64,000 bases of DNA. Origin: an uncultured Prevotellaceae bacterium. Its GTDB lineage: Bacteria > Bacteroidota > Bacteroidia > Bacteroidales > Muribaculaceae. The stretch spans positions 27,765 to 91,764 of the forward strand of contig ONRP01000007.1 in the NCBI GenBank assembly GCA_900320245.1. The letters run 5' to 3'. The position numbers and the translations under genes are program-made. The stretch's first letter is position 1; each line of letters starts with the position of its first letter. Shown piece after piece: positions 1 to 64,000 of this stretch. The notes below the pieces were generated by a model, which saw only the letters and a list, made by a program, of their open reading frames with translations, was not told the origin of the DNA and made no database searches.

Positions 1-520
1 CAAGAACCAGCAGGAGATGTTCTCTCGTATGGCTCAGGCCCATGGCGGCATCTTTGGCCGCGGAGTGGGCCAGTCGCGTGAGTGCAGCCGCCTGCCGCTG
101 GCCTTCAGCGACTACATCTTCTCGATTATCGTCGAGGAACTGGGCATGGTGGGTGGCATCTTTGTGCTGCTGCTCTACCTGTCGCTGCTGGGCCGTGCCG
201 CGATGATTGTGCGCCACAGCAAGCGCGTCTTGCCGTCGCTGCTGGTCATCGGTATGGCCTCGTTCATCACGTTCCAGGCCCTCTTCCACATGGCCATCAA
301 TGTGGGCGTGTTCCCCGTGTCGGGACAGCCGTTGCCGCTCATTTCCAAGGGCGGTACGTCAATCCTGGTAATCAGTATCGCCTTTGGCGTGATGCTCAGC
401 GTGAGCCGCACCATCGCCAATGGCGGAAACAAGAAAGATAAGGCCGACGAGACCCCCGTCATCGAGGGCCTCGACGCCGTGAACCCAACCGAAATACCAC
501 CTAAAAATGTCTGGAAATAA
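1..520 (+). CDS. ftsW: FtsW, peptidoglycan glycosyltransferase (C-terminal part)
   Basis: The reading frame is open to the left edge, so the gene starts outside the window; about 172 C-terminal residues remain. FtsW is the multi-pass SEDS protein that polymerises lipid II at the septum. Visible are the last membrane helices and the family's conserved C-terminal run (SGQPLPLISKGGTS), followed by a short charged cytoplasmic tail. The 3' end overlaps murG by 14 bp, which fits the usual ftsW-murG order of the division and cell-wall cluster and suggests coupled translation. Identity is secure; only the N-terminal half is missing. Confidence 0.95.
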   Translation, partial: KNQQEMFSRMAQAHGGIFGRGVGQSRECSRLPLAFSDYIFSIIVEELGMVGGIFVLLLYLSLLGRAAMIVRHSKRVLPSLLVIGMASFITFQALFHMAINVGVFPVSGQPLPLISKGGTSILVISIAFGVMLSVSRTIANGGNKKDKADETPVIEGLDAVNPTEIPPKNVWK

Positions 521-1637
521 CAAAAAACAAGTCAACGTTCTCGTGAGCGGCGGCGGCACGGGCGGACACATTTTCCCCGCCCTGTCCATCGCCGGCGAGG
601 TAAGCCGTCGTCATCCCGACTGGGGCATCCTGTTCGTGGGTGCCGAGGGACGCATGGAAATGGAAAAAGTGCCCGCTGCGGGCTATAAGATTATCGGACT
701 GCCCGTCAGCGGCTTCGACCGCAAGCGCCTATGGCGCAACGTGGGCGTGGGCATCAAGTTGCTCAAGAGCCTGAGCAAGGCGCGCGCCATCCTCAAGGAG
801 TTCAAGCCCGACATCGCCATCGGTGTGGGCGGCTATGCCAGCGGTCCCATGCTCAAGGCCGCGCAGAAGCAGGGCATCCCCACGCTGCTGCAGGAGCAGA
901 ATTCCTATGCCGGCGTGACCAACAAACTGCTGGCTGCCAAGGCCGAGTGCATCTGTGTCGCCTATGAGGGCATGGAGCGTTTCTTCCCCAAGGAGAAAAT
1001 CGTGCTCACCGGCAATCCTGTCAGGCGCAACCTGCTGCAGTGCGGCGCCACGCCCGAGCAGGCCCGTCAGGCCATGGGTGTCGACCCGTCCAAGAAGACC
1101 ATCCTCATCATCGGCGGCAGCCTGGGCGCCCGCACCGTCAACAACGCCATCATCGCCGGCTTGAAGCAGATAGGTGACGCCTATGGCATCCAGGTCATCT
1201 GGCAAACGGGCAAACTCTATGACCAGCAGTGCCGCGAGGCGCTCGAGGCATCAGGCGTGAAGAACGTGGTGCAGATGCCGTTCATCACCAATATGGACAT
1301 GGCCTACAAGGCTGCCGACCTGGTTGTCTCGCGAGCCGGAGCCAGCAGCATCTCGGAGTTGCAGTTGCTGGGCAAACCCGCCATCCTGGTGCCCTCGCCC
1401 AATGTGGCCGAGGACCATCAGACCAAGAATGCCCAGGCTCTTGCCAGCCGCGACGCCGCCATCATGGTCACCGACGCCGACGCTGTCAACATGCTGGTGG
1501 GCACGATGCTCGACACCGCCAACGACAGCGAACTGCTGGCCTCGTTGGGCCGCAACGTTGAGCAGATGGCCCTGCGCGACGCTGCCGAGCACATCGTCGA
1601 CGAGGTGGAGAGAATCATCAACGACAAGAAAGCATAA
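507..1637 (+). CDS. murG: MurG, lipid II synthase
   Basis: UDP-GlcNAc:undecaprenyl-PP-MurNAc-pentapeptide GlcNAc transferase, acting at the inner face of the cytoplasmic membrane to make lipid II. The 376-residue length is normal for the family. The N-terminal glycine-rich loop GGGTGGH lies at residues 15-21. The second Rossmann half starts with IIGGSLGAR, and the donor-site motif SRAGASSISEL is present. The start overlaps the ftsW 3' end, so the two are probably co-translated; murC follows after 30 bp in the same operon. Confidence 0.98.
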   Translation: MSGNNKKQVNVLVSGGGTGGHIFPALSIAGEVSRRHPDWGILFVGAEGRMEMEKVPAAGYKIIGLPVSGFDRKRLWRNVGVGIKLLKSLSKARAILKEFKPDIAIGVGGYASGPMLKAAQKQGIPTLLQEQNSYAGVTNKLLAAKAECICVAYEGMERFFPKEKIVLTGNPVRRNLLQCGATPEQARQAMGVDPSKKTILIIGGSLGARTVNNAIIAGLKQIGDAYGIQVIWQTGKLYDQQCREALEASGVKNVVQMPFITNMDMAYKAADLVVSRAGASSISELQLLGKPAILVPSPNVAEDHQTKNAQALASRDAAIMVTDADAVNMLVGTMLDTANDSELLASLGRNVEQMALRDAAEHIVDEVERIINDKKA

Positions 1638-1667
1638 CAGGCTCAACAGCATAATTTTCAAGTAGAT

Positions 1668-3050
1668 ATGAAAGATTTTGATTCTTTATACTTTGTGGGT
1701 GCCGGTGGCATCGGCATGGCTGCCCTCGAGCGTTATTTTCTGGCTATGGGAAAGCGCATCGCCGGCTATGACCGCACGCCGAGCGACCTGACCGCAGCCC
1801 TGGAGCGCGAGGGTGTCCACATCGACTATGACGAGGACCCCGCCCTGATTCCCGACTGGTGCCGCGAGCCGGAACGCACGCTGGTGGTGTATACCCCCGC
1901 TGTCCCCGACACGCACCAGGGACTCACCTGGTTCCGCAACAACGGCTTTGAGGTGGTGAAGCGCGCCGCGCTGCTGGGCGAGGTGACGCGCCGCTCGCGG
2001 GGCCTGTGCTTTGCGGGAACCCACGGCAAGACCACGACGTCGAGCATGGCGGCCCACATCCTGCACAGTTCAGGCATCGGCTGCAACGCTTTTCTGGGCG
2101 GTGTGCTGCGCAACTACGACAGCAACTTCCTGCTCTCGGCCACGAGTCCCTACTCGGTCATCGAGGCCGACGAGTTTGACCGCTCATTCCACCACTTGAG
2201 GCCCTATATCGCCGTGGTGACGTCGACCGACCCCGACCACCTGGACATCTACGGCACGGCCGAGAACTACTTGGAGAGTTTTGCCCATTTCACATCGCTC
2301 ATCCAGCCTGGCGGAGCGCTCATCGTGCACACGGGACTGGCCCTGCAGCCGCGGGTGGGCGAGCAGGTGAAGACCTACACCTACAGCCGCGACGGGGGCG
2401 ACTTCCATGCCTCTGACATCCGCAAGGGCGATGGCGAGATCACCTTCGACCTGGTGACACCATGGGAGACCATTGCCGACGTGAAACTGGGTGTGCCGGT
2501 GGACATCAACATCGAGAACGCTATCGCCGCCATGGCCGCCTGCCGCCTGGTCGACGTGCCCCACGACGCGATGCGCGAGGCCATAGCCACCTTCATGGGT
2601 CCCAAGCGCCGCTTTGAGTTCTGGCTCAAGGAGCCGGGTCCCAATGGCAGGGTGATGATCGACGACTATGCCCATCATCCCGGCGAACTGCGCGCAAGCA
2701 TCACATCGGTGCGCGACCTGTACCCCGAACGCCGCTTGACGGTCATCTTCCAGCCGCATCTTTACACACGCACGCGCGACTTCGCCGACGGCTTTGCATC
2801 GGCCCTGTCACTGGCCGACGAGGTGATCCTGCTGCCCATCTATCCTGCACGCGAGCAACCCATCCCTGGAGTGGCCAGTGAAATGATACTTGAAAATATA
2901 ACAAGTGCTAAAAAATGTATTTACACCAAAGAAAATTTGATTAAGTCAATACATTTGAGTAATTTTGACGTCCTATTGACAGCGGGTGCCGGCGACATCG
3001 CCAATCTGCTGCCACAAATATGCGATGAATTCAAGAAACAAGAGCGGTGA
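1668..3050 (+). CDS. murC: MurC, UDP-N-acetylmuramate--L-alanine ligase
   Basis: Cytoplasmic Mur ligase adding L-Ala to UDP-MurNAc with ATP. The 460 residues show the N-terminal nucleotide loop GAGGIGM (11-17), the ATP P-loop GTHGKTT (117-123) and the mid-domain EADEFDRSF segment. The last ~50 codons (from about 2885) are noticeably AT-richer than the rest of the gene. The stop overlaps the GTG start of ftsQ by 4 bp (GTGA), a translational-coupling arrangement. Confidence 0.97.
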   Translation: MKDFDSLYFVGAGGIGMAALERYFLAMGKRIAGYDRTPSDLTAALEREGVHIDYDEDPALIPDWCREPERTLVVYTPAVPDTHQGLTWFRNNGFEVVKRAALLGEVTRRSRGLCFAGTHGKTTTSSMAAHILHSSGIGCNAFLGGVLRNYDSNFLLSATSPYSVIEADEFDRSFHHLRPYIAVVTSTDPDHLDIYGTAENYLESFAHFTSLIQPGGALIVHTGLALQPRVGEQVKTYTYSRDGGDFHASDIRKGDGEITFDLVTPWETIADVKLGVPVDINIENAIAAMAACRLVDVPHDAMREAIATFMGPKRRFEFWLKEPGPNGRVMIDDYAHHPGELRASITSVRDLYPERRLTVIFQPHLYTRTRDFADGFASALSLADEVILLPIYPAREQPIPGVASEMILENITSAKKCIYTKENLIKSIHLSNFDVLLTAGAGDIANLLPQICDEFKKQER

Positions 3051-3964
3051 AACGGCTGATACAATATAGCATTCTGCTGGTGCTGGCGATAGGTCTGGCC
3101 ACAGGAATCCTGTGGGCCCGTGGCAAGTCGCACGACGAGTTGTGCACCAGTGTGGTGGTAGAGGTCGTCAATGCCGACAGCACATCGTTCGTCACCCCCA
3201 AGGGCGTGCTCAACGACCTGAAGAGCCAGGGCGTGAAACTTGTGGGCAAGCGCATGGGTGACATCAATGCCTCCGACCTTGAGGAGGTGCTGCGCCAGTC
3301 GCCCTATCTCGAGAATGCCGACATCGTGAAGTGCCAGGACGGCCGCGTGCTCATCAGGGTGAGCCAGTTGGTGCCCGTGCTGCGCGTGTTCGACGGCACG
3401 GAGTCCTACTATGTGAACCGGGCCGGCAAGCGCATGATGGCGACGCCCAACTACCACTGCGACGTGCCCGTGGTGCAGGGCCACTTCAGCCGTGCCTATC
3501 CCGTCACGCGCATCCTGCCGCTGGTGGACTATGTCGAGAAGGACTCGCTGCTGCACTCACTGGTGACGATGTACTGCGTGCGCGACACCAACAACATCAT
3601 CATCGTGCCCAACATCAGCGGCCACGTCGTGAACATCGGCAATGCGCAGGGCTTTGAGAACAAGTTCGCCAAACTGAGACTCTTCTACGACCAGGTGATG
3701 CCCAAGCGTGGCTGGAACACCTACGACACCATCTCGGTCAAGTGGAGCCATCAGGTGGTGGCCACGCGCCGCGTCAAGGCTGTGCAACAGGTCATCGAGG
3801 AAGATCCCGAGGACGACGAGCAGTTCCCTGACATCGAGACCTTGACACCCGGCTCGGCCGCCACAGCCAAGAAGGAGCAGGAGCAGGAGGCTGCTGCCGC
3901 CGCTACCGCGACTGAATCATCGGCAAACGATAAAGATAAAGACAAGAACAAAAAACAGAATTAA
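3047..3964 (+). CDS. ftsQ: FtsQ-like cell division protein
   Basis: Bitopic membrane protein of the divisome, assigned from position between murC and ftsA and from architecture. There is a short cytoplasmic N-terminus, one membrane helix (about residues 5-24), then a periplasmic POTRA/FtsQ region. The C-terminus is a low-complexity Ala/Glu/Lys tail (from about residue 255), probably unstructured. The start is GTG, overlapping the murC stop. FtsQ is poorly conserved in sequence, so synteny carries much of the call. Confidence 0.88.
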   Translation: MKRLIQYSILLVLAIGLATGILWARGKSHDELCTSVVVEVVNADSTSFVTPKGVLNDLKSQGVKLVGKRMGDINASDLEEVLRQSPYLENADIVKCQDGRVLIRVSQLVPVLRVFDGTESYYVNRAGKRMMATPNYHCDVPVVQGHFSRAYPVTRILPLVDYVEKDSLLHSLVTMYCVRDTNNIIIVPNISGHVVNIGNAQGFENKFAKLRLFYDQVMPKRGWNTYDTISVKWSHQVVATRRVKAVQQVIEEDPEDDEQFPDIETLTPGSAATAKKEQEQEAAAAATATESSANDKDKDKNKKQN

Positions 3965-4001
3965 AGAGTAAAAACCAAAATAAAAATAGTTCAATCAGTT
4001 T

Positions 4002-5351
4002 ATGGAAAAGAACCAGTACATTGTAGCACTTGAAATCGGCAGTTCCAAGATTGTGGGAGCCATTGCCGAAAAGACTCCGTCGGGTTACCTGAGCGTCAGG
4101 CACCTGCAGGAGGAGAAGCACGTCAACAGCGTGAGATACGGCATCGTACAGAATGTCGAGAACATCAAGACGAGTATCAACCACATCCTCAAGAACCTTG
4201 AGGAGAAGATCGATGGCCGCGTGACCCAGGTCTATATGGGCGTGAGCGGCAGGTCGTTGCACAGCAGCCTGAGCGAGGTGAACCGCAGTGTCGGCTCCAC
4301 CGAGGCCATCACCCGTGAACTCATCGACCGTATTATCCATGAAGCGACAAGCACCCCGTTGCGCAACTACGACACTGTTGACATCGTCCCCAGGGCATTC
4401 TACGTCGACAAGGTGGAAACACCGAACCCCGTGGGACAGTTTGGCTCGTCCATAAAGATCAAGGTCAACCTTATCGTCGCCAAGCCGGCACTCAAGTTGA
4501 ACCTGAACAGGTTGATGACCTTCGGCATTCCCGCCAAGGACTACATCGTCACCCCGCTGGCCGTCGGCGAGCAGATCCTGAGCGACAGCGACCGCGAACT
4601 GGGTTGCATGCTCGTGGATATGGGTGCCGAGACCACCACGGTGGCCATCTACAAGGGCAATGCGTTGGTTTACCTGAGCACGCTGCCCCTGGGAGGCCGC
4701 AACTTGACACGCGACGTGATGAACGGCATGAATGTGCTTGAGGAGACTGCCGAGAACGTCAAGAAGAATATCAACAATCCGTTGGACCCCAACAACGTGA
4801 CCATCGCCGACATCGAGGGTGTCAATGCACCCGAGGCCGCCAAGTATTTCAGCGCCCGTGCCGGTGAAATCATCGCCAACATCAATCAGCAGATTGCCGA
4901 TGCCGGTTTGGCTTCGGACGCTATCCAGAGCATTGTGCTCATCGGTGGCGGTGCCCACCTGGGTGGCTTGAGGCAGAAGTTGGAAGAGACCATCAAGGTG
5001 AGGGTGCGCATGGGACAGAACCCCCCGATGCTCAATATCCTCAACCCCGACATCAACCGCATGGAGTACATCGAGGTCTTCTCGCTGCTGGCCAAGGCTG
5101 CCGATATGATCGAGGACGGTGAAACCTGCGTTGAACTCAACAACTACGAGGATGCCTTGATTATGAATAATCCCCGCAGGTCTGAGAATACCGAACCCGA
5201 ATTCGTCGATGATGTGCCTGCTCGCAAGCCGGGCAACAAGAAGGGCGACAAGAAGGGCGGCAGGAAGGGCGGCAACACCTTCTTCAAGAGTCTGAGAGAA
5301 AAACTGAACGGCCTGATGCAAGAGGATGATGAAACCGTCGACGACGAGTAA
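4002..5351 (+). CDS. ftsA: FtsA, actin-like divisome protein
   Basis: Actin-fold ATPase that tethers FtsZ to the membrane. The N-terminal phosphate-1 segment is VALEIGSSKIVGAI; a second phosphate segment LVDMGAETTTVAI and the adenosine segment VLIGGGAHLGG are present. After about residue 380 comes a Lys/Gly-rich linker, then a predicted amphipathic helix (FFKSLREKLNGLM) that fits the membrane-targeting sequence. At 449 residues it is slightly longer than proteobacterial FtsA because of this linker. ftsZ begins 51 bp downstream. Confidence 0.97.
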   Translation: MEKNQYIVALEIGSSKIVGAIAEKTPSGYLSVRHLQEEKHVNSVRYGIVQNVENIKTSINHILKNLEEKIDGRVTQVYMGVSGRSLHSSLSEVNRSVGSTEAITRELIDRIIHEATSTPLRNYDTVDIVPRAFYVDKVETPNPVGQFGSSIKIKVNLIVAKPALKLNLNRLMTFGIPAKDYIVTPLAVGEQILSDSDRELGCMLVDMGAETTTVAIYKGNALVYLSTLPLGGRNLTRDVMNGMNVLEETAENVKKNINNPLDPNNVTIADIEGVNAPEAAKYFSARAGEIIANINQQIADAGLASDAIQSIVLIGGGAHLGGLRQKLEETIKVRVRMGQNPPMLNILNPDINRMEYIEVFSLLAKAADMIEDGETCVELNNYEDALIMNNPRRSENTEPEFVDDVPARKPGNKKGDKKGGRKGGNTFFKSLREKLNGLMQEDDETVDDE

Positions 5352-5402
5352 TAAGAATTAAGAACCCATTTACCCAAACAATAAAACAAAGTCAAACGAT
5401 AT

Positions 5403-6761
5403 ATGGAAGAGAACATCATGTCAACGCTCGATCAGAATTCGGGGTTCCAGGATAATAAACTCATGCCCACCATTATCAAGGTGATGGGTGTGGGCGGCGG
5501 CGGTAACAACGCCATCAACCACATGTACATGCAGAACATCGAGGGTGTTTCCTTCGTTGTGCTCAATACCGACAAGCAGCAACTCAACGAGTCGCCGGTG
5601 CCCAACCGCGTGCTGCTGGGTCCCAACACTACCCACGGCCTCGGTGCCGGTAACATCCCCGAGACCGCTAAGCGTGCTGCCGAGGAGAGCGAGGCCGAGA
5701 TTGCTGCCCTCTTTGACGACGACACCAAGATGGTCTTCATCACCGCCGGTATGGGTGGTGGTACAGGTACCGGTGCTGCGCCCGTCGTGGCACGCATCGC
5801 CCATGAGAAGGGCGTCCTCACCATCGGTATCGTGACCATCCCGTTCCTGTTCGAGGGTCCCAAGAAGATTCTCAAGGCCCTTGCCGGTGCCGACGAGATG
5901 GGCAAGTATGTCGATGCCCTGCTCATCATCAACAACCAGCGTCTGACCGAGATCTACAGCGACCTCGACTTCACCAACGCCTTCGGCAAGGCCGATGACA
6001 CGCTGACCACCGCTGCCCGCAGCATCAGTGACCTGATTACCGTCAAGGGTGTCATCAACCTCGACTTCAACGATGTGAACACCACCCTGCGCAATGGTGG
6101 CGCCGCCATCATCAGTTCGGGCTACGGCTCGGGCGAGCACCGTGTGTCCAAGGCCATCGAGGATGCCCTCGAGTCGCCGCTGCTGAAGAACCGCGACGTC
6201 TATGGCTCGCGCAAGATCTTGATGAACGTCTACTTCAACCCCGACAGCGATACGCCGCTGCGCATGGGTGAGACCACCGAGATTCAGGAGTTCATGGCCA
6301 ACTTTGACCAGGAGGTTGACGTCATCTGGGGTACTGCCCACGATCGCACGCTCGAGGATGGACAGGTCAAGATTACCGTGCTGGCAGCCGGCTTCAACGT
6401 GTCGCTCGACAAGGAGGCTCCTGTGAACACTTTCACTACTCGTCGCGAACCCGTCGCCGCCCATAGCAACATGTCTGACGCTGACCGCCTCAAGAAGGAA
6501 TATGGTGAGAAAGCCATTACCGAGCAGGCCCTGGCTCAGAACCGTGCCCGCTATATCGTGCTCACCCCCGACGAGATGGACGACGACGATGTCATCGACT
6601 TGATCGAGAAGACGCCCACCTACAAGCGCAAACCCGACTTCCGCAACCAGATCAAGGAACGCCAGCAGGCCGTCAGCCAGGAGCGTCCCGTCGAGGTGCC
6701 CAAGTCGCCCAAGCGCGGCGGTGGTGGCGACTCGCCGACCATCGACTTCGGTATGGATTAA
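5403..6761 (+). CDS. ftsZ: FtsZ, tubulin-like division GTPase
   Basis: Forms the cytokinetic ring. The 452 residues carry the N-terminal glycine run (VGGGGNNAINHM, about 30-41), the tubulin signature GGGTGTG (118-124) and the T7-type segment LDFNDVNTTL. A variable linker leads to a short conserved C-terminal peptide (SPTIDFGMD) likely to bind FtsA. An alternative start lies at codon 6 (MSTLDQ, 5418). Immediately after ftsA, as usual. Confidence 0.98.
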   Translation: MEENIMSTLDQNSGFQDNKLMPTIIKVMGVGGGGNNAINHMYMQNIEGVSFVVLNTDKQQLNESPVPNRVLLGPNTTHGLGAGNIPETAKRAAEESEAEIAALFDDDTKMVFITAGMGGGTGTGAAPVVARIAHEKGVLTIGIVTIPFLFEGPKKILKALAGADEMGKYVDALLIINNQRLTEIYSDLDFTNAFGKADDTLTTAARSISDLITVKGVINLDFNDVNTTLRNGGAAIISSGYGSGEHRVSKAIEDALESPLLKNRDVYGSRKILMNVYFNPDSDTPLRMGETTEIQEFMANFDQEVDVIWGTAHDRTLEDGQVKITVLAAGFNVSLDKEAPVNTFTTRREPVAAHSNMSDADRLKKEYGEKAITEQALAQNRARYIVLTPDEMDDDDVIDLIEKTPTYKRKPDFRNQIKERQQAVSQERPVEVPKSPKRGGGGDSPTIDFGMD

Positions 6762-6807
6762 ATCAAACGATATATATAAATAATGTAAGAGTGAGGAAAT
6801 CACCGCT

Positions 6808-7263
6808 ATGAGTATTTTTGATCAAGTCAACAGTGGCATCAAGGAGGCCATGAAGGCTCATGACAAGGGACGACTTGAGGCCCTCAGGGGCATCAAGGCC
6901 GAGTTCCTGATCATCAAGACCGCGCCAGGCAACAACGGCGAGGTCAGTGACGAGAACGCCTTGAAGGTGCTCGTGCGCATGGCCAAGCAGCGCAAGGAGA
7001 GCGCACAGATTTACATCGAACAGGACCGTAAGGACTTGGCCGATGTGGAACTGCTGCAGGCCGCTGTCATCGAGGAATTCCTGCCCAAGCAGATGAACGA
7101 CGAGGAACTCACCGCCCACGTCAAGCAGATCATCGAGCAGACCGGTGCCACAAGCATGAAGGACATGGGCAAGGTGATGGGCATCGCCACCAAGCAACTC
7201 GCTGGACGAGCCGAGGGCCGTGCCATCAGTGCCAAAGTCAAAGAACTCCTCACCGCCAATTAA
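6808..7263 (+). CDS. GatB/YqeY domain protein
   Basis: Cytoplasmic 151-residue protein of the YqeY family, which corresponds to the C-terminal tRNA-recognition domain of GatB standing alone. Seen: the N-terminal helical part with KGRLEALRGIKAE, the central acidic helix ending EEFLPKQMNDEEL, and the family's C-terminal GRAEGRAISAKVKELL. Location directly after ftsZ is typical in Bacteroidales. Its biochemical role is not established; a tRNA-related function is inferred from the fold family only. Confidence 0.9.
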   Translation: MSIFDQVNSGIKEAMKAHDKGRLEALRGIKAEFLIIKTAPGNNGEVSDENALKVLVRMAKQRKESAQIYIEQDRKDLADVELLQAAVIEEFLPKQMNDEELTAHVKQIIEQTGATSMKDMGKVMGIATKQLAGRAEGRAISAKVKELLTAN

Positions 7264-7275
7264 AAACCAACCAAA

Positions 7276-7310
7276 AACTAGGGACTAAGGACTAGAAACT
7301 AGAAACTCAA
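7276..7310 (+). repeat. Heptamer tandem array upstream of serS
   Basis: Five consecutive 7-bp units: AACTAGG, GACTAAG, GACTAGA, AACTAGA, AACTCAA. The array ends 6 nt before the serS ATG. It belongs to the same class as the arrays at 35025, 51046, 55603 and 57095, all placed 4-6 nt before a start codon. Confidence 0.85.
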
Positions 7311-7316
7311 ATCATA

Positions 7317-8588
7317 ATGCTGACATTACAACTCATCAACCAGGACCCTGAGGATGTGATTCGTCGCTTGGCCGTCAAGCAGTTTGACGGACGCGAGCCC
7401 ATTATGCGCATCGTGGAACTGGACAAGCAGCGCCGTGCACTGCAGAAACAACGCGACGACAACGCCGCTGTACTCAATAAGATGGCCGCACAGATCGGTA
7501 CCCTCATGAAGCAGGGCAACCGCGACGAGGCCGAGAACGTTAAGGCCCAGGTGGCCGGCCTCAAGACCGCCAACAAGGAGATTGACGACAACCTCACCGC
7601 TGCCCAGAACGAGATTACCGAAATCCTGCTGAGCATTCCCAATGTGCCCTACAGCGGTGTCCCCGAGGGCAAGACCGCCGAGGACAACGTCGTCGAGAAG
7701 ACCGGCGGCAAGATGCCCGAACTCCCCGAGGATGCACTCCCTCACTGGGACCTGGCCAAGAAGTATAACCTCATCGACTTTGACCTGGGTGTCAAGATCA
7801 CGGGTGCTGGATTCCCCGTCTATGTGGGCAAGGGCGCACGCCTGCAGCGTGCCCTGATCCAGTTCTTCCTCGACGAGGCCGGCAAGGCTGGCTATCTCGA
7901 GATTGAGCCCCCGCTGGTGGTTAACGAGGCATCGGGTCTGGGTACCGGTCAGTTGCCCGACAAGGAGGGTCAGATGTATCATTGCCAGGTGGACAACTTC
8001 TACCTGATTCCCACGGCCGAGGTGCCTGTGACCAACATGTACCGTGACGTCATCATCCCGCAGGAAGAACTGCCCAAGAAGAATTGTGCCTACTCGGCAT
8101 GTTTCCGTCGCGAGGCCGGTTCCTACGGCAAGGACGTGCGTGGCCTGAACCGCCTGCACCAGTTCGACAAGGTCGAAATCGTGCGCATCGAGCGTCCCGA
8201 GGACTCCTATGCTGCCCTTGAGGAGATGAAGGACCACGTGCAGGGTCTGCTCGAGAAACTCGAACTGCCCTGGCACATCCTGCGCTTGTGTGGCGGTGAC
8301 ATGAGTTTTACCAGCGCCATCACCTTCGACTTCGAGGTGTGGTCAGCAGCCCAGCAGCGCTGGCTCGAGGTGAGCAGCGTATCCAACTTCGAGACCTACC
8401 AGGCTAACCGCCTCAAGTGCCGCTACCGTGGCGATGACAAGAAGACTCACCTGTGCCACACGCTCAACGGCTCGGCACTGGCTCTGCCGCGCATCGTGGC
8501 CGCTCTGCTCGAGAACAACCAGACGCCTGAGGGCATCCGCATTCCCGCCGCCCTGCAGCGCTACACCGGTTTCGACATCATCGACTGA
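7317..8588 (+). CDS. serS: Seryl-tRNA synthetase
   Basis: Class II synthetase charging tRNA-Ser. The 423 residues have the expected N-terminal helical arm (about 30-100, coiled coil that grips the long variable arm). Motif 2 appears as FRREAGSYGKDVRGLNRLHQ and motif 3 as LNGSALALPRIVAALLEN near the C-terminus. Length is normal. The start codon is preceded by a 5-unit heptamer array instead of a ribosome-binding site. Confidence 0.98.
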   Translation: MLTLQLINQDPEDVIRRLAVKQFDGREPIMRIVELDKQRRALQKQRDDNAAVLNKMAAQIGTLMKQGNRDEAENVKAQVAGLKTANKEIDDNLTAAQNEITEILLSIPNVPYSGVPEGKTAEDNVVEKTGGKMPELPEDALPHWDLAKKYNLIDFDLGVKITGAGFPVYVGKGARLQRALIQFFLDEAGKAGYLEIEPPLVVNEASGLGTGQLPDKEGQMYHCQVDNFYLIPTAEVPVTNMYRDVIIPQEELPKKNCAYSACFRREAGSYGKDVRGLNRLHQFDKVEIVRIERPEDSYAALEEMKDHVQGLLEKLELPWHILRLCGGDMSFTSAITFDFEVWSAAQQRWLEVSSVSNFETYQANRLKCRYRGDDKKTHLCHTLNGSALALPRIVAALLENNQTPEGIRIPAALQRYTGFDIID

Positions 8589-8601
8589 TAGAATAAGACA
8601 C

Positions 8602-8669
8602 TCACGCTAAGACGCTAAGGCGCTAAGATTTTGTATTGATAAACTTTGCGGCTTAGCGTCTTGGCGTGA
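8602..8669. repeat. Imperfect inverted repeat of GCTAAG units
   Basis: Arms at 8602-8619 (TCACGCTAAGACGCTAAG) and 8652-8669 are complementary over 18 bp with one mismatch, around a ~32-nt AT-rich loop. The left arm runs into a third 8-bp copy, so it is also a short direct repeat (ACGCTAAG twice, then GCGCTAAG). A related sequence lies at 54135-54160. It sits just after serS and could act as a terminator, or be a small dispersed REP-like element. Confidence 0.75.
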
Positions 8670-8687
8670 ACTAATAATGACTGATGT

Positions 8688-9698
8688 ATGAATAGGAAGG
8701 CCTGGCTCGACTACATGAAGTTCATCGCGATGTTCCTCGTGGTGGTTTATCACACGCCCCCGCGCTACGACAATGCCCACGAGGTGGCATTGTTCAACAT
8801 GGGCGCACCGGTGTTCTTCTTTGCTGCGGGCTACCTGTTCAACATCGCCAGGCAAAAGAATTTCTTCTCTTTCCTGGCACATCGTGCGCGCCAGATTCTG
8901 GTGCCTTACACCACCTTCTTCATCATTTTCTATGCCCTGTGGCTGGTGGTGGGGCGCCGTATGGCGGGTCCCGAGGAGCAGGCCATCGGCCTGTATGAGC
9001 CGCTGCGGCAGTTCGTCCAGGGCACGCCCGACGTGGTGCTGGGTCCCTTCTGGTTCCTGGCCGCCCTGTTCACGATGCAGGTCATCTATTACCCCATCAG
9101 GAAATTCCTCTCGGGCGCTTGGCCGCTTGTTGCGGCTCTGCTGCTCAGCCTGTCGCTGTTCGTGCTGCCCGACGTGCCGTGTTTCCGCTGGTGGAACCTC
9201 GACAAGGCCTTCCTGTATATGCCCATCTATGCCTTGGGCAACTGTTGCCATCCGTTGATTGAGAAGTTCGACTTCGCTACGGTGGGGCGCTCCCTGCTGT
9301 GGCTGCTATGTGCCGCCCTGGGCCTCGGTTTCCTCATCGTGGCGCCGCTGAACATCGACAGGGATGTCGCTTATGTCCTCGCGCCCGAAGCCGTCATTCT
9401 GGTTCTTCCCTTGTACACGGCAGTGTGCAAGGCATTGGAGCGCTGGCACGGCACAAGCCACATCGCCCAAGGTGTCGCAATTACCGGCATCACTTATCTG
9501 GCCCTGCAGAATTACTTGATCGGCATCATCAAGATGGTCGTCGGCAAGGTAGCGGGAGCGGCCGTCTTCGACGACAACATCCTGCTCAAGGTCGCCGTTG
9601 CCGTCGCCGTGATGGTCATCCTCTATCCCATGGCCATGTTTGTCGAGCGCTACCTGCCATTCCTCCTCGGCAAGCCCTACAGGCAAAGAAACCGGTGA
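8688..9698 (+). CDS. Acyltransferase family 3 membrane protein
   Basis: Predicted inner-membrane O-acyltransferase (AT3 family), 336 residues, with about ten hydrophobic helices. The N-terminal signature WLDYMKFIAMFLVVVYHTP carries the conserved His that family members use for acyl transfer. The downstream GAPVFFFAAGYLF segment is also typical. Members acetylate or otherwise acylate sugars of surface polysaccharides, but the acceptor cannot be read from sequence. Lone gene between serS and lysS. Confidence 0.88.
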   Translation: MNRKAWLDYMKFIAMFLVVVYHTPPRYDNAHEVALFNMGAPVFFFAAGYLFNIARQKNFFSFLAHRARQILVPYTTFFIIFYALWLVVGRRMAGPEEQAIGLYEPLRQFVQGTPDVVLGPFWFLAALFTMQVIYYPIRKFLSGAWPLVAALLLSLSLFVLPDVPCFRWWNLDKAFLYMPIYALGNCCHPLIEKFDFATVGRSLLWLLCAALGLGFLIVAPLNIDRDVAYVLAPEAVILVLPLYTAVCKALERWHGTSHIAQGVAITGITYLALQNYLIGIIKMVVGKVAGAAVFDDNILLKVAVAVAVMVILYPMAMFVERYLPFLLGKPYRQRNR

Positions 9699-9726
9699 CG
9701 TTCAACCGTGAACAGAAAAAAAATTG

Positions 9727-9734
9727 TATCTTTG
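9727..9734 (+). promoter_or_regulatory. Promoter -7 box of lysS
   Basis: TATCTTTG fits the Bacteroidetes -7 consensus TANNTTTG, 36 bp before the lysS ATG. No good -33 TTTG is visible at the expected distance. Confidence 0.6.
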
Positions 9735-9770
9735 CAGTTTAAATGTGAATCTCATCAAAACTGACATAAC

Positions 9771-11522
9771 ATGAATGTACTTGAATTAAGCGAACAAGAG
9801 ATTATCCGCCGCAACAGTTTGGAACAACTCAAGGCCTTGGGTATCAATCCCTATCCCGCAGCCGAGTATGTGGTGAATGCCTATAGCGACGACATCGTGG
9901 CCAACTTCAGCGACGATGCCGAGCCGCGCCAGGTGAGCATCGCCGGACGCATGATGAACCGCCGCATCATGGGCAAGGCCTCCTTCTTTGAACTACAGGA
10001 TTCCAAGGGCCGCGTCCAGGTCTACGTGAGCCGCGACGACCTGTGTCCCGGCGAGGATAAGGACCTGTATAACACGGTGTTCAAGAAGTTGCTCGACATG
10101 GGCGACTTTGTCGGTGTCGAGGGCTATGTCTTCCGCACCCAGACGGGCGAAATCAGCGTCCACGCTCAGTCGTTGAAACTGCTGAGCAAGTCGCTCAAGC
10201 CGCTGCCCGTGGTCAAAGTCAAGGACGGCGTGACCTACGATGCCTTCGAGGATCCCGAGTTGCGCTACCGCCAGCGCTATGTCGACCTGGTGGTCAACGC
10301 CGGCGTGAAGGAGACCTTCCTGAAGCGCGCCCAGGTGGTAAAGACCATGCGCCAGGTGCTGGATGATGCCGGTTACACCGAGGTCGAGACCCCGACGCTG
10401 CAGGCCATCGCCGGCGGTGCCACGGCAAGGCCGTTCATCACCCACTTCAACGCGTTGAACATCCCCATGTATATGCGCATCGCCACTGAGTTATACCTCA
10501 AGCGCCTGATTGTGGGCGGCTTTGAGGGCGTCTACGAGATTGGCAAGAACTTCCGCAACGAGGGTATGGACCGCAACCACAACCCCGAGTTCACCTGCAT
10601 GGAGTTGTACGTGCAGTACAAGGACTACAACTGGATGATGTCGTTCACCGAGCGCCTGCTCGAGACCATCTGCATCGCCGTGAATGGCAAGCCCGAGACC
10701 GAAATCGACGGCCAGGTCATCAGTTTCAAGGCGCCTTACCGCCGTCTGCCCATCCTCGATGCCATCAAGGAGAAAACCGGCTTTGACCTGGAGGGCAAGA
10801 GCGAGGACGAGATCCGTGAGGTGTGCCGCAAGTTGAACCTCGAGATCGACGACACCATGGGCAAGGGCAAACTCATCGACGAGATCTTCGGCGAGTTCTG
10901 CGAGGGTACATTCATCCAGCCCACCTTCATCATCGACTATCCCGTCGAGATGTCGCCGCTGACCAAGATGCACCGCAGCAAGCCCGGCCTGACCGAGCGC
11001 TTCGAGTTGATGGTCAACGGCAAGGAGTTGGCCAACGCCTATAGCGAGTTGAACGACCCCATCGACCAGGAGGAACGCTTCAAGGAGCAGATGCGACTGG
11101 CCGACAAGGGCGACGACGAGGCCATGGTCATCGACCAGGACTTCCTGCGCGCCCTGCAGTACGGCATGCCCCCCACGAGCGGCATCGGCATCGGTATCGA
11201 CCGCCTGGTGATGCTCATGACCGGCAACAGTTACATCCAGGACGTGCTGCTGTTCCCGCAGATGCGTCCCGAGAAGGTGCCCGCCCGCGACAAGGTCGAG
11301 GCCTTCACCGCGCTGGGCATCCCCGAGGAGTGGGTTGCTCCCATCCAGAAGGCCGGTCTGCTGACCGTGGCCGCCCTGGGTGCGCTGGAGAAACCCGGCA
11401 AACTCTTCCAGGACCTGCTCGACATCAACAAGAAGTACAAGTTGGGCTACAAGGTGCCCGTCGTCGACGATGTCAAGAAGTGGGTCGAGGCTGCTGCCGC
11501 CGCCACGGCTTCACAGCAGTAA
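9771..11522 (+). CDS. lysS: Lysyl-tRNA synthetase, class II
   Basis: Charges tRNA-Lys. The 583 residues begin with an OB-fold anticodon domain (about 55-150), then the class II core with motif 2 (FRNEGMDRNHNPEFTCME) and motif 3 (GIGIGIDRLVMLMTG). About 80 residues follow motif 3, including a helical segment that discusses as a helix-hairpin-helix-like tail (ALGIPEEWVAPIQKAGL) and an Ala-rich end. This extension makes it longer than the ~505-residue E. coli enzyme and is usual in Bacteroidetes. It has its own promoter and a terminator 120 bp after the stop. Confidence 0.97.
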   Translation: MNVLELSEQEIIRRNSLEQLKALGINPYPAAEYVVNAYSDDIVANFSDDAEPRQVSIAGRMMNRRIMGKASFFELQDSKGRVQVYVSRDDLCPGEDKDLYNTVFKKLLDMGDFVGVEGYVFRTQTGEISVHAQSLKLLSKSLKPLPVVKVKDGVTYDAFEDPELRYRQRYVDLVVNAGVKETFLKRAQVVKTMRQVLDDAGYTEVETPTLQAIAGGATARPFITHFNALNIPMYMRIATELYLKRLIVGGFEGVYEIGKNFRNEGMDRNHNPEFTCMELYVQYKDYNWMMSFTERLLETICIAVNGKPETEIDGQVISFKAPYRRLPILDAIKEKTGFDLEGKSEDEIREVCRKLNLEIDDTMGKGKLIDEIFGEFCEGTFIQPTFIIDYPVEMSPLTKMHRSKPGLTERFELMVNGKELANAYSELNDPIDQEERFKEQMRLADKGDDEAMVIDQDFLRALQYGMPPTSGIGIGIDRLVMLMTGNSYIQDVLLFPQMRPEKVPARDKVEAFTALGIPEEWVAPIQKAGLLTVAALGALEKPGKLFQDLLDINKKYKLGYKVPVVDDVKKWVEAAAAATASQQ

Positions 11523-11642
11523 AGACACCTCGCCTGAAACGTATCATGGGCAGGGGCTGGCACACGTGCCGCTCTTGCCCATTTTCATTGGTTGCAGATG
11601 CTTAGAAATTTGCAATTTTTAAGAAAGTTTTTTTCATCTTAT

Positions 11643-11665
11643 TCCGGCAAAATGGGCCGGATTTT
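11643..11665 (+). terminator. Rho-independent terminator after lysS
   Basis: Stem TCCGGC (11643-11648) with GCCGGA (11656-11661), 7-nt loop, followed by TTTT. It lies between lysS and the PorZ-like gene. The rest of the 260-bp gap holds a TAATTTTG -7-like box at 11679-11686 and a small inverted repeat TGTGAA-GTT-TTCACA at 11709-11723 of unknown role. Confidence 0.7.
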
Positions 11666-11782
11666 CGTTATTATTTTATAATTTTGGCATTTGATTCAGT
11701 GGGTTTTGTGTGAAGTTTTCACATATCTCGCTGTGTATCAATATGTTAATAGTGCGAGAATAATCGATAAAACTAACAAGAT

Positions 11783-14119
11783 ATGTTTAAAAAACGCTTT
11801 ATGTTTGTGATGCTGTTGGTGTTGGCTGTTGCCAGTGCCAGCGCAGGCACATGGAAGATGCATAACAGTTATGTGACCAAGTTGATCAAGAACGTGTTTG
11901 ATACAGGTGACAAGGTCTACTACGTCAACAGCAACAAACTGTACCAGTTCGACAAGTCGACCCAGACGACGCTCTCTCTGGGTAAGCAGAACATCCTGTC
12001 GGACAACACGATTTCCCAGATTTACTATGACTGGGAGAACAATTTGCTGTTTGTGGCTTATGCCAACTCCAACATCGATGTCATCGACCAGGCCGGCAAA
12101 GTGACGAACATCAGCAACATCAAGGACATTATCGTGCGTGTGCATAGTTATTCGCTGAACCCCGAGACCGGTGACCTGCAGGACTATACCGGCAAGGAAA
12201 TCAACGACATCAACTTTGCCAACGGCAGGGCCTACGTCGCTACCGGTTACGGCTATGTGTGCATCGACGAGACGTCGCTCAAGGTGGTGCATAACTATGA
12301 CCTGGGCCGTAAAATCAACTCCGTGGCCGTGATTGGCGACGAGATGCTGATTCTCTCCAAGAGTTACTGCTACCACGGCACCATCGAGGACGAAGACCCC
12401 ATCAACCACTACACCAAGGAGTCGGGCTCGTTCAACGGCTGCAGGATGTATCCCATCAACGAGAATTCAGTGTTCATCATGGGCCCGTCGACGTTGTACA
12501 ACTATGAGTTTGTGAACAGTGTGCCTGTGTTGACCGAACTTGTCGCCGCGCGCAGCAACAGCGTCCAGAAGACCCCGACCGGCTTTATCGCCAACTTCCC
12601 CGAGCAGACTTATTACTACACATTTGACCCGACGGGCAAAGTCGGCACCAAGGTGGGCAGCGCTGTGGGCTATGCCACCAGCAACCCCGATGGCGACGGC
12701 ACGGTGTGGATCAACGATGCCAACGGTCTGCATGTCAGTGGTAGCACCGCTTATTACAAGATCAACTCGCTGACCACCGATGCCCCCTTCTGGCTGAGGT
12801 ACAACGGTGACCTGAACAAGTTGTATGCCGGTTCATCGGGCCCGATCTCCCTGATCAACATTGTGGCTACCAATGTGCCCAATATCATCAACACCTATGA
12901 CGGCAACAACTGGAGCAACGCCACGGCCTACACCGCTTCGGGTTCGGGATACGACTTCGTGTTCAATCCGCTGGATCCCAGGATGTATATCAGGGCTGGC
13001 TGGAAGAACCTGTATAAGGTGGTCAATGACCAACTGGTGACGACCTACAACAACTCCAACTCCAAACTGAGTACCCGCAAGTGCCATCCGGCATTTGACA
13101 ACTACGGCAACATGTGGGTGGTTACGCCTTATGGCCTCCCCGAATCGCCCGTTTTGTTATTGCCCAAGGACAAGGTGTTCAACACGACATCGGCCAAGAC
13201 CGACTGGCTTGTTCCTGCAGGTTTTGAAGCACTGAATACGGGCAAAATGCAGCGCTCACGCTTCCTGGTATCCAAGAAGAACAATGTGAAGATTTTCAGT
13301 GACTGTGACTACAGCGGTGCCATCACAGGTCGCATCTACTGCTGGGACAACGGCAACGAGGATCCCATGGTGGATACCTACCAGTTGAGTTCGATCGGCC
13401 ACTTCGTTGACCAGAACAACAGCCAGGTGAGTTGGACTTACCTCTGCCATTTTGAGGAGGACCGTGAAGGCATGTTCTGGGTAGGTCACGATATGGGTCT
13501 GTTCGTTTTTGACCCCGACGTCGTCTTTGATGCTGCCCCTGCAGCCGTCCGTCCCTACGTGACCAAGTTCAGCGAGGGCCAGGGTTACCTGTGCGAGGGC
13601 TATACGGTCTATGACATCGGTGTTGACCGCGACAACAACAAGTGGATTGCCACCAACAACGGCGTTTACTTCGTATCGCCCGACGGCAGCGAGGTCTATA
13701 ACCACTTCACCATCGAGAACAGTGACGTGCCCAGCAACCTGGTCTACACCGTCGAGTGTGACACGGTGCACGACCGCGTCTACATCTACACCGACAACGG
13801 CATCGCCGAGTATATCGTCAACGGTGACGCCACGAGCATCAACTTCGATAACGTGTATGCCTTCCCCAATCCCATCGAGCCCGACTTCACGGGTATGATC
13901 AAGATTGCCAACCTGATGGACAACTCCTATGTGACCGTTACCGACCGTGACGGCAACATCGTGGCCCAGTTCGGCCCGGTTGTGGGTAGCGCATTGTGGG
14001 ACGGCAGCGGCGCCGACGGCGAGCGTGTGCCCACGGGCATCTACAACATCTATGCCGCCCAGGGAGCACAACCCGCGATTACGGGCACTCCCCAGACGAC
14101 CGTCATGATTATCAAGTGA
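11783..14119 (+). CDS. porZ: PorZ-like T9SS attachment protein, beta-propeller with CTD
   Basis: Exported 778-residue protein, close to the 776 residues of Porphyromonas gingivalis PorZ. There is a Sec signal peptide (about 1-21, ending ASASA), then repeated propeller blades (for example SDNTISQIYYDWENNLLFVAY and DNNKWIATNNGVYFVS). The C-terminal Ig-like sorting domain (from about 690) contains YAFPNPIEPDFTGMIKI and PTGIYNIYAA. In P. gingivalis PorZ is part of the cell-surface attachment complex and binds A-LPS. A second PorZ-like gene lies 3.2 kb downstream with glycan-acylation genes between. Which paralogue is the true PorZ cannot be settled by eye. Confidence 0.8.
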   Translation: MFKKRFMFVMLLVLAVASASAGTWKMHNSYVTKLIKNVFDTGDKVYYVNSNKLYQFDKSTQTTLSLGKQNILSDNTISQIYYDWENNLLFVAYANSNIDVIDQAGKVTNISNIKDIIVRVHSYSLNPETGDLQDYTGKEINDINFANGRAYVATGYGYVCIDETSLKVVHNYDLGRKINSVAVIGDEMLILSKSYCYHGTIEDEDPINHYTKESGSFNGCRMYPINENSVFIMGPSTLYNYEFVNSVPVLTELVAARSNSVQKTPTGFIANFPEQTYYYTFDPTGKVGTKVGSAVGYATSNPDGDGTVWINDANGLHVSGSTAYYKINSLTTDAPFWLRYNGDLNKLYAGSSGPISLINIVATNVPNIINTYDGNNWSNATAYTASGSGYDFVFNPLDPRMYIRAGWKNLYKVVNDQLVTTYNNSNSKLSTRKCHPAFDNYGNMWVVTPYGLPESPVLLLPKDKVFNTTSAKTDWLVPAGFEALNTGKMQRSRFLVSKKNNVKIFSDCDYSGAITGRIYCWDNGNEDPMVDTYQLSSIGHFVDQNNSQVSWTYLCHFEEDREGMFWVGHDMGLFVFDPDVVFDAAPAAVRPYVTKFSEGQGYLCEGYTVYDIGVDRDNNKWIATNNGVYFVSPDGSEVYNHFTIENSDVPSNLVYTVECDTVHDRVYIYTDNGIAEYIVNGDATSINFDNVYAFPNPIEPDFTGMIKIANLMDNSYVTVTDRDGNIVAQFGPVVGSALWDGSGADGERVPTGIYNIYAAQGAQPAITGTPQTTVMIIK

Positions 14120-14169
14120 TGTCCCTTCTCAGGCTCATCGGTAAGTCAAGAGGTAAAGATCAATGAATC

Positions 14170-14205
14170 AGGAGGGCATGCCGTCGATCAGCATGTCCTC
14201 TTGTT
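14170..14205 (+). terminator. Hairpin after the first PorZ-like gene
   Basis: GAGGGCATGC pairs with GCATGTCCTC (one G-U pair) around a 9-nt loop, followed by TTGTTT. Likely terminator of the PorZ-like transcript, 25 bp before the MBOAT gene. Confidence 0.6.
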
Positions 14206-14229
14206 TAGGATATAGCGAGTAGCGATAAG

Positions 14230-15675
14230 ATGCTGTTTAATTCGTTCACATTCATGATTTTCCTGCCAGTGGTGTTCCTGCTCTACTGGTTTGTGTTCAA
14301 GCGGCTCAAGTGGCAGAATCTGCTCATCCTGGTTGCCAGTTACGTGTTCTACGGCTGGTGGGACTGGCGTTTTCTGATACTGATTGTCATCACGTCGCTG
14401 AGCAGTTATGTGAGCGGTTTGCTCATTAAGCGCTACGAGGGCCAACGGGGCAGGCAGAAAGCCGTCAGCGCAGCCAACATTGTGCTCAACCTGGGCATCC
14501 TGGCCACGTTCAAGTATTTCAACTTCTTTGTGGGCAGCATGGGGGCTTTGCTCCATACCTTGGGCATGGAGATGGACTGGCCCACGATGCGTATCATCCT
14601 GCCTGTCGGCATCAGTTTCTACACTTTCCAGGCCCTGAGTTACTCGATTGACGTATATACCCGCAAGATAGAGCCCACGCGGGACATCATCGCCTTTTTC
14701 TCGTTCATCAGTTTCTTCCCGCAGTTGGTGGCTGGACCCATCGAGCGGGCCACGAGCCTGTTGCCGCAGATACTGCGTGAGCGCAAGTTTGACTACGGTC
14801 AGGCGGTCGACGGCCTGCGCCAGATGCTGTGGGGACTGTTCAAGAAACTCATCATCGCCGACACCTGTGCCGAGGTGGTCAACCAAGCGTGGGACGGCAT
14901 CGGCAGCCAGCCAGGCATGAACCTGTTCATTGCCTCGGTGCTGTTCTCGTTCCAGATTTATGCCGACTTCTCGGGTTACAGCGACATCGCCATCGGTTGC
15001 GCCAAACTGTTCGGCATCAGGCTGACGACCAACTTCCGGGTGCCCTACCTGTCGCGCAATGTGCGTGAGTTCTGGCGTCGCTGGCACATCACGCTGATGA
15101 ACTGGTTCACCCAGTATGTCTATTTCCCGCTGGGCGGCAGCCGTTGTTCGCGTGGCCGCACGATTGTGAACATCATCATCGTGTTCGCCCTGAGCGGCCT
15201 GTGGCATGGCGCTGACTGGACCTTTGTCCTGTGGGGACTCTACCATGCCCTGTTGTTTATCCCGCTCGTCATGCTCGGGAAGCGTGCCCGCAAGGACACG
15301 GTGGCTGCAGGGCGGCGCTTGCCCACCTGGCGCGAATTTGTCGCTATGGTGGTGACCTTCCTGCTGGTCAACTTCGGCTGGATTCTGTTCCGTGCGCCCG
15401 ACTTCGCCCAGTTCGGTGCTTTTGTGCGCCGCATGTGCTCGCCGTCGCTGCTGGCCGTTCATGGCTTGACGATGAAGATGGCGACTACGCTGTTGTGGTG
15501 TGTGGGCCTGATGATTGTCGAGTGGATTCAGCGCGAGCGCGAGCACGTGCTGCAAATCGACGGCTACCGCCTGTTCTCGACGCGTCCCGTCCGTCTTGTG
15601 GCCTATGCCGTGCTGGTGTTCCTGATTTTCTATTTCGCCGGTCAGGTGCAAACGTTCATTTATTTCCAGTTCTGA
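14230..15675 (+). CDS. MBOAT family O-acyltransferase (AlgI/DltB-like)
   Basis: Polytopic membrane protein of 481 residues. The AlgI/DltB-type signatures are present: VGISFYTFQALSYSIDVY, FPQLVAGPIERA, EFWRRWHITLMNWF and the catalytic-His segment SGLWHGADWTFVLWG. These proteins pass acyl groups (usually acetyl) across the membrane to an SGNH-type partner that transfers them to an extracytoplasmic glycan. The next gene, 4 bp downstream, is just such a partner. Acceptor unknown; context between two PorZ-like genes suggests a surface glycan. Confidence 0.92.
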   Translation: MLFNSFTFMIFLPVVFLLYWFVFKRLKWQNLLILVASYVFYGWWDWRFLILIVITSLSSYVSGLLIKRYEGQRGRQKAVSAANIVLNLGILATFKYFNFFVGSMGALLHTLGMEMDWPTMRIILPVGISFYTFQALSYSIDVYTRKIEPTRDIIAFFSFISFFPQLVAGPIERATSLLPQILRERKFDYGQAVDGLRQMLWGLFKKLIIADTCAEVVNQAWDGIGSQPGMNLFIASVLFSFQIYADFSGYSDIAIGCAKLFGIRLTTNFRVPYLSRNVREFWRRWHITLMNWFTQYVYFPLGGSRCSRGRTIVNIIIVFALSGLWHGADWTFVLWGLYHALLFIPLVMLGKRARKDTVAAGRRLPTWREFVAMVVTFLLVNFGWILFRAPDFAQFGAFVRRMCSPSLLAVHGLTMKMATTLLWCVGLMIVEWIQREREHVLQIDGYRLFSTRPVRLVAYAVLVFLIFYFAGQVQTFIYFQF

Positions 15676-15679
15676 TGCC

Positions 15680-16720
15680 ATGATGAAGAAGTTCCTCATC
15701 CAGATATCCTACACGGTGTTGCCCGTCTGGCTTTTGCTGGTGGGCCTGGCGACCTACTTGTGGGTGACCGACGACAATTCGGGCGACCTGATGCGCTTGG
15801 GACTGATTGACAGTGCCCCCGAGTACAGCGACTCGATTCGCGAGACGCTTCTGCCCGAGGTCTACTACACTGGCCTGGACAACGACAGCCTGCTGCGTCT
15901 CGACACCTGTGACGTGCTGGTCATCGGCGACTCGTTCTCCCATGGCGGGGGTATGGGCAAGCAAGGCGACTATGTCAACTACCTGGCCCATGACAGCGGC
16001 CGCAGGGTGGTGGTGTTCACCCCCAGCGACCCTACGTTGTCGAGTCCCATGCAGGTGGCCTATGACATCTTGAATCTGGGCTGCATCGACTCCACCCATG
16101 TCAAGAACCTCGTCGTCGAGGAGGTGGAGCGCTACCTGGTCGACCGCCATTGCGGCTTTGTCACCACCCACACGTCGATTCCGCGACCTGTTGAGGCCGC
16201 CGAGGAGGATGCCACGGCACCCGCCGATGCTCCTGGACCGCTGCAGCGCGTTAAGGACTTCGTGTTCTACCACCTGTTCGGTGCCAATCCCATCTACACC
16301 GTGCGCTTGTCACAGCCGGCCTTCAGCAGCAGTGAACCCGACAAACTCTATTTCTACAACGAGGATGTGCAGTTGGGCTTTGGCGTCACCGCCGAGCAGC
16401 AGCGCAAGGTTGTCGACTGCTATGACAAGGTCATCGCACTGGCCCGGGAGAAGGGTGTGAACCTGGTGCTGGTTGTTGCTTGCGACAAGTATGACATGTA
16501 CCAGGACTATATCATCGGCAATCCCTATCCGGCCAAGACGCTCAACGAGGATATCGGCCAATGGATGGCCCCCGAACTGGACCGTTTCGTGTTTGCCAAG
16601 CGCGTCCTGCACCCGCTGGTAGAGCAGGGCGTCAAGGACGTGTATCTGTTCAACGACACCCACTGGTCACCGTCGTCGTCGCGCATCATCGCCGGCGAAG
16701 TCATCGGCAAACTCAAGTAG
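15680..16720 (+). CDS. SGNH-type partner of the MBOAT acyltransferase (AlgX/AlgJ-like)
   Basis: 346 residues: one N-terminal membrane helix (about 8-28), then a periplasmic domain. Block I is VLVIGDSFSHGGG (catalytic Ser in GDSF) and the C-terminal catalytic pair is in DTHWSPSSS (Asp and His), the pattern of AlgJ/AlgX-like acetyltransferases. It follows the MBOAT gene by 4 bp, so the two are surely one operon and probably one enzyme system. Overall sequence is otherwise unfamiliar. The start could be either of two adjacent ATG codons. Confidence 0.8.
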   Translation: MMKKFLIQISYTVLPVWLLLVGLATYLWVTDDNSGDLMRLGLIDSAPEYSDSIRETLLPEVYYTGLDNDSLLRLDTCDVLVIGDSFSHGGGMGKQGDYVNYLAHDSGRRVVVFTPSDPTLSSPMQVAYDILNLGCIDSTHVKNLVVEEVERYLVDRHCGFVTTHTSIPRPVEAAEEDATAPADAPGPLQRVKDFVFYHLFGANPIYTVRLSQPAFSSSEPDKLYFYNEDVQLGFGVTAEQQRKVVDCYDKVIALAREKGVNLVLVVACDKYDMYQDYIIGNPYPAKTLNEDIGQWMAPELDRFVFAKRVLHPLVEQGVKDVYLFNDTHWSPSSSRIIAGEVIGKLK

Positions 16721-16727
16721 CAGGACG

Positions 16728-17183
16728 ATGGACGTTACCTCGGTCGAGTTCTATACCTTAGCCTTTGTCGTGGCGATGGCGCTGGTGGCGCTCCTGATCG
16801 GGAAGCGCGACAAGGGCACGCCCAGCACCCACATTGTGCAACTGTTGACCACTGACGGCAGCGAGGACGACGAGGACTCGCTGCGCCTGGAACGCCAGCA
16901 GGGCGGACGGGTGCGACTCACGCGCACGGGATTAAGCCTGGGCCCCGAGGAGACCGTCAACCTTGTGTTCACCATCAGCGATGACCATTGCACCATCGTC
17001 GAGAAAAAAGGTATCAAGCGCCGCGGCTCGAGAGGCGAGCCGGTATCGGGCGAGGTGACGGTAAAGTGTCTGCGTCCCATCAAGTACCACATGCGCTTCG
17101 ACAGCCAGGTGACCAGCACGTGGGCCACCTTCACCTATGATGCGGCCTCTGAGGAGCCCAAAGAGGTGAAACTGTCCTTCTGA
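16728..17183 (+). CDS. Small membrane-anchored protein, unknown
   Basis: 151 residues that I do not recognise. One N-terminal membrane helix (about 8-24, LAFVVAMALVALLIG) is followed by a soluble region that reads as mostly beta strands. It starts 8 bp after the SGNH gene and is followed by a terminator, so it is the last gene of the MBOAT-SGNH operon. An accessory role in the same modification system is an inference from position alone. Confidence 0.6.
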   Translation: MDVTSVEFYTLAFVVAMALVALLIGKRDKGTPSTHIVQLLTTDGSEDDEDSLRLERQQGGRVRLTRTGLSLGPEETVNLVFTISDDHCTIVEKKGIKRRGSRGEPVSGEVTVKCLRPIKYHMRFDSQVTSTWATFTYDAASEEPKEVKLSF

Positions 17184-17206
17184 ATAGCCATGTCACGTTG
17201 CCGCGA

Positions 17207-17237
17207 GGCATCTTTCGCCTGAAGGATGCCCGGTTTT
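17207..17237 (+). terminator. Terminator of the MBOAT-SGNH operon
   Basis: GGCATC (17207-17212) pairs with GATGCC (17225-17230) and is followed after 2 nt by TTTTT. Confidence 0.75.
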
Positions 17238-17314
17238 TGCATCGGCTGTCGCGCGTGCGATACAATTTAATGCCGATTGTTGCGTTTAATAGTTAGATAA
17301 TCCACTAATAATAG

Positions 17315-19060
17315 ATGTTGAGAAAGATGAAAAAGATGATATTATTGGTGCTGTCGGTCGTGGCAATGGCGCTGTCGGCCTCGGCACAGCATGCGGTTGG
17401 TGACTGGCGCATCCACACGTCATTTGTCGGCGATCAGGTGAAGTCCATCGCCGAGAGCCGCCAATGGGTTTACTACCTGTCGTCGTCGAGTCTGTTCCGT
17501 CTCGACAAGGAGACGGGCGAGAACGAGGCGATGACCCGCGCGGGCGACTTGAGCGACCAGACCGTGTCCAACATCTACTACAACAGCGACAAGGACTACC
17601 TGATTGTGGTCTATGCCAATGCCAACATCGACGTGATACGCGGCAATGGCAAGGTGGTGAATATGCCCGAAATCAAGGATGCCGTGATGACGTCGAGCAA
17701 GAACATCAACGATGTTACCTTTGCCCCTGGCAAAATCTATATGGCAACCGATTTCGGCTATGTGGTGATTGATGACTCGAAGTATGTTGTCAAGGAGTCC
17801 CACATCTACGGCACTCCGCTGACCTCGGTGGCACAGGTGGGAGATGTATTGCTCCTGACCACCAGCAACGCGGCCTACTATGGCAATGCCGACAGTTACT
17901 ATGAGCAATTATCGTCCTTCTCTACTGCCAATATCAAGACGGGTAGCCGCATCCGTCCCATCAACGACCAGTCGTTCTTCTGCTTGACAGGCTGGACTTG
18001 GTGGACCTCGATGACGGTTGATGATCAGGGCATCCCGCACTTCACAACGAAGTCGCTGATTGAAAACCGCACCGACCTGCTCCAGAAGACCCAAGGAGGT
18101 TTCCTGCTCAACGTGCCTCTTGCAGGCAAGTGCTACATAACTGATGAGAATGGTCTGAATCCCGTGGGAACAGAGGTCGGACAGGAATTGTGCAGTTGCA
18201 ACCCTGACGGCACTGACGACACCTGGTGGGCAGCAGGTCCCAATGGTCTGCATCAACTGGGCAGCGAGAGTTACTACAAGCCCAATGCCATGTCGATGTC
18301 GAATCCCTTCTGGATGACGTATAATAAATCCAAGGACCTGCTCTATGTGTCGACCACGGCTGCCAATGCACTTGTCGGAACCGCATTTCCGACCAAGATT
18401 AACACCTATGACGGCATGAAGTGGACCGATGTGACCCCAGAGGGTGCCCCTGAGCATGGCTCGTTCTGGATTGAGTTCCTGCCCGATGAGCCGAATACCT
18501 ATTTCTTAGGTACCTGGAAGAATGGCTTGCTCAAGGTGGTTGACAATGAGATTGTCTTGACCTATGATGCTACGAATAGCCCTCTTCGCAAAAAATCTGG
18601 TGCGATGCATCCCGTCACGACGATTGACCGCTATGGCAATGTGTGGGCGCTGCAGTCGCTCGAAAACCCCGAGCATCCTGCCATGGTGCTGCCCGCTGCC
18701 AAGGCTAAGCAGAACGTGGCCAATGCCGACGACTGGCAGACCCCCACCATCGATGGCATCAACACGGGTCACACCGTGCGCGACATCGCCCTGTCGACCC
18801 GCAACAGCAACTACGACATCAAGATGTTTTCCGATGGTGACTTCGAGCAGCCCATCGTCTTCTGGAACAATGGCGGCGAACTGCAGTCGCGACCTCCGCA
18901 AGTGCAGTTCAACCAGTTCACCGACCAGGATGGCTTGCCCTACACCTGGACCAATATCCTGTGCCTCACCGAGGACCTGACGGGACTCGTGTGGATGGGC
19001 TCGACCGAGGGCGTCATCTCGTTCAACCCCGCCCAGGCCTTCTCGGGTGATTCAGGGTGA
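17315..19060 (+). CDS. Second PorZ-like protein, N-terminal part (frameshifted)
   Basis: 581 residues with a signal peptide (about 1-25, ending ALSASAQ) and propeller blades clearly paralogous to the gene at 11783: both open with W-(K/R)-(M/I)-H-(N/T)-S and share (S)DxT(I/V)SxIYY followed by YANxNIDVI. The frame ends at TGA 19058 in the middle of the family domain, and the missing ~190 residues continue one frame over (next entry). Joined, the product would be about 773 residues, matching its paralogue. Either a one-base deletion near 19050-19057 (real, or an assembly error) or an unusual recoding event. Confidence 0.75.
   Translation: MLRKMKKMILLVLSVVAMALSASAQHAVGDWRIHTSFVGDQVKSIAESRQWVYYLSSSSLFRLDKETGENEAMTRAGDLSDQTVSNIYYNSDKDYLIVVYANANIDVIRGNGKVVNMPEIKDAVMTSSKNINDVTFAPGKIYMATDFGYVVIDDSKYVVKESHIYGTPLTSVAQVGDVLLLTTSNAAYYGNADSYYEQLSSFSTANIKTGSRIRPINDQSFFCLTGWTWWTSMTVDDQGIPHFTTKSLIENRTDLLQKTQGGFLLNVPLAGKCYITDENGLNPVGTEVGQELCSCNPDGTDDTWWAAGPNGLHQLGSESYYKPNAMSMSNPFWMTYNKSKDLLYVSTTAANALVGTAFPTKINTYDGMKWTDVTPEGAPEHGSFWIEFLPDEPNTYFLGTWKNGLLKVVDNEIVLTYDATNSPLRKKSGAMHPVTTIDRYGNVWALQSLENPEHPAMVLPAAKAKQNVANADDWQTPTIDGINTGHTVRDIALSTRNSNYDIKMFSDGDFEQPIVFWNNGGELQSRPPQVQFNQFTDQDGLPYTWTNILCLTEDLTGLVWMGSTEGVISFNPAQAFSGDSG
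19049..19060 (+). other. Frameshift site in the second PorZ-like gene
   Basis: Upstream frame reads S-G-D-S-G-stop; downstream frame resumes V-N-H-I-K-V-P. Adding one base just before GGGTGAAC would give a smooth S-G-D-S-x-V-N-H-I-K junction. There is no classical heptameric slippery sequence or obvious downstream hairpin. Confidence 0.7.
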
Positions 19061-19635
19061 ACCACATCAAGGTGCCGCGCAACGACGGCACGGATATGGC
19101 CGACTATCTGCTGAGCGGTCTGCAGGTCAACGACATCGCTGTCGACGGTGCCAACCGCAAGTGGATTGCCACGCAGTCGTCGGGCCTGTTCCTCGTGAGC
19201 GCCGACGGCACGCAGATCATCAAGAAATTCAATACCACCAACAGCGCTTTGACCTCCAACACGGTCTTTCAGGTGTGCTGTAATCCCAACAGCAACTCGG
19301 TGTACGTCACGACACCCTCAGGCCTGTATGAGTACTTCAGCGACTCGAGTCCTGCCGAGACTTCCTATGACAACATCTATGCCTATCCCAATCCGGTGCG
19401 TCCCGACTATGGCGGCGATGTCACCATTATGGGGTTGATGGATAACTCGTTGGTCAAGATTGCTGATGCCGGCGGCAACGTCATCAGGCAACTCAAGTCG
19501 ACAGGCGGCATGGTGACCTGGGACTGCTGTGACCAGTATGGTGACCGTGTCAAGACGGGCATCTACATGGTGCTCTGCTCTCGTGCAAACGGTGGCAGTG
19601 AGTCCGTTGTGACCAAGATTGCCGTAGTAAGGTAA
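19057..19635 (+). CDS. Second PorZ-like protein, C-terminal part (frameshifted)
   Basis: 192 residues from a GTG that is probably not a real start. Contains the last propeller blade (RKWIATQSSGLFLVSADG) and the C-terminal Ig-like domain (IYAYPNPVRPDYGGDVTI, then KTGIYMVLCSR), both aligning by eye to the end of the PorZ-like gene at 11783. It overlaps the upstream fragment by 4 bp in the -1 frame. Unless the shift is a sequence error, the sorting tail would be lost from the exported protein. Confidence 0.7.
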   Translation: MNHIKVPRNDGTDMADYLLSGLQVNDIAVDGANRKWIATQSSGLFLVSADGTQIIKKFNTTNSALTSNTVFQVCCNPNSNSVYVTTPSGLYEYFSDSSPAETSYDNIYAYPNPVRPDYGGDVTIMGLMDNSLVKIADAGGNVIRQLKSTGGMVTWDCCDQYGDRVKTGIYMVLCSRANGGSESVVTKIAVVR

Positions 19636-19746
19636 CAGACAACCAATACAGTATCAGAGGACGAACCACTAAGGAGATCTTTGTAAGGACCATCTTGCGC
19701 CTGTTTAAAGACAAGTGAAGTGAATCACGATAAAACCATTGATACT

Positions 19747-20661
19747 ATGAAACGATTGCTTTTATATGTAGCCGCCATTATGTTTGGCTCGTTTATAGGC
19801 CAGGCGCAACCTGCCGTTGAATTGCATGATGTCACGGCGGCCATTACCGACTCGGTGCGCATCGTGCCCAATTTTGCCATGGGAGACATGCGTTCTTACC
19901 GTGCCACGATAAAGACTGTAATGGAGGGGTCAAGTTCTGACTTTTTATCGATGGATTATCACATGAAAGTAGAATTGGTTGACAGGGATCACTACGGCAT
20001 GTCCTTAACCCTTGATAATATTGTTTGCGACCAATCAGCCGACCTGAACATGGAGCAGTTGCTTGAATTATTTGGCACCGAGGGAGTTCATTTCTACTTC
20101 AATCGCCATAGCCTGAAGGTGGACAGCATCGATTGTTCAAATTTGGTAAAGCCATTAACGGAATTGCTGATTAAAGTCTCAAGTGGAATTGACCAAGCGC
20201 CGGATGAAGATTCAACACAGTTATTAAATGATGATGGATTGGATGACAGGTTTATCAATGGAATGGCGAGCAAACTATTTGAAGGCATCATTCAAACCTG
20301 GGCCGACCAGTACGGTCGCACCTATGCCATGGGTGACTCCCGATGGATTGAAACCGATGAAGACCTTGAGAACACTGAGGTTGAAGATATTGATACCGAT
20401 ATTCAAGATGAAAATGTAGTCGTAGAAGAGTTCGAAGTTTCTGTGCAATGGGTTCATCAGGCATTTGCCCACATTAACGAGGACGGGACCTTCTTTTACC
20501 GGGATACAATCTCGTGGGAATCATTGATGCTCGACAACTGGTCGGAGCATAAAGAGGCATCATTCGACGCCAAAGGCTGGCCAGTAGAAATCAATAATAC
20601 TACCACTATGGGTGATGCCACTACCACTATCCACTGGCAATTGATTGAGGAGGATGACTGA
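19747..20661 (+). CDS. Exported protein of unknown function
   Basis: 304 residues from the ATG at 19747; the frame extends 9 codons further to a GTG at 19720, but MKRLLLY begins the signal peptide (about 1-20, ending IGQAQ). The mature part is acidic, with a Glu/Asp-rich stretch near residues 205-230 (DLENTEVEDIDTDIQDEN). No motif I recognise. Coding here is more AT-rich and less biased than in neighbours, which may indicate a fast-evolving or acquired gene. It precedes a 374-bp gap. Confidence 0.65.
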   Translation: MKRLLLYVAAIMFGSFIGQAQPAVELHDVTAAITDSVRIVPNFAMGDMRSYRATIKTVMEGSSSDFLSMDYHMKVELVDRDHYGMSLTLDNIVCDQSADLNMEQLLELFGTEGVHFYFNRHSLKVDSIDCSNLVKPLTELLIKVSSGIDQAPDEDSTQLLNDDGLDDRFINGMASKLFEGIIQTWADQYGRTYAMGDSRWIETDEDLENTEVEDIDTDIQDENVVVEEFEVSVQWVHQAFAHINEDGTFFYRDTISWESLMLDNWSEHKEASFDAKGWPVEINNTTTMGDATTTIHWQLIEEDD

Positions 20662-20930
20662 CAATGAATCATACTGATTCCTTCGTCGGTATGTATCGAA
20701 TTATCGTATCGTCCTGTCGCCCTCTTTATTAAATAGCATTAGCCCCAAGATTTTTCAATACGAATCACGCTCAGTAAGCGAATTGCACGAAAAAAATAAA
20801 AATTTGCATTAGCCCCGCAGGGTTAGAGCCGACTTCAATATCATTGCGTTCTTTTTGTCACCGTGGTAGGTGGCGCTATCACACATCTGCAAGCGATGGG
20901 GTGGACTTGTTCGTTTTTTTTGATTGAAAA
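20662..20930. other. Gene-free stretch, possibly a decayed repeat element
   Basis: No coding frame is convincing. The 11-mer GCATTAGCCCC occurs twice (20736-20746 and 20806-20816), the second followed by CGCAGGG and a GC-richer block (to ~20900) containing a small CACC/GGTG hairpin. This looks like the remains of a dispersed intergenic element, but I cannot name it. Confidence 0.4.
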
Positions 20931-20962
20931 TTTGGATTTTTTCTCTTTTTTCGCTTAATTTG
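20931..20962 (+). promoter_or_regulatory. Promoter of the first DUF4251 gene
   Basis: -33 box TTTG (20931-20934), 20-bp spacer, -7 box TTAATTTG (20955-20962), one base off TANNTTTG. The ATG lies 73 bp downstream. Confidence 0.65.
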
Positions 20963-21035
20963 CAACGATTTACAAACGATGTGTTTTTTGAAAAGAGATA
21001 AAACCTTTAGTTTAACTGATTAAAATCTAAACATT

Positions 21036-21533
21036 ATGGCAAAGAAGTTTTTATTGATGATGACCGTGCTTGTGGCAGTGCTGCTGCAGGCTTGCGGCAC
21101 GACCGACGGCTTGACCAATGCCGAGCGCCAGGCGGCGATAACCCGCCAGGTGCAGGAGGGGCTTGACACGCGGCACTACACGATTGCCGTGGACTGGATG
21201 AAACCCTTGGGTGGCATGGCTCGCCATGTGACCTCCAACTATGAGTTGAAGGTGAACGGTGATGAGGTGGACAGTTACCTCCCCTATGTGGGCGAGGCCT
21301 ACCGCTTGCCCTATGGCGGCGGCAAGGGTCTGAACTTCAAGGGTAAAATCGAGGACTACACCATCACCTATCTCACGAGCAACCGCTCCCACATCGAGTT
21401 CCGAGTGACCAACGATGAGGATACCTACTACTTCCGTATCGACGTGTTCAACAACGGAAAATCCATCATCGACATCATCGCTCAGGAGCGTGATGCGATT
21501 TCATTTGACGGAGAAATGGTTTTCAAGAATTAA
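21036..21533 (+). CDS. DUF4251 lipoprotein
   Basis: 165 residues. Lipoprotein signal with a lipobox Cys at about residue 20 (LLQAC). The conserved DUF4251 features are visible: a central SYLPYVGEAY, then LNFKGKIEDY and a C-terminal YYFRIDVFNNGKSIIDI. The family is common in Bacteroidales and has no known function; cell-envelope location is predicted. The next gene encodes a paralogue, 79 bp on. Confidence 0.85.
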   Translation: MAKKFLLMMTVLVAVLLQACGTTDGLTNAERQAAITRQVQEGLDTRHYTIAVDWMKPLGGMARHVTSNYELKVNGDEVDSYLPYVGEAYRLPYGGGKGLNFKGKIEDYTITYLTSNRSHIEFRVTNDEDTYYFRIDVFNNGKSIIDIIAQERDAISFDGEMVFKN

Positions 21534-21612
21534 ACTAATTACGGAAAAAAACATCTAATTAATAGAAGGCAGTTTTTTGCCGCTTCGTTTAACGTACTAA
21601 CTCCATAGGATT

Positions 21613-22104
21613 ATGAAAAAAATACTCTTCTTCGCCGTTATGGCTCTCGTTATGACGTCCTGCAATACCAGCAAGAATGCAACTGTCGACCCCGCACAGG
21701 TCGCGGCTGTCAAATCGTTGCTGGAGCAGCAACAGTATTTCGTAATGGTCGGCTCAATGCGCCCGTTGTCGGCTCCGACGATGCCTGTCAGCCAGGGGCA
21801 CAAGATGATTGTGCGCGACGGCATGGTATCTTGCTATCTGCCCTATGCCGGCTCAGGACAGAATGTGGGCTATGGCGCCAGCGGCTACAAGGCCATGAAT
21901 TTCAGCGCACCGGTGCTCGATTACAAGGTGGAGTATCCCAAGGATGACCGCGCCCGTGTCACCTTCAGGGTCGACAATGGCGATGACCACTACAGGTTCC
22001 ATGTCGAGATCTTCATGAACGGTAAGACCACCATTGACGTAGAACCGCGCGGACGTGATGCTGTTTCCTACAGCGGCATGCTGCACGGGCTGGAGATGCT
22101 GTAA
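21613..22104 (+). CDS. DUF4251 lipoprotein, paralogue
   Basis: 163 residues with a lipoprotein signal (lipobox Cys about residue 17, VMTSCN). It repeats the pattern of the preceding gene: CYLPYAGSG, MNFSAPVLDY and YRFHVEIFMNGKTTIDV at matching positions, so a tandem duplication followed by strong divergence is likely. Function unknown. A strong bidirectional terminator follows. Confidence 0.85.
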   Translation: MKKILFFAVMALVMTSCNTSKNATVDPAQVAAVKSLLEQQQYFVMVGSMRPLSAPTMPVSQGHKMIVRDGMVSCYLPYAGSGQNVGYGASGYKAMNFSAPVLDYKVEYPKDDRARVTFRVDNGDDHYRFHVEIFMNGKTTIDVEPRGRDAVSYSGMLHGLEML

Positions 22105-22125
22105 TGGCTTTGGAAGAGAGGCAAT

Positions 22126-22170
22126 GAAAATGAAAGAGGCGGGCCGCTTGGGCTCGCCTCTTTCATTTTC
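22126..22170. terminator. Bidirectional terminator between DUF4251 gene and sbcC
   Basis: A perfect 16-bp inverted repeat (GAAAATGAAAGAGGCG at 22126-22141, complement at 22155-22170) with a 13-nt loop, A-rich on one flank and T-rich on the other. It ends both convergent transcripts. Confidence 0.9.
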
Positions 22171-22181
22171 ATATTGTTGCA

Positions 22182-25100
22182 TCAGGTGGTGACCTGGACG
22201 CGGCTCACGGTGTTGTTGTCGGGGTCGCGGAAGACCTGGATCTGGGTGGGTACGCGCTCCTTGAGCATCTCCACGTGGCTGATGATGCCCACGCGTCGCC
22301 CGCCGATGTCGTACAGGCGGTTCAGCGTTTCCATCACATTGTCCAGGTAGTTGGGGCTGAGCGATCCGAAGCCTTCATCGATGAAAATCGTGTCCATGCT
22401 GAAGATCCGGCCGGTCATGTTGGACAGTGCCAGTGCCAGTGCCAGCGACACCATGAAACTCTCGCCGCCCGAGAGGGTGGTCACCGAGGTCAAGTCGCCC
22501 TGGATGAGGTCGCGCACCAGGATGACGAGTGAGGTGGGCGAGGGCTCGAGTTCGTAGCGGTTGTTGAACTGGCGCAGGTAGCCGTTGGCGCTTTGCAGCA
22601 GGTCGCCCAGGATGTAACTTTGGGCGATTCTGCGGAATTTGTTGCCGTCGCTGTTGCCCAGCATGGTATTAAACTGTTCCCACTGCTTGCACTCCTTCTC
22701 GGCCTGATCAAGCATGGCCTTCTTGCCCCGGAACAGTGCGGCATTCTTCTCGTCGTCGCTGAGCCGGGTCTTTTTCTCGGCGATTTGTGACTTCAGGCCG
22801 TCGAGGGCTTCCTGTTTTTCGGTGATGGTAGCCTCGAGACGCTCCAGGTTCTCCTCATTGTAATCGGGTTTCTTGCCTTTCAACTCCTGCAGTTGTTGGG
22901 TCAATGTGCCGATGGCGCTCTTGATGCCGATGATGTTGTCGTTCAGCGTCTGGTGTGCCTGCCTGATGCCGTCAATGTCGGCCTGGGAGTGGCCGATGAG
23001 TTCGTGCAGCCGCTCCATCGTCATGGCCGGGTTGAGCGAGAGGAATCTGTCCAGTGCCTGTTTGCTCGTGGCGGCATTTTCTTTGGTATGGGTCAACTGG
23101 GTCTGCCATTGCAGGTATTTGCCGGCCAGTTTGCGCCAGCGGTCTCCCAGGTTGTCGGGTGCCTGCGGCAGGGTGTTGCCATCGTCGGTGAAGCCCTGGA
23201 TGCTCTCTTTGTGCTTGAGCATGATGGGGATGGCCGTGCGGCGCACCTCAAGCGACTGACCCAGTTCTTGACGGGTGGTCACCAAGTGTCGGTAATTGGC
23301 CGCTGTTGCCTGCAATTGTGCGATGAATTCATCGTCGGCATGGTCTTTCCAGTCTTTGATGACCAGCAGGTCGTCTAATTGTTGGGCCATATTGGCGGCC
23401 TCTCTCTTGCTGAGGTCGATGAGTTGGCGCTGGTACCTGATGGCGTCAGTGATGGTGTTGAGTTGCAGTTCTGCCGTGTGATGCTCCTGCATGGCCTTGT
23501 CGAGGCGCTTTTGCTCGGCTTTCATCTTGTCATCAAGTTCGCTCGCTGCCTTCAGTTGCCCGTTGAGCAGTGCCACTTGGCCTTCAATCTCTGTGATAAG
23601 ACTGCCAACCATGGTTTCATCGCCCATTTCATCGACGTTTTTCCCGCATTGTGCCAGCAGTTGGCGGGTTGCGTTCCAGTGCTTGGCGCGCTCGTCTTGT
23701 CGCTTGGCCAGGTCTATGCCTGCTTGCTTGATGAGGTTCTCATTGTTGGCTATCAGTTTCTCGGCTCCCTTGATTTGAGCGAGGGTCTGGTTCAGGTCGT
23801 CTTCGGCCATTTTGAGTTGCTTTCTCAACTCCTCGAGTTCGCTCTCGGCTTTAGGAGCGAGAAGGGTGGTGATGGTGTTGCCGCACACGGGGCACGTGTC
23901 GCCCTGGTGCAGGGTCTTGTGGGCTTGCTCCAGCAGTTGGTTCCAGTCGGTCATCCGCACGACTTGCTCATGGCAGGCCTCTTTGCGTGCGCGTTTCTCA
24001 CCGACAGTGGCTTTGACGGCCTCCAAACGGCCGATTTCATCGGCTTGCTGGTCCTTCAGTTCTTTAAGCCTTGTCTCGGCTTGTGTGACCAGGTCCTGCT
24101 TGGTCTTGAAGGTGTCAAGGGCCCGTGAGGCGCTGTTCCAGTCATTGATTTTGGCACTGATTCCAGTCACGTTGAACTGGGCCAGTTCCTGTTTCAGTTT
24201 CTCGACGATGGTCCCCATTTCATCGGCTTTGGCCTTGGCGGTTTCAACCGCTTTCTGGGCCTCGGGCAGCCGTTTCTCTTCTTTCTCCAGACCCTCGGCA
24301 TATTCCTTGATGTTGCCGTTCTTATTCCGCCACTGGTTAAAAAACGAAACGATTTCGCCGATGGCGTCATACATGGCCTTGTTTGTGGCTTCGCTCTCGA
24401 TAGTTTGCCCCATTTCATCGACTTTTTTCTGAGTGGCATCGATGTCGGCACTCATGGCGCGCAGGGCAGCGCACAGCAGGTTGTACTCTTGCTGTATGGA
24501 GGTTTTCTGGTCCTCGAGTTCCTTGATGTGGTCCAGTGCGCGCTGGTTCTCTTTGATGTGATGGCGCGCGTCGAGGGTGGCGTCCCAATCCTTGACCAGC
24601 GATTGCTGCGCCTTGTGCTCCTCGGTGCTGGTGCGTGCCACTTCTTTGTCGAGCAGTTCGCTGTTCAGGGCAATGTCTTTCTCTATCCGGGCCTTGCTGT
24701 TGAGCCACTGGACCATGGCAATGGCTCGTTGCAGCACTGCGTTCATGGTCTTGTGCTGGGCGTCAAGTTGCCCCATTTCTTCGATGATTTTGGCCTTTTG
24801 TTCTTCATCGAGCAGGAATATGTTCTCCATTTGGCCGCTCAGGATTTTGCAGCGGTCGCTCTTCTCCTGGTAGACCTGATAGATTTTCTTGCCCAGTTGG
24901 GTGTAGATTCCTGTGCCCGTCATCTTCTCCAGCAGGTCGGATTTTTCGTTGTCATCGCTGTTGAGGAACTCGGCAAACTTGCCCTGTGCGAGCACTACGG
25001 TGCGGAAAAACTGGTGGATGTCAAGCCCGACGATATTCTCGATTTCTTCATTGATTTTATCAGAGTTGCTGATGAAGGCCGCAGGTGTGACCCCGTCGGC

Positions 25101-25511
25101 CGTGCGCAGGACTCTGGAAACCGTTGATATTTTGCCGTCAATCTTGCCGTTGGCGCGGTGCGTTTCCCACGTTGCGACGTAGGGGACGCCCTGGTTGTTC
25201 TCAAATGTCAGTTCAACACTGGCTTTCACGCTGCCGCGCCGCAACAGTTGGCGGGGATTGTTGGTCCTCTGCTCCTCTCTTTTATCTCCGATGTTGCGGT
25301 CGGTTTCATAGGCCACATTGCGGGCAGCCTTCAAGCGTGGTGTGCTGCCGTAGAGCACCAGGCACAGGCAATCGATGATGGTGGACTTGCCCGAGCCGGT
25401 CTCGCCGGTAATCAGGAATAGACGTTCGTCGTTGAGCGGGGCCTGGTCAAAGTCGATGACGGCATGCTCAATGGAGGCGATATTTTCGATGGTGAGTCGG
25501 TGGAGTTTCAT
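22182..25511 (-). CDS. sbcC: SbcC, Rad50-like exonuclease subunit
   Basis: SMC-like ATPase of the SbcCD (Mre11-Rad50) complex, which processes DNA ends and hairpins. Of 1109 residues, the ends form the ATPase head: Walker A GETGSGKS (36-43), signature TLSGGESFMVSLALALALS, and Walker B IFIDEGFGSLSP near the C-terminus. In between lie long coiled coils with a zinc hook CPVC at about residue 540. It overlaps sbcD by 4 bp, so the two are co-translated. Confidence 0.96.
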   Translation of the reverse strand: MKLHRLTIENIASIEHAVIDFDQAPLNDERLFLITGETGSGKSTIIDCLCLVLYGSTPRLKAARNVAYETDRNIGDKREEQRTNNPRQLLRRGSVKASVELTFENNQGVPYVATWETHRANGKIDGKISTVSRVLRTADGVTPAAFISNSDKINEEIENIVGLDIHQFFRTVVLAQGKFAEFLNSDDNEKSDLLEKMTGTGIYTQLGKKIYQVYQEKSDRCKILSGQMENIFLLDEEQKAKIIEEMGQLDAQHKTMNAVLQRAIAMVQWLNSKARIEKDIALNSELLDKEVARTSTEEHKAQQSLVKDWDATLDARHHIKENQRALDHIKELEDQKTSIQQEYNLLCAALRAMSADIDATQKKVDEMGQTIESEATNKAMYDAIGEIVSFFNQWRNKNGNIKEYAEGLEKEEKRLPEAQKAVETAKAKADEMGTIVEKLKQELAQFNVTGISAKINDWNSASRALDTFKTKQDLVTQAETRLKELKDQQADEIGRLEAVKATVGEKRARKEACHEQVVRMTDWNQLLEQAHKTLHQGDTCPVCGNTITTLLAPKAESELEELRKQLKMAEDDLNQTLAQIKGAEKLIANNENLIKQAGIDLAKRQDERAKHWNATRQLLAQCGKNVDEMGDETMVGSLITEIEGQVALLNGQLKAASELDDKMKAEQKRLDKAMQEHHTAELQLNTITDAIRYQRQLIDLSKREAANMAQQLDDLLVIKDWKDHADDEFIAQLQATAANYRHLVTTRQELGQSLEVRRTAIPIMLKHKESIQGFTDDGNTLPQAPDNLGDRWRKLAGKYLQWQTQLTHTKENAATSKQALDRFLSLNPAMTMERLHELIGHSQADIDGIRQAHQTLNDNIIGIKSAIGTLTQQLQELKGKKPDYNEENLERLEATITEKQEALDGLKSQIAEKKTRLSDDEKNAALFRGKKAMLDQAEKECKQWEQFNTMLGNSDGNKFRRIAQSYILGDLLQSANGYLRQFNNRYELEPSPTSLVILVRDLIQGDLTSVTTLSGGESFMVSLALALALSNMTGRIFSMDTIFIDEGFGSLSPNYLDNVMETLNRLYDIGGRRVGIISHVEMLKERVPTQIQVFRDPDNNTVSRVQVTT

Positions 25512-26710
25512 TGTCTGCTTTCCTCTTCTACTAATTGTTGAACATAGTTGAACATGGCTTTTTCGTCATCGGTCATTGCCCGACCGATTTTCTCGAGGTA
25601 ATATTGGTTGGCGACCTCGATGGGCTGTTTGCGGTTGAACTCTTCAACCGTCATCTGCCGGGACGGGCCTGTAGCGGTGTTCAGCGCGGTCTTCTTGATT
25701 TCGCAGAAACGGCCCTGCTGTGCATTAACGGCCTTGGCGGCGCGCTCCTGTGCGCCGTTGGGCAGGTAGTGCTCAACGGCCACGTTGAGCCTGATGTAGG
25801 CGTTCTTGACGTCGTTGCGCTGTTCCTCCACCAGGGCCAGCGCGGTCACCAGGTCCACGGGATCCTTGGCGGGGATAGTGTGCAGGGGTCTGATGTTCTT
25901 GATGGCGGTCGTGGTGACTTGGGGCAGGGCGCCGTGGGCCTCGATGGTGACGATGCTCACCGAGTGCTCGCACTGCTCGTCAAAACTTACGGGTACCGGG
26001 GTGCCGCAGTAGCGGGCATGGTCGCTCACCTGTTGAGGGCGGTGGATGTGGCCCAGGGCGGCATAGTCGTAGCCCTGGCCCAGCGTATCGATCTCGACGC
26101 ACTCCATCGTCATGTTGCGGTCGTGGCCGGTGAAGTCGCTGTTGTTGACGGCGAGGTGGGCCATAAGGACCACGGGCAAGGCGTCGGGATTCCCGGCGTT
26201 CACGTGCTCGAGCAGGGCCTCAAAGTAGGCGCGCTGGCGCTCGCCGCTTTCGATATCCTCGTCGCTCACTTTGGGAAAACTGTTCCTGTGGGCATAGGGC
26301 ACCGCGGCGACGATGCCCTTGTCCGTCACGGGAATGATGTGGCGCTGCAGGTCGGCAAGGCCCTGGCTGTCGCGGGCAATGCCGCCCAGCACCCTCACGC
26401 CCGCCAGGCGCCACAGCAGGCTGTCGCTCTCGAGTCTGGACGCACTGTCGTGGTTGCCGGCGATGACCACAATGGCCATGCCGGGGCAGGCTTTGTGTAT
26501 GTCGAGCATTCCCTCAACATACATGCTCACAGCCGCGCTCGACGGTGCTGCCGTGTGGTAGATGTCGCCGCTCACGAGCAGGGCGTCGGGCTGCTCTTGG
26601 GCAACGATAGCAGCCAGTTGCCGCAAGAAGTCGCGCTGCTCCTCGCTGCGGTCATAGCCGTAAAAATTCTGGCCCAGGTGCCAGTCGCTGGTGTGGATAA
26701 GTTTAAACAT
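25508..26710 (-). CDS. sbcD: SbcD, Mre11-like nuclease subunit
   Basis: Metallophosphoesterase nuclease of SbcCD. The N-terminal metal motif HTSDWHLGQ (Asp9, His11), then SGDIYH and GNHD mark the active site; the C-terminal part (from about residue 280) is the SbcC-binding region. I place the start at 26710 (MFKLIHTSDWH); the frame also allows 26716, two codons earlier. First gene of the sbcDC operon, with a good promoter 67 bp upstream. Confidence 0.95.
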   Translation of the reverse strand: MFKLIHTSDWHLGQNFYGYDRSEEQRDFLRQLAAIVAQEQPDALLVSGDIYHTAAPSSAAVSMYVEGMLDIHKACPGMAIVVIAGNHDSASRLESDSLLWRLAGVRVLGGIARDSQGLADLQRHIIPVTDKGIVAAVPYAHRNSFPKVSDEDIESGERQRAYFEALLEHVNAGNPDALPVVLMAHLAVNNSDFTGHDRNMTMECVEIDTLGQGYDYAALGHIHRPQQVSDHARYCGTPVPVSFDEQCEHSVSIVTIEAHGALPQVTTTAIKNIRPLHTIPAKDPVDLVTALALVEEQRNDVKNAYIRLNVAVEHYLPNGAQERAAKAVNAQQGRFCEIKKTALNTATGPSRQMTVEEFNRKQPIEVANQYYLEKIGRAMTDDEKAMFNYVQQLVEEESRQ

Positions 26711-26776
26711 GAACAATCACTGAATTAAATGGTTCGACAAGTTCATACATTTTTCCCTGTTAGGTTTTTCTTTAGG

Positions 26777-26808
26777 CAAATATAGTAAAAAGATTTGAGA
26801 TATGCAAA
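26777..26808 (-). promoter_or_regulatory. Promoter of sbcDC
   Basis: On the minus strand: -33 TTTG (26808-26805), 20-bp spacer, -7 TATATTTG (26784-26777). A full match to the Bacteroidetes consensus. Confidence 0.8.
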
Positions 26809-26829
26809 TCTGGCGCGTTAATAGATGTT

Positions 26830-26860
26830 AGCCGATGAAACCGGGTTTGGCTCATCGGCT
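26830..26860 (-). terminator. Terminator after the WYY-repeat gene
   Basis: AGCCGATGA (26830-26838) pairs with TCATCGGCT (26852-26860), perfect 9-bp stem, just downstream of the gene ending at 26890 and upstream of the sbcD promoter. Confidence 0.65.
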
Positions 26861-26889
26861 CTGTGAGGGTGGCAATTGTCGGCCATCGG

Positions 26890-27255
26890 TCAGTGGGCGC
26901 TGCGGGTGGCGATTTTCTTGCCCTTCTTGTCCCAGGTGTAGTACCAGCCGCTCTTACGGCTCGTGAAGGTGTCGCCTGCTGCCGAGAGCACCTCGCCCAC
27001 GCTGCTCTCCGAGAAGGTGTGCAGTCTCTTCCCCTTGGCGTCGCAGGTGTAGTACCAGCCGCTCTTCTTGAGGACGTAGAACGACTCGCTGTAGGCCACC
27101 ACTTCGCCCTGGGTGGTGCTGAAGGTGTGCACCCTCTTGCCGTTCTCGTCATAGACGTAGTACCACGAACTCTTGGCCTCGATATAACTGATTTTTTGGG
27201 CCTGAATGGCCGTGAAGGCCATCAGCATGGCCAGGATGATAAGGATTCTTTTCAT
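26890..27255 (-). CDS. Small exported protein with three WYY repeats
   Basis: 121 residues. Signal peptide (about 1-19, ending AIQAQ), then three copies of an ~18-residue unit of the form S-(G/S)-W-Y-Y-x-x-(D)-x-x-G-K-(R/K), beginning near residues 28, 64 and 100, alternating with (S)xGEVV/L-type linkers. The pattern resembles WG-type or KWG beta repeats in secreted Bacteroidales proteins, but I do not know a function. It is the last gene of a minus-strand run. Confidence 0.7.
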   Translation of the reverse strand: MKRILIILAMLMAFTAIQAQKISYIEAKSSWYYVYDENGKRVHTFSTTQGEVVAYSESFYVLKKSGWYYTCDAKGKRLHTFSESSVGEVLSAAGDTFTSRKSGWYYTWDKKGKKIATRSAH

Positions 27256-27270
27256 GTCGGTATCTGTTGT

Positions 27271-27939
27271 TTATTTGATCAGTCTGGTGATTTGCTGTTC
27301 ACTGGCACGGGGCAGCAGCCGCCTGAGGTGGTCCAGCATGCGCGCCAGCGACTCCTCGGGTGTGCGGTCGCAGTGGCACGCCTCCTTGCCCAGCAGTTGC
27401 TCGGGCGTGGACAGCAGCGCCCAGCCCCAGCCGTACCGTTTCCCGTGCTTGTCCTGGGGATAGACGAAGTCCTCGGTGACGATGCGGCACGCCATCTGCA
27501 GCCGCGTGACATAGCCGTCGAAGCGGCTCCGCATCTTTGGCTCGGTGAAGCCGCAGGCCCGGCGCAGGTCGCGCGTGATCATGCTGCCGTGCTCGCGCAG
27601 CGTCATCAGGATGGTCTCCTCGATGGAGCCGGGCGATGGGGCAGGGTGGGAATGGCGGCGCCAGTTGTACAGGTCGGGCCACCACGAGCGGCTCACAAAG
27701 CCGGCCTTCTTGTTGAAGAACTTGCCGTAGACGCAGTCGCTCTCGGTGACGATGGGGCCTTTCCAGTCCCACAGGGGCCAGTCCCAACCGCCGTCGTCGA
27801 GCAGCACATAGCGGCAGTCGGGGTCTACCGCCTCGTCGGCCGAATAGCCCGCGATGCCGCTGTCCAGCAGGGGCAGGAACCCCACCTGCTGGATGTAGTC
27901 CATCAACTCGGTCGCGTTATGAATCATTGCCCGTCCCAT
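27271..27939 (-). CDS. AlkZ-related protein
   Basis: 222 residues, recalled as the 'AlkZ-related' Bacteroidales family, which relates to winged-helix DNA glycosylases (YcaQ/AlkZ). Conserved blocks seen: GFLPLLDSGIAGYSADE, GGWDWPLWDWKGP, YGKFFNKKAGFVS and ILMTLREHGSMITRDLR, the last a likely winged-helix segment. Shorter than true AlkZ (~380), so activity is uncertain. Start could also be codon 5 (MIHNATEL, 27927). Confidence 0.7.
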   Translation of the reverse strand: MGRAMIHNATELMDYIQQVGFLPLLDSGIAGYSADEAVDPDCRYVLLDDGGWDWPLWDWKGPIVTESDCVYGKFFNKKAGFVSRSWWPDLYNWRRHSHPAPSPGSIEETILMTLREHGSMITRDLRRACGFTEPKMRSRFDGYVTRLQMACRIVTEDFVYPQDKHGKRYGWGWALLSTPEQLLGKEACHCDRTPEESLARMLDHLRRLLPRASEQQITRLIK

Positions 27940-27954
27940 TCACTCAATATCCCA

Positions 27955-27996
27955 AATCTCTAATCTCTAACCTCTAACCTTTAACCTTTAACCTTT
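27955..27996 (+). repeat. Heptamer tandem array between two minus-strand genes
   Basis: Six units on the plus strand: AATCTCT twice, AACCTCT, AACCTTT twice, AACCTTT. It lies 3' of the gene ending at 28000 and 15 nt before the AlkZ-related start, but in the opposite orientation to the start-linked arrays. Confidence 0.8.
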
Positions 27997-27999
27997 TAT

Positions 28000-28734
28000 T
28001 TAATGCACATCGATGCCGTCAAAGATGAAGTCGGCGATGACGCAGTCCTGATATTTCGCTCCGGGATACACTTCCTTGATTTCAAACTTCAGTGTCCATT
28101 TTGGGGCATTTTCCACATCGGGACCGTAGCCCACGGTGTCCACGTCGAAATACTGCAACGAGCGGCTGTCTTCCAGTTCCAGCAGCCTGTAAGGCTTGTC
28201 GTTGTAGTACATCAGCAGGGTTTTTACCCTGGAGTTGTCGCGCCATGCTTTCTCGCTCTTGACATGGCCGTTCAGGATGGCGACCGATGTGATGCGAGGA
28301 TTGTTGCCGGCAAACGTGAACGTCAGATACTGGCCGATGCCGTTGCCGTCGGTGGCCCACACGCTCTCGAGGTCAAAATCGTGCGCGTTCATTGCGCCGT
28401 AGGTGAAACCGCCCTGCGGAGCAAGGCACCCCGATGCCGTCAGCGTGTCTACAGCACCGCCGCAGTACCAACTGCACCCTTGATCATACAGTGCACCATA
28501 GACACCAATATAGCAGATGGAGTCAAAGTCAATCTCTCCCTGATCCACCAACTCGGCAAGATGCTCATATTCCGCCACGGTCATGTTGGCCATGGTGTCA
28601 ATCGCTACAGGTTGAAGCCTCTGGACGTCGGCCGTCATTTCCCCACTCGGAGAACAATGCCCCCGTGGGCTTGCCATCTGGAACGACACCAGTGCCCCTG
28701 CCAGCAGTGTCAAAGTAATAATCTTCTTCATCAT
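28000..28734 (-). CDS. Exported protein with NADase-type glycan-binding-like domain
   Basis: 244 residues with an N-terminal signal (about 1-20). The C-terminal half matches, by recall, the discoidin-like 'NADase-type glycan-binding' fold: VWATDGNGIGQYLTFTF, then ILNGHVKSEKAWRDNSRVKTL, and the end EVYPGAKYQDCVIADFIFDG. This domain is thought to bind surface glycans. The first ~110 residues contain paired Cys but no known motif. Confidence 0.65.
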   Translation of the reverse strand: MMKKIITLTLLAGALVSFQMASPRGHCSPSGEMTADVQRLQPVAIDTMANMTVAEYEHLAELVDQGEIDFDSICYIGVYGALYDQGCSWYCGGAVDTLTASGCLAPQGGFTYGAMNAHDFDLESVWATDGNGIGQYLTFTFAGNNPRITSVAILNGHVKSEKAWRDNSRVKTLLMYYNDKPYRLLELEDSRSLQYFDVDTVGYGPDVENAPKWTLKFEIKEVYPGAKYQDCVIADFIFDGIDVH

Positions 28735-28821
28735 AGGTCAGTAAATTTAGTCTCTATTCAACAATACTTATCCACCCGCAAAGTTATCCATAAAACCCCA
28801 CAATCCCAAAAAAAATGCTCC

Positions 28822-29235
28822 TCATTTCAGGATTTGGTCCAGGAGGGGGTAGATGTCCTGTTCGTGCTCGTAGGGGTGGATGTGGAAGTAGGGGTTGCCC
28901 GTGAGCATCGCCGACAGTTGCGTTTTGCTCTTGTCGTAGAGGATGTGGCACGGGATGCCGTGGGCCTCGGCATAGGCCAGTTCGTAGCCCACGCCCAGCG
29001 AAGGGCATGTGCATTCGCCGATGAGCACGTCACTCTCGCGCAGCCATGCTGTGTCTTGGTCATAGATGCGTGCGTCGCGCTCACGGCCCTGCTCCGTCAG
29101 ACTCAGGTTGCTCTTGCCCACATGCTCGGTAAGCACGATGTCGGTGCGCTGGATGTAGGTGATGATGCGGTGATATAGTTCAGCATCCACGCGCCCGCCG
29201 CGGATCGATCCCGCAAAATAAATCTTCTTCGCCAT
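28822..29235 (-). CDS. DNPH1-like 2'-deoxynucleoside 5'-phosphate N-hydrolase
   Basis: 137 residues, similar in length and pattern to mammalian DNPH1 (RCL), which cleaves deoxynucleoside monophosphates to base and deoxyribose 5-phosphate. Seen: FAGSIRGGR (9-15 region, phosphate loop), TEHVG, and GVGYELAYAEA with the likely catalytic Glu at residue 85. It could also be read as a nucleoside deoxyribosyltransferase; the IRGGR loop favours the hydrolase. Role in nucleotide sanitation or salvage is inferred. Confidence 0.82.
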   Translation of the reverse strand: MAKKIYFAGSIRGGRVDAELYHRIITYIQRTDIVLTEHVGKSNLSLTEQGRERDARIYDQDTAWLRESDVLIGECTCPSLGVGYELAYAEAHGIPCHILYDKSKTQLSAMLTGNPYFHIHPYEHEQDIYPLLDQILK

Positions 29236-29262
29236 ATGATTATTGGTTTTAAAAAAACTATG

Positions 29263-30384
29263 TCATTTTACAAAATCCCAAAAATTATCGGGGGTGATGA
29301 CCGTGAACTCTGTTGGGGAGTATGTCTTGATGAACTGCTCTGGCACGCGTGATTTAGCGCGAGGATTCCACTTGAATTCAAATGCCCTGATCATTCCATC
29401 CTCCTCTTCTATCAGGTCAATTTCTTTCTGGTCATGGGTTCGCCAAAAGTACAACTGGGCAAAACTGTCGTTATACATGTTGCGCTTGATGCGTTCACTC
29501 ACCATCATATTTTCCCACAAGGCTCCAGTATCCGTCCTCAGTTCGATGGGCGCATAATTGGAGATGACAGCATTGCGGATGCCATTGTCATAGAAATAGA
29601 CTTTTTTGCCTTTCTTGATTTCGTTGCGCAGGTTGCGGCTGAAAGAATCAAGACGGAAAACGACAAAACATTTCTCCAACAAGCCGATATAACTCTCTAC
29701 AGTTTCTTTGTCAACTCCCAATAGGTTGCTCAATTCATTATACGATACCTCGCTGCCCACTTGCAGGGCAAGGGCTCGCACAAGTTTCTGTAGCACTTCG
29801 GGCTTCTTGATGCCTCGATAAGCCAAAATATCCTTATACAGGTAATCATTGGCCAGCATCGCCAGCGTGCGTTTGGCATGAGCGGTATCTGTGACAACTC
29901 CTGGGTAGCATCCGTAGATTAAGCGTTGGTGCAGCATGCGCGATTCTTCACGTTCACTGGTCTCTTGGGCCAATTCTGAAAGCGACAGGGGATATAGTTT
30001 ATATTCTATTGTACGGCCTGTCGCTGGCTCATTGATGTCATTGGCTAACTCAAGTGAAGAAGAACCGGTGACAATCACCTGGGTTGGCAGTTTCAGATCG
30101 GCTATCTTCTTAATTGTCAGCCCAATGTTCCTGACTCTCTGGGCCTCATCAATGAACACATATTGATAGGGCGAAAGCAAAGCCTTTAATTCGGTTGTGC
30201 TTTTCCCCTCAATGAGCAAGACATCTTCCATGTCATCGCAGTTAAGCATCAGGACACCGTTTGCGCTATGGCTCAGCGCCTCAATCATCGTGGTCTTACC
30301 CACTTGACGTGCTCCTAATAACACGATTACCTTGCCTTGACCGAAGTCTTGTTTCAGATTGGATTCAATTTGTCTCTGTATCAT
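29263..30384 (-). CDS. AAA ATPase with DUF4143 domain
   Basis: 373 residues. Walker A GARQVGKTT (about 24-32), Walker B YVFIDEAQR, then sensor VTGSSSLEL; the C-terminal DUF4143 region starts about residue 185 and ends with WRTHDQKEIDLIEEE, a nuclease-like DxxK/E segment. These ATPases are numerous in Bacteroidales and of unknown function, sometimes compared with toxin-antitoxin or defence ATPases. The promoter overlaps an unusual array of tandem quasi-palindromes (30433-30530). Confidence 0.9.
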   Translation of the reverse strand: MIQRQIESNLKQDFGQGKVIVLLGARQVGKTTMIEALSHSANGVLMLNCDDMEDVLLIEGKSTTELKALLSPYQYVFIDEAQRVRNIGLTIKKIADLKLPTQVIVTGSSSLELANDINEPATGRTIEYKLYPLSLSELAQETSEREESRMLHQRLIYGCYPGVVTDTAHAKRTLAMLANDYLYKDILAYRGIKKPEVLQKLVRALALQVGSEVSYNELSNLLGVDKETVESYIGLLEKCFVVFRLDSFSRNLRNEIKKGKKVYFYDNGIRNAVISNYAPIELRTDTGALWENMMVSERIKRNMYNDSFAQLYFWRTHDQKEIDLIEEEDGMIRAFEFKWNPRAKSRVPEQFIKTYSPTEFTVITPDNFWDFVK

Positions 30385-30411
30385 GGGCTTAAATATTCAT
30401 TTCACTGGTTG

Positions 30412-30443
30412 CAAAATTATAGTTATTTCTTTAAACCGCCAAA
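30412..30443 (-). promoter_or_regulatory. Promoter of the DUF4143 ATPase gene
   Basis: Minus strand: -33 TTTG (30443-30440), 20-bp spacer, -7 TAATTTTG (30419-30412). The -33 box lies inside the first unit of the repeat array at 30433-30530. Confidence 0.78.
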
Positions 30444-30530
30444 TTTATGGTAAATTTTTCGGTTGAAACCGCCAAATTTGGCTAAATTTTTCGGTTTGAA
30501 CCGCTGAATTTAGTTAATTTTTTCGGTTTT
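30433..30530. repeat. Three tandem 32-33-bp quasi-palindromes (operator-like)
   Basis: Units at about 30433-30465, 30466-30498 and 30498-30530. Each begins AACCGC(C/T) and ends (T)TTTCGGTT, with AAATTT in both halves, so each can fold on itself (AACCG with CGGTT). The array starts at the -33 box of the ATPase promoter and extends upstream, as expected for a repeated binding site. Confidence 0.85.
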
Positions 30531-30663
30531 CTATCGTTCTGGGCCTATCTGGGGGGTGATAATCCGGTTATTAATATTTCGGGCCGAGGCGCTTGGCCCC
30601 AGCCCGATGTGTGATGAATCCATATCTGTTATTATCTTTCTTGTCTTCAGGATAGGGCGGGGG
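30531..30663. other. Remaining gap sequence, no gene
   Basis: Between the repeat array and the transporter gene. Contains a GC-rich inverted repeat, GGGCC and GGCCC around GAGGCGCTT (about 30581-30600), which could be a terminator for the transporter (ending 30664) on the minus strand or a piece of a dispersed element. Confidence 0.35.
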
Positions 30664-31596
30664 TTATAGGCGGATGAGGGCGACACCGCCGAGCATGAGC
30701 AGGATGCCGACAATTTGGGGCCAGGCGATGGCCTTGCGCGGGGCGCCGAGCCAGCCGAAGTGTTCCATAAGCATACTCAGGGCGAGTTGGCCCACGAGCA
30801 ACGACATGGTGAATACACCGACGCCGAGTTCGCCCACCAGCCAGGCATTGCCGAGCACGATGACCGCGCCGCACAGGCCGCCAATCCACATCCACCAGGG
30901 ATATTCGCGGCTGAAGGCCTTGGCCACCAGTTGGGTCTTGCCCATGCAGGTGCAGAACAACAGCAGTGCCATCGTGGCGACGAAGAATGCCACCGTAGTG
31001 GCCTGGATGGGGTTGCCGACGATGGCCGACAACTGGGCGTAGGCGCCAGTGATGCTGGCCGACAGGATACCCGAAACGACGGCCATCAGTTGCCAGAACG
31101 CCAGCCGTGAGCCTCTGCTGCTACCTGCTACTGGTCGTTGGCCGCCAAGCAGTTTGGGCAAGATGACCACCAGCGTGAAGCCGGCGATGAGCAGCAGCGA
31201 GCCGATGATGCGGTTGGTGCCCAGGGGGATGACCTTGGCGCCGAACCAGCCGAAGTGGTCGATCAGCAGGCTGAAAATCAGTTGGCTGAACATCGGGATG
31301 ATCAAGGCTTGCAACTGTCCGATTTCCTTGAACAGGTGGATGGCGATGGTGATGGTCACCACGGCGACAATACCCACAAACCAACTCCAACACGGCGCTT
31401 CGGCCAGCATCTCATGGGTCGGTAGGATGGGAATTCCCGCCAGCAGCGACACCAGCAGCAGTGCCAGCGTGGAGACCGAGAAGGAAACGAGTGTGGAGAC
31501 ATAGGCGGGGCCGACGACTCCGCGCAGGCGCGAGTTGGCTGCCGTCTGCAAGGGCATCAACAGGCCCATTGCCAGTGCTATGATTACAAAATACAT
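30664..31596 (-). CDS. YdcZ-type (DMT superfamily) inner-membrane transporter
   Basis: 310 residues, about ten membrane helices, made of two similar halves of ~145 residues. Each half repeats the family's pattern: LMPLQTAANSRLRGVVGPAY with VSFSVSTLALL in the first, and the equivalents around SAIVGNPIQATTVAFFV in the second; each half ends with DHFGWFGA or EHFGWLGA. This is the two-domain form of the DUF606/YdcZ family. Substrate unknown. Confidence 0.85.
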   Translation of the reverse strand: MYFVIIALAMGLLMPLQTAANSRLRGVVGPAYVSTLVSFSVSTLALLLVSLLAGIPILPTHEMLAEAPCWSWFVGIVAVVTITIAIHLFKEIGQLQALIIPMFSQLIFSLLIDHFGWFGAKVIPLGTNRIIGSLLLIAGFTLVVILPKLLGGQRPVAGSSRGSRLAFWQLMAVVSGILSASITGAYAQLSAIVGNPIQATTVAFFVATMALLLFCTCMGKTQLVAKAFSREYPWWMWIGGLCGAVIVLGNAWLVGELGVGVFTMSLLVGQLALSMLMEHFGWLGAPRKAIAWPQIVGILLMLGGVALIRL

Positions 31597-31621
31597 ATTG
31601 TCTTTTTTATCAATTAGGCCA

Positions 31622-31629
31622 CAAAATTA
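31622..31629 (-). promoter_or_regulatory. -7 box upstream of the transporter
   Basis: Minus-strand TAATTTTG, 26 bp before the ATG at 31596. No matching -33 box. Confidence 0.5.
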
Positions 31630-31661
31630 TCCAAAATTCACCACCTGGGCGAACGGTGTGG

Positions 31662-32051
31662 CTACTTCTCGTACATTTCGAGGGGTTGGTCGTCGGGGTC
31701 GTTGAAGAAGACGAAGCGTTTGCCTGTTGTCGCATCGGTCCTGATGTTCTCGTGGGCAACGCCCATGCGGTCCAGTTCAGCGACCTGCGCCACGATGTCG
31801 TCGACCTCAAAGGCCAGATGTCTCAGGCCGGCAGCCTCGGGATAGGACAGGCGCTGCGGCGGTGAGGGATAGGAGAACAGTTCGATGACATAGTCGCCAT
31901 TCAACGACAGTTTGGTCAGGTAGGACTGTTGTTCCTCGCGCCAATGCTCGGCCATGACCTGGCAGCCGACGACGCGGGTGTAGAAATCGAGGCTCCGCTG
32001 ATAGTCGGAGCAGATGATGGCAATATGGTGTACTTTGTTGAGTTGTAACAT
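31662..32051 (-). CDS. VOC-family protein, YaeR/GloA2-like
   Basis: 129 residues of the vicinal oxygen chelate fold with the usual two beta-alpha-beta-beta-beta modules. Metal-binding positions are visible: KVHHIAIICSDYQRSLDFY (His), VIELFSYP (Glu), LRHLAFEVDDI (His), and LEMYEK (Glu) at the C-terminus. Members of the YaeR subgroup are annotated as glyoxalase-like; real substrate unknown. Confidence 0.88.
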   Translation of the reverse strand: MLQLNKVHHIAIICSDYQRSLDFYTRVVGCQVMAEHWREEQQSYLTKLSLNGDYVIELFSYPSPPQRLSYPEAAGLRHLAFEVDDIVAQVAELDRMGVAHENIRTDATTGKRFVFFNDPDDQPLEMYEK

Positions 32052-32074
32052 AATTCAAATAAGTTTTAAGCAGC

Positions 32075-32082
32075 CAAAGGTA
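32075..32082 (-). promoter_or_regulatory. -7 box of the VOC gene
   Basis: Minus-strand TACCTTTG, 24 bp before the start codon. Confidence 0.55.
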
Positions 32083-32107
32083 CAAAAGACTTGGCAATAA
32101 AGAAACA

Positions 32108-33079
32108 TCATTGGTTCATCTGATTAATCAAGTTCACGACCACTTTCACCATCACGTCTTTCTCCTCGGGCTTGCTCTCGGCGATCATCAACGTTAGGGC
32201 GACGAGCGTGTTGTCGGCTAACCGCTTGGTTCCGTCCTCGCGGTAGAGGATGCGGTTGTTGTTGAGAAACCAAAGAAAAAGCGTGGCGGCGATGCGTTTG
32301 TTGCCGTCGCTGAAGGAATGGTTCTTAGTGACCAGATAAAGCAGCATTGCTGCCTTTTCCTCTACGCTTGGGTAGAGTTCCTCGCCTCCAAAGGTTTGGT
32401 AAATTTGTCCGATGCTACTCTTGAAGGAATCATCTTTCTCATTCCCGAACAGATCACTGCCACCAAATTTCTTTCGGAGCCCTTCAATCTCATTGATGGC
32501 TTTTTCGTAGGTGGCATGGAAACGTTCTTCCTGAGTGGTCTTTTCAATAACTAACCGTTCGTAGTCATAGTTGTCGAGTGTGTCCAGTGCATAGGCATAA
32601 TCGGTCACGACGTCAAACAATGCCTGGCTGTCTTCAGAGGGCATCATGGGTTGACTTTGGATAGCACGGCCAAGAATGCCAACGAGTTGTCGCAATTCTC
32701 CTATCTGCTCGCGACGGATATTATCATTGACGGCATAGCCCTTGATGAGGTAGTCCTTCAAGATTTTTCTGGCCCAGATGCGGAATGCCGTGCCGCGCTT
32801 GCTCTTCACGCGATAGCCGACAGAGATGATGACATCAAGGTTGTAAAAAGGTACGGGCTTTTTAACTCCAATAACGTGTATTTTTTGCACGTTATTCTCT
32901 CTTTTAAGTTCACCCTCTTTAAAAACATTAATAACGTGACGACGAATGTTTGACTCTTCTCTGTCAAATAGCAATGCCATCTGATTGGTAGTCAGCCAGA
33001 CGGTGTCGTTCTCGAGGCGGACGTCAATACGGGTTTGTCCGTCTTCGCTCTGGTAGATGATGATCTTATTGTCTTCCAT
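32108..33079 (-). CDS. RhuM-like protein fused to a Fic/Doc domain
   Basis: 323 residues. The N-terminal RhuM (virulence-protein) region, about 1-150, has VWLTTNQMALLFDREESNIRRH, which looks like a DNA-binding helix-turn-helix, and FYNLDVIISVGYRV. The C-terminal Fic/Doc domain has HSFSDGNKR at residues 254-262, close to the HPFxxGNGR/HPFxDGNKR consensus of AMP- or phospho-transferases, with Ser in place of Pro. It starts 10 bp after the carbonic anhydrase gene, so it may be the last gene of that run. Enzymatic target unknown. Confidence 0.88.
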   Translation of the reverse strand: MEDNKIIIYQSEDGQTRIDVRLENDTVWLTTNQMALLFDREESNIRRHVINVFKEGELKRENNVQKIHVIGVKKPVPFYNLDVIISVGYRVKSKRGTAFRIWARKILKDYLIKGYAVNDNIRREQIGELRQLVGILGRAIQSQPMMPSEDSQALFDVVTDYAYALDTLDNYDYERLVIEKTTQEERFHATYEKAINEIEGLRKKFGGSDLFGNEKDDSFKSSIGQIYQTFGGEELYPSVEEKAAMLLYLVTKNHSFSDGNKRIAATLFLWFLNNNRILYREDGTKRLADNTLVALTLMIAESKPEEKDVMVKVVVNLINQMNQ

Positions 33080-33089
33080 AAAATCAGAA

Positions 33090-33632
33090 TCATTGGATTT
33101 CGTCGAGGGCGCCGGTGACCGAGTCGATGATGAAGCCGCGCACGGTGATGTCGCGGGGCATCAGCGGGTGGGTCTTGATGGTCTCGACGGTCTTGCGGAC
33201 CGATTCGGGCGTATCCTTGAAGCCCTCGAGCCACTGGTCCAAGTCGACGCCGCAACGGCGGATGGTGTCGAGTGTCTCATCGGTCATACCGCGTCGGTTC
33301 ATCTCCTCGCGGAAGTGGCCGTAACTCATGTGGCATGCCCCGCAGTTGGAGTGCGCCACGACCATGATTTCCTCCACGCCCAACTCATAGACTGCAACGA
33401 CCAGGCTGCGCATCGCCGAGTCAAAGGGGGAGATGACCAGGCCGCCGGCATTCTTGATGACTTTGGCATCGCCGTTCTTCAGGCCTAAGGCCGCGGGCAG
33501 CAGTTCGGTCAGCCGCGTGTCCATACACGACAGCACCGCCAACTTCTTGTCGGGGTATTTGTCGGTCACATATTGCTCATAGCCCTTGCGGGCAACAAAA
33601 GTCTTGTTGTATTCAATAATCTCGTCAATCAT
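33090..33632 (-). CDS. Beta-class carbonic anhydrase
   Basis: 180 residues from the ATG at 33632 (the frame runs further upstream but over the TfoX gene). It interconverts CO2 and bicarbonate. Zinc ligands Cys36, His94 and Cys97 (in SCMDTR and AHSNCGACH), with the Asp38-Arg40 dyad. The short form with NAGGLVISPFDSAMRSL is typical of bacterial beta-CAs outside the plant type. The start overlaps the TfoX-N stop by 4 bp. Confidence 0.92.
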   Translation of the reverse strand: MIDEIIEYNKTFVARKGYEQYVTDKYPDKKLAVLSCMDTRLTELLPAALGLKNGDAKVIKNAGGLVISPFDSAMRSLVVAVYELGVEEIMVVAHSNCGACHMSYGHFREEMNRRGMTDETLDTIRRCGVDLDQWLEGFKDTPESVRKTVETIKTHPLMPRDITVRGFIIDSVTGALDEIQ

Positions 33633-33955
33633 GATTTCTTCTTTTTCTTGGGTTTGGGTTCGGGTAGGGCTTTGCAGGTCTCGCTGACGAGCATCGCCAG
33701 GTAGTCGCGGTCGTCGACGTCGGCAATCAGGTAGTAATCCTTGGCACCGTCGTAGGGTGGCCGCAGTTCCACCGTGCGCAGCAGCGTCCGCACGGCCTCG
33801 GTGGGCTTGAGGTAGAAGCAGTCGTCGCAGATGAGCCCGAAGATTTTGCCGTCGCAGTAGATGCCGTAGTCCCCGAACATCTTCTTGACCGCAATCTCTC
33901 CCGCTCCGGCACACTGGTCGGCGACATACTGCACAAAGTCAGGGTTGCTTGCCAT
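33629..33955 (-). CDS. TfoX N-terminal domain protein
   Basis: 108 residues, the TfoX_N fold alone: VKKMFGDYGIYCDGKIFGLICDDCFYLK is the family core. The C-terminus is a Lys-rich tail (PKPKKKKKS). In gamma-proteobacteria the domain is part of the Sxy/TfoX competence regulator, but single-domain versions elsewhere have no known role. It overlaps the carbonic anhydrase start by 4 bp (ATGA) and follows the thioredoxin gene by 15 bp. Confidence 0.85.
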   Translation of the reverse strand: MASNPDFVQYVADQCAGAGEIAVKKMFGDYGIYCDGKIFGLICDDCFYLKPTEAVRTLLRTVELRPPYDGAKDYYLIADVDDRDYLAMLVSETCKALPEPKPKKKKKS

Positions 33956-33970
33956 GACGATGACCGGGGG

Positions 33971-34468
33971 TTAGTTGCGCACGGCCTTGGGCGTCCAGTT
34001 CTGGAAGAAGCGCAGCACTTTCTCCTTGTTGTAGCCCTGACCCTCCTCGAGGTAACTCGAGTCCTGGATGTGCAGCACGTTGCCCTGCTCGTCGAGCACG
34101 ACAAAGACGGGGAAGTTGAAGCGCTCGGGGTTGTTGAGCCGCTTCATCATCGCTGCCGACCACTCGGTCGCCTTGCGGGGGTGGTAGTTCACATGGATGT
34201 AGACGAAGTTCTCCTCGACAACGGCATTGATGGTACTGTCGGTGGTGATGAACTCGGCAAAGCGCAGGCACCACGGACACCAGTTGCCGCCCACCTGGCA
34301 GATAACGAACTTGCCCTCGGCCTGTGCCTGGGCGACCGCCTGGTCAATCTGCTCGAGCGGGTTGATATCTTCGTTATACACCTTCTTGAGTGCCGTCTGT
34401 TCCTGGGCGTTGGCCACAGTGGCCAGCAGTGCGACGGCAAGCACTGCAATGGTGAGTATTCGTTTCAT
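33971..34468 (-). CDS. Exported thioredoxin-like protein
   Basis: 165 residues. Signal peptide (about 1-21, ending ANAQ), then a thioredoxin fold with the redox motif WCPWC (Cys64, Cys67) and the cis-Pro segment FNFPVFVVLD. Probably a periplasmic disulfide reductase or thioredoxin. The start overlaps the thioesterase stop by 4 bp. Confidence 0.88.
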   Translation of the reverse strand: MKRILTIAVLAVALLATVANAQEQTALKKVYNEDINPLEQIDQAVAQAQAEGKFVICQVGGNWCPWCLRFAEFITTDSTINAVVEENFVYIHVNYHPRKATEWSAAMMKRLNNPERFNFPVFVVLDEQGNVLHIQDSSYLEEGQGYNKEKVLRFFQNWTPKAVRN

Positions 34469-34836
34469 AATCTTGACATGAATTTGTTACGGTCTACAAT
34501 AAAGCGCAGGTGGGTGCCCTCGCCCAGCAGCGTGTCGCCGCAGCGGGCCTCTACCTTGAACTCGATTTTCTTGCCCTCGCAGCGGGTTACCGTGGCGGTT
34601 GCCGTGACGGTGTCGCCCAGTTTGGAGGGTTTGATGTGCGACGAGGCGATATGTCCGCCCACGGTGGTGCTGCCCTCGGGCAGATGATCTGCGACGGCGA
34701 GCATCGCGGCATTTTCCATCAGTGCCATCATCGCCGGCGTGGCCAGCACGGGCATGTCGCCCGAGCCCATCTCGATGGCCGTGACGGCCGGGGTGACCGT
34801 CAGTTGGCTGGTATGTGTCAGTCCTGTCTCAACCAT
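34465..34836 (-). CDS. Hotdog-fold thioesterase (FlK-like)
   Basis: 123 residues from the ATG at 34836; I prefer this over 34851 because it follows the upstream stop (TAG 34840-34838) by one base. Core pattern: VLATPAMMALMENAA, then GGHIASSHIKPSKLGDTVTATATV and FKVEARCGDTLLGEGTHLRFIVD, as in fluoroacetyl-CoA thioesterase-like proteins. It presumably hydrolyses a small acyl-CoA; substrate unknown. Confidence 0.82.
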   Translation of the reverse strand: MVETGLTHTSQLTVTPAVTAIEMGSGDMPVLATPAMMALMENAAMLAVADHLPEGSTTVGGHIASSHIKPSKLGDTVTATATVTRCEGKKIEFKVEARCGDTLLGEGTHLRFIVDRNKFMSRL

Positions 34837-34837
34837 A

Positions 34838-35020
34838 CTAATACTTGTCAAAGTTGTACAGTTTCCTCAACTCGGCTTTCTTCTCGTCGCTCAAGCGGGT
34901 GAAATAACTCTTCCAGCCCGGGCAGAAGTTGATGTGCCAGCGCCAGAACTTTCCTAACACGGAGTCGGGCTTCTTGTGATAATGTGCCCTGAACTTGCAG
35001 TTTTCGCAGATATGTGCCAT
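34838..35020 (-). CDS. Small Cys-containing protein, conserved type
   Basis: 60 residues: MAHICENCKFRAHYHK opens with a CxxC pair, and a second Cys/His-rich patch (WRWHINFCPGWKSYF) follows, so metal binding is plausible. Ends in LRKLYNFDKY. I recall similar small proteins in Bacteroidales but no function. The first gene of the 35020-32108 run; its start is 4 nt after a heptamer array. Confidence 0.7.
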   Translation of the reverse strand: MAHICENCKFRAHYHKKPDSVLGKFWRWHINFCPGWKSYFTRLSDEKKAELRKLYNFDKY

Positions 35021-35024
35021 ATAT

Positions 35025-35052
35025 TTAAGTTTAGAGTTTAGAGTTTAGAGTT
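35025..35052 (-). repeat. Heptamer tandem array before the small Cys protein
   Basis: Minus strand: AACTCTA three times then AACTTAA, ending 4 nt before the ATG at 35020. The array begins right at the stop codon of the CotH gene. Confidence 0.85.
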
Positions 35053-36497
35053 TAGGGATGATAGCCGAGTTGGCGGTCCATCCAGGCGATACGTTTGTTC
35101 AGCCAGGACTTGAGGAACGAGATCTCGTCGGCATAATTGCTGCCCACGTAGTAGTTGTTCCACACCCACACGCCCCATCGCGGCCATGCCTGGCTGTTGC
35201 GCTGCTCGGCACCGTGCGAGGTGAGGACCGTGGCCAGCGAGTCGACGGTGGCCATCAGGCGTTCATCGCTAAGGTTAGTGCGGCGGTATTCTGCCCACCG
35301 CTGCCTGAGGGCTGCCGTGTAGGCCGGGTCCTCGTTCAGGCGTTGCCACCAGAAGGGGATGAGGTAGTCCTCGCCCTCTTGCCGCATGACGTCGTTGCTG
35401 CGGTACATCCACGTGTCGGTGCGCCAGCCCTCTCTCGCCCGGTAGTTGCCGAAGGCCATATTGGCGTCCCACACCACCATCTTGAAGCGCGGGTCCACGC
35501 TGTCGCGGCGCTTGAAGAATTTGCCGCTCAGGCGGTAGGCGTCCACGTTGTGGCTCACCTCCATCACCAGTTGGTAGTCGATGAACGACATCATGTCCAG
35601 GTAGCGGCGGTAGCCGTTCACGGGGTCGCGATAGCCGGGCGAGGCCAGCGCCGCCTCCATCAGGTCGATTTGGTGCTCGATGTACTGGCGCTGCTCGGGC
35701 CTCAGGTCCTCGGGGTCAGGTTCCTTGTACTGGAAATGGATGATGCAGTCCTCAAAGGGTTTGCCGTTGCTGTCCACGGGGTGGTATTTCGAGACATAGG
35801 TCACCTCGTCCACATTGTCCACCTCCATCAGGTAGCCGCCCGTGAGCGCGTCGCCCTGGCTGCCCGGCTTGCCCAGATTGAGGCGGTTCTTGCCCTTAGA
35901 GACGACCTCGGTGAGCACATACACCCCATAGTAGGTCCCGTCGACGATGAGTTCGCAGTGGCGCCCCAGCGGCGTGAATTCCATCCAGGGCCGTGCGATT
36001 TCCAGGGCCAGCATGTCGCGTATCATGCTCTTGTCGGCATAGGGGGCCAGCAGCGCCCAGTTGTTGTCTTTCGGCATCCCCAGGATGGAGACTTTCTGCT
36101 TCTTGCCGCCACGCTTCAGCGGTTCCTGCAGGGTGCGGAAGGAGTAGGGCTTCTTCGGGCTGTCGTTGTAGGTCGAGTTGCCGCGGTGGCGCAGGGCAAT
36201 CAGCCCCTCGTAGTCGACACGCTGCCCCGGGTGGGCCGCTGTGTCGGCATAGTTGAGGTGCCCCTCGCCGTTGTGGATGATCTTCATGCGGGCTTCGATG
36301 CGCTCCGACCGCATGATGGAATCGCCGCCCACCTCAATCCACACAATGGGCAGGTTGGTCGAGTCGAGCCGCACCTCCGTGTTATCAGGCGGGAAGTTAC
36401 GCGCCGGCTCGGGGCTACACGACACCATCGCGGCCAGCGCCACCGTCAGCGCCGCCAGCCACCACTTCGTCACCCCAAAGCCAATTCTCACTTCCAT
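35052..36497 (-). CDS. CotH-family lipoprotein
   Basis: 481 residues of the CotH protein-kinase-like family. Lipoprotein signal with lipobox Cys about residue 27 (AAMVSC). Core CotH blocks: LRHRGNSTYNDSPKKPYSFR (nucleotide-contacting loop), DNNWALLAPYADKSMIRDMLA, GVYVLTEVVSKGKNRLNL, GGYLMEVDN and MVVWDANMAFGN with the metal-binding Asp. CotH in Bacillus spores is an atypical kinase; targets in Bacteroidales are not known. A paralogue with a dockerin tail lies at 62163. Confidence 0.9.
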   Translation of the reverse strand: MEVRIGFGVTKWWLAALTVALAAMVSCSPEPARNFPPDNTEVRLDSTNLPIVWIEVGGDSIMRSERIEARMKIIHNGEGHLNYADTAAHPGQRVDYEGLIALRHRGNSTYNDSPKKPYSFRTLQEPLKRGGKKQKVSILGMPKDNNWALLAPYADKSMIRDMLALEIARPWMEFTPLGRHCELIVDGTYYGVYVLTEVVSKGKNRLNLGKPGSQGDALTGGYLMEVDNVDEVTYVSKYHPVDSNGKPFEDCIIHFQYKEPDPEDLRPEQRQYIEHQIDLMEAALASPGYRDPVNGYRRYLDMMSFIDYQLVMEVSHNVDAYRLSGKFFKRRDSVDPRFKMVVWDANMAFGNYRAREGWRTDTWMYRSNDVMRQEGEDYLIPFWWQRLNEDPAYTAALRQRWAEYRRTNLSDERLMATVDSLATVLTSHGAEQRNSQAWPRWGVWVWNNYYVGSNYADEISFLKSWLNKRIAWMDRQLGYHP

Positions 36498-36501
36498 AAC
36501 A

Positions 36502-36509
36502 CAAAGGTA
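36502..36509 (-). promoter_or_regulatory. -7 box of the CotH lipoprotein gene
   Basis: Minus-strand TACCTTTG just before the start at 36497, in the 35-bp gap after hsdR. The transcript would have almost no leader. Confidence 0.45.
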
Positions 36510-36532
36510 TATAAAAATATCATTTGTGGTAC

Positions 36533-39500
36533 TTATGCCGTCTGCGGGGTAATGACTCCGTGGATGTTGTCGATGTACTTGGCAAGCGGCAGCATATAAG
36601 GTGTGAAGACTGAAAGTTGCTCGTCAAATGGCGACTCGTTAACGACGATCTCCTTGGTGATGTCACCGTTCTCACAGACGTAGGCGATAATGGTATTCAG
36701 GAAGTCCTCTTGCTCGGCATTCAATTCGTTGCCTGAAATGAACTCTGAGAAGCGTCTAACCGCATTCTTACGGTCAACTCCGACCAAAGAGCGGACAAAC
36801 ATGGCGACATTGCTACCACAAAGCATCCCATCGGTGTACTTGTCGTAGTCATCCTTGCTGCCAAGTTCTTGCCACAGGATGCGTTCAAGTTCGGTGAAGT
36901 CGGCTGCTGTCAGTTGCTCCATATCGTAGATCTTTTGGAGTACGGGCAGGTTTCTGTTCTTCGACAGGAAGTCCAATACGCTCTGCTTGTAGGACACACG
37001 GGGTGTGATGCCTTCCATTGTGCCCTCGTCGCTGATTTCGTCCTCGATATCGACCGTGAACCATTGCCCACCCTGACCGATGAGGAACTTGATGAGGTCT
37101 CTCAGGTCGTTCCTGACCTTTTCAAGCCATTTGAGTGACACGTTCTGCCAAGCGACATCAGTCAATACTTCCTTGATCGTGCCCATCTTGGCCTGTACCT
37201 GTGGCAAGGTGGCTTTCTCTTGCAGTTTCTCGGCAATCGTTTGAACCGAGTGCACCGCTTTGGTGGCATTGCCCTCACCACCAATCAGCGACAGTTCAAT
37301 CAGCATCACCAACAGGTCAAATTTCTTGGCACTCTCGTCGAGGGTGTTTTTGGGCAGCAAGGGTGCAATGACATTGCTCAAGGTGTTGACATCAACCTCT
37401 GAAATGTATGTCCATGAGTCGTTGTCCTTGAAGTGGCTTACGTCAGCCCATTTTTCCCTTACTGAGATATGGCTGTCACTGAGCGAGGCGACCTGTTCTT
37501 TCAACAGTGTCTTGATTTCGTCGTGTAGCCCCTTGGCATACTCATCTTCTTGCCACTGCTGATGCTGCAAGTGGAACGCTATCTTAGCCCGAATGCTGAA
37601 AATCTTCTCGGTCAACGACGGTGCAACGGCTGCTGTCTGACCATCAGGATTCTTGTCGAAATACTCGAAGTTCCTGCACCAATCGAAGATGTAGAAGAAC
37701 TCCTTGTCTTTCCCTGTTCCAAAGATGCCCTGTGACAGACGTGTGCCTCGGCCAATCATCTGCATGAACTTGATTTTACTCTTGACCACCTTGAAGAACA
37801 CAAGGTTGAGCACATCGGGAACGTCAATGCCCGTGTCAAGCATATCGACCGAAACGGCTATCTGCGGGTTACCGTCCCTGATTTCGAACTTGTCGATGAG
37901 GTCTTTGGAATAGGTGACATAGTTGTCAATGAGGGCACAGAAGTCGGCTGCGTATTCAGGGTATAAGTAGTAGAATCGCTCGACTATCATTTCAGCGTGG
38001 CGGTGGTTGTAGGCAAAGATAATGGACTTGCCGATACGCTCTCCGCTCTGCACCTTCAGACCGTTCTCCATCAGGTCTTGCAGCACACGGTCGATGGTGT
38101 CGAGATTGAAGATGTAATTGAATATCTCTTTGCTCTCGATATCTCGGTGTTGGGGATCTCCTTCAATAGCCTTGACCGCCTGTTCATACTCCCATACCTT
38201 TTCGAGTTGTTCCTTTTCCTCTGCACTCAGGTTGTTATACTTGATGCCCTCTTTCAGGATGAGTGATCCACGCTTGAAGCCCTTGTAGTTGACAAGATAG
38301 CCCTCTGCCACGGCATCCTCCAATTCATAGGCATAATTGGGCACACCTTGTTCCATTTGGAAGGTCTCGTAGGTGCTCTTATCCACCTCGTCACGGGGTG
38401 TCGCTGTCAAGCCCACAAGCAGAGCATCAAAGTAGTTGAATATGGCTGAATACTTGCCGAAGATGCTGCGATGAGCCTCGTCGATAATTATCAGGTCAAA
38501 CCGCCCTACACTGAAGGCTTTCTCGTCAGTGTCGATGTGGTTGATCATCGTCTGATAGGTCGAGAACGTGATGCGGGCATTGGTGTCGGGGTCTTTATCC
38601 TCACTCAGGATGGAGGTGGTCATGTGGGGCAGCAACTTCACGAAGTTCTTATGTGCCTGACTGACCAACGGAATTCTGTCGGCAAGGAACAGGACGTTCT
38701 TCACCCATCCGTTACGGGTCAACACGTCAACCAATGAGATGGCAACTCTCGTCTTACCCGTTCCTGTGGCCATCACCAATAAGCCTCGACGATGCTTGGT
38801 GTTGAAGTGTTCACACACCGATTTAATCGCCATCTTTTGGTAATGACGGTCGGTGATGCTGTCCTTTACGCTGAAGTCGGTAATATCGTGTCGTTTTCTT
38901 TTCTGTATGAGCAATTCCAAGTCGCTCTCGGTGTGGAAAGCGTAGAGTTGACGAGGAGGATAACCCAAACCGTCAATGATGTTGGTCTCAAAGCCATTGG
39001 TATAGTAGATGACAGGTCTTACCCCATATCGCTTTTCCAGGCAATCGGCATACAATTCTGCTTGGTGCTTGCCCTTGACGGGAGAAACGCTTGTCCTTTT
39101 GGCCTCAATGACTGCAAGGGGCAGACCATTACTGCCGAACAGGACATAATCACAATAGCCCTTGCCCTCGCCGTTGGGCATGCCTTCCACCTCGACCTCA
39201 ATGCAAGCCTTTGAGGGTTGAATCGCTCCATCGGTGTCCAACACATCCCATCCTGCCTCTTTCAGCATCAGGTCGATGTAGAGTTTGCGGGTCTCGGCCT
39301 CGGATATGTCAGGCAATGCGATTTCCTTGACAGGGGTCTTGTCCTCGACAGCCTCTTTGTCAGCGGCCTCGACGATAGTTGAGGTGGGTGTTACCGTTAC
39401 CGTGGCAGGGGTGATGACCGACGTTTGGGGGCTGTTGGGGATTAAGGTTCTGTCAAATGGGACTATTTCCTTGATGAGGTTCAGTTTGTGCAGGACAGCA

Positions 39501-39850
39501 GCAACCACATTGTAGATGTTGAGCAGACAGAAGAACGATTCACCCCGGGTGACTTTCTTGTTGTGCGCTCCATTGTTGCCCACTTTGCGGACGTAGTGAG
39601 CCGCCATCATCATACGGTTATCGCCAATGAACTCACGGAAAACCTCGCCATCCACAAGTTCTATCAGGGACGCTCTTTCAGGCACCTCGATGTTTTTCAT
39701 CACATAGAGTGACCTGACGATATACTCCAATGCCTTTCTTGCACAAATGGCACTCAGGTCAGGATTACTCACCTGCATCTCCTCGGCAGCCGAGCAGAAG
39801 CGATGAAGGTCGCTCAAACCCAATTCCTGTAGATAGTCAAAGTTCCTCAT
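36533..39850 (-). CDS. hsdR: HsdR, type I restriction subunit (EcoEI type)
   Basis: Translocase and nuclease subunit, about 1105 residues from the ATG at 39850. N-terminal DUF4145 helical domain (1-120). Then the nuclease domain with the PD-(D/E)xK pattern D234...E249-A-K251. Helicase motor: Walker A MATGTGKTR (about 361-368), DEAH box IIDEAHRS, motif VGLTATPR, motif VI segment QMIGRGTRLSQ. The EcoEI_R_C-type domain ends the protein. Separated from hsdS by a four-helix-bundle gene and a 9-bp repeat array. Confidence 0.94.
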   Translation of the reverse strand: MRNFDYLQELGLSDLHRFCSAAEEMQVSNPDLSAICARKALEYIVRSLYVMKNIEVPERASLIELVDGEVFREFIGDNRMMMAAHYVRKVGNNGAHNKKVTRGESFFCLLNIYNVVAAVLHKLNLIKEIVPFDRTLIPNSPQTSVITPATVTVTPTSTIVEAADKEAVEDKTPVKEIALPDISEAETRKLYIDLMLKEAGWDVLDTDGAIQPSKACIEVEVEGMPNGEGKGYCDYVLFGSNGLPLAVIEAKRTSVSPVKGKHQAELYADCLEKRYGVRPVIYYTNGFETNIIDGLGYPPRQLYAFHTESDLELLIQKRKRHDITDFSVKDSITDRHYQKMAIKSVCEHFNTKHRRGLLVMATGTGKTRVAISLVDVLTRNGWVKNVLFLADRIPLVSQAHKNFVKLLPHMTTSILSEDKDPDTNARITFSTYQTMINHIDTDEKAFSVGRFDLIIIDEAHRSIFGKYSAIFNYFDALLVGLTATPRDEVDKSTYETFQMEQGVPNYAYELEDAVAEGYLVNYKGFKRGSLILKEGIKYNNLSAEEKEQLEKVWEYEQAVKAIEGDPQHRDIESKEIFNYIFNLDTIDRVLQDLMENGLKVQSGERIGKSIIFAYNHRHAEMIVERFYYLYPEYAADFCALIDNYVTYSKDLIDKFEIRDGNPQIAVSVDMLDTGIDVPDVLNLVFFKVVKSKIKFMQMIGRGTRLSQGIFGTGKDKEFFYIFDWCRNFEYFDKNPDGQTAAVAPSLTEKIFSIRAKIAFHLQHQQWQEDEYAKGLHDEIKTLLKEQVASLSDSHISVREKWADVSHFKDNDSWTYISEVDVNTLSNVIAPLLPKNTLDESAKKFDLLVMLIELSLIGGEGNATKAVHSVQTIAEKLQEKATLPQVQAKMGTIKEVLTDVAWQNVSLKWLEKVRNDLRDLIKFLIGQGGQWFTVDIEDEISDEGTMEGITPRVSYKQSVLDFLSKNRNLPVLQKIYDMEQLTAADFTELERILWQELGSKDDYDKYTDGMLCGSNVAMFVRSLVGVDRKNAVRRFSEFISGNELNAEQEDFLNTIIAYVCENGDITKEIVVNESPFDEQLSVFTPYMLPLAKYIDNIHGVITPQTA

Positions 39851-39875
39851 AATCATTGTTTTTTTGGTGATAGGC

Positions 39876-39911
39876 CCTATAAGTCCTATAAGCCTTATAA
39901 GGTCCGATAGG
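39876..39911 (-). repeat. Four 9-bp repeats in the hsd operon
   Basis: Plus-strand units CCTATAAGT, CCTATAAGC, CTTATAAGG, TCCGATAGG, between the four-helix-bundle stop (39916) and hsdR start (39850). Outer GGCC at both ends gives it a partly palindromic shape. Confidence 0.8.
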
Positions 39912-39915
39912 CCCG

Positions 39916-40482
39916 CTATTCCTCTTTCTTGCCTCCTGTTTTATTGCGGTAATTGATTCTGGCTTGATACATCCGTTCCTTGATGCCCCCGTTTTTCACA
40001 AAGTCATCTTGCAAACGGTTGATGAGTTTGCGCAGCATGTAGTCCTCCTGATGGATGAGCGTGATGGCGATATTTGCTATCGTCTCGGCACTGCGCGTTT
40101 CTATCGCATCGCGGTAAAAGGCGCTGTCATTATGCTTGGCACACACCCTGCGGGTCTGCACACTGCGCGGGTCATCGGTGGCCCACTGCTGCAGGTTGCG
40201 CACCCTCAGGAAGTCTTCGTAGTCGATGAGCAGTTCATGCAGACTCGCTTTTGCCACATTGGTGAGTTTAAGTTCCGTTTCACTGGATGTTGCCGAGGCC
40301 GCACTGCCTTCGGCAATGTTTTGTTTGCCGCTTCGTGCCGCTTGTATCATCTGGTCAATCGTGCGATCACCTTTAGCCAGAAACTTGTGGGCAAAATAAT
40401 AGGTAATATCATAAATGCACTCAGCCTTTTGAAAAACGATGAGTGCTTGATAATTGCCTTGATTGGGTAAGAAACGTTCCAT
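39916..40482 (-). CDS. Four-helix-bundle protein with suffix domain (S23/IVP type)
   Basis: 188 residues from the ATG at 40482 (the upstream 28 codons overlap hsdS). N-terminal four-helix-bundle part: YQALIVFQKAECIYDITYYF, then DQMIQAARSGKQNIAEGSAA, the most conserved block of the S23/intervening-sequence protein family. The C-terminal 60 residues (DYMLRKLINRLQDDFVKNGGIKERMYQAR) match the 'four helix bundle suffix' domain. Family members are related to proteins encoded in 23S rRNA insertions and to Avd of diversity-generating elements. Its place inside a restriction operon is unexplained. Confidence 0.85.
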   Translation of the reverse strand: MERFLPNQGNYQALIVFQKAECIYDITYYFAHKFLAKGDRTIDQMIQAARSGKQNIAEGSAASATSSETELKLTNVAKASLHELLIDYEDFLRVRNLQQWATDDPRSVQTRRVCAKHNDSAFYRDAIETRSAETIANIAITLIHQEDYMLRKLINRLQDDFVKNGGIKERMYQARINYRNKTGGKKEE

Positions 40483-40498
40483 ATTCACCGATGCTTTT

Positions 40499-41683
40499 TT
40501 ATCCAAAGTATTTATCCATTGTGTAGTCAAACATCGTCTGCGTCTCCTCAATGGACTGTTGAACAAGTGCCTTTTGCCGCTCTATTGCCTCAACCTTCTC
40601 TGCAAACTCCTGCTGAAGCGAAAGAGGTGGGAGAAAAATGGGTAGTTTTCTTATCCCCTTCAAAATCACTCTTTTTATAGCCGTTCCTGTTAGATACTCT
40701 CTTTCTACTTTAGAATAAATCTCAGCAGTAGAGAGGTATTTTGCCACAAAATGTGGATTTACAATATCAATAATAGGGCGAAGTATTGCTATTGATGATA
40801 AGATTGCCTGTTCCCTTTCATTAGTAAGGACAAATATGTATTTGAAATAACTCCCATCTTTTGCTATTAAAACATCATTTTTTATAGGCTTGCAGCCATT
40901 TGTCACCAACTTTTCATATTCAATCCGACCAATCCATTTACAGTTTTCATATTCAAAGTGAGTGTCACGCATGTCCTTAACAGATAACATGGGTATATCT
41001 CCGTATTCGTCGTGTTTTGGACTATAATGTGAACCATCAGTGATAAGAGAAGAAATATCACTTAATTTCTTGACTTCCCACCCTTTGGGATTGTCGATGG
41101 GGTCGCCAAACATGGTGTAGAAGATGGACTGTGCGAGTTGGTCGTAGGCTTTGAGTTGTTCTTTCTTCTTCTCGATGATGCCCTGTAGCAAGTCAAGTTC
41201 TGCAACAATCCGCTCCTGCTCAGCCATCGGTGGAATTGGAACAACGACATTTCTGACAATGCTGCTATTGAGGTTATTCACAACCCCGCCAACTGCTAAC
41301 TTTCTAAATTCTTGATACATGTTCGGGCTACTCAACATGTAATAAAGGAATGATTTATTAAATGTATCGCTATCATCTCTAATAACCAACCAACCATCGT
41401 GGATGCAACCATCAATATCTAAGATATATGGTTTGCCAAAACTCATGGAGTTGGATAAGATAAAGTCGCCCTTATGAACAAACCTTGTCTTCTTTAAGCC
41501 TTCAGGTTTTATCTTCTCTTTGGTCGATGTAATATACTTTGAACCCTCAACGGCATCACCTATCTTTATCCAATTTAGCCCATCATCTTCATCTGTTAGA
41601 TATTGCTGTATTGGTCTAGGAGAACCACCTCGTTCAATTAAACAGACTTCCCCTAACTTTTTATATGTCCATCCCTCTTTCAT
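40499..41683 (-). CDS. hsdS: HsdS, type I specificity subunit
   Basis: 394 residues: two target-recognition domains (about 1-140 and 200-330), each followed by a conserved helix (AEQERIVAELDLLQGIIEKK and LQQEFAEKVEAIERQKALVQ). Reads bipartite DNA targets for the HsdM and HsdR subunits. The gene is far more AT-rich than its neighbours, as expected for specificity genes exchanged between strains. Start overlaps hsdM stop by 4 bp. Confidence 0.93.
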   Translation of the reverse strand: MKEGWTYKKLGEVCLIERGGSPRPIQQYLTDEDDGLNWIKIGDAVEGSKYITSTKEKIKPEGLKKTRFVHKGDFILSNSMSFGKPYILDIDGCIHDGWLVIRDDSDTFNKSFLYYMLSSPNMYQEFRKLAVGGVVNNLNSSIVRNVVVPIPPMAEQERIVAELDLLQGIIEKKKEQLKAYDQLAQSIFYTMFGDPIDNPKGWEVKKLSDISSLITDGSHYSPKHDEYGDIPMLSVKDMRDTHFEYENCKWIGRIEYEKLVTNGCKPIKNDVLIAKDGSYFKYIFVLTNEREQAILSSIAILRPIIDIVNPHFVAKYLSTAEIYSKVEREYLTGTAIKRVILKGIRKLPIFLPPLSLQQEFAEKVEAIERQKALVQQSIEETQTMFDYTMDKYFG

Positions 41684-43173
41684 AGGTATTTCTCCTTGAA
41701 CTCTGCCATTGCGTTGTTGATGTCCTGTTGCAGGGTGGCAATCTTGCCGAAGATGACCTCAGGGGCTTCGTATTCGACCTTGACACGCTCCACTTCCTTG
41801 TACTTGTTGATGCTGAGGTCGTAGTCGTTCTCACGGATTTCCTCGACAGGAACGAGGAACGATTGTTCTTTGCGTGTCCTTGTCGCCTCGGCATCCATGT
41901 TCTTGAAACGGGCTATCACATCGGGAATATCATTCTCAGGGCATTCGGTGCGCTTTTGGTCAAGGGTGTAGCCATCGGCTTTCATGTCGTAGAACCACAC
42001 CTTATCCGTGCCGCCTGCATTGGTCTTGGTGAAGACAAGAACAGCAGTGGAAACTCCTGAATAGGGTTGGAATACACCTGATGGCATCGATATCACCGCT
42101 TGCAGCCGTTGATTGTCGATGAGTTCTTTTCTCAATGCTTTGTGAGCAGTACTGTTGCCGAACAATACACCATCAGGAACGATGGAAGCACAACGGCCAC
42201 CCATCTGGAGCATACGGATGAACAGACTGACAAACAGCAACTCGGTTTTCTTGGTCTTGGTGATGGCAAGCAGCGACTTGCTCACCGCCTCATTGTCGAG
42301 GCTCCCCGTGAAAGGAGGATTTGCCAAGCAAAGCGTATATCTGTTCTCGTCGGTGTTGTCGGTCGAGAGGCTGTCTCGGTATTGGATATCGGGATTATCG
42401 ACACCGTGCAGCATCAGGTTCATTGCACCGATACGAAGCATCGTGAAGTCGGTGTCGAAGCCGTGCAGCATCTCGTTCTTGTAGTGGTGGGCATTTTCCT
42501 TCTTCAACAGTTCAGATTTGTAATGCTCACGGACATACTTGGCACTCTCAACGATGAAACCCGCACTACCCATAGCGGGGTCACAGATGGTGTCCTTCAA
42601 GGTGGGCTGCATGATTTCGACCATCATGCGGATGATGTGTCGAGGTGTACGGAATTGACCATTATTGCCCGAAGCCGCCATCTTGCTGAGCACATACTCA
42701 TAGACATCGCCCATCGTGTCACGGTTGTTCATATCAAGGTGGTCAATGCCCTCGACAATCTTGGTGAGGGTGCGAGGGCTTTGAATCAGGAAGGTCGCAT
42801 TCTCCATGAAACGGCTGTAAGCCGACTCCTTGCCGCTACTCAGGTTCTTGATGAACACAAACACGTCCTTGCTGACGATGCGGTACATCGTCTCAGGGTC
42901 ATAGTTCTTGAACGTGCTCCATCGCAGGTCTTCGTAGGGCACGTTGCGGTCGGTCTCAGGATTGTGCCACGACCCGTAGCCGATGGTCGGCTCAGACACC
43001 GCCACACCCATAGCGTTGGCATTGGCCTCCTTGGTGCGCTGGGCATCGTCGAGCATCTTCATAAAGAACAGATAGGTCATCTGTTCGAGAATGGTGATTG
43101 AATTGGTGATGCCACCGGTCCAGAAGGTGTCCCAAATACTGTCTATCCGATTCTTGATTTCTCCTGTAATCAT
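41680..43173 (-). CDS. hsdM: HsdM, type I N6-adenine methyltransferase
   Basis: 497 residues. N-terminal helical HsdM_N part (about 1-120), then the methylase: the SAM motif DPAMGSAGFIVESA, and catalytic motif IV NPPF in LANPPFTGSL. Length normal. First gene of the operon hsdM-hsdS-4HB-hsdR. Its promoter lies in a 75-bp sequence duplicated in front of the RAYT transposase gene. Confidence 0.95.
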   Translation of the reverse strand: MITGEIKNRIDSIWDTFWTGGITNSITILEQMTYLFFMKMLDDAQRTKEANANAMGVAVSEPTIGYGSWHNPETDRNVPYEDLRWSTFKNYDPETMYRIVSKDVFVFIKNLSSGKESAYSRFMENATFLIQSPRTLTKIVEGIDHLDMNNRDTMGDVYEYVLSKMAASGNNGQFRTPRHIIRMMVEIMQPTLKDTICDPAMGSAGFIVESAKYVREHYKSELLKKENAHHYKNEMLHGFDTDFTMLRIGAMNLMLHGVDNPDIQYRDSLSTDNTDENRYTLCLANPPFTGSLDNEAVSKSLLAITKTKKTELLFVSLFIRMLQMGGRCASIVPDGVLFGNSTAHKALRKELIDNQRLQAVISMPSGVFQPYSGVSTAVLVFTKTNAGGTDKVWFYDMKADGYTLDQKRTECPENDIPDVIARFKNMDAEATRTRKEQSFLVPVEEIRENDYDLSINKYKEVERVKVEYEAPEVIFGKIATLQQDINNAMAEFKEKYL

Positions 43174-43179
43174 AGTCTG

Positions 43180-43254
43180 TGTTGTTTCATTGAACTACAA
43201 AGGTACAACAATTGTTCAAAACATGGCAAAAAACCGATGAAAACTGTGGGCACC
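43180..43254 (-). repeat. 75-bp direct repeat, copy 1 (hsdM promoter)
   Basis: Near-identical (73 of 75 positions) to 44453-44527. Minus strand: -33 TTTG (43230-43227), 21-bp spacer, -7 TACCTTTG (43205-43198). The palindrome AACAATTGTT (43207-43216) lies between the boxes and could be an operator. The ATG of hsdM is 7 nt from the repeat edge. Confidence 0.9.
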
Positions 43255-43298
43255 GTCTATGGTGGCGACAAGTTTGTTTTTGGGTTGTTTGGAGGTGG

Positions 43299-44444
43299 TT
43301 ATCGCAGGATTTTGGCGTTGCCGTTGAAGGTGCAGATTTCGGCGGCAAGGTTGTTCATGTTGTGGAAACGGCTGTAGTCGGTGTCGGCGGGCACGCCGTT
43401 GACTGCTGCCATCGTGTCGAGGCCCCATGGCGCAAGGATGAGCAGGCTTCCGTTAGCGCAGGCCTCAAACCGCGCCCGCTCGGGTTTCCAATAGGGGGTG
43501 ATGGGCTCTTTCTGGATATGGATGAGGGGATAGCCGTTGTTGAGACATTCGTTTTTCATCATCAGTTCGCCATGCGAGATGCCGGGGGTGACCATCACCG
43601 TGGCTCCACGGAGGATGGCATCGACCCATTGCTGATGCTGGCGGGCATAGTCGGCGGTGTGCTCGTAGGGTTCCCTCGTGACGGGATGCAGGCGGTGGCA
43701 CTGCACCTGTACCTTGCTTGGCCACCTCAGCAGGAACAGATTGCCGAAGGTGCCATAGTCGCGTCCTCCAATCTGGACATGCAGGGTGCGCTGCATCAAC
43801 CGGGGCAAGGCACGGCGCAAAATGGCGCGGCGCGGGTTATCGTTGACGTAGGCAATCATCGCCTCGCGGTGCCGCTGGTCGAGGCACACCGTGTCGTCGT
43901 AATTCTCGTCGAAAAGCGGCTGCTGTTCCCTGCCCACCAGGGTGTAGTACTCCTGGCGCTGCCGCTTGGACAGGGCGCGGATGAGCGCGCCCTCGTTGTC
44001 GTGGTGGCGGGCCTTCTCGCGCAGCCATGCCGGCACTTGCGGGCTCGAGCAATCGACCGAGATCGGCCGATTGAAGGAATGGCCGTGGCCCTGTTGCTGC
44101 TGCCACTGGCTGGTGCAGACCGCCTTGAAAGCCTGGATGATGTCGCCCAGGCTCCATTGCATGCGCTCGAGCACTTCGAGCACACCATGGAAATGGTCGG
44201 GCATGCACACGCAGGCGTGTACTGCCACGCGGTTGCCGCGCGCCGCCTGTTTCTCGGGAGTAGCATCCCACGCCTGTTTCACCATTTCGCCCAGCGGTGA
44301 CGGTGCGACCTTGGGGTGATTGACATCATCGCCCAGGCGGCCAAGCAACGGCAACCTGTCGCTCACCACCAGCGTGATGAGATAGGTGCCCCTGCCGTAG
44401 TAGTCGTGCCCTGGATTGCGTGGACGATAAGATGCCGTAATCAT
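43299..44444 (-). CDS. RAYT-type HUH transposase with C-terminal Rossmann-like domain
   Basis: 381 residues. The Y1/HUH domain (1-205): YLITLVVSDR, then the metal motif H84-F-H86 in CMPDHFHGVLEV, and the LFDENYDDTV...AYVNDNP region with the likely nucleophile tyrosine around residue 199. Such proteins move REP-type palindromes by single-strand breakage. The C-terminal ~170 residues (SHGELMMKNECLNNGYPLIHI and NGSLLILAPWG) read like the DprA/SMF-type Rossmann domain found on some Bacteroidales RAYTs. Gene lies between two copies of a 75-bp repeat. Confidence 0.82.
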   Translation of the reverse strand: MITASYRPRNPGHDYYGRGTYLITLVVSDRLPLLGRLGDDVNHPKVAPSPLGEMVKQAWDATPEKQAARGNRVAVHACVCMPDHFHGVLEVLERMQWSLGDIIQAFKAVCTSQWQQQQGHGHSFNRPISVDCSSPQVPAWLREKARHHDNEGALIRALSKRQRQEYYTLVGREQQPLFDENYDDTVCLDQRHREAMIAYVNDNPRRAILRRALPRLMQRTLHVQIGGRDYGTFGNLFLLRWPSKVQVQCHRLHPVTREPYEHTADYARQHQQWVDAILRGATVMVTPGISHGELMMKNECLNNGYPLIHIQKEPITPYWKPERARFEACANGSLLILAPWGLDTMAAVNGVPADTDYSRFHNMNNLAAEICTFNGNAKILR

Positions 44445-44452
44445 TGGCTTGG

Positions 44453-44527
44453 TGTTGTTTCATTGAACTACAAAGGTACAACAATTGTTCAAAACATGGC
44501 GAAAAACCGATGAAAACTGTGGGTACC
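44453..44527 (-). repeat. 75-bp direct repeat, copy 2 (RAYT promoter)
   Basis: Copy of 43180-43254. -7 TACCTTTG (44478-44471) and palindrome AACAATTGTT (44480-44489) are intact; one of the two differences changes the -33 box from TTTG to TTCG (44503-44500), which should weaken this copy. The RAYT ATG is 9 nt from the repeat edge. Confidence 0.9.
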
Positions 44528-44576
44528 ACTTCGGGGCGGCACCATTTGCTGTTAAGGCACCAATAATGAACAAAAA

Positions 44577-44608
44577 GTTGCAAAATACAATTTTTTGTGG
44601 TAATTTTG
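44577..44608 (+). promoter_or_regulatory. Promoter of the S24/XRE regulator gene
   Basis: GTTG (44577-44580), 20-bp spacer, TAATTTTG (44601-44608); start codon 45 bp downstream. Divergent from the RAYT promoter. Confidence 0.6.
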
Positions 44609-44652
44609 CCGCGATAAAACACATTTTTCTCAACCTAAAAACAATATATCGT

Positions 44653-45342
44653 ATGGATCCTCAAAAGAATGCCGAGGTCATCGCAAGAATCAAGTACCTG
44701 ATGAAGGAGATGGGTGTCAGGCAAGTGCAGTTTGCCGAGCGCATCGGTGTCGACACCTCCAATCTGTCGAAATATCTCAATGCCCACATGCCGTTGAGCG
44801 AATCGCTGCTCAACCGTATCGTGGTGAACCTGGGCGTTTCCAAGGAGTGGCTGCTCGACGGCACCGACCTGCCCTTCGGCAAGACTCCCGTCCGCCTCGA
44901 CGCCGGCGAGGGCGGCAACCTGTCTGCTTTGGCTCCTGCCGGCACGCCCGTCTATGACGTGGATGCGACGGCAGGGACGGAATCGGGCCGCAACGGGTTG
45001 TTTGCCAACGAGAACATCGTGGGCTGGGTGAACCTGCCCAACATGAGTCCCAACTGCCGCATCGTGAGGGTCAGCGGCGACTCGATGACGCCCGTCATCA
45101 ACGACGGTGACTTTGTCGCCGTGCGCGAGTTGAGCAATCCCACCCAGATTTACTGGGGCCAGATCTACGTCGTGCAACTCGATGACTTCAGGCTGGTGAA
45201 GTACGTGCGCCGCCACACCGACCCCAACATGGTGGTGCTGCGCAGCGAGAACCCCAACTATGACGACATGGACGTGCGCCGCAGCGACATCCACGAGATG
45301 CTGCTCGTGCAGCATGTGCTCCATATCAATTCGCGATTGTAG
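44653..45342 (+). CDS. XRE-family repressor with S24 (LexA/CI-like) domain
   Basis: 229 residues from the ATG at 44653 (open frame runs further upstream but through the promoter). Helix-turn-helix at about 22-42 (VQFAERIGVDTSNLSKYL); C-terminal S24 domain with Ser144 in GDSM and Lys183, the self-cleavage pair, and a possible Ala107-Gly108 cleavage site. By family, a RecA-stimulated self-cleaving repressor. It is divergent from the RAYT gene, whose promoter and the hsdM promoter share a palindrome it might bind. Confidence 0.88.
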   Translation: MDPQKNAEVIARIKYLMKEMGVRQVQFAERIGVDTSNLSKYLNAHMPLSESLLNRIVVNLGVSKEWLLDGTDLPFGKTPVRLDAGEGGNLSALAPAGTPVYDVDATAGTESGRNGLFANENIVGWVNLPNMSPNCRIVRVSGDSMTPVINDGDFVAVRELSNPTQIYWGQIYVVQLDDFRLVKYVRRHTDPNMVVLRSENPNYDDMDVRRSDIHEMLLVQHVLHINSRL

Positions 45343-45351
45343 CCATCAGCG

Positions 45352-45386
45352 ATTGGCTGTGAGAGGTTTTTAAAAGAATAACTTTG
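45352..45386 (+). promoter_or_regulatory. Promoter of the M16 peptidase gene
   Basis: ATTG (45352-45355) and TAACTTTG (45379-45386), spacer 23 bp; ATG only 12 bp downstream. Confidence 0.55.
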
Positions 45387-45397
45387 ACTACTTGACA

Positions 45398-46612
45398 ATG
45401 ATCAATTACCATACATTGCCCAACGGCCTGCCCCTGGTACACGTGACCACCGCGTCACAGGTGGCCTGGTGCGGCCTCGCCATCAATGCCGGCAGCCGCG
45501 ACGAACGCGACGGCCATTACGGGCTTGCCCACTTTGTGGAGCACACCATCTTCAAGGGCACGAAGCACCGCCGCGCGTGGCACATCCTGAACCGCATGGA
45601 GCGCGTGGGCGGCGAACTCAACGCCTATACCACCAAGGAGGGCACGATGCTCTACTCGGTATTTCCCGGGCAGCACCTGCCGCGCGCCGTCGACCTGCTG
45701 GCCGACCTGGTGCAGTGGTCGATTTTCCCCCAGGAGGAACTGGACCGCGAGCGCGACGTGGTGCTCGAGGAGGCTGCCAGTTACCGCGACACGCCCAGCG
45801 ACGCCGTCTATGACGACTTCGAGGACCTGCTGTTCGCCGGCAGCGAGTTGGGTCACAACATCCTGGGCAAGAAGGAGGACCTGGAACGCCTCACCAGCGA
45901 GGACTGCATGAACTATCTCAAGACATTGTATGTGCCCGGTAACATGGCCTTCTTCTCGGTGGGTCCCGAGCGCCCCGAACGGGTGTTCCGCCTGGCCGAG
46001 AAATGCTTCGGAGCCATGAGCCACGGCATGGCCTCGCGCCACCGCACGGTGCCCCGCGACGTCGAGCCGTTCAACCGGGTGATGACGATAGGCACTCATC
46101 AGGCCCACACCGTGGTGGGAGCCCGCGTGCCCGCCATGGGACATCCGCTGCGCCACGCCCTGATGCTGCTGAACAACATCCTGGCGGGTCCCGGCATGAA
46201 CTCGCTGCTCAATGTGGAACTGCGCGAACGCCGCGGCTATGTCTACACCGTCGAGTCGACGCTCACCACATTGAGCGACTGCGGATGGATGGAAATCTAC
46301 CTGGGCTGCGACCCGGCCGACGTGCGCTCCAGCCTGCGCGTCATCAAGCGCATCACCGGCCAACTGGCTGCCGACCTGCTGCCCGCACGTCGCCTGGATG
46401 CCTACAAGCGGCAATACTGCGGACAACTGGTCGTGGCCTCGGATAGCACCGAGTTCCTGGCGATGAATGCCGGGCGCGGACTGCTCTACCGCGGCAAGGT
46501 GGCCACCGTCGACGAGACCATCGAGCGCATCCAGGCCGTCACCCCTGAACAGATAGCCCAGGCAGCCGCCTATCTGGCCGCCGACAGGCTGTCGAGCCTC
46601 ACTTTCCAGTGA
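45398..46612 (+). CDS. M16-family zinc peptidase (processing-peptidase type)
   Basis: 404 residues from ATG 45398 (the frame opens with TTG two codons earlier). Inverted zinc motif HFVEH at residues 45-49 in GLAHFVEHTIFKGTKHR, with the downstream Glu in RERDVVLEE. The rest fits the two-repeat M16 fold, including the GPGMNSLLNVELRERRGYVYTVES segment typical of active-site-free second repeats. No signal peptide, so it is probably cytoplasmic. Confidence 0.92.
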   Translation: MINYHTLPNGLPLVHVTTASQVAWCGLAINAGSRDERDGHYGLAHFVEHTIFKGTKHRRAWHILNRMERVGGELNAYTTKEGTMLYSVFPGQHLPRAVDLLADLVQWSIFPQEELDRERDVVLEEAASYRDTPSDAVYDDFEDLLFAGSELGHNILGKKEDLERLTSEDCMNYLKTLYVPGNMAFFSVGPERPERVFRLAEKCFGAMSHGMASRHRTVPRDVEPFNRVMTIGTHQAHTVVGARVPAMGHPLRHALMLLNNILAGPGMNSLLNVELRERRGYVYTVESTLTTLSDCGWMEIYLGCDPADVRSSLRVIKRITGQLAADLLPARRLDAYKRQYCGQLVVASDSTEFLAMNAGRGLLYRGKVATVDETIERIQAVTPEQIAQAAAYLAADRLSSLTFQ

Positions 46613-46627
46613 TTTTAAACATGATTA

Positions 46628-46659
46628 TTTGCAGGTTTGGCAAAGAATAACTACTTTCG
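46628..46659 (+). promoter_or_regulatory. Promoter of the GT2 gene at 46703
   Basis: TTTG (46628-46631), 20-bp spacer, TACTTTCG (46652-46659), one base off consensus. Confidence 0.6.
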
Positions 46660-46702
46660 TCATCGATTTGTTGAACACGTAGCGACAAGACAATAAGCGA
46701 CA

Positions 46703-47659
46703 ATGAAAAAGATATCCGTACTCATACCGTGCTACAACGAGGAGAAAACGCTGCCGTTGCTCTATCCTGAACTGGTGAAACTCATGGAGGGACTGCCCGA
46801 CTATGAGTGGGAAATCATGTTCGTCAACGACGGCAGTGCCGACAACACGTTGCACATCCTGCAGCAGTTGCGGCAGCAGGACAAACGCGTCAACTATGTG
46901 GACCTGTCGCGCAACTTCGGCAAGGAGGTCGCCATGCTCGCGGGCTTTGACTATGTCACCGGCGACTGCATGGTCATCGTCGATGCCGACCTGCAGGACC
47001 CGCCCGCACTCATTCCCGAGATGCTCAAGTATTGGGAAGAGGGCTACGAGGATGTGTATGCACGGCGCCGCACGCGTGGCAAGGAGAGTTGGCTGCGCAA
47101 GTGGCTGTCCATCAAGTTCTACAAACTGCTGCAGCGCACGTCGCGCTTTGACGTGCTGCAGAATGTGGGCGACTTCCGCCTGCTGGACCGCCGCTGCATC
47201 AACGCCCTGAAGCGCATGCGCGAGAGCGAGCGTTACACCAAGGGCATGTTCTGCTGGATAGGCTTCAACAAGAAAGAGGTGGAGTTTGACCGTGGCGACC
47301 GTGTCGCCGGCTCGTCATCGTGGGGCTACAAGCAGTTGTTCTCGCTGGCTATCGACGGCATCACGTCATTTACCAGCGCGCCGTTGCGCATCTCCACGTT
47401 TGTCGGCTTTGTGGTGTCGATGCTCGCCTTCATCTACATGATTTATGTCTTCATCAAGGCCCTCATTTGGGGCGACCCGGTCCAGGGCTACCCCTCGATG
47501 GTGATTCTGATATTGTTCCTGGGCGGCATCCAACTGTTGTCGCTGGGCATCATCGGCGAATACATCGGCCGCATCTACAACGAGACCAAGAACCGGCCCG
47601 ACTACATCGTGCGCGAGTTCAACGGTGTTCCCGACATGGGGGACGAACACAAGGACTGA
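46703..47659 (+). CDS. Family 2 glycosyltransferase, GtrB/DPM1-like
   Basis: 318 residues. Catalytic domain 1-225 with VLIPCYNEEKTLP, VNDGSADN and the metal motif DADLQDPP (about 93-100). The C-terminus has two membrane helices (about 228-255 and 265-290). This is the pattern of polyprenyl-phosphate glycosyltransferases, which make lipid-linked sugars for later transfer across the membrane. The DUF6056 membrane proteins at 48403 and 52302 could use such lipid-linked sugars. Confidence 0.9.
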   Translation: MKKISVLIPCYNEEKTLPLLYPELVKLMEGLPDYEWEIMFVNDGSADNTLHILQQLRQQDKRVNYVDLSRNFGKEVAMLAGFDYVTGDCMVIVDADLQDPPALIPEMLKYWEEGYEDVYARRRTRGKESWLRKWLSIKFYKLLQRTSRFDVLQNVGDFRLLDRRCINALKRMRESERYTKGMFCWIGFNKKEVEFDRGDRVAGSSSWGYKQLFSLAIDGITSFTSAPLRISTFVGFVVSMLAFIYMIYVFIKALIWGDPVQGYPSMVILILFLGGIQLLSLGIIGEYIGRIYNETKNRPDYIVREFNGVPDMGDEHKD

Positions 47660-47705
47660 CAAAGAACGGACAACGGACCGAAATGGCATCATTTTTGGCA
47701 AAATA

Positions 47706-47737
47706 TTTGCAGGGTTGTGCCGAAAGGTGTAATTTCG
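47706..47737 (+). promoter_or_regulatory. Promoter of frr
   Basis: TTTG (47706-47709), 20-bp spacer, TAATTTCG (47730-47737); ATG 62 bp downstream. Confidence 0.6.
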
Positions 47738-47799
47738 TGACCGCTATAACGATAAATAGACTACATCACAACAAAAACAACAATAAAAAACATTAGACT

Positions 47800-48360
47800 A
47801 TGAACGACGTGAAATTTTATCTCGACGCAGCCGAGAAGAAGATGCAGGAAGCCGTGGATTTCCTCGATGACACCCTGGCACACATCCGTGCCGGCAAAGC
47901 CAACGTGAAGATTCTCGACGGCATCCGTGTGAACTACTATGGCAGCCCCGTGCCCATCGACAACGTGGCCAACGTGAGCACCCCCGACCAGCGCACCATC
48001 GCCATCATGCCCTGGGAGCGCAATATGATCGGCACCATCGAGAAGGCCATCATCGACAGCAACGTGGGTATCATGCCCGTGAACAACGGTGAGGTGATCC
48101 GCCTGAACATCCCGCCCCTGACCGAGGAGCGCCGCAAATTGCTCGTCAAGGACTCCAAGGCCGAGAGCGAGAAGGCCCGCGTGAGCATCCGTAACGCCCG
48201 CCGCGAGGCCATCGAGGGTTTGAAGAAGGCCGTCAAGGAAGGCATGAGCGAGGACATCAGCAAGGATGGTGAGGAGAAGGTGCAGAAGATTCATGACAAG
48301 TTCATGAAGAAGATTGACGAAATCTTCGCTGCCAAGGAGAAAGAAATCCTGACGGTTTAA
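47800..48360 (+). CDS. frr: Ribosome recycling factor
   Basis: 186 residues, normal length. Releases ribosomes after termination together with EF-G. Signatures: HIRAGKANVKILDGIRVNYYGSP and LTEERRKLLVKDSKAESEKARVSIRNARR. The gene sits between the GT2 gene and a DUF6056 gene. Confidence 0.98.
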   Translation: MNDVKFYLDAAEKKMQEAVDFLDDTLAHIRAGKANVKILDGIRVNYYGSPVPIDNVANVSTPDQRTIAIMPWERNMIGTIEKAIIDSNVGIMPVNNGEVIRLNIPPLTEERRKLLVKDSKAESEKARVSIRNARREAIEGLKKAVKEGMSEDISKDGEEKVQKIHDKFMKKIDEIFAAKEKEILTV

Positions 48361-48402
48361 TTGACCGTTTCCACTCCCTGAACAGTAGGGATAACAACAA
48401 CG

Positions 48403-50076
48403 ATGGATCTGGCCAAGATGATGGAATCGCCTGGCCACAGGCGCTGGCATGATGCCGCCTACTGGGTGGTGCTGCTGGCGGCCTGTGTGGTGATGTATGT
48501 GATGAACACCCTGACGCCCTTCAAGGAGGACGACATGGCCTACTCAGTCATCCCCAGCGGTTCGCTGCGGGAGTTCTGCTCATCGCTGGTCGACCATTTC
48601 ATGACCACCAACGGCCGTTTTGCCGATGTGGTGGCTAATCTGTTTTGCGCCGTCCTGGGCAAGCCGGTCTTCAACGTGTGCAACGCACTGGTGTTCGGCT
48701 TGATGGCTCACTTGGTGGCGCTGCTCAGTGCGGGACGCCGTTCGCTGATGGCCCTGGCGTTGTTCCTCGCCGTGGTGGGTGTTTGCTATCCCGTTCCCGG
48801 TGAGACGATGTTGTGGGTGGCAGGCAGTTGCAACTACCTGTGGGCCGTCACGGCATCGCTGGCACTGATTTACTATCTGCTGAACCATAAGGACGGTCCT
48901 CTGGGCTGGGGCCGGGCAGCCTTGCTGCTGTTGGGCGCTTTTGTCGCGGGCAACTTCAACGAGGCGACGTCTTTTGGCGTGTTTGCGGGCCTGTTCCTGT
49001 ACTATGCTTTCAACCGCCGCAAGGTAGACCGCCGCGTGGTGATTGCCATGGTGGGCTATCTGCTGGGTGTGGTCATGATTGTGGCCTCGCCGGGCGCCTG
49101 GTCGCGCCTGGCCGAAGAGAGCGGCGAGGCCAACTCGGGCCTCATTGGTCTGTTGTCGAGCCACTGGTATATCTTTAACGAGAAGATGTGGCGTTTCTAC
49201 ACCCCGCTGACCGCATGCGCGGCGGGCTTGGTGGTTCTGCTGAGCAAGGGCTTCGGCATGGTGCGCCGTTCGATGTGGACCTACTTGTTCGTGTGCTTGG
49301 TGCTGTTCATGTTTGCGATGGGTTTTCGTGTAATCAACGAGCGCGCCTATGCTGCGCTGGTTACAGTCGGTTTCATCATCACGGCAAGGACGGCCTGCTG
49401 GCTGCTGTCGCGTTGGCCCTGGGCCCGTATGGCGGTCGCTGCCGGCGCGTTGGCCATGAGCGCCTATGCCACCGTCCATGCCTACGGCCCGGTAAAAGCC
49501 TACAAGGCGTTTGAGGACGGTGTCGTCAGCGACATCGTCAAGGCTCCGCGCGAGGCGGTGCTGCTTGAGCGCCGTTTCGACGGTTACAGCCGTTTTGTAT
49601 TCCCGCTGCGCTTCGTTTCGTCCGAGACGTTCATGCGCGAGAATGTCTATTGTGCCTACTACGATAAGGACAACGTGCAGTTTGTCAGCGACTCGGTCTA
49701 TGCGCGTTACCATCAGGGTCGCCTGCTCGACGGCGCCGTCGAGGCACCCGTCAAGACCGACCGACCTGACATTGTCAATACCATGCTGACGATTCCCGGC
49801 CAGGAATATATGGTCATCACCCTCAATGTGGATACGATGCCCTTCACGTCACAACAGGCCAGTTATGTCGTGTCCGCCCTGTCACAGGAGGAGATGGAGT
49901 TCCGCAACAACTATGGCCTGTTCACCGACCACACGCCCCAAGGTTTCTACCCCTTGCGTTACCAGGACCGCCTCTTGCTCATATTCCCGTCGGTAAGCGA
50001 CAGTGTAGAACACATCGAATTCCCGATTGACAATCTTGAGCCGCCCACCCATGTGACTCTTCATCTCAAACAATGA
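48403..50076 (+). CDS. DUF6056 multi-pass membrane protein
   Basis: 557 residues, about ten membrane helices in the first 370, then a soluble C-terminal region. The opening segment KEDDMAYSVIPSGS and TTNGRFADVVANLFCAV, and GNFNEATSFGVFAGLFL, are shared with the gene at 52302 (DDYGFSTIM, YNGRFLVHTVVQW, GSLQESFSIGIAAGLLV). An acidic pair at the first loop and the overall layout recall GT-C glycosyltransferases, so a lipid-sugar-using transferase is plausible but unproven. Confidence 0.75.
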   Translation: MDLAKMMESPGHRRWHDAAYWVVLLAACVVMYVMNTLTPFKEDDMAYSVIPSGSLREFCSSLVDHFMTTNGRFADVVANLFCAVLGKPVFNVCNALVFGLMAHLVALLSAGRRSLMALALFLAVVGVCYPVPGETMLWVAGSCNYLWAVTASLALIYYLLNHKDGPLGWGRAALLLLGAFVAGNFNEATSFGVFAGLFLYYAFNRRKVDRRVVIAMVGYLLGVVMIVASPGAWSRLAEESGEANSGLIGLLSSHWYIFNEKMWRFYTPLTACAAGLVVLLSKGFGMVRRSMWTYLFVCLVLFMFAMGFRVINERAYAALVTVGFIITARTACWLLSRWPWARMAVAAGALAMSAYATVHAYGPVKAYKAFEDGVVSDIVKAPREAVLLERRFDGYSRFVFPLRFVSSETFMRENVYCAYYDKDNVQFVSDSVYARYHQGRLLDGAVEAPVKTDRPDIVNTMLTIPGQEYMVITLNVDTMPFTSQQASYVVSALSQEEMEFRNNYGLFTDHTPQGFYPLRYQDRLLLIFPSVSDSVEHIEFPIDNLEPPTHVTLHLKQ

Positions 50077-50110
50077 TCTGGTCGGCAGATTGTCGGCCCG
50101 CACAATTGCC

Positions 50111-51040
50111 TTAATGGGCAGAATTCTCGTTGTCGTGCATCAGCGTCAACTCGTACTGTTTCCAGTGGTTGCGGCTGATGACCTCGAGAATCATCCCTCC
50201 CACCCACAGCAGCATGGCCAGCAGAGCGATGAAGCCGCTAACGATAAGGGTCGGGAAACGGGGCACCAGTCCTGTCTGGAAATACTCTATCAATACCGGG
50301 ATGAACAGTACCAGCGCGATGACCAGCAGCACCAGCGCGATGATGCTGAAAAAACGCAGCGGGCGATGCTCGCCAAATAGCGCCAGGGCGGTCTTGATGG
50401 CCTGGTAGCCGTCGCCGAAAGTGCTCAGTTTAGAGTGGCTGCCCGCAGGCCGCTCCTGGTAATCGACGGGCAGCGAGTCTACCTTGAAACTGTGCTCCAA
50501 CGCATGAACCGTCATTTCGGTCTCCACTTCAAATCCTTGGGAACGCAGCGGGAAATTCCTCACGAAGCGGCGGCTCAGGGCACGATAGCCAGTGAGGATG
50601 TCCTGCACATTGCTGTGGCACATCCAGTTGATGAGGCCGCGCATCAACCGGTTGCCGAAGTTGTGGAAACGGCGCTGGTTTACGGTGAAGTAGGTTGACG
50701 AAAGGCGGTCGCCGATGACCATGTCGGCCCCGTCGTTCAGTACTTTGTCGCACAGGGCGCGGGCCATGCCGGCAGGATAGGTAGCGTCACCGTCAACCAT
50801 CAAGTAGCAGTCGGCATCCACGGCCCTGAACAGGGTGCGCAGCATGTTGCCCTTGCCCTGGCGTGGCTCACTCACCACGGTGGCTCCTGCCTGGCGTGCG
50901 GCTTGGGCGGTGCCGTCGTGGGAATTGTTGTCGCCCACTACGATGACGGCTTCGGGCAGGGTCTCGGCAAACTCGCGCACCACTTGACCGATGGTGGCTG
51001 CCTCGTTGTAACACGGTATGACTACTGCGATTCGGTTCAT
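50111..51040 (-). CDS. Family 2 glycosyltransferase, dolichyl-P-glucose synthase-like
   Basis: 309 residues. Catalytic domain with VVIPCYNEAATIGQVV, VVGDNNSHDGT (unusual DNN in place of DDG) and DGDATYPAG; the C-terminus has two membrane helices (about 240-262, 270-295). Likely loads a sugar on a polyprenyl phosphate. Its start codon overlaps the stop of the upstream minus-strand gene, and the heptamer array there is part of that gene's 3' end. Confidence 0.88.
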   Translation of the reverse strand: MNRIAVVIPCYNEAATIGQVVREFAETLPEAVIVVGDNNSHDGTAQAARQAGATVVSEPRQGKGNMLRTLFRAVDADCYLMVDGDATYPAGMARALCDKVLNDGADMVIGDRLSSTYFTVNQRRFHNFGNRLMRGLINWMCHSNVQDILTGYRALSRRFVRNFPLRSQGFEVETEMTVHALEHSFKVDSLPVDYQERPAGSHSKLSTFGDGYQAIKTALALFGEHRPLRFFSIIALVLLVIALVLFIPVLIEYFQTGLVPRFPTLIVSGFIALLAMLLWVGGMILEVISRNHWKQYELTLMHDNENSAH

Positions 51041-52266
51041 TAGTTTAGCGTTAAGGGTTTAGCGTTTAGAGGGGAGTTGTAGAGGTGGCGCCAAAAGAGG
51101 GCTACGCCGATGGCCAGCACGACAAAGGTGCGCCAGGTGAAGTGCAGGTGGTGCCAGGTGTGTTCCAGCAGGACGAGAGTCCAAACGAAACTCGACATCG
51201 CCACAAGCAGCATCCAACTGCAACGCTGCAATGCCTCGCGGGAGCGTTTCAGCAAGAGCGTGACGGCAGTGACCAGGACTGCCGTTGCCGCAAGTGCCGC
51301 GAGGGTTATCTTGAGGCACCAGCGCATATAGTCCTGCTCGCCGTGTCCCACGGTGCGTTGAGTCACGGCACCCATCGCGTCCTGGAAGGCGGCGTGACCC
51401 GTGACGAGCGCTGCCAGTGCCCATTTAGTCGCCCACAGCAGCCCATAGCCGGCCAGCCATGCCAGCGCCAGGATAATCACGGTGCGCCAGGTGTGACGGG
51501 GTCGGCGGTAGAGCATGTACACCGTCAACGGCACTGCCATCGCCACCATGGGTGTGGTGAGCAGGTCCATAAAGGCTGTGGTGGCACCAATGGCGAAAAA
51601 CAGCAACACGGTGTTCTCCCATCGTCTGGTGGAACGGCTCCACCACAGGATAAGCAGTGAGGCGATGAGGGCGATATAGAAGGTGGGTACATAGTTCAGG
51701 CAGAGGGGCACGCTGGGAATCATCACGGCGGCGATGGGCAGTGTGATGATAAGGGCGTCGGCGGGGTGGACCTGTCGCCATAACGCGATGAGCAGCAACA
51801 TCAGCAAGATGGCCAGCAACACCGCGTTGATGATGCGGATGCCGTGGACATCGGTCACGCACAGCAAGGGCCGCACGATGACTTGGTTGCCATGCCAGTA
51901 GCGGCTGTAGATGACCGTCTGCAACCGGCTGTCGTCTTTTCCCTCAAGCATCTGCTTGGCTCCGTCGATTGGTGAGGAGTCTTTCATGACGAACTTGTCA
52001 CTCATGGCCGACTGTAGCGGGTGGTCACTGTCGGCCATATAGGCGATGCCCAGGATGACGCAGTCGCTGAAGGAGCCCAGTTTCCACGGCTCCCATGGTC
52101 CGGCATGAGCCGTGAACATCTTGCCGCCGGCAGTCACCTCATCGACCGATGTGCTCACATTGTGCTCGATGGCGCTAGTGGGTATAGAGAAAGCCGCTGT
52201 CACTGCCGCTGTGAAGACGAGCGTCAGCAGCAGGTAAGTCATCAATATGCGCAACCACAGCCTCAT
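51040..52266 (-). CDS. Multi-pass membrane protein, unknown
   Basis: 408 residues with about ten hydrophobic helices; I do not recognise a family. Between the first two helices is a soluble loop (about residues 25-120) on the outer face, similar in layout to GT-C proteins. Its last residues (NAKPLTLN) are encoded by a heptamer repeat array, and its stop overlaps the ATG of the next gene as TAATG. Minus-strand neighbours are a GT2 gene and a DUF6056 gene. Confidence 0.65.
   Translation of the reverse strand: MRLWLRILMTYLLLTLVFTAAVTAAFSIPTSAIEHNVSTSVDEVTAGGKMFTAHAGPWEPWKLGSFSDCVILGIAYMADSDHPLQSAMSDKFVMKDSSPIDGAKQMLEGKDDSRLQTVIYSRYWHGNQVIVRPLLCVTDVHGIRIINAVLLAILLMLLLIALWRQVHPADALIITLPIAAVMIPSVPLCLNYVPTFYIALIASLLILWWSRSTRRWENTVLLFFAIGATTAFMDLLTTPMVAMAVPLTVYMLYRRPRHTWRTVIILALAWLAGYGLLWATKWALAALVTGHAAFQDAMGAVTQRTVGHGEQDYMRWCLKITLAALAATAVLVTAVTLLLKRSREALQRCSWMLLVAMSSFVWTLVLLEHTWHHLHFTWRTFVVLAIGVALFWRHLYNSPLNAKPLTLN
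51046..51066 (-). repeat. Heptamer array at the GT2 start, inside the upstream gene
   Basis: Minus strand: AACGCTA, AACCCTT, AACGCTA, then AACTA plus the ATG of the GT2 gene. The array codes for the C-terminus of the 51040-52266 protein and ends 5 nt before the GT2 start. Confidence 0.8.
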
Positions 52267-52301
52267 TTTAGTCAGGAGTTAGAAATACCGCCAGCCCATT
52301 G

Positions 52302-53843
52302 CTATCGTAACTGGTATGTTTTACCGTTCCACACCCATTGCTGGCGAGGCTGGGCATCGTTCATGGAAACCTCACCGGACTTGCTGCTGCGGGTGATGGT
52401 GAAGCGTCCCAAGGTGACTGCGGCACTGTCGCCGCCTGCCGCCGCCTGCTGCTTGAAAAGGTCCTCGATGTGCTGGGGCGAGTCGGGCAGGAATGCGGTG
52501 ACCAGGTCGGTTTTGGCCTCACGGGTGAGGAATTTTGACAACAGGCTGGGCCCGTTGAGTTGTTCGTTGGTGATGAGACCCTCGAACGGGTTCTTGAGGT
52601 ATTGCCTGTACAACGGTGCCAGTCGCGACGCGTTGTAGGGGCGGTCTATCTCGAGTGCTTCGCCCATGTTGATGATGCCGTCCTGTGACGTGCGCGCCTC
52701 GTTGAACATCGCCTGTTCCAGGTCCCACATCCGGTGACGGTAGCCGTACTGCACGCTGTAGATGGCGATGGTGCAGCAGGCGGACACACAAGCCAGCGCG
52801 ATCTTTGTCCAGCGGTGCGTGATGGCATGGCTGAACAGTTGCAGCAGCATGATGGCGCTCAGCAACGAAATGCAGGTCAATTGCCATGCGCCGGTGTAGG
52901 CGATGATGATTGCGAACAGCAGATTCACGACGATGGCCGTGATGATGACGATGTTGTCCTTGAGGATGCGTGTCACAAGGTTACGGCGTGTCAGCGCTGC
53001 GACGATGAAGGCAAGCAACGTGAGTGCTACCACGGGCACCTTCATCAGGTCGATGAGGGCATACCAGCGGAGCCCTTGGCCCATGATGCCTGCCCGCACA
53101 AAACTGGCGGGGGCGAAGATGCAGAATGCCGCACCAATGGCATAACAGATGGCAATGGCCCACGCCATGCGGGGCACCCGCCCACGGTGGATGAGCGCGT
53201 GAACGAGGAGGCCCGCTGCGATGCCGATGGAGAAACTCTCCTGCAACGATCCCACAATCAGGGCGAGCAGTGCGGCGACAATGCCGGAGGCCAATGCCAC
53301 AGGTGTGTCTCGGCGCTGGATGCGGTCATACAGGAGCAGCACCAGCAGATTGCCCGCACTGGCCCACAGGTAGTTGGTAGTGCCCGAAATGGATCCCAGG
53401 TACATCTTGAGCGCATTGGGCATCAGCAGCCAAATGACGCCAAAGGCAATGACGAGATTGGCCACATCGAGCCGTTTCTTGCCAAATGACAGCAGCACGA
53501 AGCACACCATCATCAGTGCCCACATCAGTGTGTTGGCCACAGCGATAAAAGTGTCGCCCTTGGTGCCGCTGAACCACTGCACCACGGTGTGTACCAGGAA
53601 ACGCCCGTTGTATTGTTGATAGGCGTTGACCTGAGAGCGCAGCGCGTCGCCGAGGCTGTTCACCGGCTGCTCATGGATGATGATGCGGGAGCCGTCGGGC
53701 AGGTCCACCAGTTCCATGATGGTGCTGAAGCCATAGTCGTCGATGTCGCGTGTGAACCACTGGTCCTGCATGAAGTACAAGACCGATGCAATGATGACAA
53801 ATGCGGCCAAAAGCCATTTCTTGGAATTCATGGGCAACTTCAT
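52302..53843 (-). CDS. DUF6056 multi-pass membrane protein, second copy
   Basis: 513 residues, about ten membrane helices, paralogous to the gene at 48403 (shared YNGRF, MYLGSISGTTNYLWASAGNL matching VAGSCNYLWAVTASL). A soluble C-terminal region from about residue 370. The -7 box TATCTTTG (minus strand, 53859-53852) is only 9 bp from the start codon. First of three minus-strand genes ending in the GT2 gene at 50111. Confidence 0.75.
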   Translation of the reverse strand: MKLPMNSKKWLLAAFVIIASVLYFMQDQWFTRDIDDYGFSTIMELVDLPDGSRIIIHEQPVNSLGDALRSQVNAYQQYNGRFLVHTVVQWFSGTKGDTFIAVANTLMWALMMVCFVLLSFGKKRLDVANLVIAFGVIWLLMPNALKMYLGSISGTTNYLWASAGNLLVLLLYDRIQRRDTPVALASGIVAALLALIVGSLQESFSIGIAAGLLVHALIHRGRVPRMAWAIAICYAIGAAFCIFAPASFVRAGIMGQGLRWYALIDLMKVPVVALTLLAFIVAALTRRNLVTRILKDNIVIITAIVVNLLFAIIIAYTGAWQLTCISLLSAIMLLQLFSHAITHRWTKIALACVSACCTIAIYSVQYGYRHRMWDLEQAMFNEARTSQDGIINMGEALEIDRPYNASRLAPLYRQYLKNPFEGLITNEQLNGPSLLSKFLTREAKTDLVTAFLPDSPQHIEDLFKQQAAAGGDSAAVTLGRFTITRSSKSGEVSMNDAQPRQQWVWNGKTYQLR

Positions 53844-53851
53844 TTATTTTG

Positions 53852-53859
53852 CAAAGATA
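53852..53859 (-). promoter_or_regulatory. -7 box of the second DUF6056 gene
   Basis: Minus-strand TATCTTTG, 9 bp from the ATG at 53843; no good -33 box is seen. Confidence 0.5.
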
Positions 53860-54048
53860 GTGCAACCCGAATACAATGCCAAGAAAAAGGCTTTTTTCTT
53901 GAGCATTGTTGAGGCGCAGCCTGTCTTCGCCATCGAGTAAGGAAAACAAGAAATACAAGAAAAACAACAATGATTATGGCATCCGCGCCCATTGGTTTTT
54001 TGCCTGCGGATTATACGGATTAATTGGATTGGCATCCGCGCCCAGGGT

Positions 54049-54129
54049 TTTAAAGACAACTATAACAACTGGGACAACTTTTTATAACAGTTTCACTATG
54101 TTGTTTAAGTTGTACAAGTTGTCTTTAAA
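54049..54129. repeat. Inverted repeat built from 9-bp units
   Basis: Perfect 13-bp ends (TTTAAAGACAACT and its complement). Left arm units GACAACTAT, AACAACTGG, GACAACTTT (54055-54081); right arm GTTGTTTAA, GTTGTACAA, GTTGTC (54100-54123). The arms are thus in phase with each other over three units, with an 18-nt loop. Confidence 0.85.
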
Positions 54130-54134
54130 TAAAA

Positions 54135-54160
54135 CTTAGCGGCTTTGCTGCTTAGCGTGA
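54135..54160. repeat. GCTAAG-type element
   Basis: CTTAGCGGCTTTGC followed by TGCTTAGCGTGA; two CTTAGCG copies, the second with GTGA as in the right arm of the element at 8652-8669. Confidence 0.6.
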
Positions 54161-54217
54161 GAGTTTCTGTCGGGTAGTGGGTGTGTGCCACTTTTTGGCA
54201 AAATTGTTGCTCCAAGT

Positions 54218-54249
54218 GTTGATTCTTTTCGTCAAAGTGTCTAATTTTG
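54218..54249 (+). promoter_or_regulatory. Promoter of the NamZ-like gene
   Basis: GTTG (54218-54221), 20-bp spacer, TAATTTTG (54242-54249); ATG 35 bp downstream. Confidence 0.65.
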
Positions 54250-54284
54250 CGCTATAAAAATCAAAATTCAACTCAAAGAAAGAA

Positions 54285-55547
54285 ATGATGAAGCACATAA
54301 AAGGATTTTCGCTATTGTTGTTGGCTTGGCTCTTGCTCTCGTCGATGACAATGAAGGCCTGTGACACAAAAATCAGTTCGCAATCTACTGATAAGGCCGA
54401 TACAGAACAGCAGGCGGCTACCGCTGTGCCCAGCGGCGAGGTGGTGCTGGGTGCGGCCCGCACGAGTGAATATGTGCCGTTGTTGAAGGGCAAGCGCGTG
54501 GCGCTGTTCAGCAACCAGACGGGCATGGTGGGCGACAAGCACACGCTCGACCTGATGTTGGAGAATGGTGTGAACGTGGTGACGATTTTCTCGCCCGAGC
54601 ACGGCTTCCGTGGCACGGCCGATGCCGGCGAACACGTGTCGAGCGGTGTCGACGAGAAGACCGGCATCCCCATCGCGTCGCTCTATGACGGCAAGACGCC
54701 GATGCCCAGCCGCGAGGTGATGAATGGCATCGACATCATCGTCTGCGATATCCAGGACGTGGGCCTTAGGTTCTACACCTACTACGTGACGATGATTAAC
54801 CTGATGGATGCCGCCGTGATGTATGACAAGCAGTTCATGGTGCTGGACCGTCCCAACCCCAACGGCATGTATGTCGACGGCCCCATCCTGGACATGACGC
54901 TCAAGTCGGGCGTGGGACGCCTGCCCATCCCCACGGTGCACGGCATGACGCTTGGCGAATTGGCGAAGATGGCCAACGGCGAAGGCTGGCTCAAGGACGG
55001 CCGCAAGTGTGACCTCACGGTGATTCCCTGTGAGAATTATACCCACCAGACGCGCTACCAGTTGCCCATCGCGCCGAGCCCCAACCTGCCCAATATGCTC
55101 GCCATCTACCTGTATCCGTCGATGTGCTACTTCGAGGGCACCACGGTGAGCCTGGGACGCGGCACCGACTGGCCCTTCCAGGTCTACGGTCACCCCGACA
55201 TGACGGGCTATGACTTTGAATTCACCCCGACGAGCCGCTTTGGCGCCAAGACCCCGCCCCAGATGGACCAACTGTGCCACGGCGTGGACCTGCACAACCT
55301 CAACGCCGAGGAGGTCATCGCCAAGGGCATCAACCTGGAATACCTCATCGACGCTTACCGCAACCTCACCAAGGGCGGCCACCAGTTCTACCTGAAGAGC
55401 AACTTCTTTGACCTGCTGATGGGTACCACCAAGGTGCGCCAACTCATTGCCGAGGGCAAGAGCGCCGACGAAATCAAGGCGACATGGCAGGACGATGTCG
55501 CCCTGTTCAAGGCCCAGCGCAAGCCCTATCTCCTCTATCCCGAATAA
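54285..55547 (+). CDS. DUF1343 lipoprotein, NamZ-type exo-beta-N-acetylmuramidase
   Basis: 420 residues. Lipoprotein signal with a Cys at about residue 27 (TMKAC). The DUF1343 core is clear: GKRVALFSNQTGMVG, FSPEHGFRG, SLYDGKTPMPS, VCDIQDVGLRFYTYYVT, VLDRPNPNG, SPNLPN, YFEGTTVSLGRGT. Family members such as B. subtilis NamZ release MurNAc from peptidoglycan fragments. The next gene is a sodium symporter, which could import the product. Confidence 0.9.
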   Translation: MMKHIKGFSLLLLAWLLLSSMTMKACDTKISSQSTDKADTEQQAATAVPSGEVVLGAARTSEYVPLLKGKRVALFSNQTGMVGDKHTLDLMLENGVNVVTIFSPEHGFRGTADAGEHVSSGVDEKTGIPIASLYDGKTPMPSREVMNGIDIIVCDIQDVGLRFYTYYVTMINLMDAAVMYDKQFMVLDRPNPNGMYVDGPILDMTLKSGVGRLPIPTVHGMTLGELAKMANGEGWLKDGRKCDLTVIPCENYTHQTRYQLPIAPSPNLPNMLAIYLYPSMCYFEGTTVSLGRGTDWPFQVYGHPDMTGYDFEFTPTSRFGAKTPPQMDQLCHGVDLHNLNAEEVIAKGINLEYLIDAYRNLTKGGHQFYLKSNFFDLLMGTTKVRQLIAEGKSADEIKATWQDDVALFKAQRKPYLLYPE

Positions 55548-55554
55548 CTCGAAA

Positions 55555-55599
55555 GGTGCTCCAGATGCTCTAGATGTCCAAGATGCTCTAGAGTTCTAG
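55555..55599 (+). repeat. Five 9-bp repeats before the symporter gene
   Basis: GGTGCTCCA, GATGCTCTA, GATGTCCAA, GATGCTCTA, GAGTTCTAG in strict succession, directly followed by a heptamer array. Confidence 0.85.
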
Positions 55600-55602
55600 A
55601 AA

Positions 55603-55637
55603 AACTATTAACTGTTCACTGTTAACTATTCACTAAA
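55603..55637 (+). repeat. Heptamer tandem array before the symporter gene
   Basis: AACTATT, AACTGTT, CACTGTT, AACTATT, CACTAAA; ends 6 nt before the ATG at 55644. Confidence 0.85.
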
Positions 55638-55643
55638 AAAATA

Positions 55644-57092
55644 ATGACTCCCTGGATTGTACTTGCCACGATTGTTGGCTACTTCATTCTTCTGTTTATC
55701 ATCTCGTGGGCCGCCTCACGCAAGAGCGACACCGCCACCGCCCTGAGCGGCGGCCGCCAGGCCCCGTGGTTCATCGTCGCCATCGCCATGCTCGGCGCCC
55801 CGATCTCGGGTGTGACCTTCATCTCAGTCCCCGGCATGGTCGTCACCAAAGGCTTCAGTTACCTGCAGATGGCGCTGGGCTTCATCGTGGGCTACTTTGT
55901 CATCGCCTATGTGCTCATCCCGTTGTTCTATAAGCGCAACCTGGTGTCGATTTACGGCTACCTGGAGCAGCGCTTCGGCGGCAGCACCCACAAGAGCGGC
56001 GCGTGGTTCTTCTTCATCAGCAAGATGTTGGGTGCCGCGGTGCGTTTCTATGTGGTGTGTGTGACCTTGCAGTTGCTCGTGTTCTCGCCGTTGCACATCC
56101 CCTTTGTCATCAACGTCATCGTCACTATCGCCCTCATCTTCCTTTATACGTTGCAGGGTGGCGTGAAGACCGTTATCTGGACCGACACGCTGAAGAGTTT
56201 CTGCCTCATCCTGTCGGTGGTGCTGAGCATCTACTTTGTCGCCAAGGGTCTGGGATACGACCTGGGCGGCTTGTGCAAGGCCGTGGCGGGCGACGACACG
56301 TCGCGGGTCTTCTTCTTTGACAATCCCAAGGAGGGCACTTACTTCTGGAAACAGTTCATCGCCGGCATCTTCATGGTCATCGCCACGACGGGCCTCGACC
56401 AGGATCTGATGCAGCGCAGCCTGGCCTGCAAAAATGCCAATGAGTCGGCCAAGAACCTCATCGTGAGTGTCTTCCTGCAGGTTATCGTCATCGCCCTGTT
56501 CCTGGTTCTGGGTACGCTGCTTGCCATGCACGTGAAGGCTAACGGCATTGCCATGCCCGAGAAGACCGACGAGTTGTTCGGTACGGTAGCCTTCAGCGAG
56601 GGTATGCCAGTGTTGCTCGGCGTGGTCTTTATCATCGGCCTGATTGCCGCGGCCTACTCGGCTGCCGGCTCGGCGCTGACCTCGTTGACCACCTCGTTCA
56701 CCGTCGACATCCTGGAGGCCGACAAGAAGCAGGACGACAAAGCCCTGGGACGCACCCGCCGCATGGTACACATCGCGATGGCTGCAGGTATGGGCCTGGT
56801 CATCCTGATATTCTATGCCATCAGCAACAGCGACGCCATCAGCGCGGTTTACACCCTTGCCAGTTACACCTACGGCCCCATCTTGGGTCTGTTCGCCTTC
56901 GGTATGATGTGCAAGAAGCCCGTGCGCGACGCACTGGTGCCCATTGTCTGCATCGCAGCACCCATTCTCAGTTGGTGCATCCAGTGGGGGCTCTACACGC
57001 AGTTCGAGTACACCCTTGGCTTTGAGTTGCTGCTGCTGAATGCCGTCTTGACCATGATTGGCCTTGCCTTGCTCATCAAGGGCAAAAAGTAA
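55644..57092 (+). CDS. Sodium:solute symporter (SSS family)
   Basis: 482 residues, about 13 membrane helices. Typical SSS sequences: GGRQAPWFIVAIAMLGAPISGVTFISVPGMV near the start, RFGGSTHKSGAWFFFISKMLG, and AAAYSAAGSALTSLTTSFTVDIL in the sodium-site helix region. Substrate is not readable; next to a muramidase, uptake of MurNAc or another amino sugar is a reasonable inference. Confidence 0.9.
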   Translation: MTPWIVLATIVGYFILLFIISWAASRKSDTATALSGGRQAPWFIVAIAMLGAPISGVTFISVPGMVVTKGFSYLQMALGFIVGYFVIAYVLIPLFYKRNLVSIYGYLEQRFGGSTHKSGAWFFFISKMLGAAVRFYVVCVTLQLLVFSPLHIPFVINVIVTIALIFLYTLQGGVKTVIWTDTLKSFCLILSVVLSIYFVAKGLGYDLGGLCKAVAGDDTSRVFFFDNPKEGTYFWKQFIAGIFMVIATTGLDQDLMQRSLACKNANESAKNLIVSVFLQVIVIALFLVLGTLLAMHVKANGIAMPEKTDELFGTVAFSEGMPVLLGVVFIIGLIAAAYSAAGSALTSLTTSFTVDILEADKKQDDKALGRTRRMVHIAMAAGMGLVILIFYAISNSDAISAVYTLASYTYGPILGLFAFGMMCKKPVRDALVPIVCIAAPILSWCIQWGLYTQFEYTLGFELLLLNAVLTMIGLALLIKGKK

Positions 57093-57094
57093 TT

Positions 57095-57150
57095 AACTCC
57101 TAACCCCTAACCCCTAACTCCTAACTCCTAACTCCTAACTCCTAACTGAA
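57095..57150 (+). repeat. Heptamer tandem array before the WYL gene
   Basis: Eight units: AACTCCT, AACCCCT twice, AACTCCT four times, AACTGAA; ends 5 nt before the ATG at 57156. The longest and cleanest of the start-linked arrays. Confidence 0.9.
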
Positions 57151-57155
57151 CAACC

Positions 57156-58052
57156 ATGGCTCGCAACCTGATTAACCGCTACGTGTGGCTGGTGGACACC
57201 ATCAACCGCTACGGGCGCATCACCCTCAAGGACCTGAACGAGGCGTGGCTGCGCAGCGACATCAGTGAGGGCAAGCCGTTGGCGCGCCGCACGTTTTTCC
57301 ACTACCGTGACGGAGTGGAGGAGATGTTCGACATCAACATTCAGTGCGACAAGGCCACGTTTGAATACTACATCGACGACACGGGAAGCGAGAGCAATGC
57401 CCGCCTGCGGTCGTGGCTTGTGGACTCGGTGTCGATGAGCGACATGCTCAGCAGTGCCCAGGGCATCAGCGGACGCATTATGCTCGAGAATGTGCCCTCG
57501 GCGCGTGAGCACCTGCCCGTCGTCATCGATGCCCTCAAGCAGAACCGCCGCATCGGTTTCTCCTACAAGAGTTACACCCGCAGCCGTCCCACCGACGGCA
57601 TCGTGCTCGAGCCCTACTTCGTCAAGATTTTCAAGCAGTTGTGGTATGTCATCGGCCTCAATGTCAAGGATGGGCAGGTCAAGACCTACGCCCTGGACCG
57701 TATGAGCAGTCTGAACCTCTTGCAGGAAACCTTCGACTTGCCTGGAGATGTCAACCCGGCAGAGTTCTTCAAGGACTGTTTCGGCATCATCACCAACCGC
57801 AACAGTGCCAAGCGCATCGTTCTGCGCGTCGAGCCCACCCAGGCCAAATACTTCCGTGCCCTGCCGTTGCACAGTTCACAGCAGGAGGAGGTGCATGACG
57901 ATTACTCGCTGTTCTCCTACACGATGCGCATCACCTATGACCTGAAGGAAGAAATCATGTCCCACGGCGCCAGCATCGAGGTGCTGGAACCCAAGGAACT
58001 GAAAACGCTTATCCGCACCGAACTGGAGCAAGCATTAAAGAACTATCAATAA
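57156..58052 (+). CDS. WYL-domain transcriptional regulator
   Basis: 298 residues. N-terminal ~90 residues include ITLKDLNEAWLRSDISEGKPLARRTFFHYRD, a likely winged-helix DNA-binding part. The WYL domain (about 125-195) has IGFSYKSYTRSRPTDGIVLEPYFVKIFKQLWYVIGL, and a WCX-type extension ends the protein. WYL proteins sense ligands such as nucleotides or ssDNA; the ligand here is unknown. It could control the flanking muramidase, symporter or hydrolase genes. Confidence 0.88.
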   Translation: MARNLINRYVWLVDTINRYGRITLKDLNEAWLRSDISEGKPLARRTFFHYRDGVEEMFDINIQCDKATFEYYIDDTGSESNARLRSWLVDSVSMSDMLSSAQGISGRIMLENVPSAREHLPVVIDALKQNRRIGFSYKSYTRSRPTDGIVLEPYFVKIFKQLWYVIGLNVKDGQVKTYALDRMSSLNLLQETFDLPGDVNPAEFFKDCFGIITNRNSAKRIVLRVEPTQAKYFRALPLHSSQQEEVHDDYSLFSYTMRITYDLKEEIMSHGASIEVLEPKELKTLIRTELEQALKNYQ

Positions 58053-58064
58053 ACGCGAAACCCG

Positions 58065-59591
58065 ATGAAACGACAATTGCTGATATTACTGGCCCTGCTG
58101 CCGCTGATGCTGGCGGCACAGACGGGCGACCTGCCCCGCACCGCCCCTGCCGCCGATGGTGTGAGCACCCAGGCGGTCATCAACATGATGGACTCGCTGA
58201 TGGCGCTGCCCAATTGTGAAATCCACCACGTGATGGTCTTGCGCCACGGCCATGTGGTAGCCGAACTGCATCCCGCACCCTTCCGTGCCGAGGATGCCCA
58301 CACGCTCTACTCGGCAAGCAAGACGTTCACCTCGCTGGCGGTAGGCATTGCCATCGACGAGAACCTGCTGCGCCTCGACGACCGTGTGGTGACTTTCTTT
58401 CCCGACAAGCGGCCCGGCATCGTCAGCGACAACTTGGCGGCGATGACCGTTCGCGACCTGCTGATGATGGCTGCCGGCATCAAGCCCGACTGGACCATGC
58501 GTGACCTGGAAGACACCGACTGGATTAAGGTGTGGCTGGCCAAGCCGTGTGATGAAACACCGGGTTCACATTTCCAGTATGACTCGATGTGCACCTTCAT
58601 GCTCAGCGCCATTGTGCAGCGCGTGACGGGACGCACCCTGCTCGACTACCTGAACCAGAAACTGTTCGGCCCCATGCACATTACCCAGGTCGATTGGGAA
58701 ATGAGCCCCGACGGCATCAACACGGGCGGCTGGGGACTGCGTGTCCAGGCCGAGACGATGGCCAAACTGGGCGAGTTGCTCATGAACAAGGGAAGGTGGT
58801 ACGGTCAGCAACTCGTGAGTGCCGACTACATTGAGGAGGCCTGCTCACCGCTCATCTACTATAAGGACAGGAAGGAGACCGACGCGCCCACCGACGGCAA
58901 TCAGGGCTATGGCTACCAGATTTGGCAATGCAAGTGGCCCGGTGCCATTCGTGCCGACGGTGCCTTCGGCCAATACACCGTTGTCGTTCCACAGGAGGAT
59001 CTTGTGGTGGTCATCTTGGGTATGATTCCCAACGGCCATCCCGAACTGGCCTGCATCTGGAACCAGTTGATGCCGGGCATCAAGAGTGACAAGCCCTTGC
59101 AGCCCGAAAAGAAACTCCAGGCGCGCCTCAATCAATTGTGCGCCACTGCATCGCTGCCGCTCCCCAAGGGCAGACCACAGACCCAGAAGGGGACGCAGAT
59201 TGTCGGCATGGTCATGCAGTTGGATGCCAATCAGCATGGCTATAGAAATCTGATGCTTTCTCATGACGGGTCGCTGATGATTACCTATGCTGACGGTACT
59301 AAAGACCTCTTAAGCAGTGGCTACGGCCAGTGGCGCTACACCGAGATGAGGGGCTTCCCGCCTTATTCCATCAACGCGGTGAACCGCATGCGCGACCTCA
59401 AGCATGACTTTGTGGCTGCGTCGGCCTACGCCTGGACATCGCCCACCACGCTTGAGGTGCGGGTCCACTATGTCAACTGGATCAGCGGCACGACCTTCAC
59501 CTTCGACTTCGACAAGAACGAGGTGACCATCTGCGATGATTTCCCGAGTTCCAAACCCGAGACCGTGCATTTCCTTGGATTAAGAAACTGA
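58065..59591 (+). CDS. Exported serine hydrolase (beta-lactamase/PBP-like)
   Basis: 508 residues, signal peptide about 1-18 (LMLAAQ). Class C beta-lactamase-type fold: Ser83-x-x-Lys86 (SASK), Tyr motif YDSM, and GAFGQYTVVVP as the third box. The last ~130 residues form a beta-rich extra domain. Probably periplasmic, acting on peptidoglycan peptides or other esters or amides. A diverged tandem copy follows 17 bp downstream. Confidence 0.87.
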   Translation: MKRQLLILLALLPLMLAAQTGDLPRTAPAADGVSTQAVINMMDSLMALPNCEIHHVMVLRHGHVVAELHPAPFRAEDAHTLYSASKTFTSLAVGIAIDENLLRLDDRVVTFFPDKRPGIVSDNLAAMTVRDLLMMAAGIKPDWTMRDLEDTDWIKVWLAKPCDETPGSHFQYDSMCTFMLSAIVQRVTGRTLLDYLNQKLFGPMHITQVDWEMSPDGINTGGWGLRVQAETMAKLGELLMNKGRWYGQQLVSADYIEEACSPLIYYKDRKETDAPTDGNQGYGYQIWQCKWPGAIRADGAFGQYTVVVPQEDLVVVILGMIPNGHPELACIWNQLMPGIKSDKPLQPEKKLQARLNQLCATASLPLPKGRPQTQKGTQIVGMVMQLDANQHGYRNLMLSHDGSLMITYADGTKDLLSSGYGQWRYTEMRGFPPYSINAVNRMRDLKHDFVAASAYAWTSPTTLEVRVHYVNWISGTTFTFDFDKNEVTICDDFPSSKPETVHFLGLRN

Positions 59592-59608
59592 ATCATAGAG
59601 GGCGTGTG

Positions 59609-61204
59609 ATGAAAATTCGGCTGTCGGTCTTCAGCGTACTTTTAGGCATTTGCCTGGCCTCATGGGGCCAAGTGGGTGACCTGCCGCGTTCGCATGCCGA
59701 GGACGAGGGCATGAGCAGCGAGTTGGTCAAGTCGTTTGTCAATCACCTGACCAACCTGCCCGAGGTCGACGTGCATCACCTGATGATGCTGCGCCACGGC
59801 AAGGTCATCGGCGAGTGGCATGCCGCCCCCTACCAGGCCGAGCAAATGCACACGCTCTACAGCGCCAGCAAGACGGTCACCGCCATGGCCGTGGGACTGG
59901 CCGTGGACGACGGGTTGCTCACGGTCGACGACAAGGTGTCCAAGCACCTGCGCGACAAGATGCCCGCCACGCTGTCGCCTGCCCTGGACAGCCTCACCGT
60001 GCGCAACCTGCTGATGATGGCTGCGGGCCGCGAGCCCGACCTGACCATCCCCGAGGGCGAGGCCGACTGGCTCACCGCATGGTTTGCCGGCGACTTCAGC
60101 GGGGTGGGGCAGCGCTTCACCTATGACTCGATGTGCACCCATGCCCTGGCGATGATTGTCACGAGGGTGACTGGGCGGCCGATGCTGGAATATGTGAGGG
60201 AGCGCATCTTCACGCCCCTGCACATCACCGAGGCCGATTGGGAATTGGCTCCTGACAGCGTCGAGACGGCAGGGTGGGGCCTGCGCCTCCAGGCCGAGAG
60301 CGAGGCCAAACTCGGCCAACTGATGCTGCAGCAGGGCCAATGGCAGGGTCGGCAACTGGTCAGTCAGCAATGGATGCATGACATGACGCAGCGTCTCATC
60401 AGCACGCGTGAGGAGTCCACCGAGGATTTGTCCTGGTGGGACCGCTTTGTGCGCTTTTTCCGCACCCTTTGGCACACCATCCGCTCGTGGTTCACGGGCT
60501 ACAATATTGACGATTACTACCTGGGCTACGGCTACCAGACCAAGGCCATCCAGCACCCGCGGGCCGAATGCTACTTCGCGGCGGGCTACGGTGGCCAACT
60601 CATCTATGTCGTGCCCTCGCTGGACCTTGTCGTTGTCATCAACGGCCGTGCCGCCAACTACGGTGACGAACTCAACACGCTCTACTACCACCTTGTCGAG
60701 CCGATGCTCGACGAAGAGGTCCTGAAAGCCGCTCCCGTCAACCTGGCCATCGAGATGCCCAAGGGCGAGGCAACCAGTCCGTTGGAGAATCAACTGTTAG
60801 GAATTAACTTCGGCTTTTTTGAGGAAGAGAATCTATTGGGCCTGCATTTACTCAGAATCACCCGCTCGGGCGATGACCTCGTCTTCACCATGACCGATAA
60901 GCACGGCCCCTTGCGTGCCGTTGCCGCCTGTGGCCAGTGGCGCATCACCACGGGCGACGAGCGTCCCATCTACATCATGGAGTGCCGCGAGCAACTCGTG
61001 GGCACTAAGCGGCCCTTTACGACTGTGGCGGCCTATGCTTGGCAGGGAGATACCCTGTCCATGCGCATGGACTGGCTGGACGGTGGTGACAACCGCCGCC
61101 TGAAGATTATCCCTGAGGGTGCCCACATCACAGTGATCGCCAATGATAACTTCGACCCGCTGTTGACCGACACCATCCGCGGGGAAATCGTTGAAATTGA
61201 CTAG
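59609..61204 (+). CDS. Exported serine hydrolase, tandem paralogue
   Basis: 531 residues from ATG 59609 (GTG one codon earlier possible). Signal peptide about 1-20. Ser85-x-x-Lys88 in YSASKTVTAMAVG and YDSMCTHALAM match the preceding gene, including GDLPR at the mature N-terminus; an inserted ~25-residue stretch with a hydrophobic WWDRFVRFFRTLWHTIRSWF sits around residue 280. The pair arose by tandem duplication. Substrate unknown. Confidence 0.87.
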   Translation: MKIRLSVFSVLLGICLASWGQVGDLPRSHAEDEGMSSELVKSFVNHLTNLPEVDVHHLMMLRHGKVIGEWHAAPYQAEQMHTLYSASKTVTAMAVGLAVDDGLLTVDDKVSKHLRDKMPATLSPALDSLTVRNLLMMAAGREPDLTIPEGEADWLTAWFAGDFSGVGQRFTYDSMCTHALAMIVTRVTGRPMLEYVRERIFTPLHITEADWELAPDSVETAGWGLRLQAESEAKLGQLMLQQGQWQGRQLVSQQWMHDMTQRLISTREESTEDLSWWDRFVRFFRTLWHTIRSWFTGYNIDDYYLGYGYQTKAIQHPRAECYFAAGYGGQLIYVVPSLDLVVVINGRAANYGDELNTLYYHLVEPMLDEEVLKAAPVNLAIEMPKGEATSPLENQLLGINFGFFEEENLLGLHLLRITRSGDDLVFTMTDKHGPLRAVAACGQWRITTGDERPIYIMECREQLVGTKRPFTTVAAYAWQGDTLSMRMDWLDGGDNRRLKIIPEGAHITVIANDNFDPLLTDTIRGEIVEID

Positions 61205-61212
61205 ATGTGCCA

Positions 61213-62157
61213 ATGCGAGATATCACCGACATAGTAGATGTGAAGCGCCGCTTCCTGGGCTACCTGACGCTTGAGAAGGGCATGAGCCGCAACACGGCCC
61301 AGGCCTATGGCGACGACGTGGACAAACTCACTCGTTACCTGACCGGGGCCGGTGTGGCCGTTGAGCAAGCCACGACCGATGATCTGGAGCGCTTTGTGTG
61401 CACGCTGCAGGACGTGGGCATCCAGCCGCGTTCCCAGGCGCGCATCATCAGCGGCATCAAGGGGTTTTACAAATTTCTGCGTCTTGAGGGCTATATGGAC
61501 TGCGACCCCACTGAACTGCTGCCAACGCCCAAAATCGGACGTCACCTGCCCGAGGTGCTCACCATTGCCGAAATCGACAGCATGATTGCCGCCATCGACA
61601 TGTCCAAGCCCGAGGGCCAGCGCAACCGTGCCATCATCGAGACGCTCTATGGTTGCGGCCTGCGCGTGAGCGAACTGGTGAGCCTGCGCCTGTCGCAACT
61701 CTTCCTCGAGGAGCGCTATGTCGTTGTCCTGGGCAAGGGCAACAAACAGCGTCTGGTGCCCATCTCACCGGTCGCCATCGAGCAGATTGCGCTCTACCTC
61801 GAGCAGACCCGTTCCCATCAGGTCGCCCAGCGGGGCAGCGAGGATATCCTGTTCCTGAACCGCCGCGGCGCCATGCTCACGCGCCAGATGATTTTCCACA
61901 TCATCAAGCAACTGTGCGAACTGGCAGGCGTGCGCAAGGTCATCAGCCCCCACACCCTGCGCCACAGTTTCGCCACCCACTTGCTCGAGGGCGGCGCCAA
62001 CCTGCGCGCCATCCAGCAGATGCTCGGCCACGAGAGCATCACCACTACCGAGATTTATGTCCACATCGACCGTTCGCGTCTGCGTGACGAGATTCTCGCC
62101 CATCATCCACGCAACACAGTAACACATCAAGAATCACAATCAATATCTAAAGACTGA
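61213..62157 (+). CDS. xerD: XerD-like tyrosine recombinase
   Basis: 314 residues from ATG 61213. N-terminal SAM-like DNA-binding domain (FLGYLTLEKGMSRNTAQAYGDDVDKL), then the catalytic domain with Arg in YGCGLRVSELVSL, Lys in LGKGNKQR, HTLRH, and GHESITTTEIYVHI with the nucleophile Tyr. Length and pattern fit the chromosomal XerC/XerD dimer-resolution recombinase; XerD is more likely, by similarity of length and start. Confidence 0.85.
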   Translation: MRDITDIVDVKRRFLGYLTLEKGMSRNTAQAYGDDVDKLTRYLTGAGVAVEQATTDDLERFVCTLQDVGIQPRSQARIISGIKGFYKFLRLEGYMDCDPTELLPTPKIGRHLPEVLTIAEIDSMIAAIDMSKPEGQRNRAIIETLYGCGLRVSELVSLRLSQLFLEERYVVVLGKGNKQRLVPISPVAIEQIALYLEQTRSHQVAQRGSEDILFLNRRGAMLTRQMIFHIIKQLCELAGVRKVISPHTLRHSFATHLLEGGANLRAIQQMLGHESITTTEIYVHIDRSRLRDEILAHHPRNTVTHQESQSISKD

Positions 62158-62162
62158 AAACG

Positions 62163-63776
62163 ATGAAACGATTATTTTTGCTTGCTTTGACCCTAATGGC
62201 CTTGACGGGAACCGCCCGCGCATGGGTATGGTGGAATTACCCGCCCGATGACCAGTCGGTACAACTCACATCGACCAACTTGCCCATCGTGTGGCTCGAA
62301 GTAGACGGCCAGTACATCGACCGCTATGAACGCATCACCGCCCGCATGAAAATCATCCATAACGGCGATGGTCAAATCAACTATGGCGACACGGTGGCAC
62401 ATCCAGGACAGAACATCGACTACGAGGGTTATGTGGCCCTGCGCTACCGTGGCAGTTCGTCGTTCAGCATGAGCGACAAGAAGCCGTATTCGTTCCGTCC
62501 CCTGGACAAGCCTCTGGAGGAGGGCGGCGTCAAGAAGAAAGTCAATATTCTGGGCATGGGCAAGGACAACAACTGGGCCCTGCTCGCCCCCTATGCCGAC
62601 AAGAGCATGATGCGCGACCTGCTGGCCTTTGAGGTTTCCAGGCCGTGGATGGAGTACACGCCCCAGGGTCGCTACTGCGAACTCTTTCTCGACGGCATCT
62701 ACTATGGTGTGTTCGTACTGACCGAGGTGGTGTCCGACGGCAAGCATCGCCTGAATCTGCCCAACCCGGGCACCGAGGGTGACGAACTCACAGGAGGCTA
62801 CATCATGGAGGTGAACCGTACCGAGGGCGAGGTGACCCACACGTCCAAATATCACCCGCTGAGCAGTACGGGCTCGCCCTACAATAACCAGTACATCCAC
62901 TTCCAGTACAAGTCGCCCGACTACGAAGACATGACCTCGGAACAGATTACCTATATCAAGGGCCGCATCGACCAGATGGAGACCGCCTTGTGGAATTACA
63001 GGCCCACGGGTTCGTCGACCTATAGCGAGTACATCGATGTGGACAACTTCGTCGACTACCAGATAGCCATGGAACTGGGTCATAACGTGGACGCTTACCG
63101 CTTGAGCGGCAAGTTCTTCAAGCGCCGCGACAGCGAGGATGCGCGCTTCAAGATGGTCGTTTGGGACATGAACCTGGCCTACGGCAACGCCGACTACTAC
63201 GATGGCTGGCGCAACGACACGTGGATGTACAAGAACAACAACGTGATGAATGCTGCCGGTGACCCGCAGTTGATACCGTTCTGGTGGTACAAGTTGAACA
63301 CCGATCCCTCCTACACCGCAGCGCTGAAGGCCCGCTGGGCCCAGTACCGCCGCAACAACCTGCGCGAAGACCGCATCATGGCCACCATCGACTCGCTGGC
63401 CACGGTCCTCAACAGCCGTGGTGCCGTGCGCCGCAACTACCAGGCTTGGCCTCGCTGGGGACAGTACGTTTGGCCCAACTACTATGTGGCAACGGGCTTT
63501 GCCGACGAGGTGGCGTGGCTCAAGCAGTGGCTCACCGACCGTATTGCCTGGATGGACGAGCAACTGGGCTTTGACCCCAATGCCAGCATGCGGGGCGACG
63601 TGAACATCGACGGCTCCGTTGACATCAACGACGTGACCGCGCTCATCAACATCTTGCTGACCGGCGCAACCGATGGTGTTGACCTCGAGGCGGCGAACTG
63701 CAACCTCGAAGGCGGCGTCGACATCAACGACGTGACGATACTCATCAATTACCTGCTGAAAGGCTCCTGGCCATAA
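62163..63776 (+). CDS. CotH-family exported protein with C-terminal dockerin repeats
   Basis: 537 residues. Signal peptide (about 1-20, TGTARA), CotH core as in the gene at 36497 (for example LRYRGSSSFSMSDKKPYSFR, DNNWALLAPYADKSMMRDLLA, MVVWDMNLAYGN). From about residue 477 come two dockerin type I repeats, GDVNIDGSVDINDVTALIN and EGGVDINDVTILINYLL. Dockerins normally bind cohesins; in Bacteroidales they may instead act as a calcium-binding tail or T9SS-associated end. It begins 5 bp after xerD. Confidence 0.9.
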   Translation: MKRLFLLALTLMALTGTARAWVWWNYPPDDQSVQLTSTNLPIVWLEVDGQYIDRYERITARMKIIHNGDGQINYGDTVAHPGQNIDYEGYVALRYRGSSSFSMSDKKPYSFRPLDKPLEEGGVKKKVNILGMGKDNNWALLAPYADKSMMRDLLAFEVSRPWMEYTPQGRYCELFLDGIYYGVFVLTEVVSDGKHRLNLPNPGTEGDELTGGYIMEVNRTEGEVTHTSKYHPLSSTGSPYNNQYIHFQYKSPDYEDMTSEQITYIKGRIDQMETALWNYRPTGSSTYSEYIDVDNFVDYQIAMELGHNVDAYRLSGKFFKRRDSEDARFKMVVWDMNLAYGNADYYDGWRNDTWMYKNNNVMNAAGDPQLIPFWWYKLNTDPSYTAALKARWAQYRRNNLREDRIMATIDSLATVLNSRGAVRRNYQAWPRWGQYVWPNYYVATGFADEVAWLKQWLTDRIAWMDEQLGFDPNASMRGDVNIDGSVDINDVTALINILLTGATDGVDLEAANCNLEGGVDINDVTILINYLLKGSWP

Positions 63777-63798
63777 GAATTCATACTGAGGCACAAAA

Positions 63799-63828
63799 AA
63801 CGGGCGACCCAATTGCGGGCCGCCCGTT
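63799..63828. terminator. Bidirectional terminator
   Basis: AACGGGCG (63799-63806) pairs with CGCCCGTT (63821-63828); the minus-strand side is followed by six T, so it is strongest for the gene ending at 63903. Confidence 0.75.
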
Positions 63829-63846
63829 CTATTGTCTGCTAACAGT

Positions 63847-63899
63847 AACTGTTAACTATTATCTATTAACTGTTAACTCTTAACTCTTAACTGTTAACT
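63847..63899 (+). repeat. Heptamer tandem array between convergent genes
   Basis: Seven units of the AACTNTT type: AACTGTT, AACTATT, ATCTATT, AACTGTT, AACTCTT twice, AACTGTT. Not start-linked; it ends 3 nt from the minus-strand stop codon. Confidence 0.85.
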
Positions 63900-63902
63900 G
63901 CC

Positions 63903-64000
63903 TTACTTCATCACCTTAACGGTGCTGGTGGTGCCGTCGGTGTAGGTGGTAACAACGATCGTCAGACCGTTAGCCTCCTGCATCTCCTGACCGGCTACGT
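63903..64000 (-). CDS. C-terminal end of an exported protein (possible sorting tail), partial
   Basis: 32 codons from the right edge to the stop: VAGQEMQEANGLTIVVTTY, then a short Thr/Ser-rich tail ending KVMK. This resembles the final beta strand of the C-terminal sorting-type domains of Bacteroidales exported proteins. The start lies outside the window, so identity is not known. Confidence 0.6.
   Translation of the reverse strand, partial: VAGQEMQEANGLTIVVTTYTDGTTSTVKVMK

Follow-up and report, generated by a model that had tools for sequence, protein, structure and literature searches.

The 64,000-nt window, the whole stretch of DNA analysed here, encodes on its minus strand hsdM, hsdS, a 23S rRNA-intervening-sequence-type protein (IVP) and hsdR, which, judged from its genes, is a type I restriction-modification operon (Table 1). 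The open frame named hsdM in the initial annotation, and likewise those of hsdS and hsdR, have Pfam matches (N6_Mtase, HsdM_N, Methylase_S and ResIII/HSDR_N/EcoEI_R_C) and PADLOC matches (MTase_I, Specificity_I and REase_I); the three genes share with other type I operons both the expected domains and the tight gene overlaps. Unlike ordinary type I operons, relatives of this one carry an extra gene directly behind hsdM, for a protein with predicted HUH and DprA-like domains, and in the window that gene stands under an hsdM-type promoter of its own. IVP-type proteins are encoded between hsdS and hsdR in some other operons as well (L063, L131, L134).

Table 1. Features of the restriction locus and its flanks (positions in the window).
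Feature	Position	Strand	Basis or remark
Gene that we take to be CotH-like; other flank of the insertion site	35052..36497	-	Locus comparison
hsdR, type I restriction subunit, 1107 aa	36533..39856	-	Pfam, PADLOC
IVP inside the operon; start as in the listed ORF	39916..40566	-	Below Pfam cut-off
hsdS, type I specificity subunit, 394 aa; 4-nt overlap with hsdM	40499..41683	-	Pfam, PADLOC
hsdM, type I methyltransferase subunit, 497 aa	41680..43173	-	Pfam, PADLOC
Copy 1: hsdM promoter and leader	43174..43254	-	TTTG-N21-TACCTTTG, AACAATTGTT in spacer; 73/75 to copy 2
Native 3' flank of the RAYT-like gene and junction to copy 1	43255..43298	-	By eye, some 25 bases resemble other genomes
RAYT-like HUH protein with DprA-like C-terminal domain, 381 aa	43299..44444	-	Predicted fold, invariant residues
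Copy 2: promoter and leader of hsdM type, fused in the window to the RAYT-like gene	44445..44527	-	TTTG changed to TTCG
Conserved element ahead of the S24 gene; has a TAATTTTG box of its own but no AACAATTGTT	44578..44612	+	By eye
Core S24/XRE regulator; marks one flank of the insertion site and is not counted as part of the restriction system	44653..45342	+	Pfam, locus comparison

The two promoter copies are direct repeats 1.27 kb apart, with the RAYT-like gene exactly between them. Positions 43180-43254 and 44453-44527 are identical at 73 of 75 positions, and the alignment extends with two small gaps to both start codons (85/91, E 2e-36). Read on the minus strand, each copy consists of a TTTG-type box, 21 bases, the box TACCTTTG, a leader and ATGATTAC, with which both genes begin (their first eight bases are equal). 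The second box fits TAnnTTTG, a Bacteroidetes promoter consensus. The palindrome AACAATTGTT sits in the spacer of both copies and nowhere else in the window, and the -33 box reads TTTG ahead of hsdM and TTCG ahead of the RAYT-like gene. The initial annotation had described each of these traits, namely the 73/75 match, a Bacteroidetes-type promoter with a palindrome between its boxes, a repeat ending just before like start codons and a damaged -33 box in one copy, and alignment reproduced them all. It had also proposed a search for further copies: the window's own genome (3.02 Mb in 73 contigs, 90% complete) yielded no third, the next match being 30 bases long (E 0.019). A dispersed repeat was thus ruled out in this genome, where only the two copies were found. 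Across 101 genomes of the genus the only long match is in G059 (91% over 76 bases); 13 others match over 23-55 bases, and some of these matches precede hsdM or the RAYT gene.

Comparison with other hsdM genes identifies the repeat. A TAnnTTTG box lies 28-42 bases ahead of the start in 23/23 other hsdM promoters, one of them that of an hsdM stub in G055, and the leader of copy 2 resembles the hsdM leaders of G015, G067, G095 and G064 (93% over 42-45 bases). The duplicated promoter is ordinary in itself: it is an hsdM promoter, one copy of which was captured by a neighbouring gene, most likely through loss of hsdM. The window copies differ from each other by 2 substitutions in 75 bases and from the G059 copy by 6 and 8 plus one gap, and had they diverged like their flanks, so close a likeness would have a P of 0.04-0.05. 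It is likely, if weakly supported, that they became alike in the window's lineage through a duplication or a gene conversion of recent date.

We then examined the product of the captured gene, which the initial annotation called a RAYT transposase. The name is backed in part by the predicted fold: the AlphaFold2 model (pLDDT 88) has an HUH fold with H84-x-H86 and Y199, and it shares these and N203-P204 with the RAYT/TnpA-REP structure (PDB 4er8). H84, H86, Y199, N203 and P204 are invariant across 41 relatives. With the whole model, Foldseek placed IS200/IS605 transposases first (E 1e-4; 2xma matched), ShosA 12th, RAYT 4er8 13th and DprA 32nd, and the 16 matches at E <= 0.001 are all IS200/IS605-type transposases or 4er8, with the exception of ShosA. 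However, the scores of the protein lie below the curated cut-offs of Pfam Y1_Tnp (13.6 vs 23 bits) and NCBIfam REP_Tyr_transpos (35.6 vs 80 bits). Nor was a REP partner found with the one hairpin pattern searched, which occurs behind the RAYT gene in several relatives and which 8 genomes hold at 0-3 places each, in every case fewer than the control; a REP-like hairpin family is ruled out as far as this pattern goes. For these two reasons we use the term RAYT-like for the protein and do not class it among the RAYTs.

The window protein further differs from RAYT/TnpA-REP in about 170 extra C-terminal residues with a predicted DprA-like fold. Modelled alone (pLDDT 91), this domain has DprA and ShosA as its six best PDB matches (3uqz and 8zva among them; probability 0.97-1.00), with moderate scores (E 0.002-0.04) and 16-19% identity. 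The model thus has the Rossmann-like fold of DprA at an E no better than 0.002, and, in distinction from DprA and ShosA, the window protein has one such domain joined to an HUH domain. We therefore predict that the protein combines an IS200/RAYT-like HUH domain with a DprA-like one. PADLOC gained no match for this protein or for the ATPase encoded beside it in other genomes. Several paralogues per genome, 320-400 aa long, share this layout of HUH and C-terminal domains (G000 contigs C32, C38 and C48, loci L187-L190, and other genomes), and the four examined in the window's own genome adjoin genes that look ordinary by eye.

An orthologue of the RAYT-like gene (>=75% identical) is present in 20 of the 101 genus genomes. 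It lies directly behind hsdM in seven (G015, G094, G052, G071, G095, G067 and G057; hsdM is cut by a contig end in G052 and G057), with the hsdM stop and the RAYT start within two bases of each other or overlapping by one. An AAA_25 ATPase gene, hsdS and hsdR then follow in five of the seven, hsdS and hsdR without the ATPase in G067, and the ATPase and a contig edge in G071. In G063 the gene stands between a different hsdM (28% identical) and hsdS, whose start its stop overlaps, and in G030 it is placed after hsdR. The window and G047 share the order promoter-RAYT(-ATPase)-promoter-hsdM-hsdS-IVP-hsdR, with the ATPase present in G047 and missing in the window. Only traces of hsd genes accompany the gene in G059, G084 and G055 and at the intact copy of G078, while in G060 the RAYT gene is accompanied by the ATPase segment and by some 40 bases that resemble the sequence ahead of hsdS. 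In G069, G061, G098 and G008 the tests used gave no restriction trace, and in G008 the RAYT gene itself is broken. The ATPase gene, which by eye has its own promoter, follows the RAYT gene in six of the seven hsdM-RAYT operons (L060:7705-8787, L065:7844-8929 and others), and the genus has further relatives of it in other places.

Viewed from hsdM, an intact RAYT gene adjoins 9 of 11 judgeable loci with hsdM of >=96% identity; G078 has a remnant and G064 none (the contig of G061 ends inside hsdM and lies outside the 11). G064 carries nearly the same hsdM as the window (dN 0.004) in a promoter-hsdM operon without a RAYT gene, and none was seen in the fetched stretches of ten hsdM loci of 80-92% identity (G039, G028, G086, G070, G079, G046, G096, G062, G068 and G042). 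The hsdM family as a whole thus did not include the RAYT gene from the outset. Type I operons can carry cargo genes such as prrC, which encodes an anticodon nuclease. The present case resembles prrC in being an accessory gene embedded in an hsd operon, whereas its product is HUH/DprA-like and not an anticodon nuclease.

The loci with traces carry scars of lost hsd genes. The RAYT gene is joined to an hsdM-type leader in five genomes (the window, G059, G084, G047 and G078), four of which hold hsdM or hsdS scars. In G047 and G078 the scars are only 7-8 bases long: the leader is followed directly by CTGTAGC, with which hsdM ends. In G084 an hsdM leader (44 bases, 95%) precedes the RAYT gene, and the 130 bases behind the gene match the sequence that leads up to the hsdS start (86%); in G059 an hsdM-type leader stands ahead and the start of hsdS behind, its ATG overlapping the RAYT stop. 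G055 retains the hsdM promoter, hsdM codons 1-26 and the last hsdM codons, a gutted hsdM, and then the RAYT gene. Several of the deletions that gave RAYT the hsdM promoter end within a few bases of its start codon, and the gene has stayed intact in the remnant loci. Its start in the window and G059 is ATGATTAC, like that of hsdM, while the operon-embedded RAYT genes of the genus start ATGATCAC or otherwise; this start together with the leader agrees with hsdM having been deleted at a short sequence that both genes share, so that the RAYT gene was left on the hsdM promoter. At the level of sequence, comparison between genomes thus documents the operon membership of the gene, the hsdM and hsdS scars and its conservation.

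We assign a probability of about 0.77 to the reading that the repeat is the hsdM promoter and leader, that the RAYT gene gained one copy through loss of hsdM, that its product is an accessory or passenger of the restriction system and that the S24 gene is unrelated. The most likely course is that the window's RAYT gene took the promoter when an older operon lost its hsdM. We infer the order of events and the origin of the second copy as follows. The ancestral layout, as in close relatives, would have been promoter-hsdM-RAYT-(ATPase)-hsdS-hsdR. An earlier operon at the S24/CotH site would have lost hsdM by a deletion ending in the shared start sequence ATGAT-AC, after which the promoter would drive the RAYT gene; this gene would have persisted as the remaining hsd genes decayed. 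The full promoter-hsdM-hsdS-IVP-hsdR operon directly downstream carries the second promoter copy, and the duplication or gene conversion mentioned above would have made the two alike.

The S24/CotH insertion site is common to the window and G059. CotH adjoins S24, with no panel gene between, in 10 of 20 other S24 loci, and the other 10 have no CotH there or differ. A site that the operon commonly occupies is beside der/era (G015, G064, G095, G067, G047 and G078 are examples); neither the window's genome nor G059 carries a panel restriction gene there. No genome with the proposed intermediate was found at the S24/CotH site. In G047, which has a different scar, the two promoters are unlike each other, and the arrangement looks as if two operons had merged.

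The initial annotation had suggested, as one possibility, that the RAYT gene was inserted together with a copy of the promoter. The association of gene and promoter copy stands; the history looks reversed, given the position of the gene inside the operon in relatives and the scars, with the promoter gained through hsdM loss. A mobile element that arrived with the promoter, or duplicated it on insertion, would account for a gene exactly between two direct repeats and for orthologues at several chromosomal sites. However, at the other sites with traces, pieces of hsdM or hsdS accompany the gene, on both sides in G084 and G078, which argues that operons moved and not the RAYT gene alone; moreover, the single hairpin pattern searched is not dispersed, and relatives of the gene were not found in viral contigs, plasmids or phages. 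We consider such an insertion improbable. Still less probable is a deletion-type switch, in which recombination between the 75-bp repeats would remove the RAYT gene and leave promoter-hsdM unchanged. The near-identical direct repeats that flank the gene would permit it and G064 has the expected promoter-hsdM without RAYT, albeit at another site, but the loss would be one-way, nothing but RAYT would be switched since hsdM keeps a promoter either way, and the promoters of G047 are not alike.

The initial annotation had also proposed that one damage-responsive regulator controls restriction and transposase together. The S24/XRE protein has HTH_3 and Peptidase_S24 domains and is, by these domains, a CI/LexA-like repressor as annotated; it would bind AACAATTGTT, which lies between the boxes of both promoters and is kept in reduced form, ACAATTGT, in the promoter of G059. 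The S24 gene, however, is core, matched in 97 of the 101 genus genomes, one copy each (G096 has two partial ones), as against 26 with a close hsdM, and M16 is the next panel gene in 19 of 20 other S24 loci (another gene lies between in L129). None of the 23 other hsdM promoters contains the palindrome, nor do the RAYT promoters of G084, G078 and G047, and GAACAATTGTTGTA is not enriched in the genome (15 matches with <=2 mismatches, the two copies included, vs 19 for the reversed control). The conserved element upstream of S24 is a different sequence: the block GCGGCAAAATTACCACAAAAAATTGTAATATGCAA, or a near form of it, was seen by eye in 19 of 22 loci compared, with a weaker form in L129 and none visible in L128 (the row for L058 does not show its S24 upstream region). 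On these grounds the S24 regulon on AACAATTGTT was rejected as the least probable of the explanations, and the S24 repressor appears, from these comparisons, to be an unrelated neighbour of the restriction genes. The block at 44578-44612 is a candidate site for the S24 gene's own control.

Divergence between genomes bears on how the genes travelled. For the RAYT gene, dS between the window and others is 0.40-0.59 (0.49 with G015; 0.22 with G059), and for hsdM and hsdR it is 0.32-0.58, apart from the hsdM of G030 (1.64). Against G015, G064, G094 and G071, dS is 0.36-0.44 for hsdM (all four) and 0.42-0.51 for hsdR (three), compared with 0.95-2.4 for the core genes S24 and M16; against G059 these core genes are also low (0.34 and 0.33). 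Over 10 loci, identity to the window drops together for the two genes, from 99% for hsdM and 86% for RAYT to 82% and 72%. Low values for RAYT and hsd relative to core genes, and low values throughout against G059, suggest that the operon moved between species with the RAYT gene and then descended in the window/G059 pair; the RAYT-like protein and the restriction genes thus appear to travel together. The RAYT gene has dN/dS of 0.10-0.22 in 17 pairs, orphan copies included.

We further surveyed relatives beyond the genus. One genome scan gave 225, of which the best 80 were fetched; every one comes from a Bacteroidota assembly, and the titles of many name the rumen or another gut site of ruminants. 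The two surveys are not independent, since about 13 of the 80 loci lie on contigs already represented in the genus survey. With the type I panel, 12 of these best 80 have M, R and S and 63 have no match, so the RAYT gene does not need a restriction system. The remainder comprise L204 (hsdM to the contig edge), L201 (the same locus as G055, with the hsdM stub) and L210, L241 and L269 (short or distant matches). With a wider panel, a restriction-type gene lies <=3 kb from the RAYT relative in 17 of the 80, as against 1 of 14 paralogue loci (a weak methylase match) and 0 of 20 S24 loci (one hsdM is 8.3 kb away). Other systems lie beside RAYT relatives in L241 and L269 (HSDR_N, N6_Mtase, Methylase_S) and L262 (Eco57I/TaqI_C). 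In G118, from another family, an hsdM relative (24%) is followed in one row by two genes that PADLOC candidate models match, a gene judged hsdS-like from its matches and by eye, a RAYT relative (43%) and an hsdR relative (26%). On a tree with 83 labelled rows, in which L241, L262 and L269 count as none, the 20 operon or remnant RAYTs need 4 label changes, whereas the 300 shuffles required at least 12 and on average 18; the number rises from 4 to 6 if G060 and G069 count as traceless.

The point of interest is an HUH/DprA-like partner that lives inside or beside some restriction operons and is able to outlast them. A transposase-derived HUH protein with a DprA-like domain has become established beside restriction systems of several kinds in gut Bacteroidota, and selection maintains it when a neighbouring system dies; the promoter repeat becomes a readable history of operon decay and promoter capture. 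As to biochemical activity, we infer from the two domains, an HUH nicking domain and a DprA-like one, that single-stranded DNA is most likely what the RAYT-like protein works on, be it an accessory of the restriction system or its passenger. More speculatively, and in our view doubtfully, such proteins could be recurrent working partners of restriction systems that process incoming or replicating single-stranded DNA left uncut by restriction enzymes, or that reshuffle hsd operons, and so be useful after the restriction genes die. If the protein does work with restriction, this would be a new accessory function of type I systems. Among the matches listed, titles and abstract openings in the open-licence literature on RAYTs, type I operons and DprA/ShosA do not describe this arrangement, and no paper there was found to combine DprA with an HUH transposase; passages of PMC3390384 mention RAYTs and restriction genes apart from each other, and the main text of PMC6006769 contains neither 'restriction' nor 'HsdM'.

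Some distant loci have further genes beside the RAYT relative. In L253, L254 and L267 a PLD-helicase gene and then an Eco57I-type methylase, 5.5-6.0 kb off, lie downstream of it (the Pfam search covered L253). These three loci and L241, L246, L249 and L269 have the same upstream gene and changing downstream genes, which suggests a variable defence spot. A type I-like operon of another family (L186:4627-13644) has the RAYT relative between an hsdS-like gene and hsdR and contains two further genes that match PADLOC candidate-defence models, one PDC-S72 (with a weak SoFic match besides) and the other PDC-S04. At L220:6016-10108 the RAYT relative is followed by a DUF4007 gene and a 1077-aa protein without a Pfam match.
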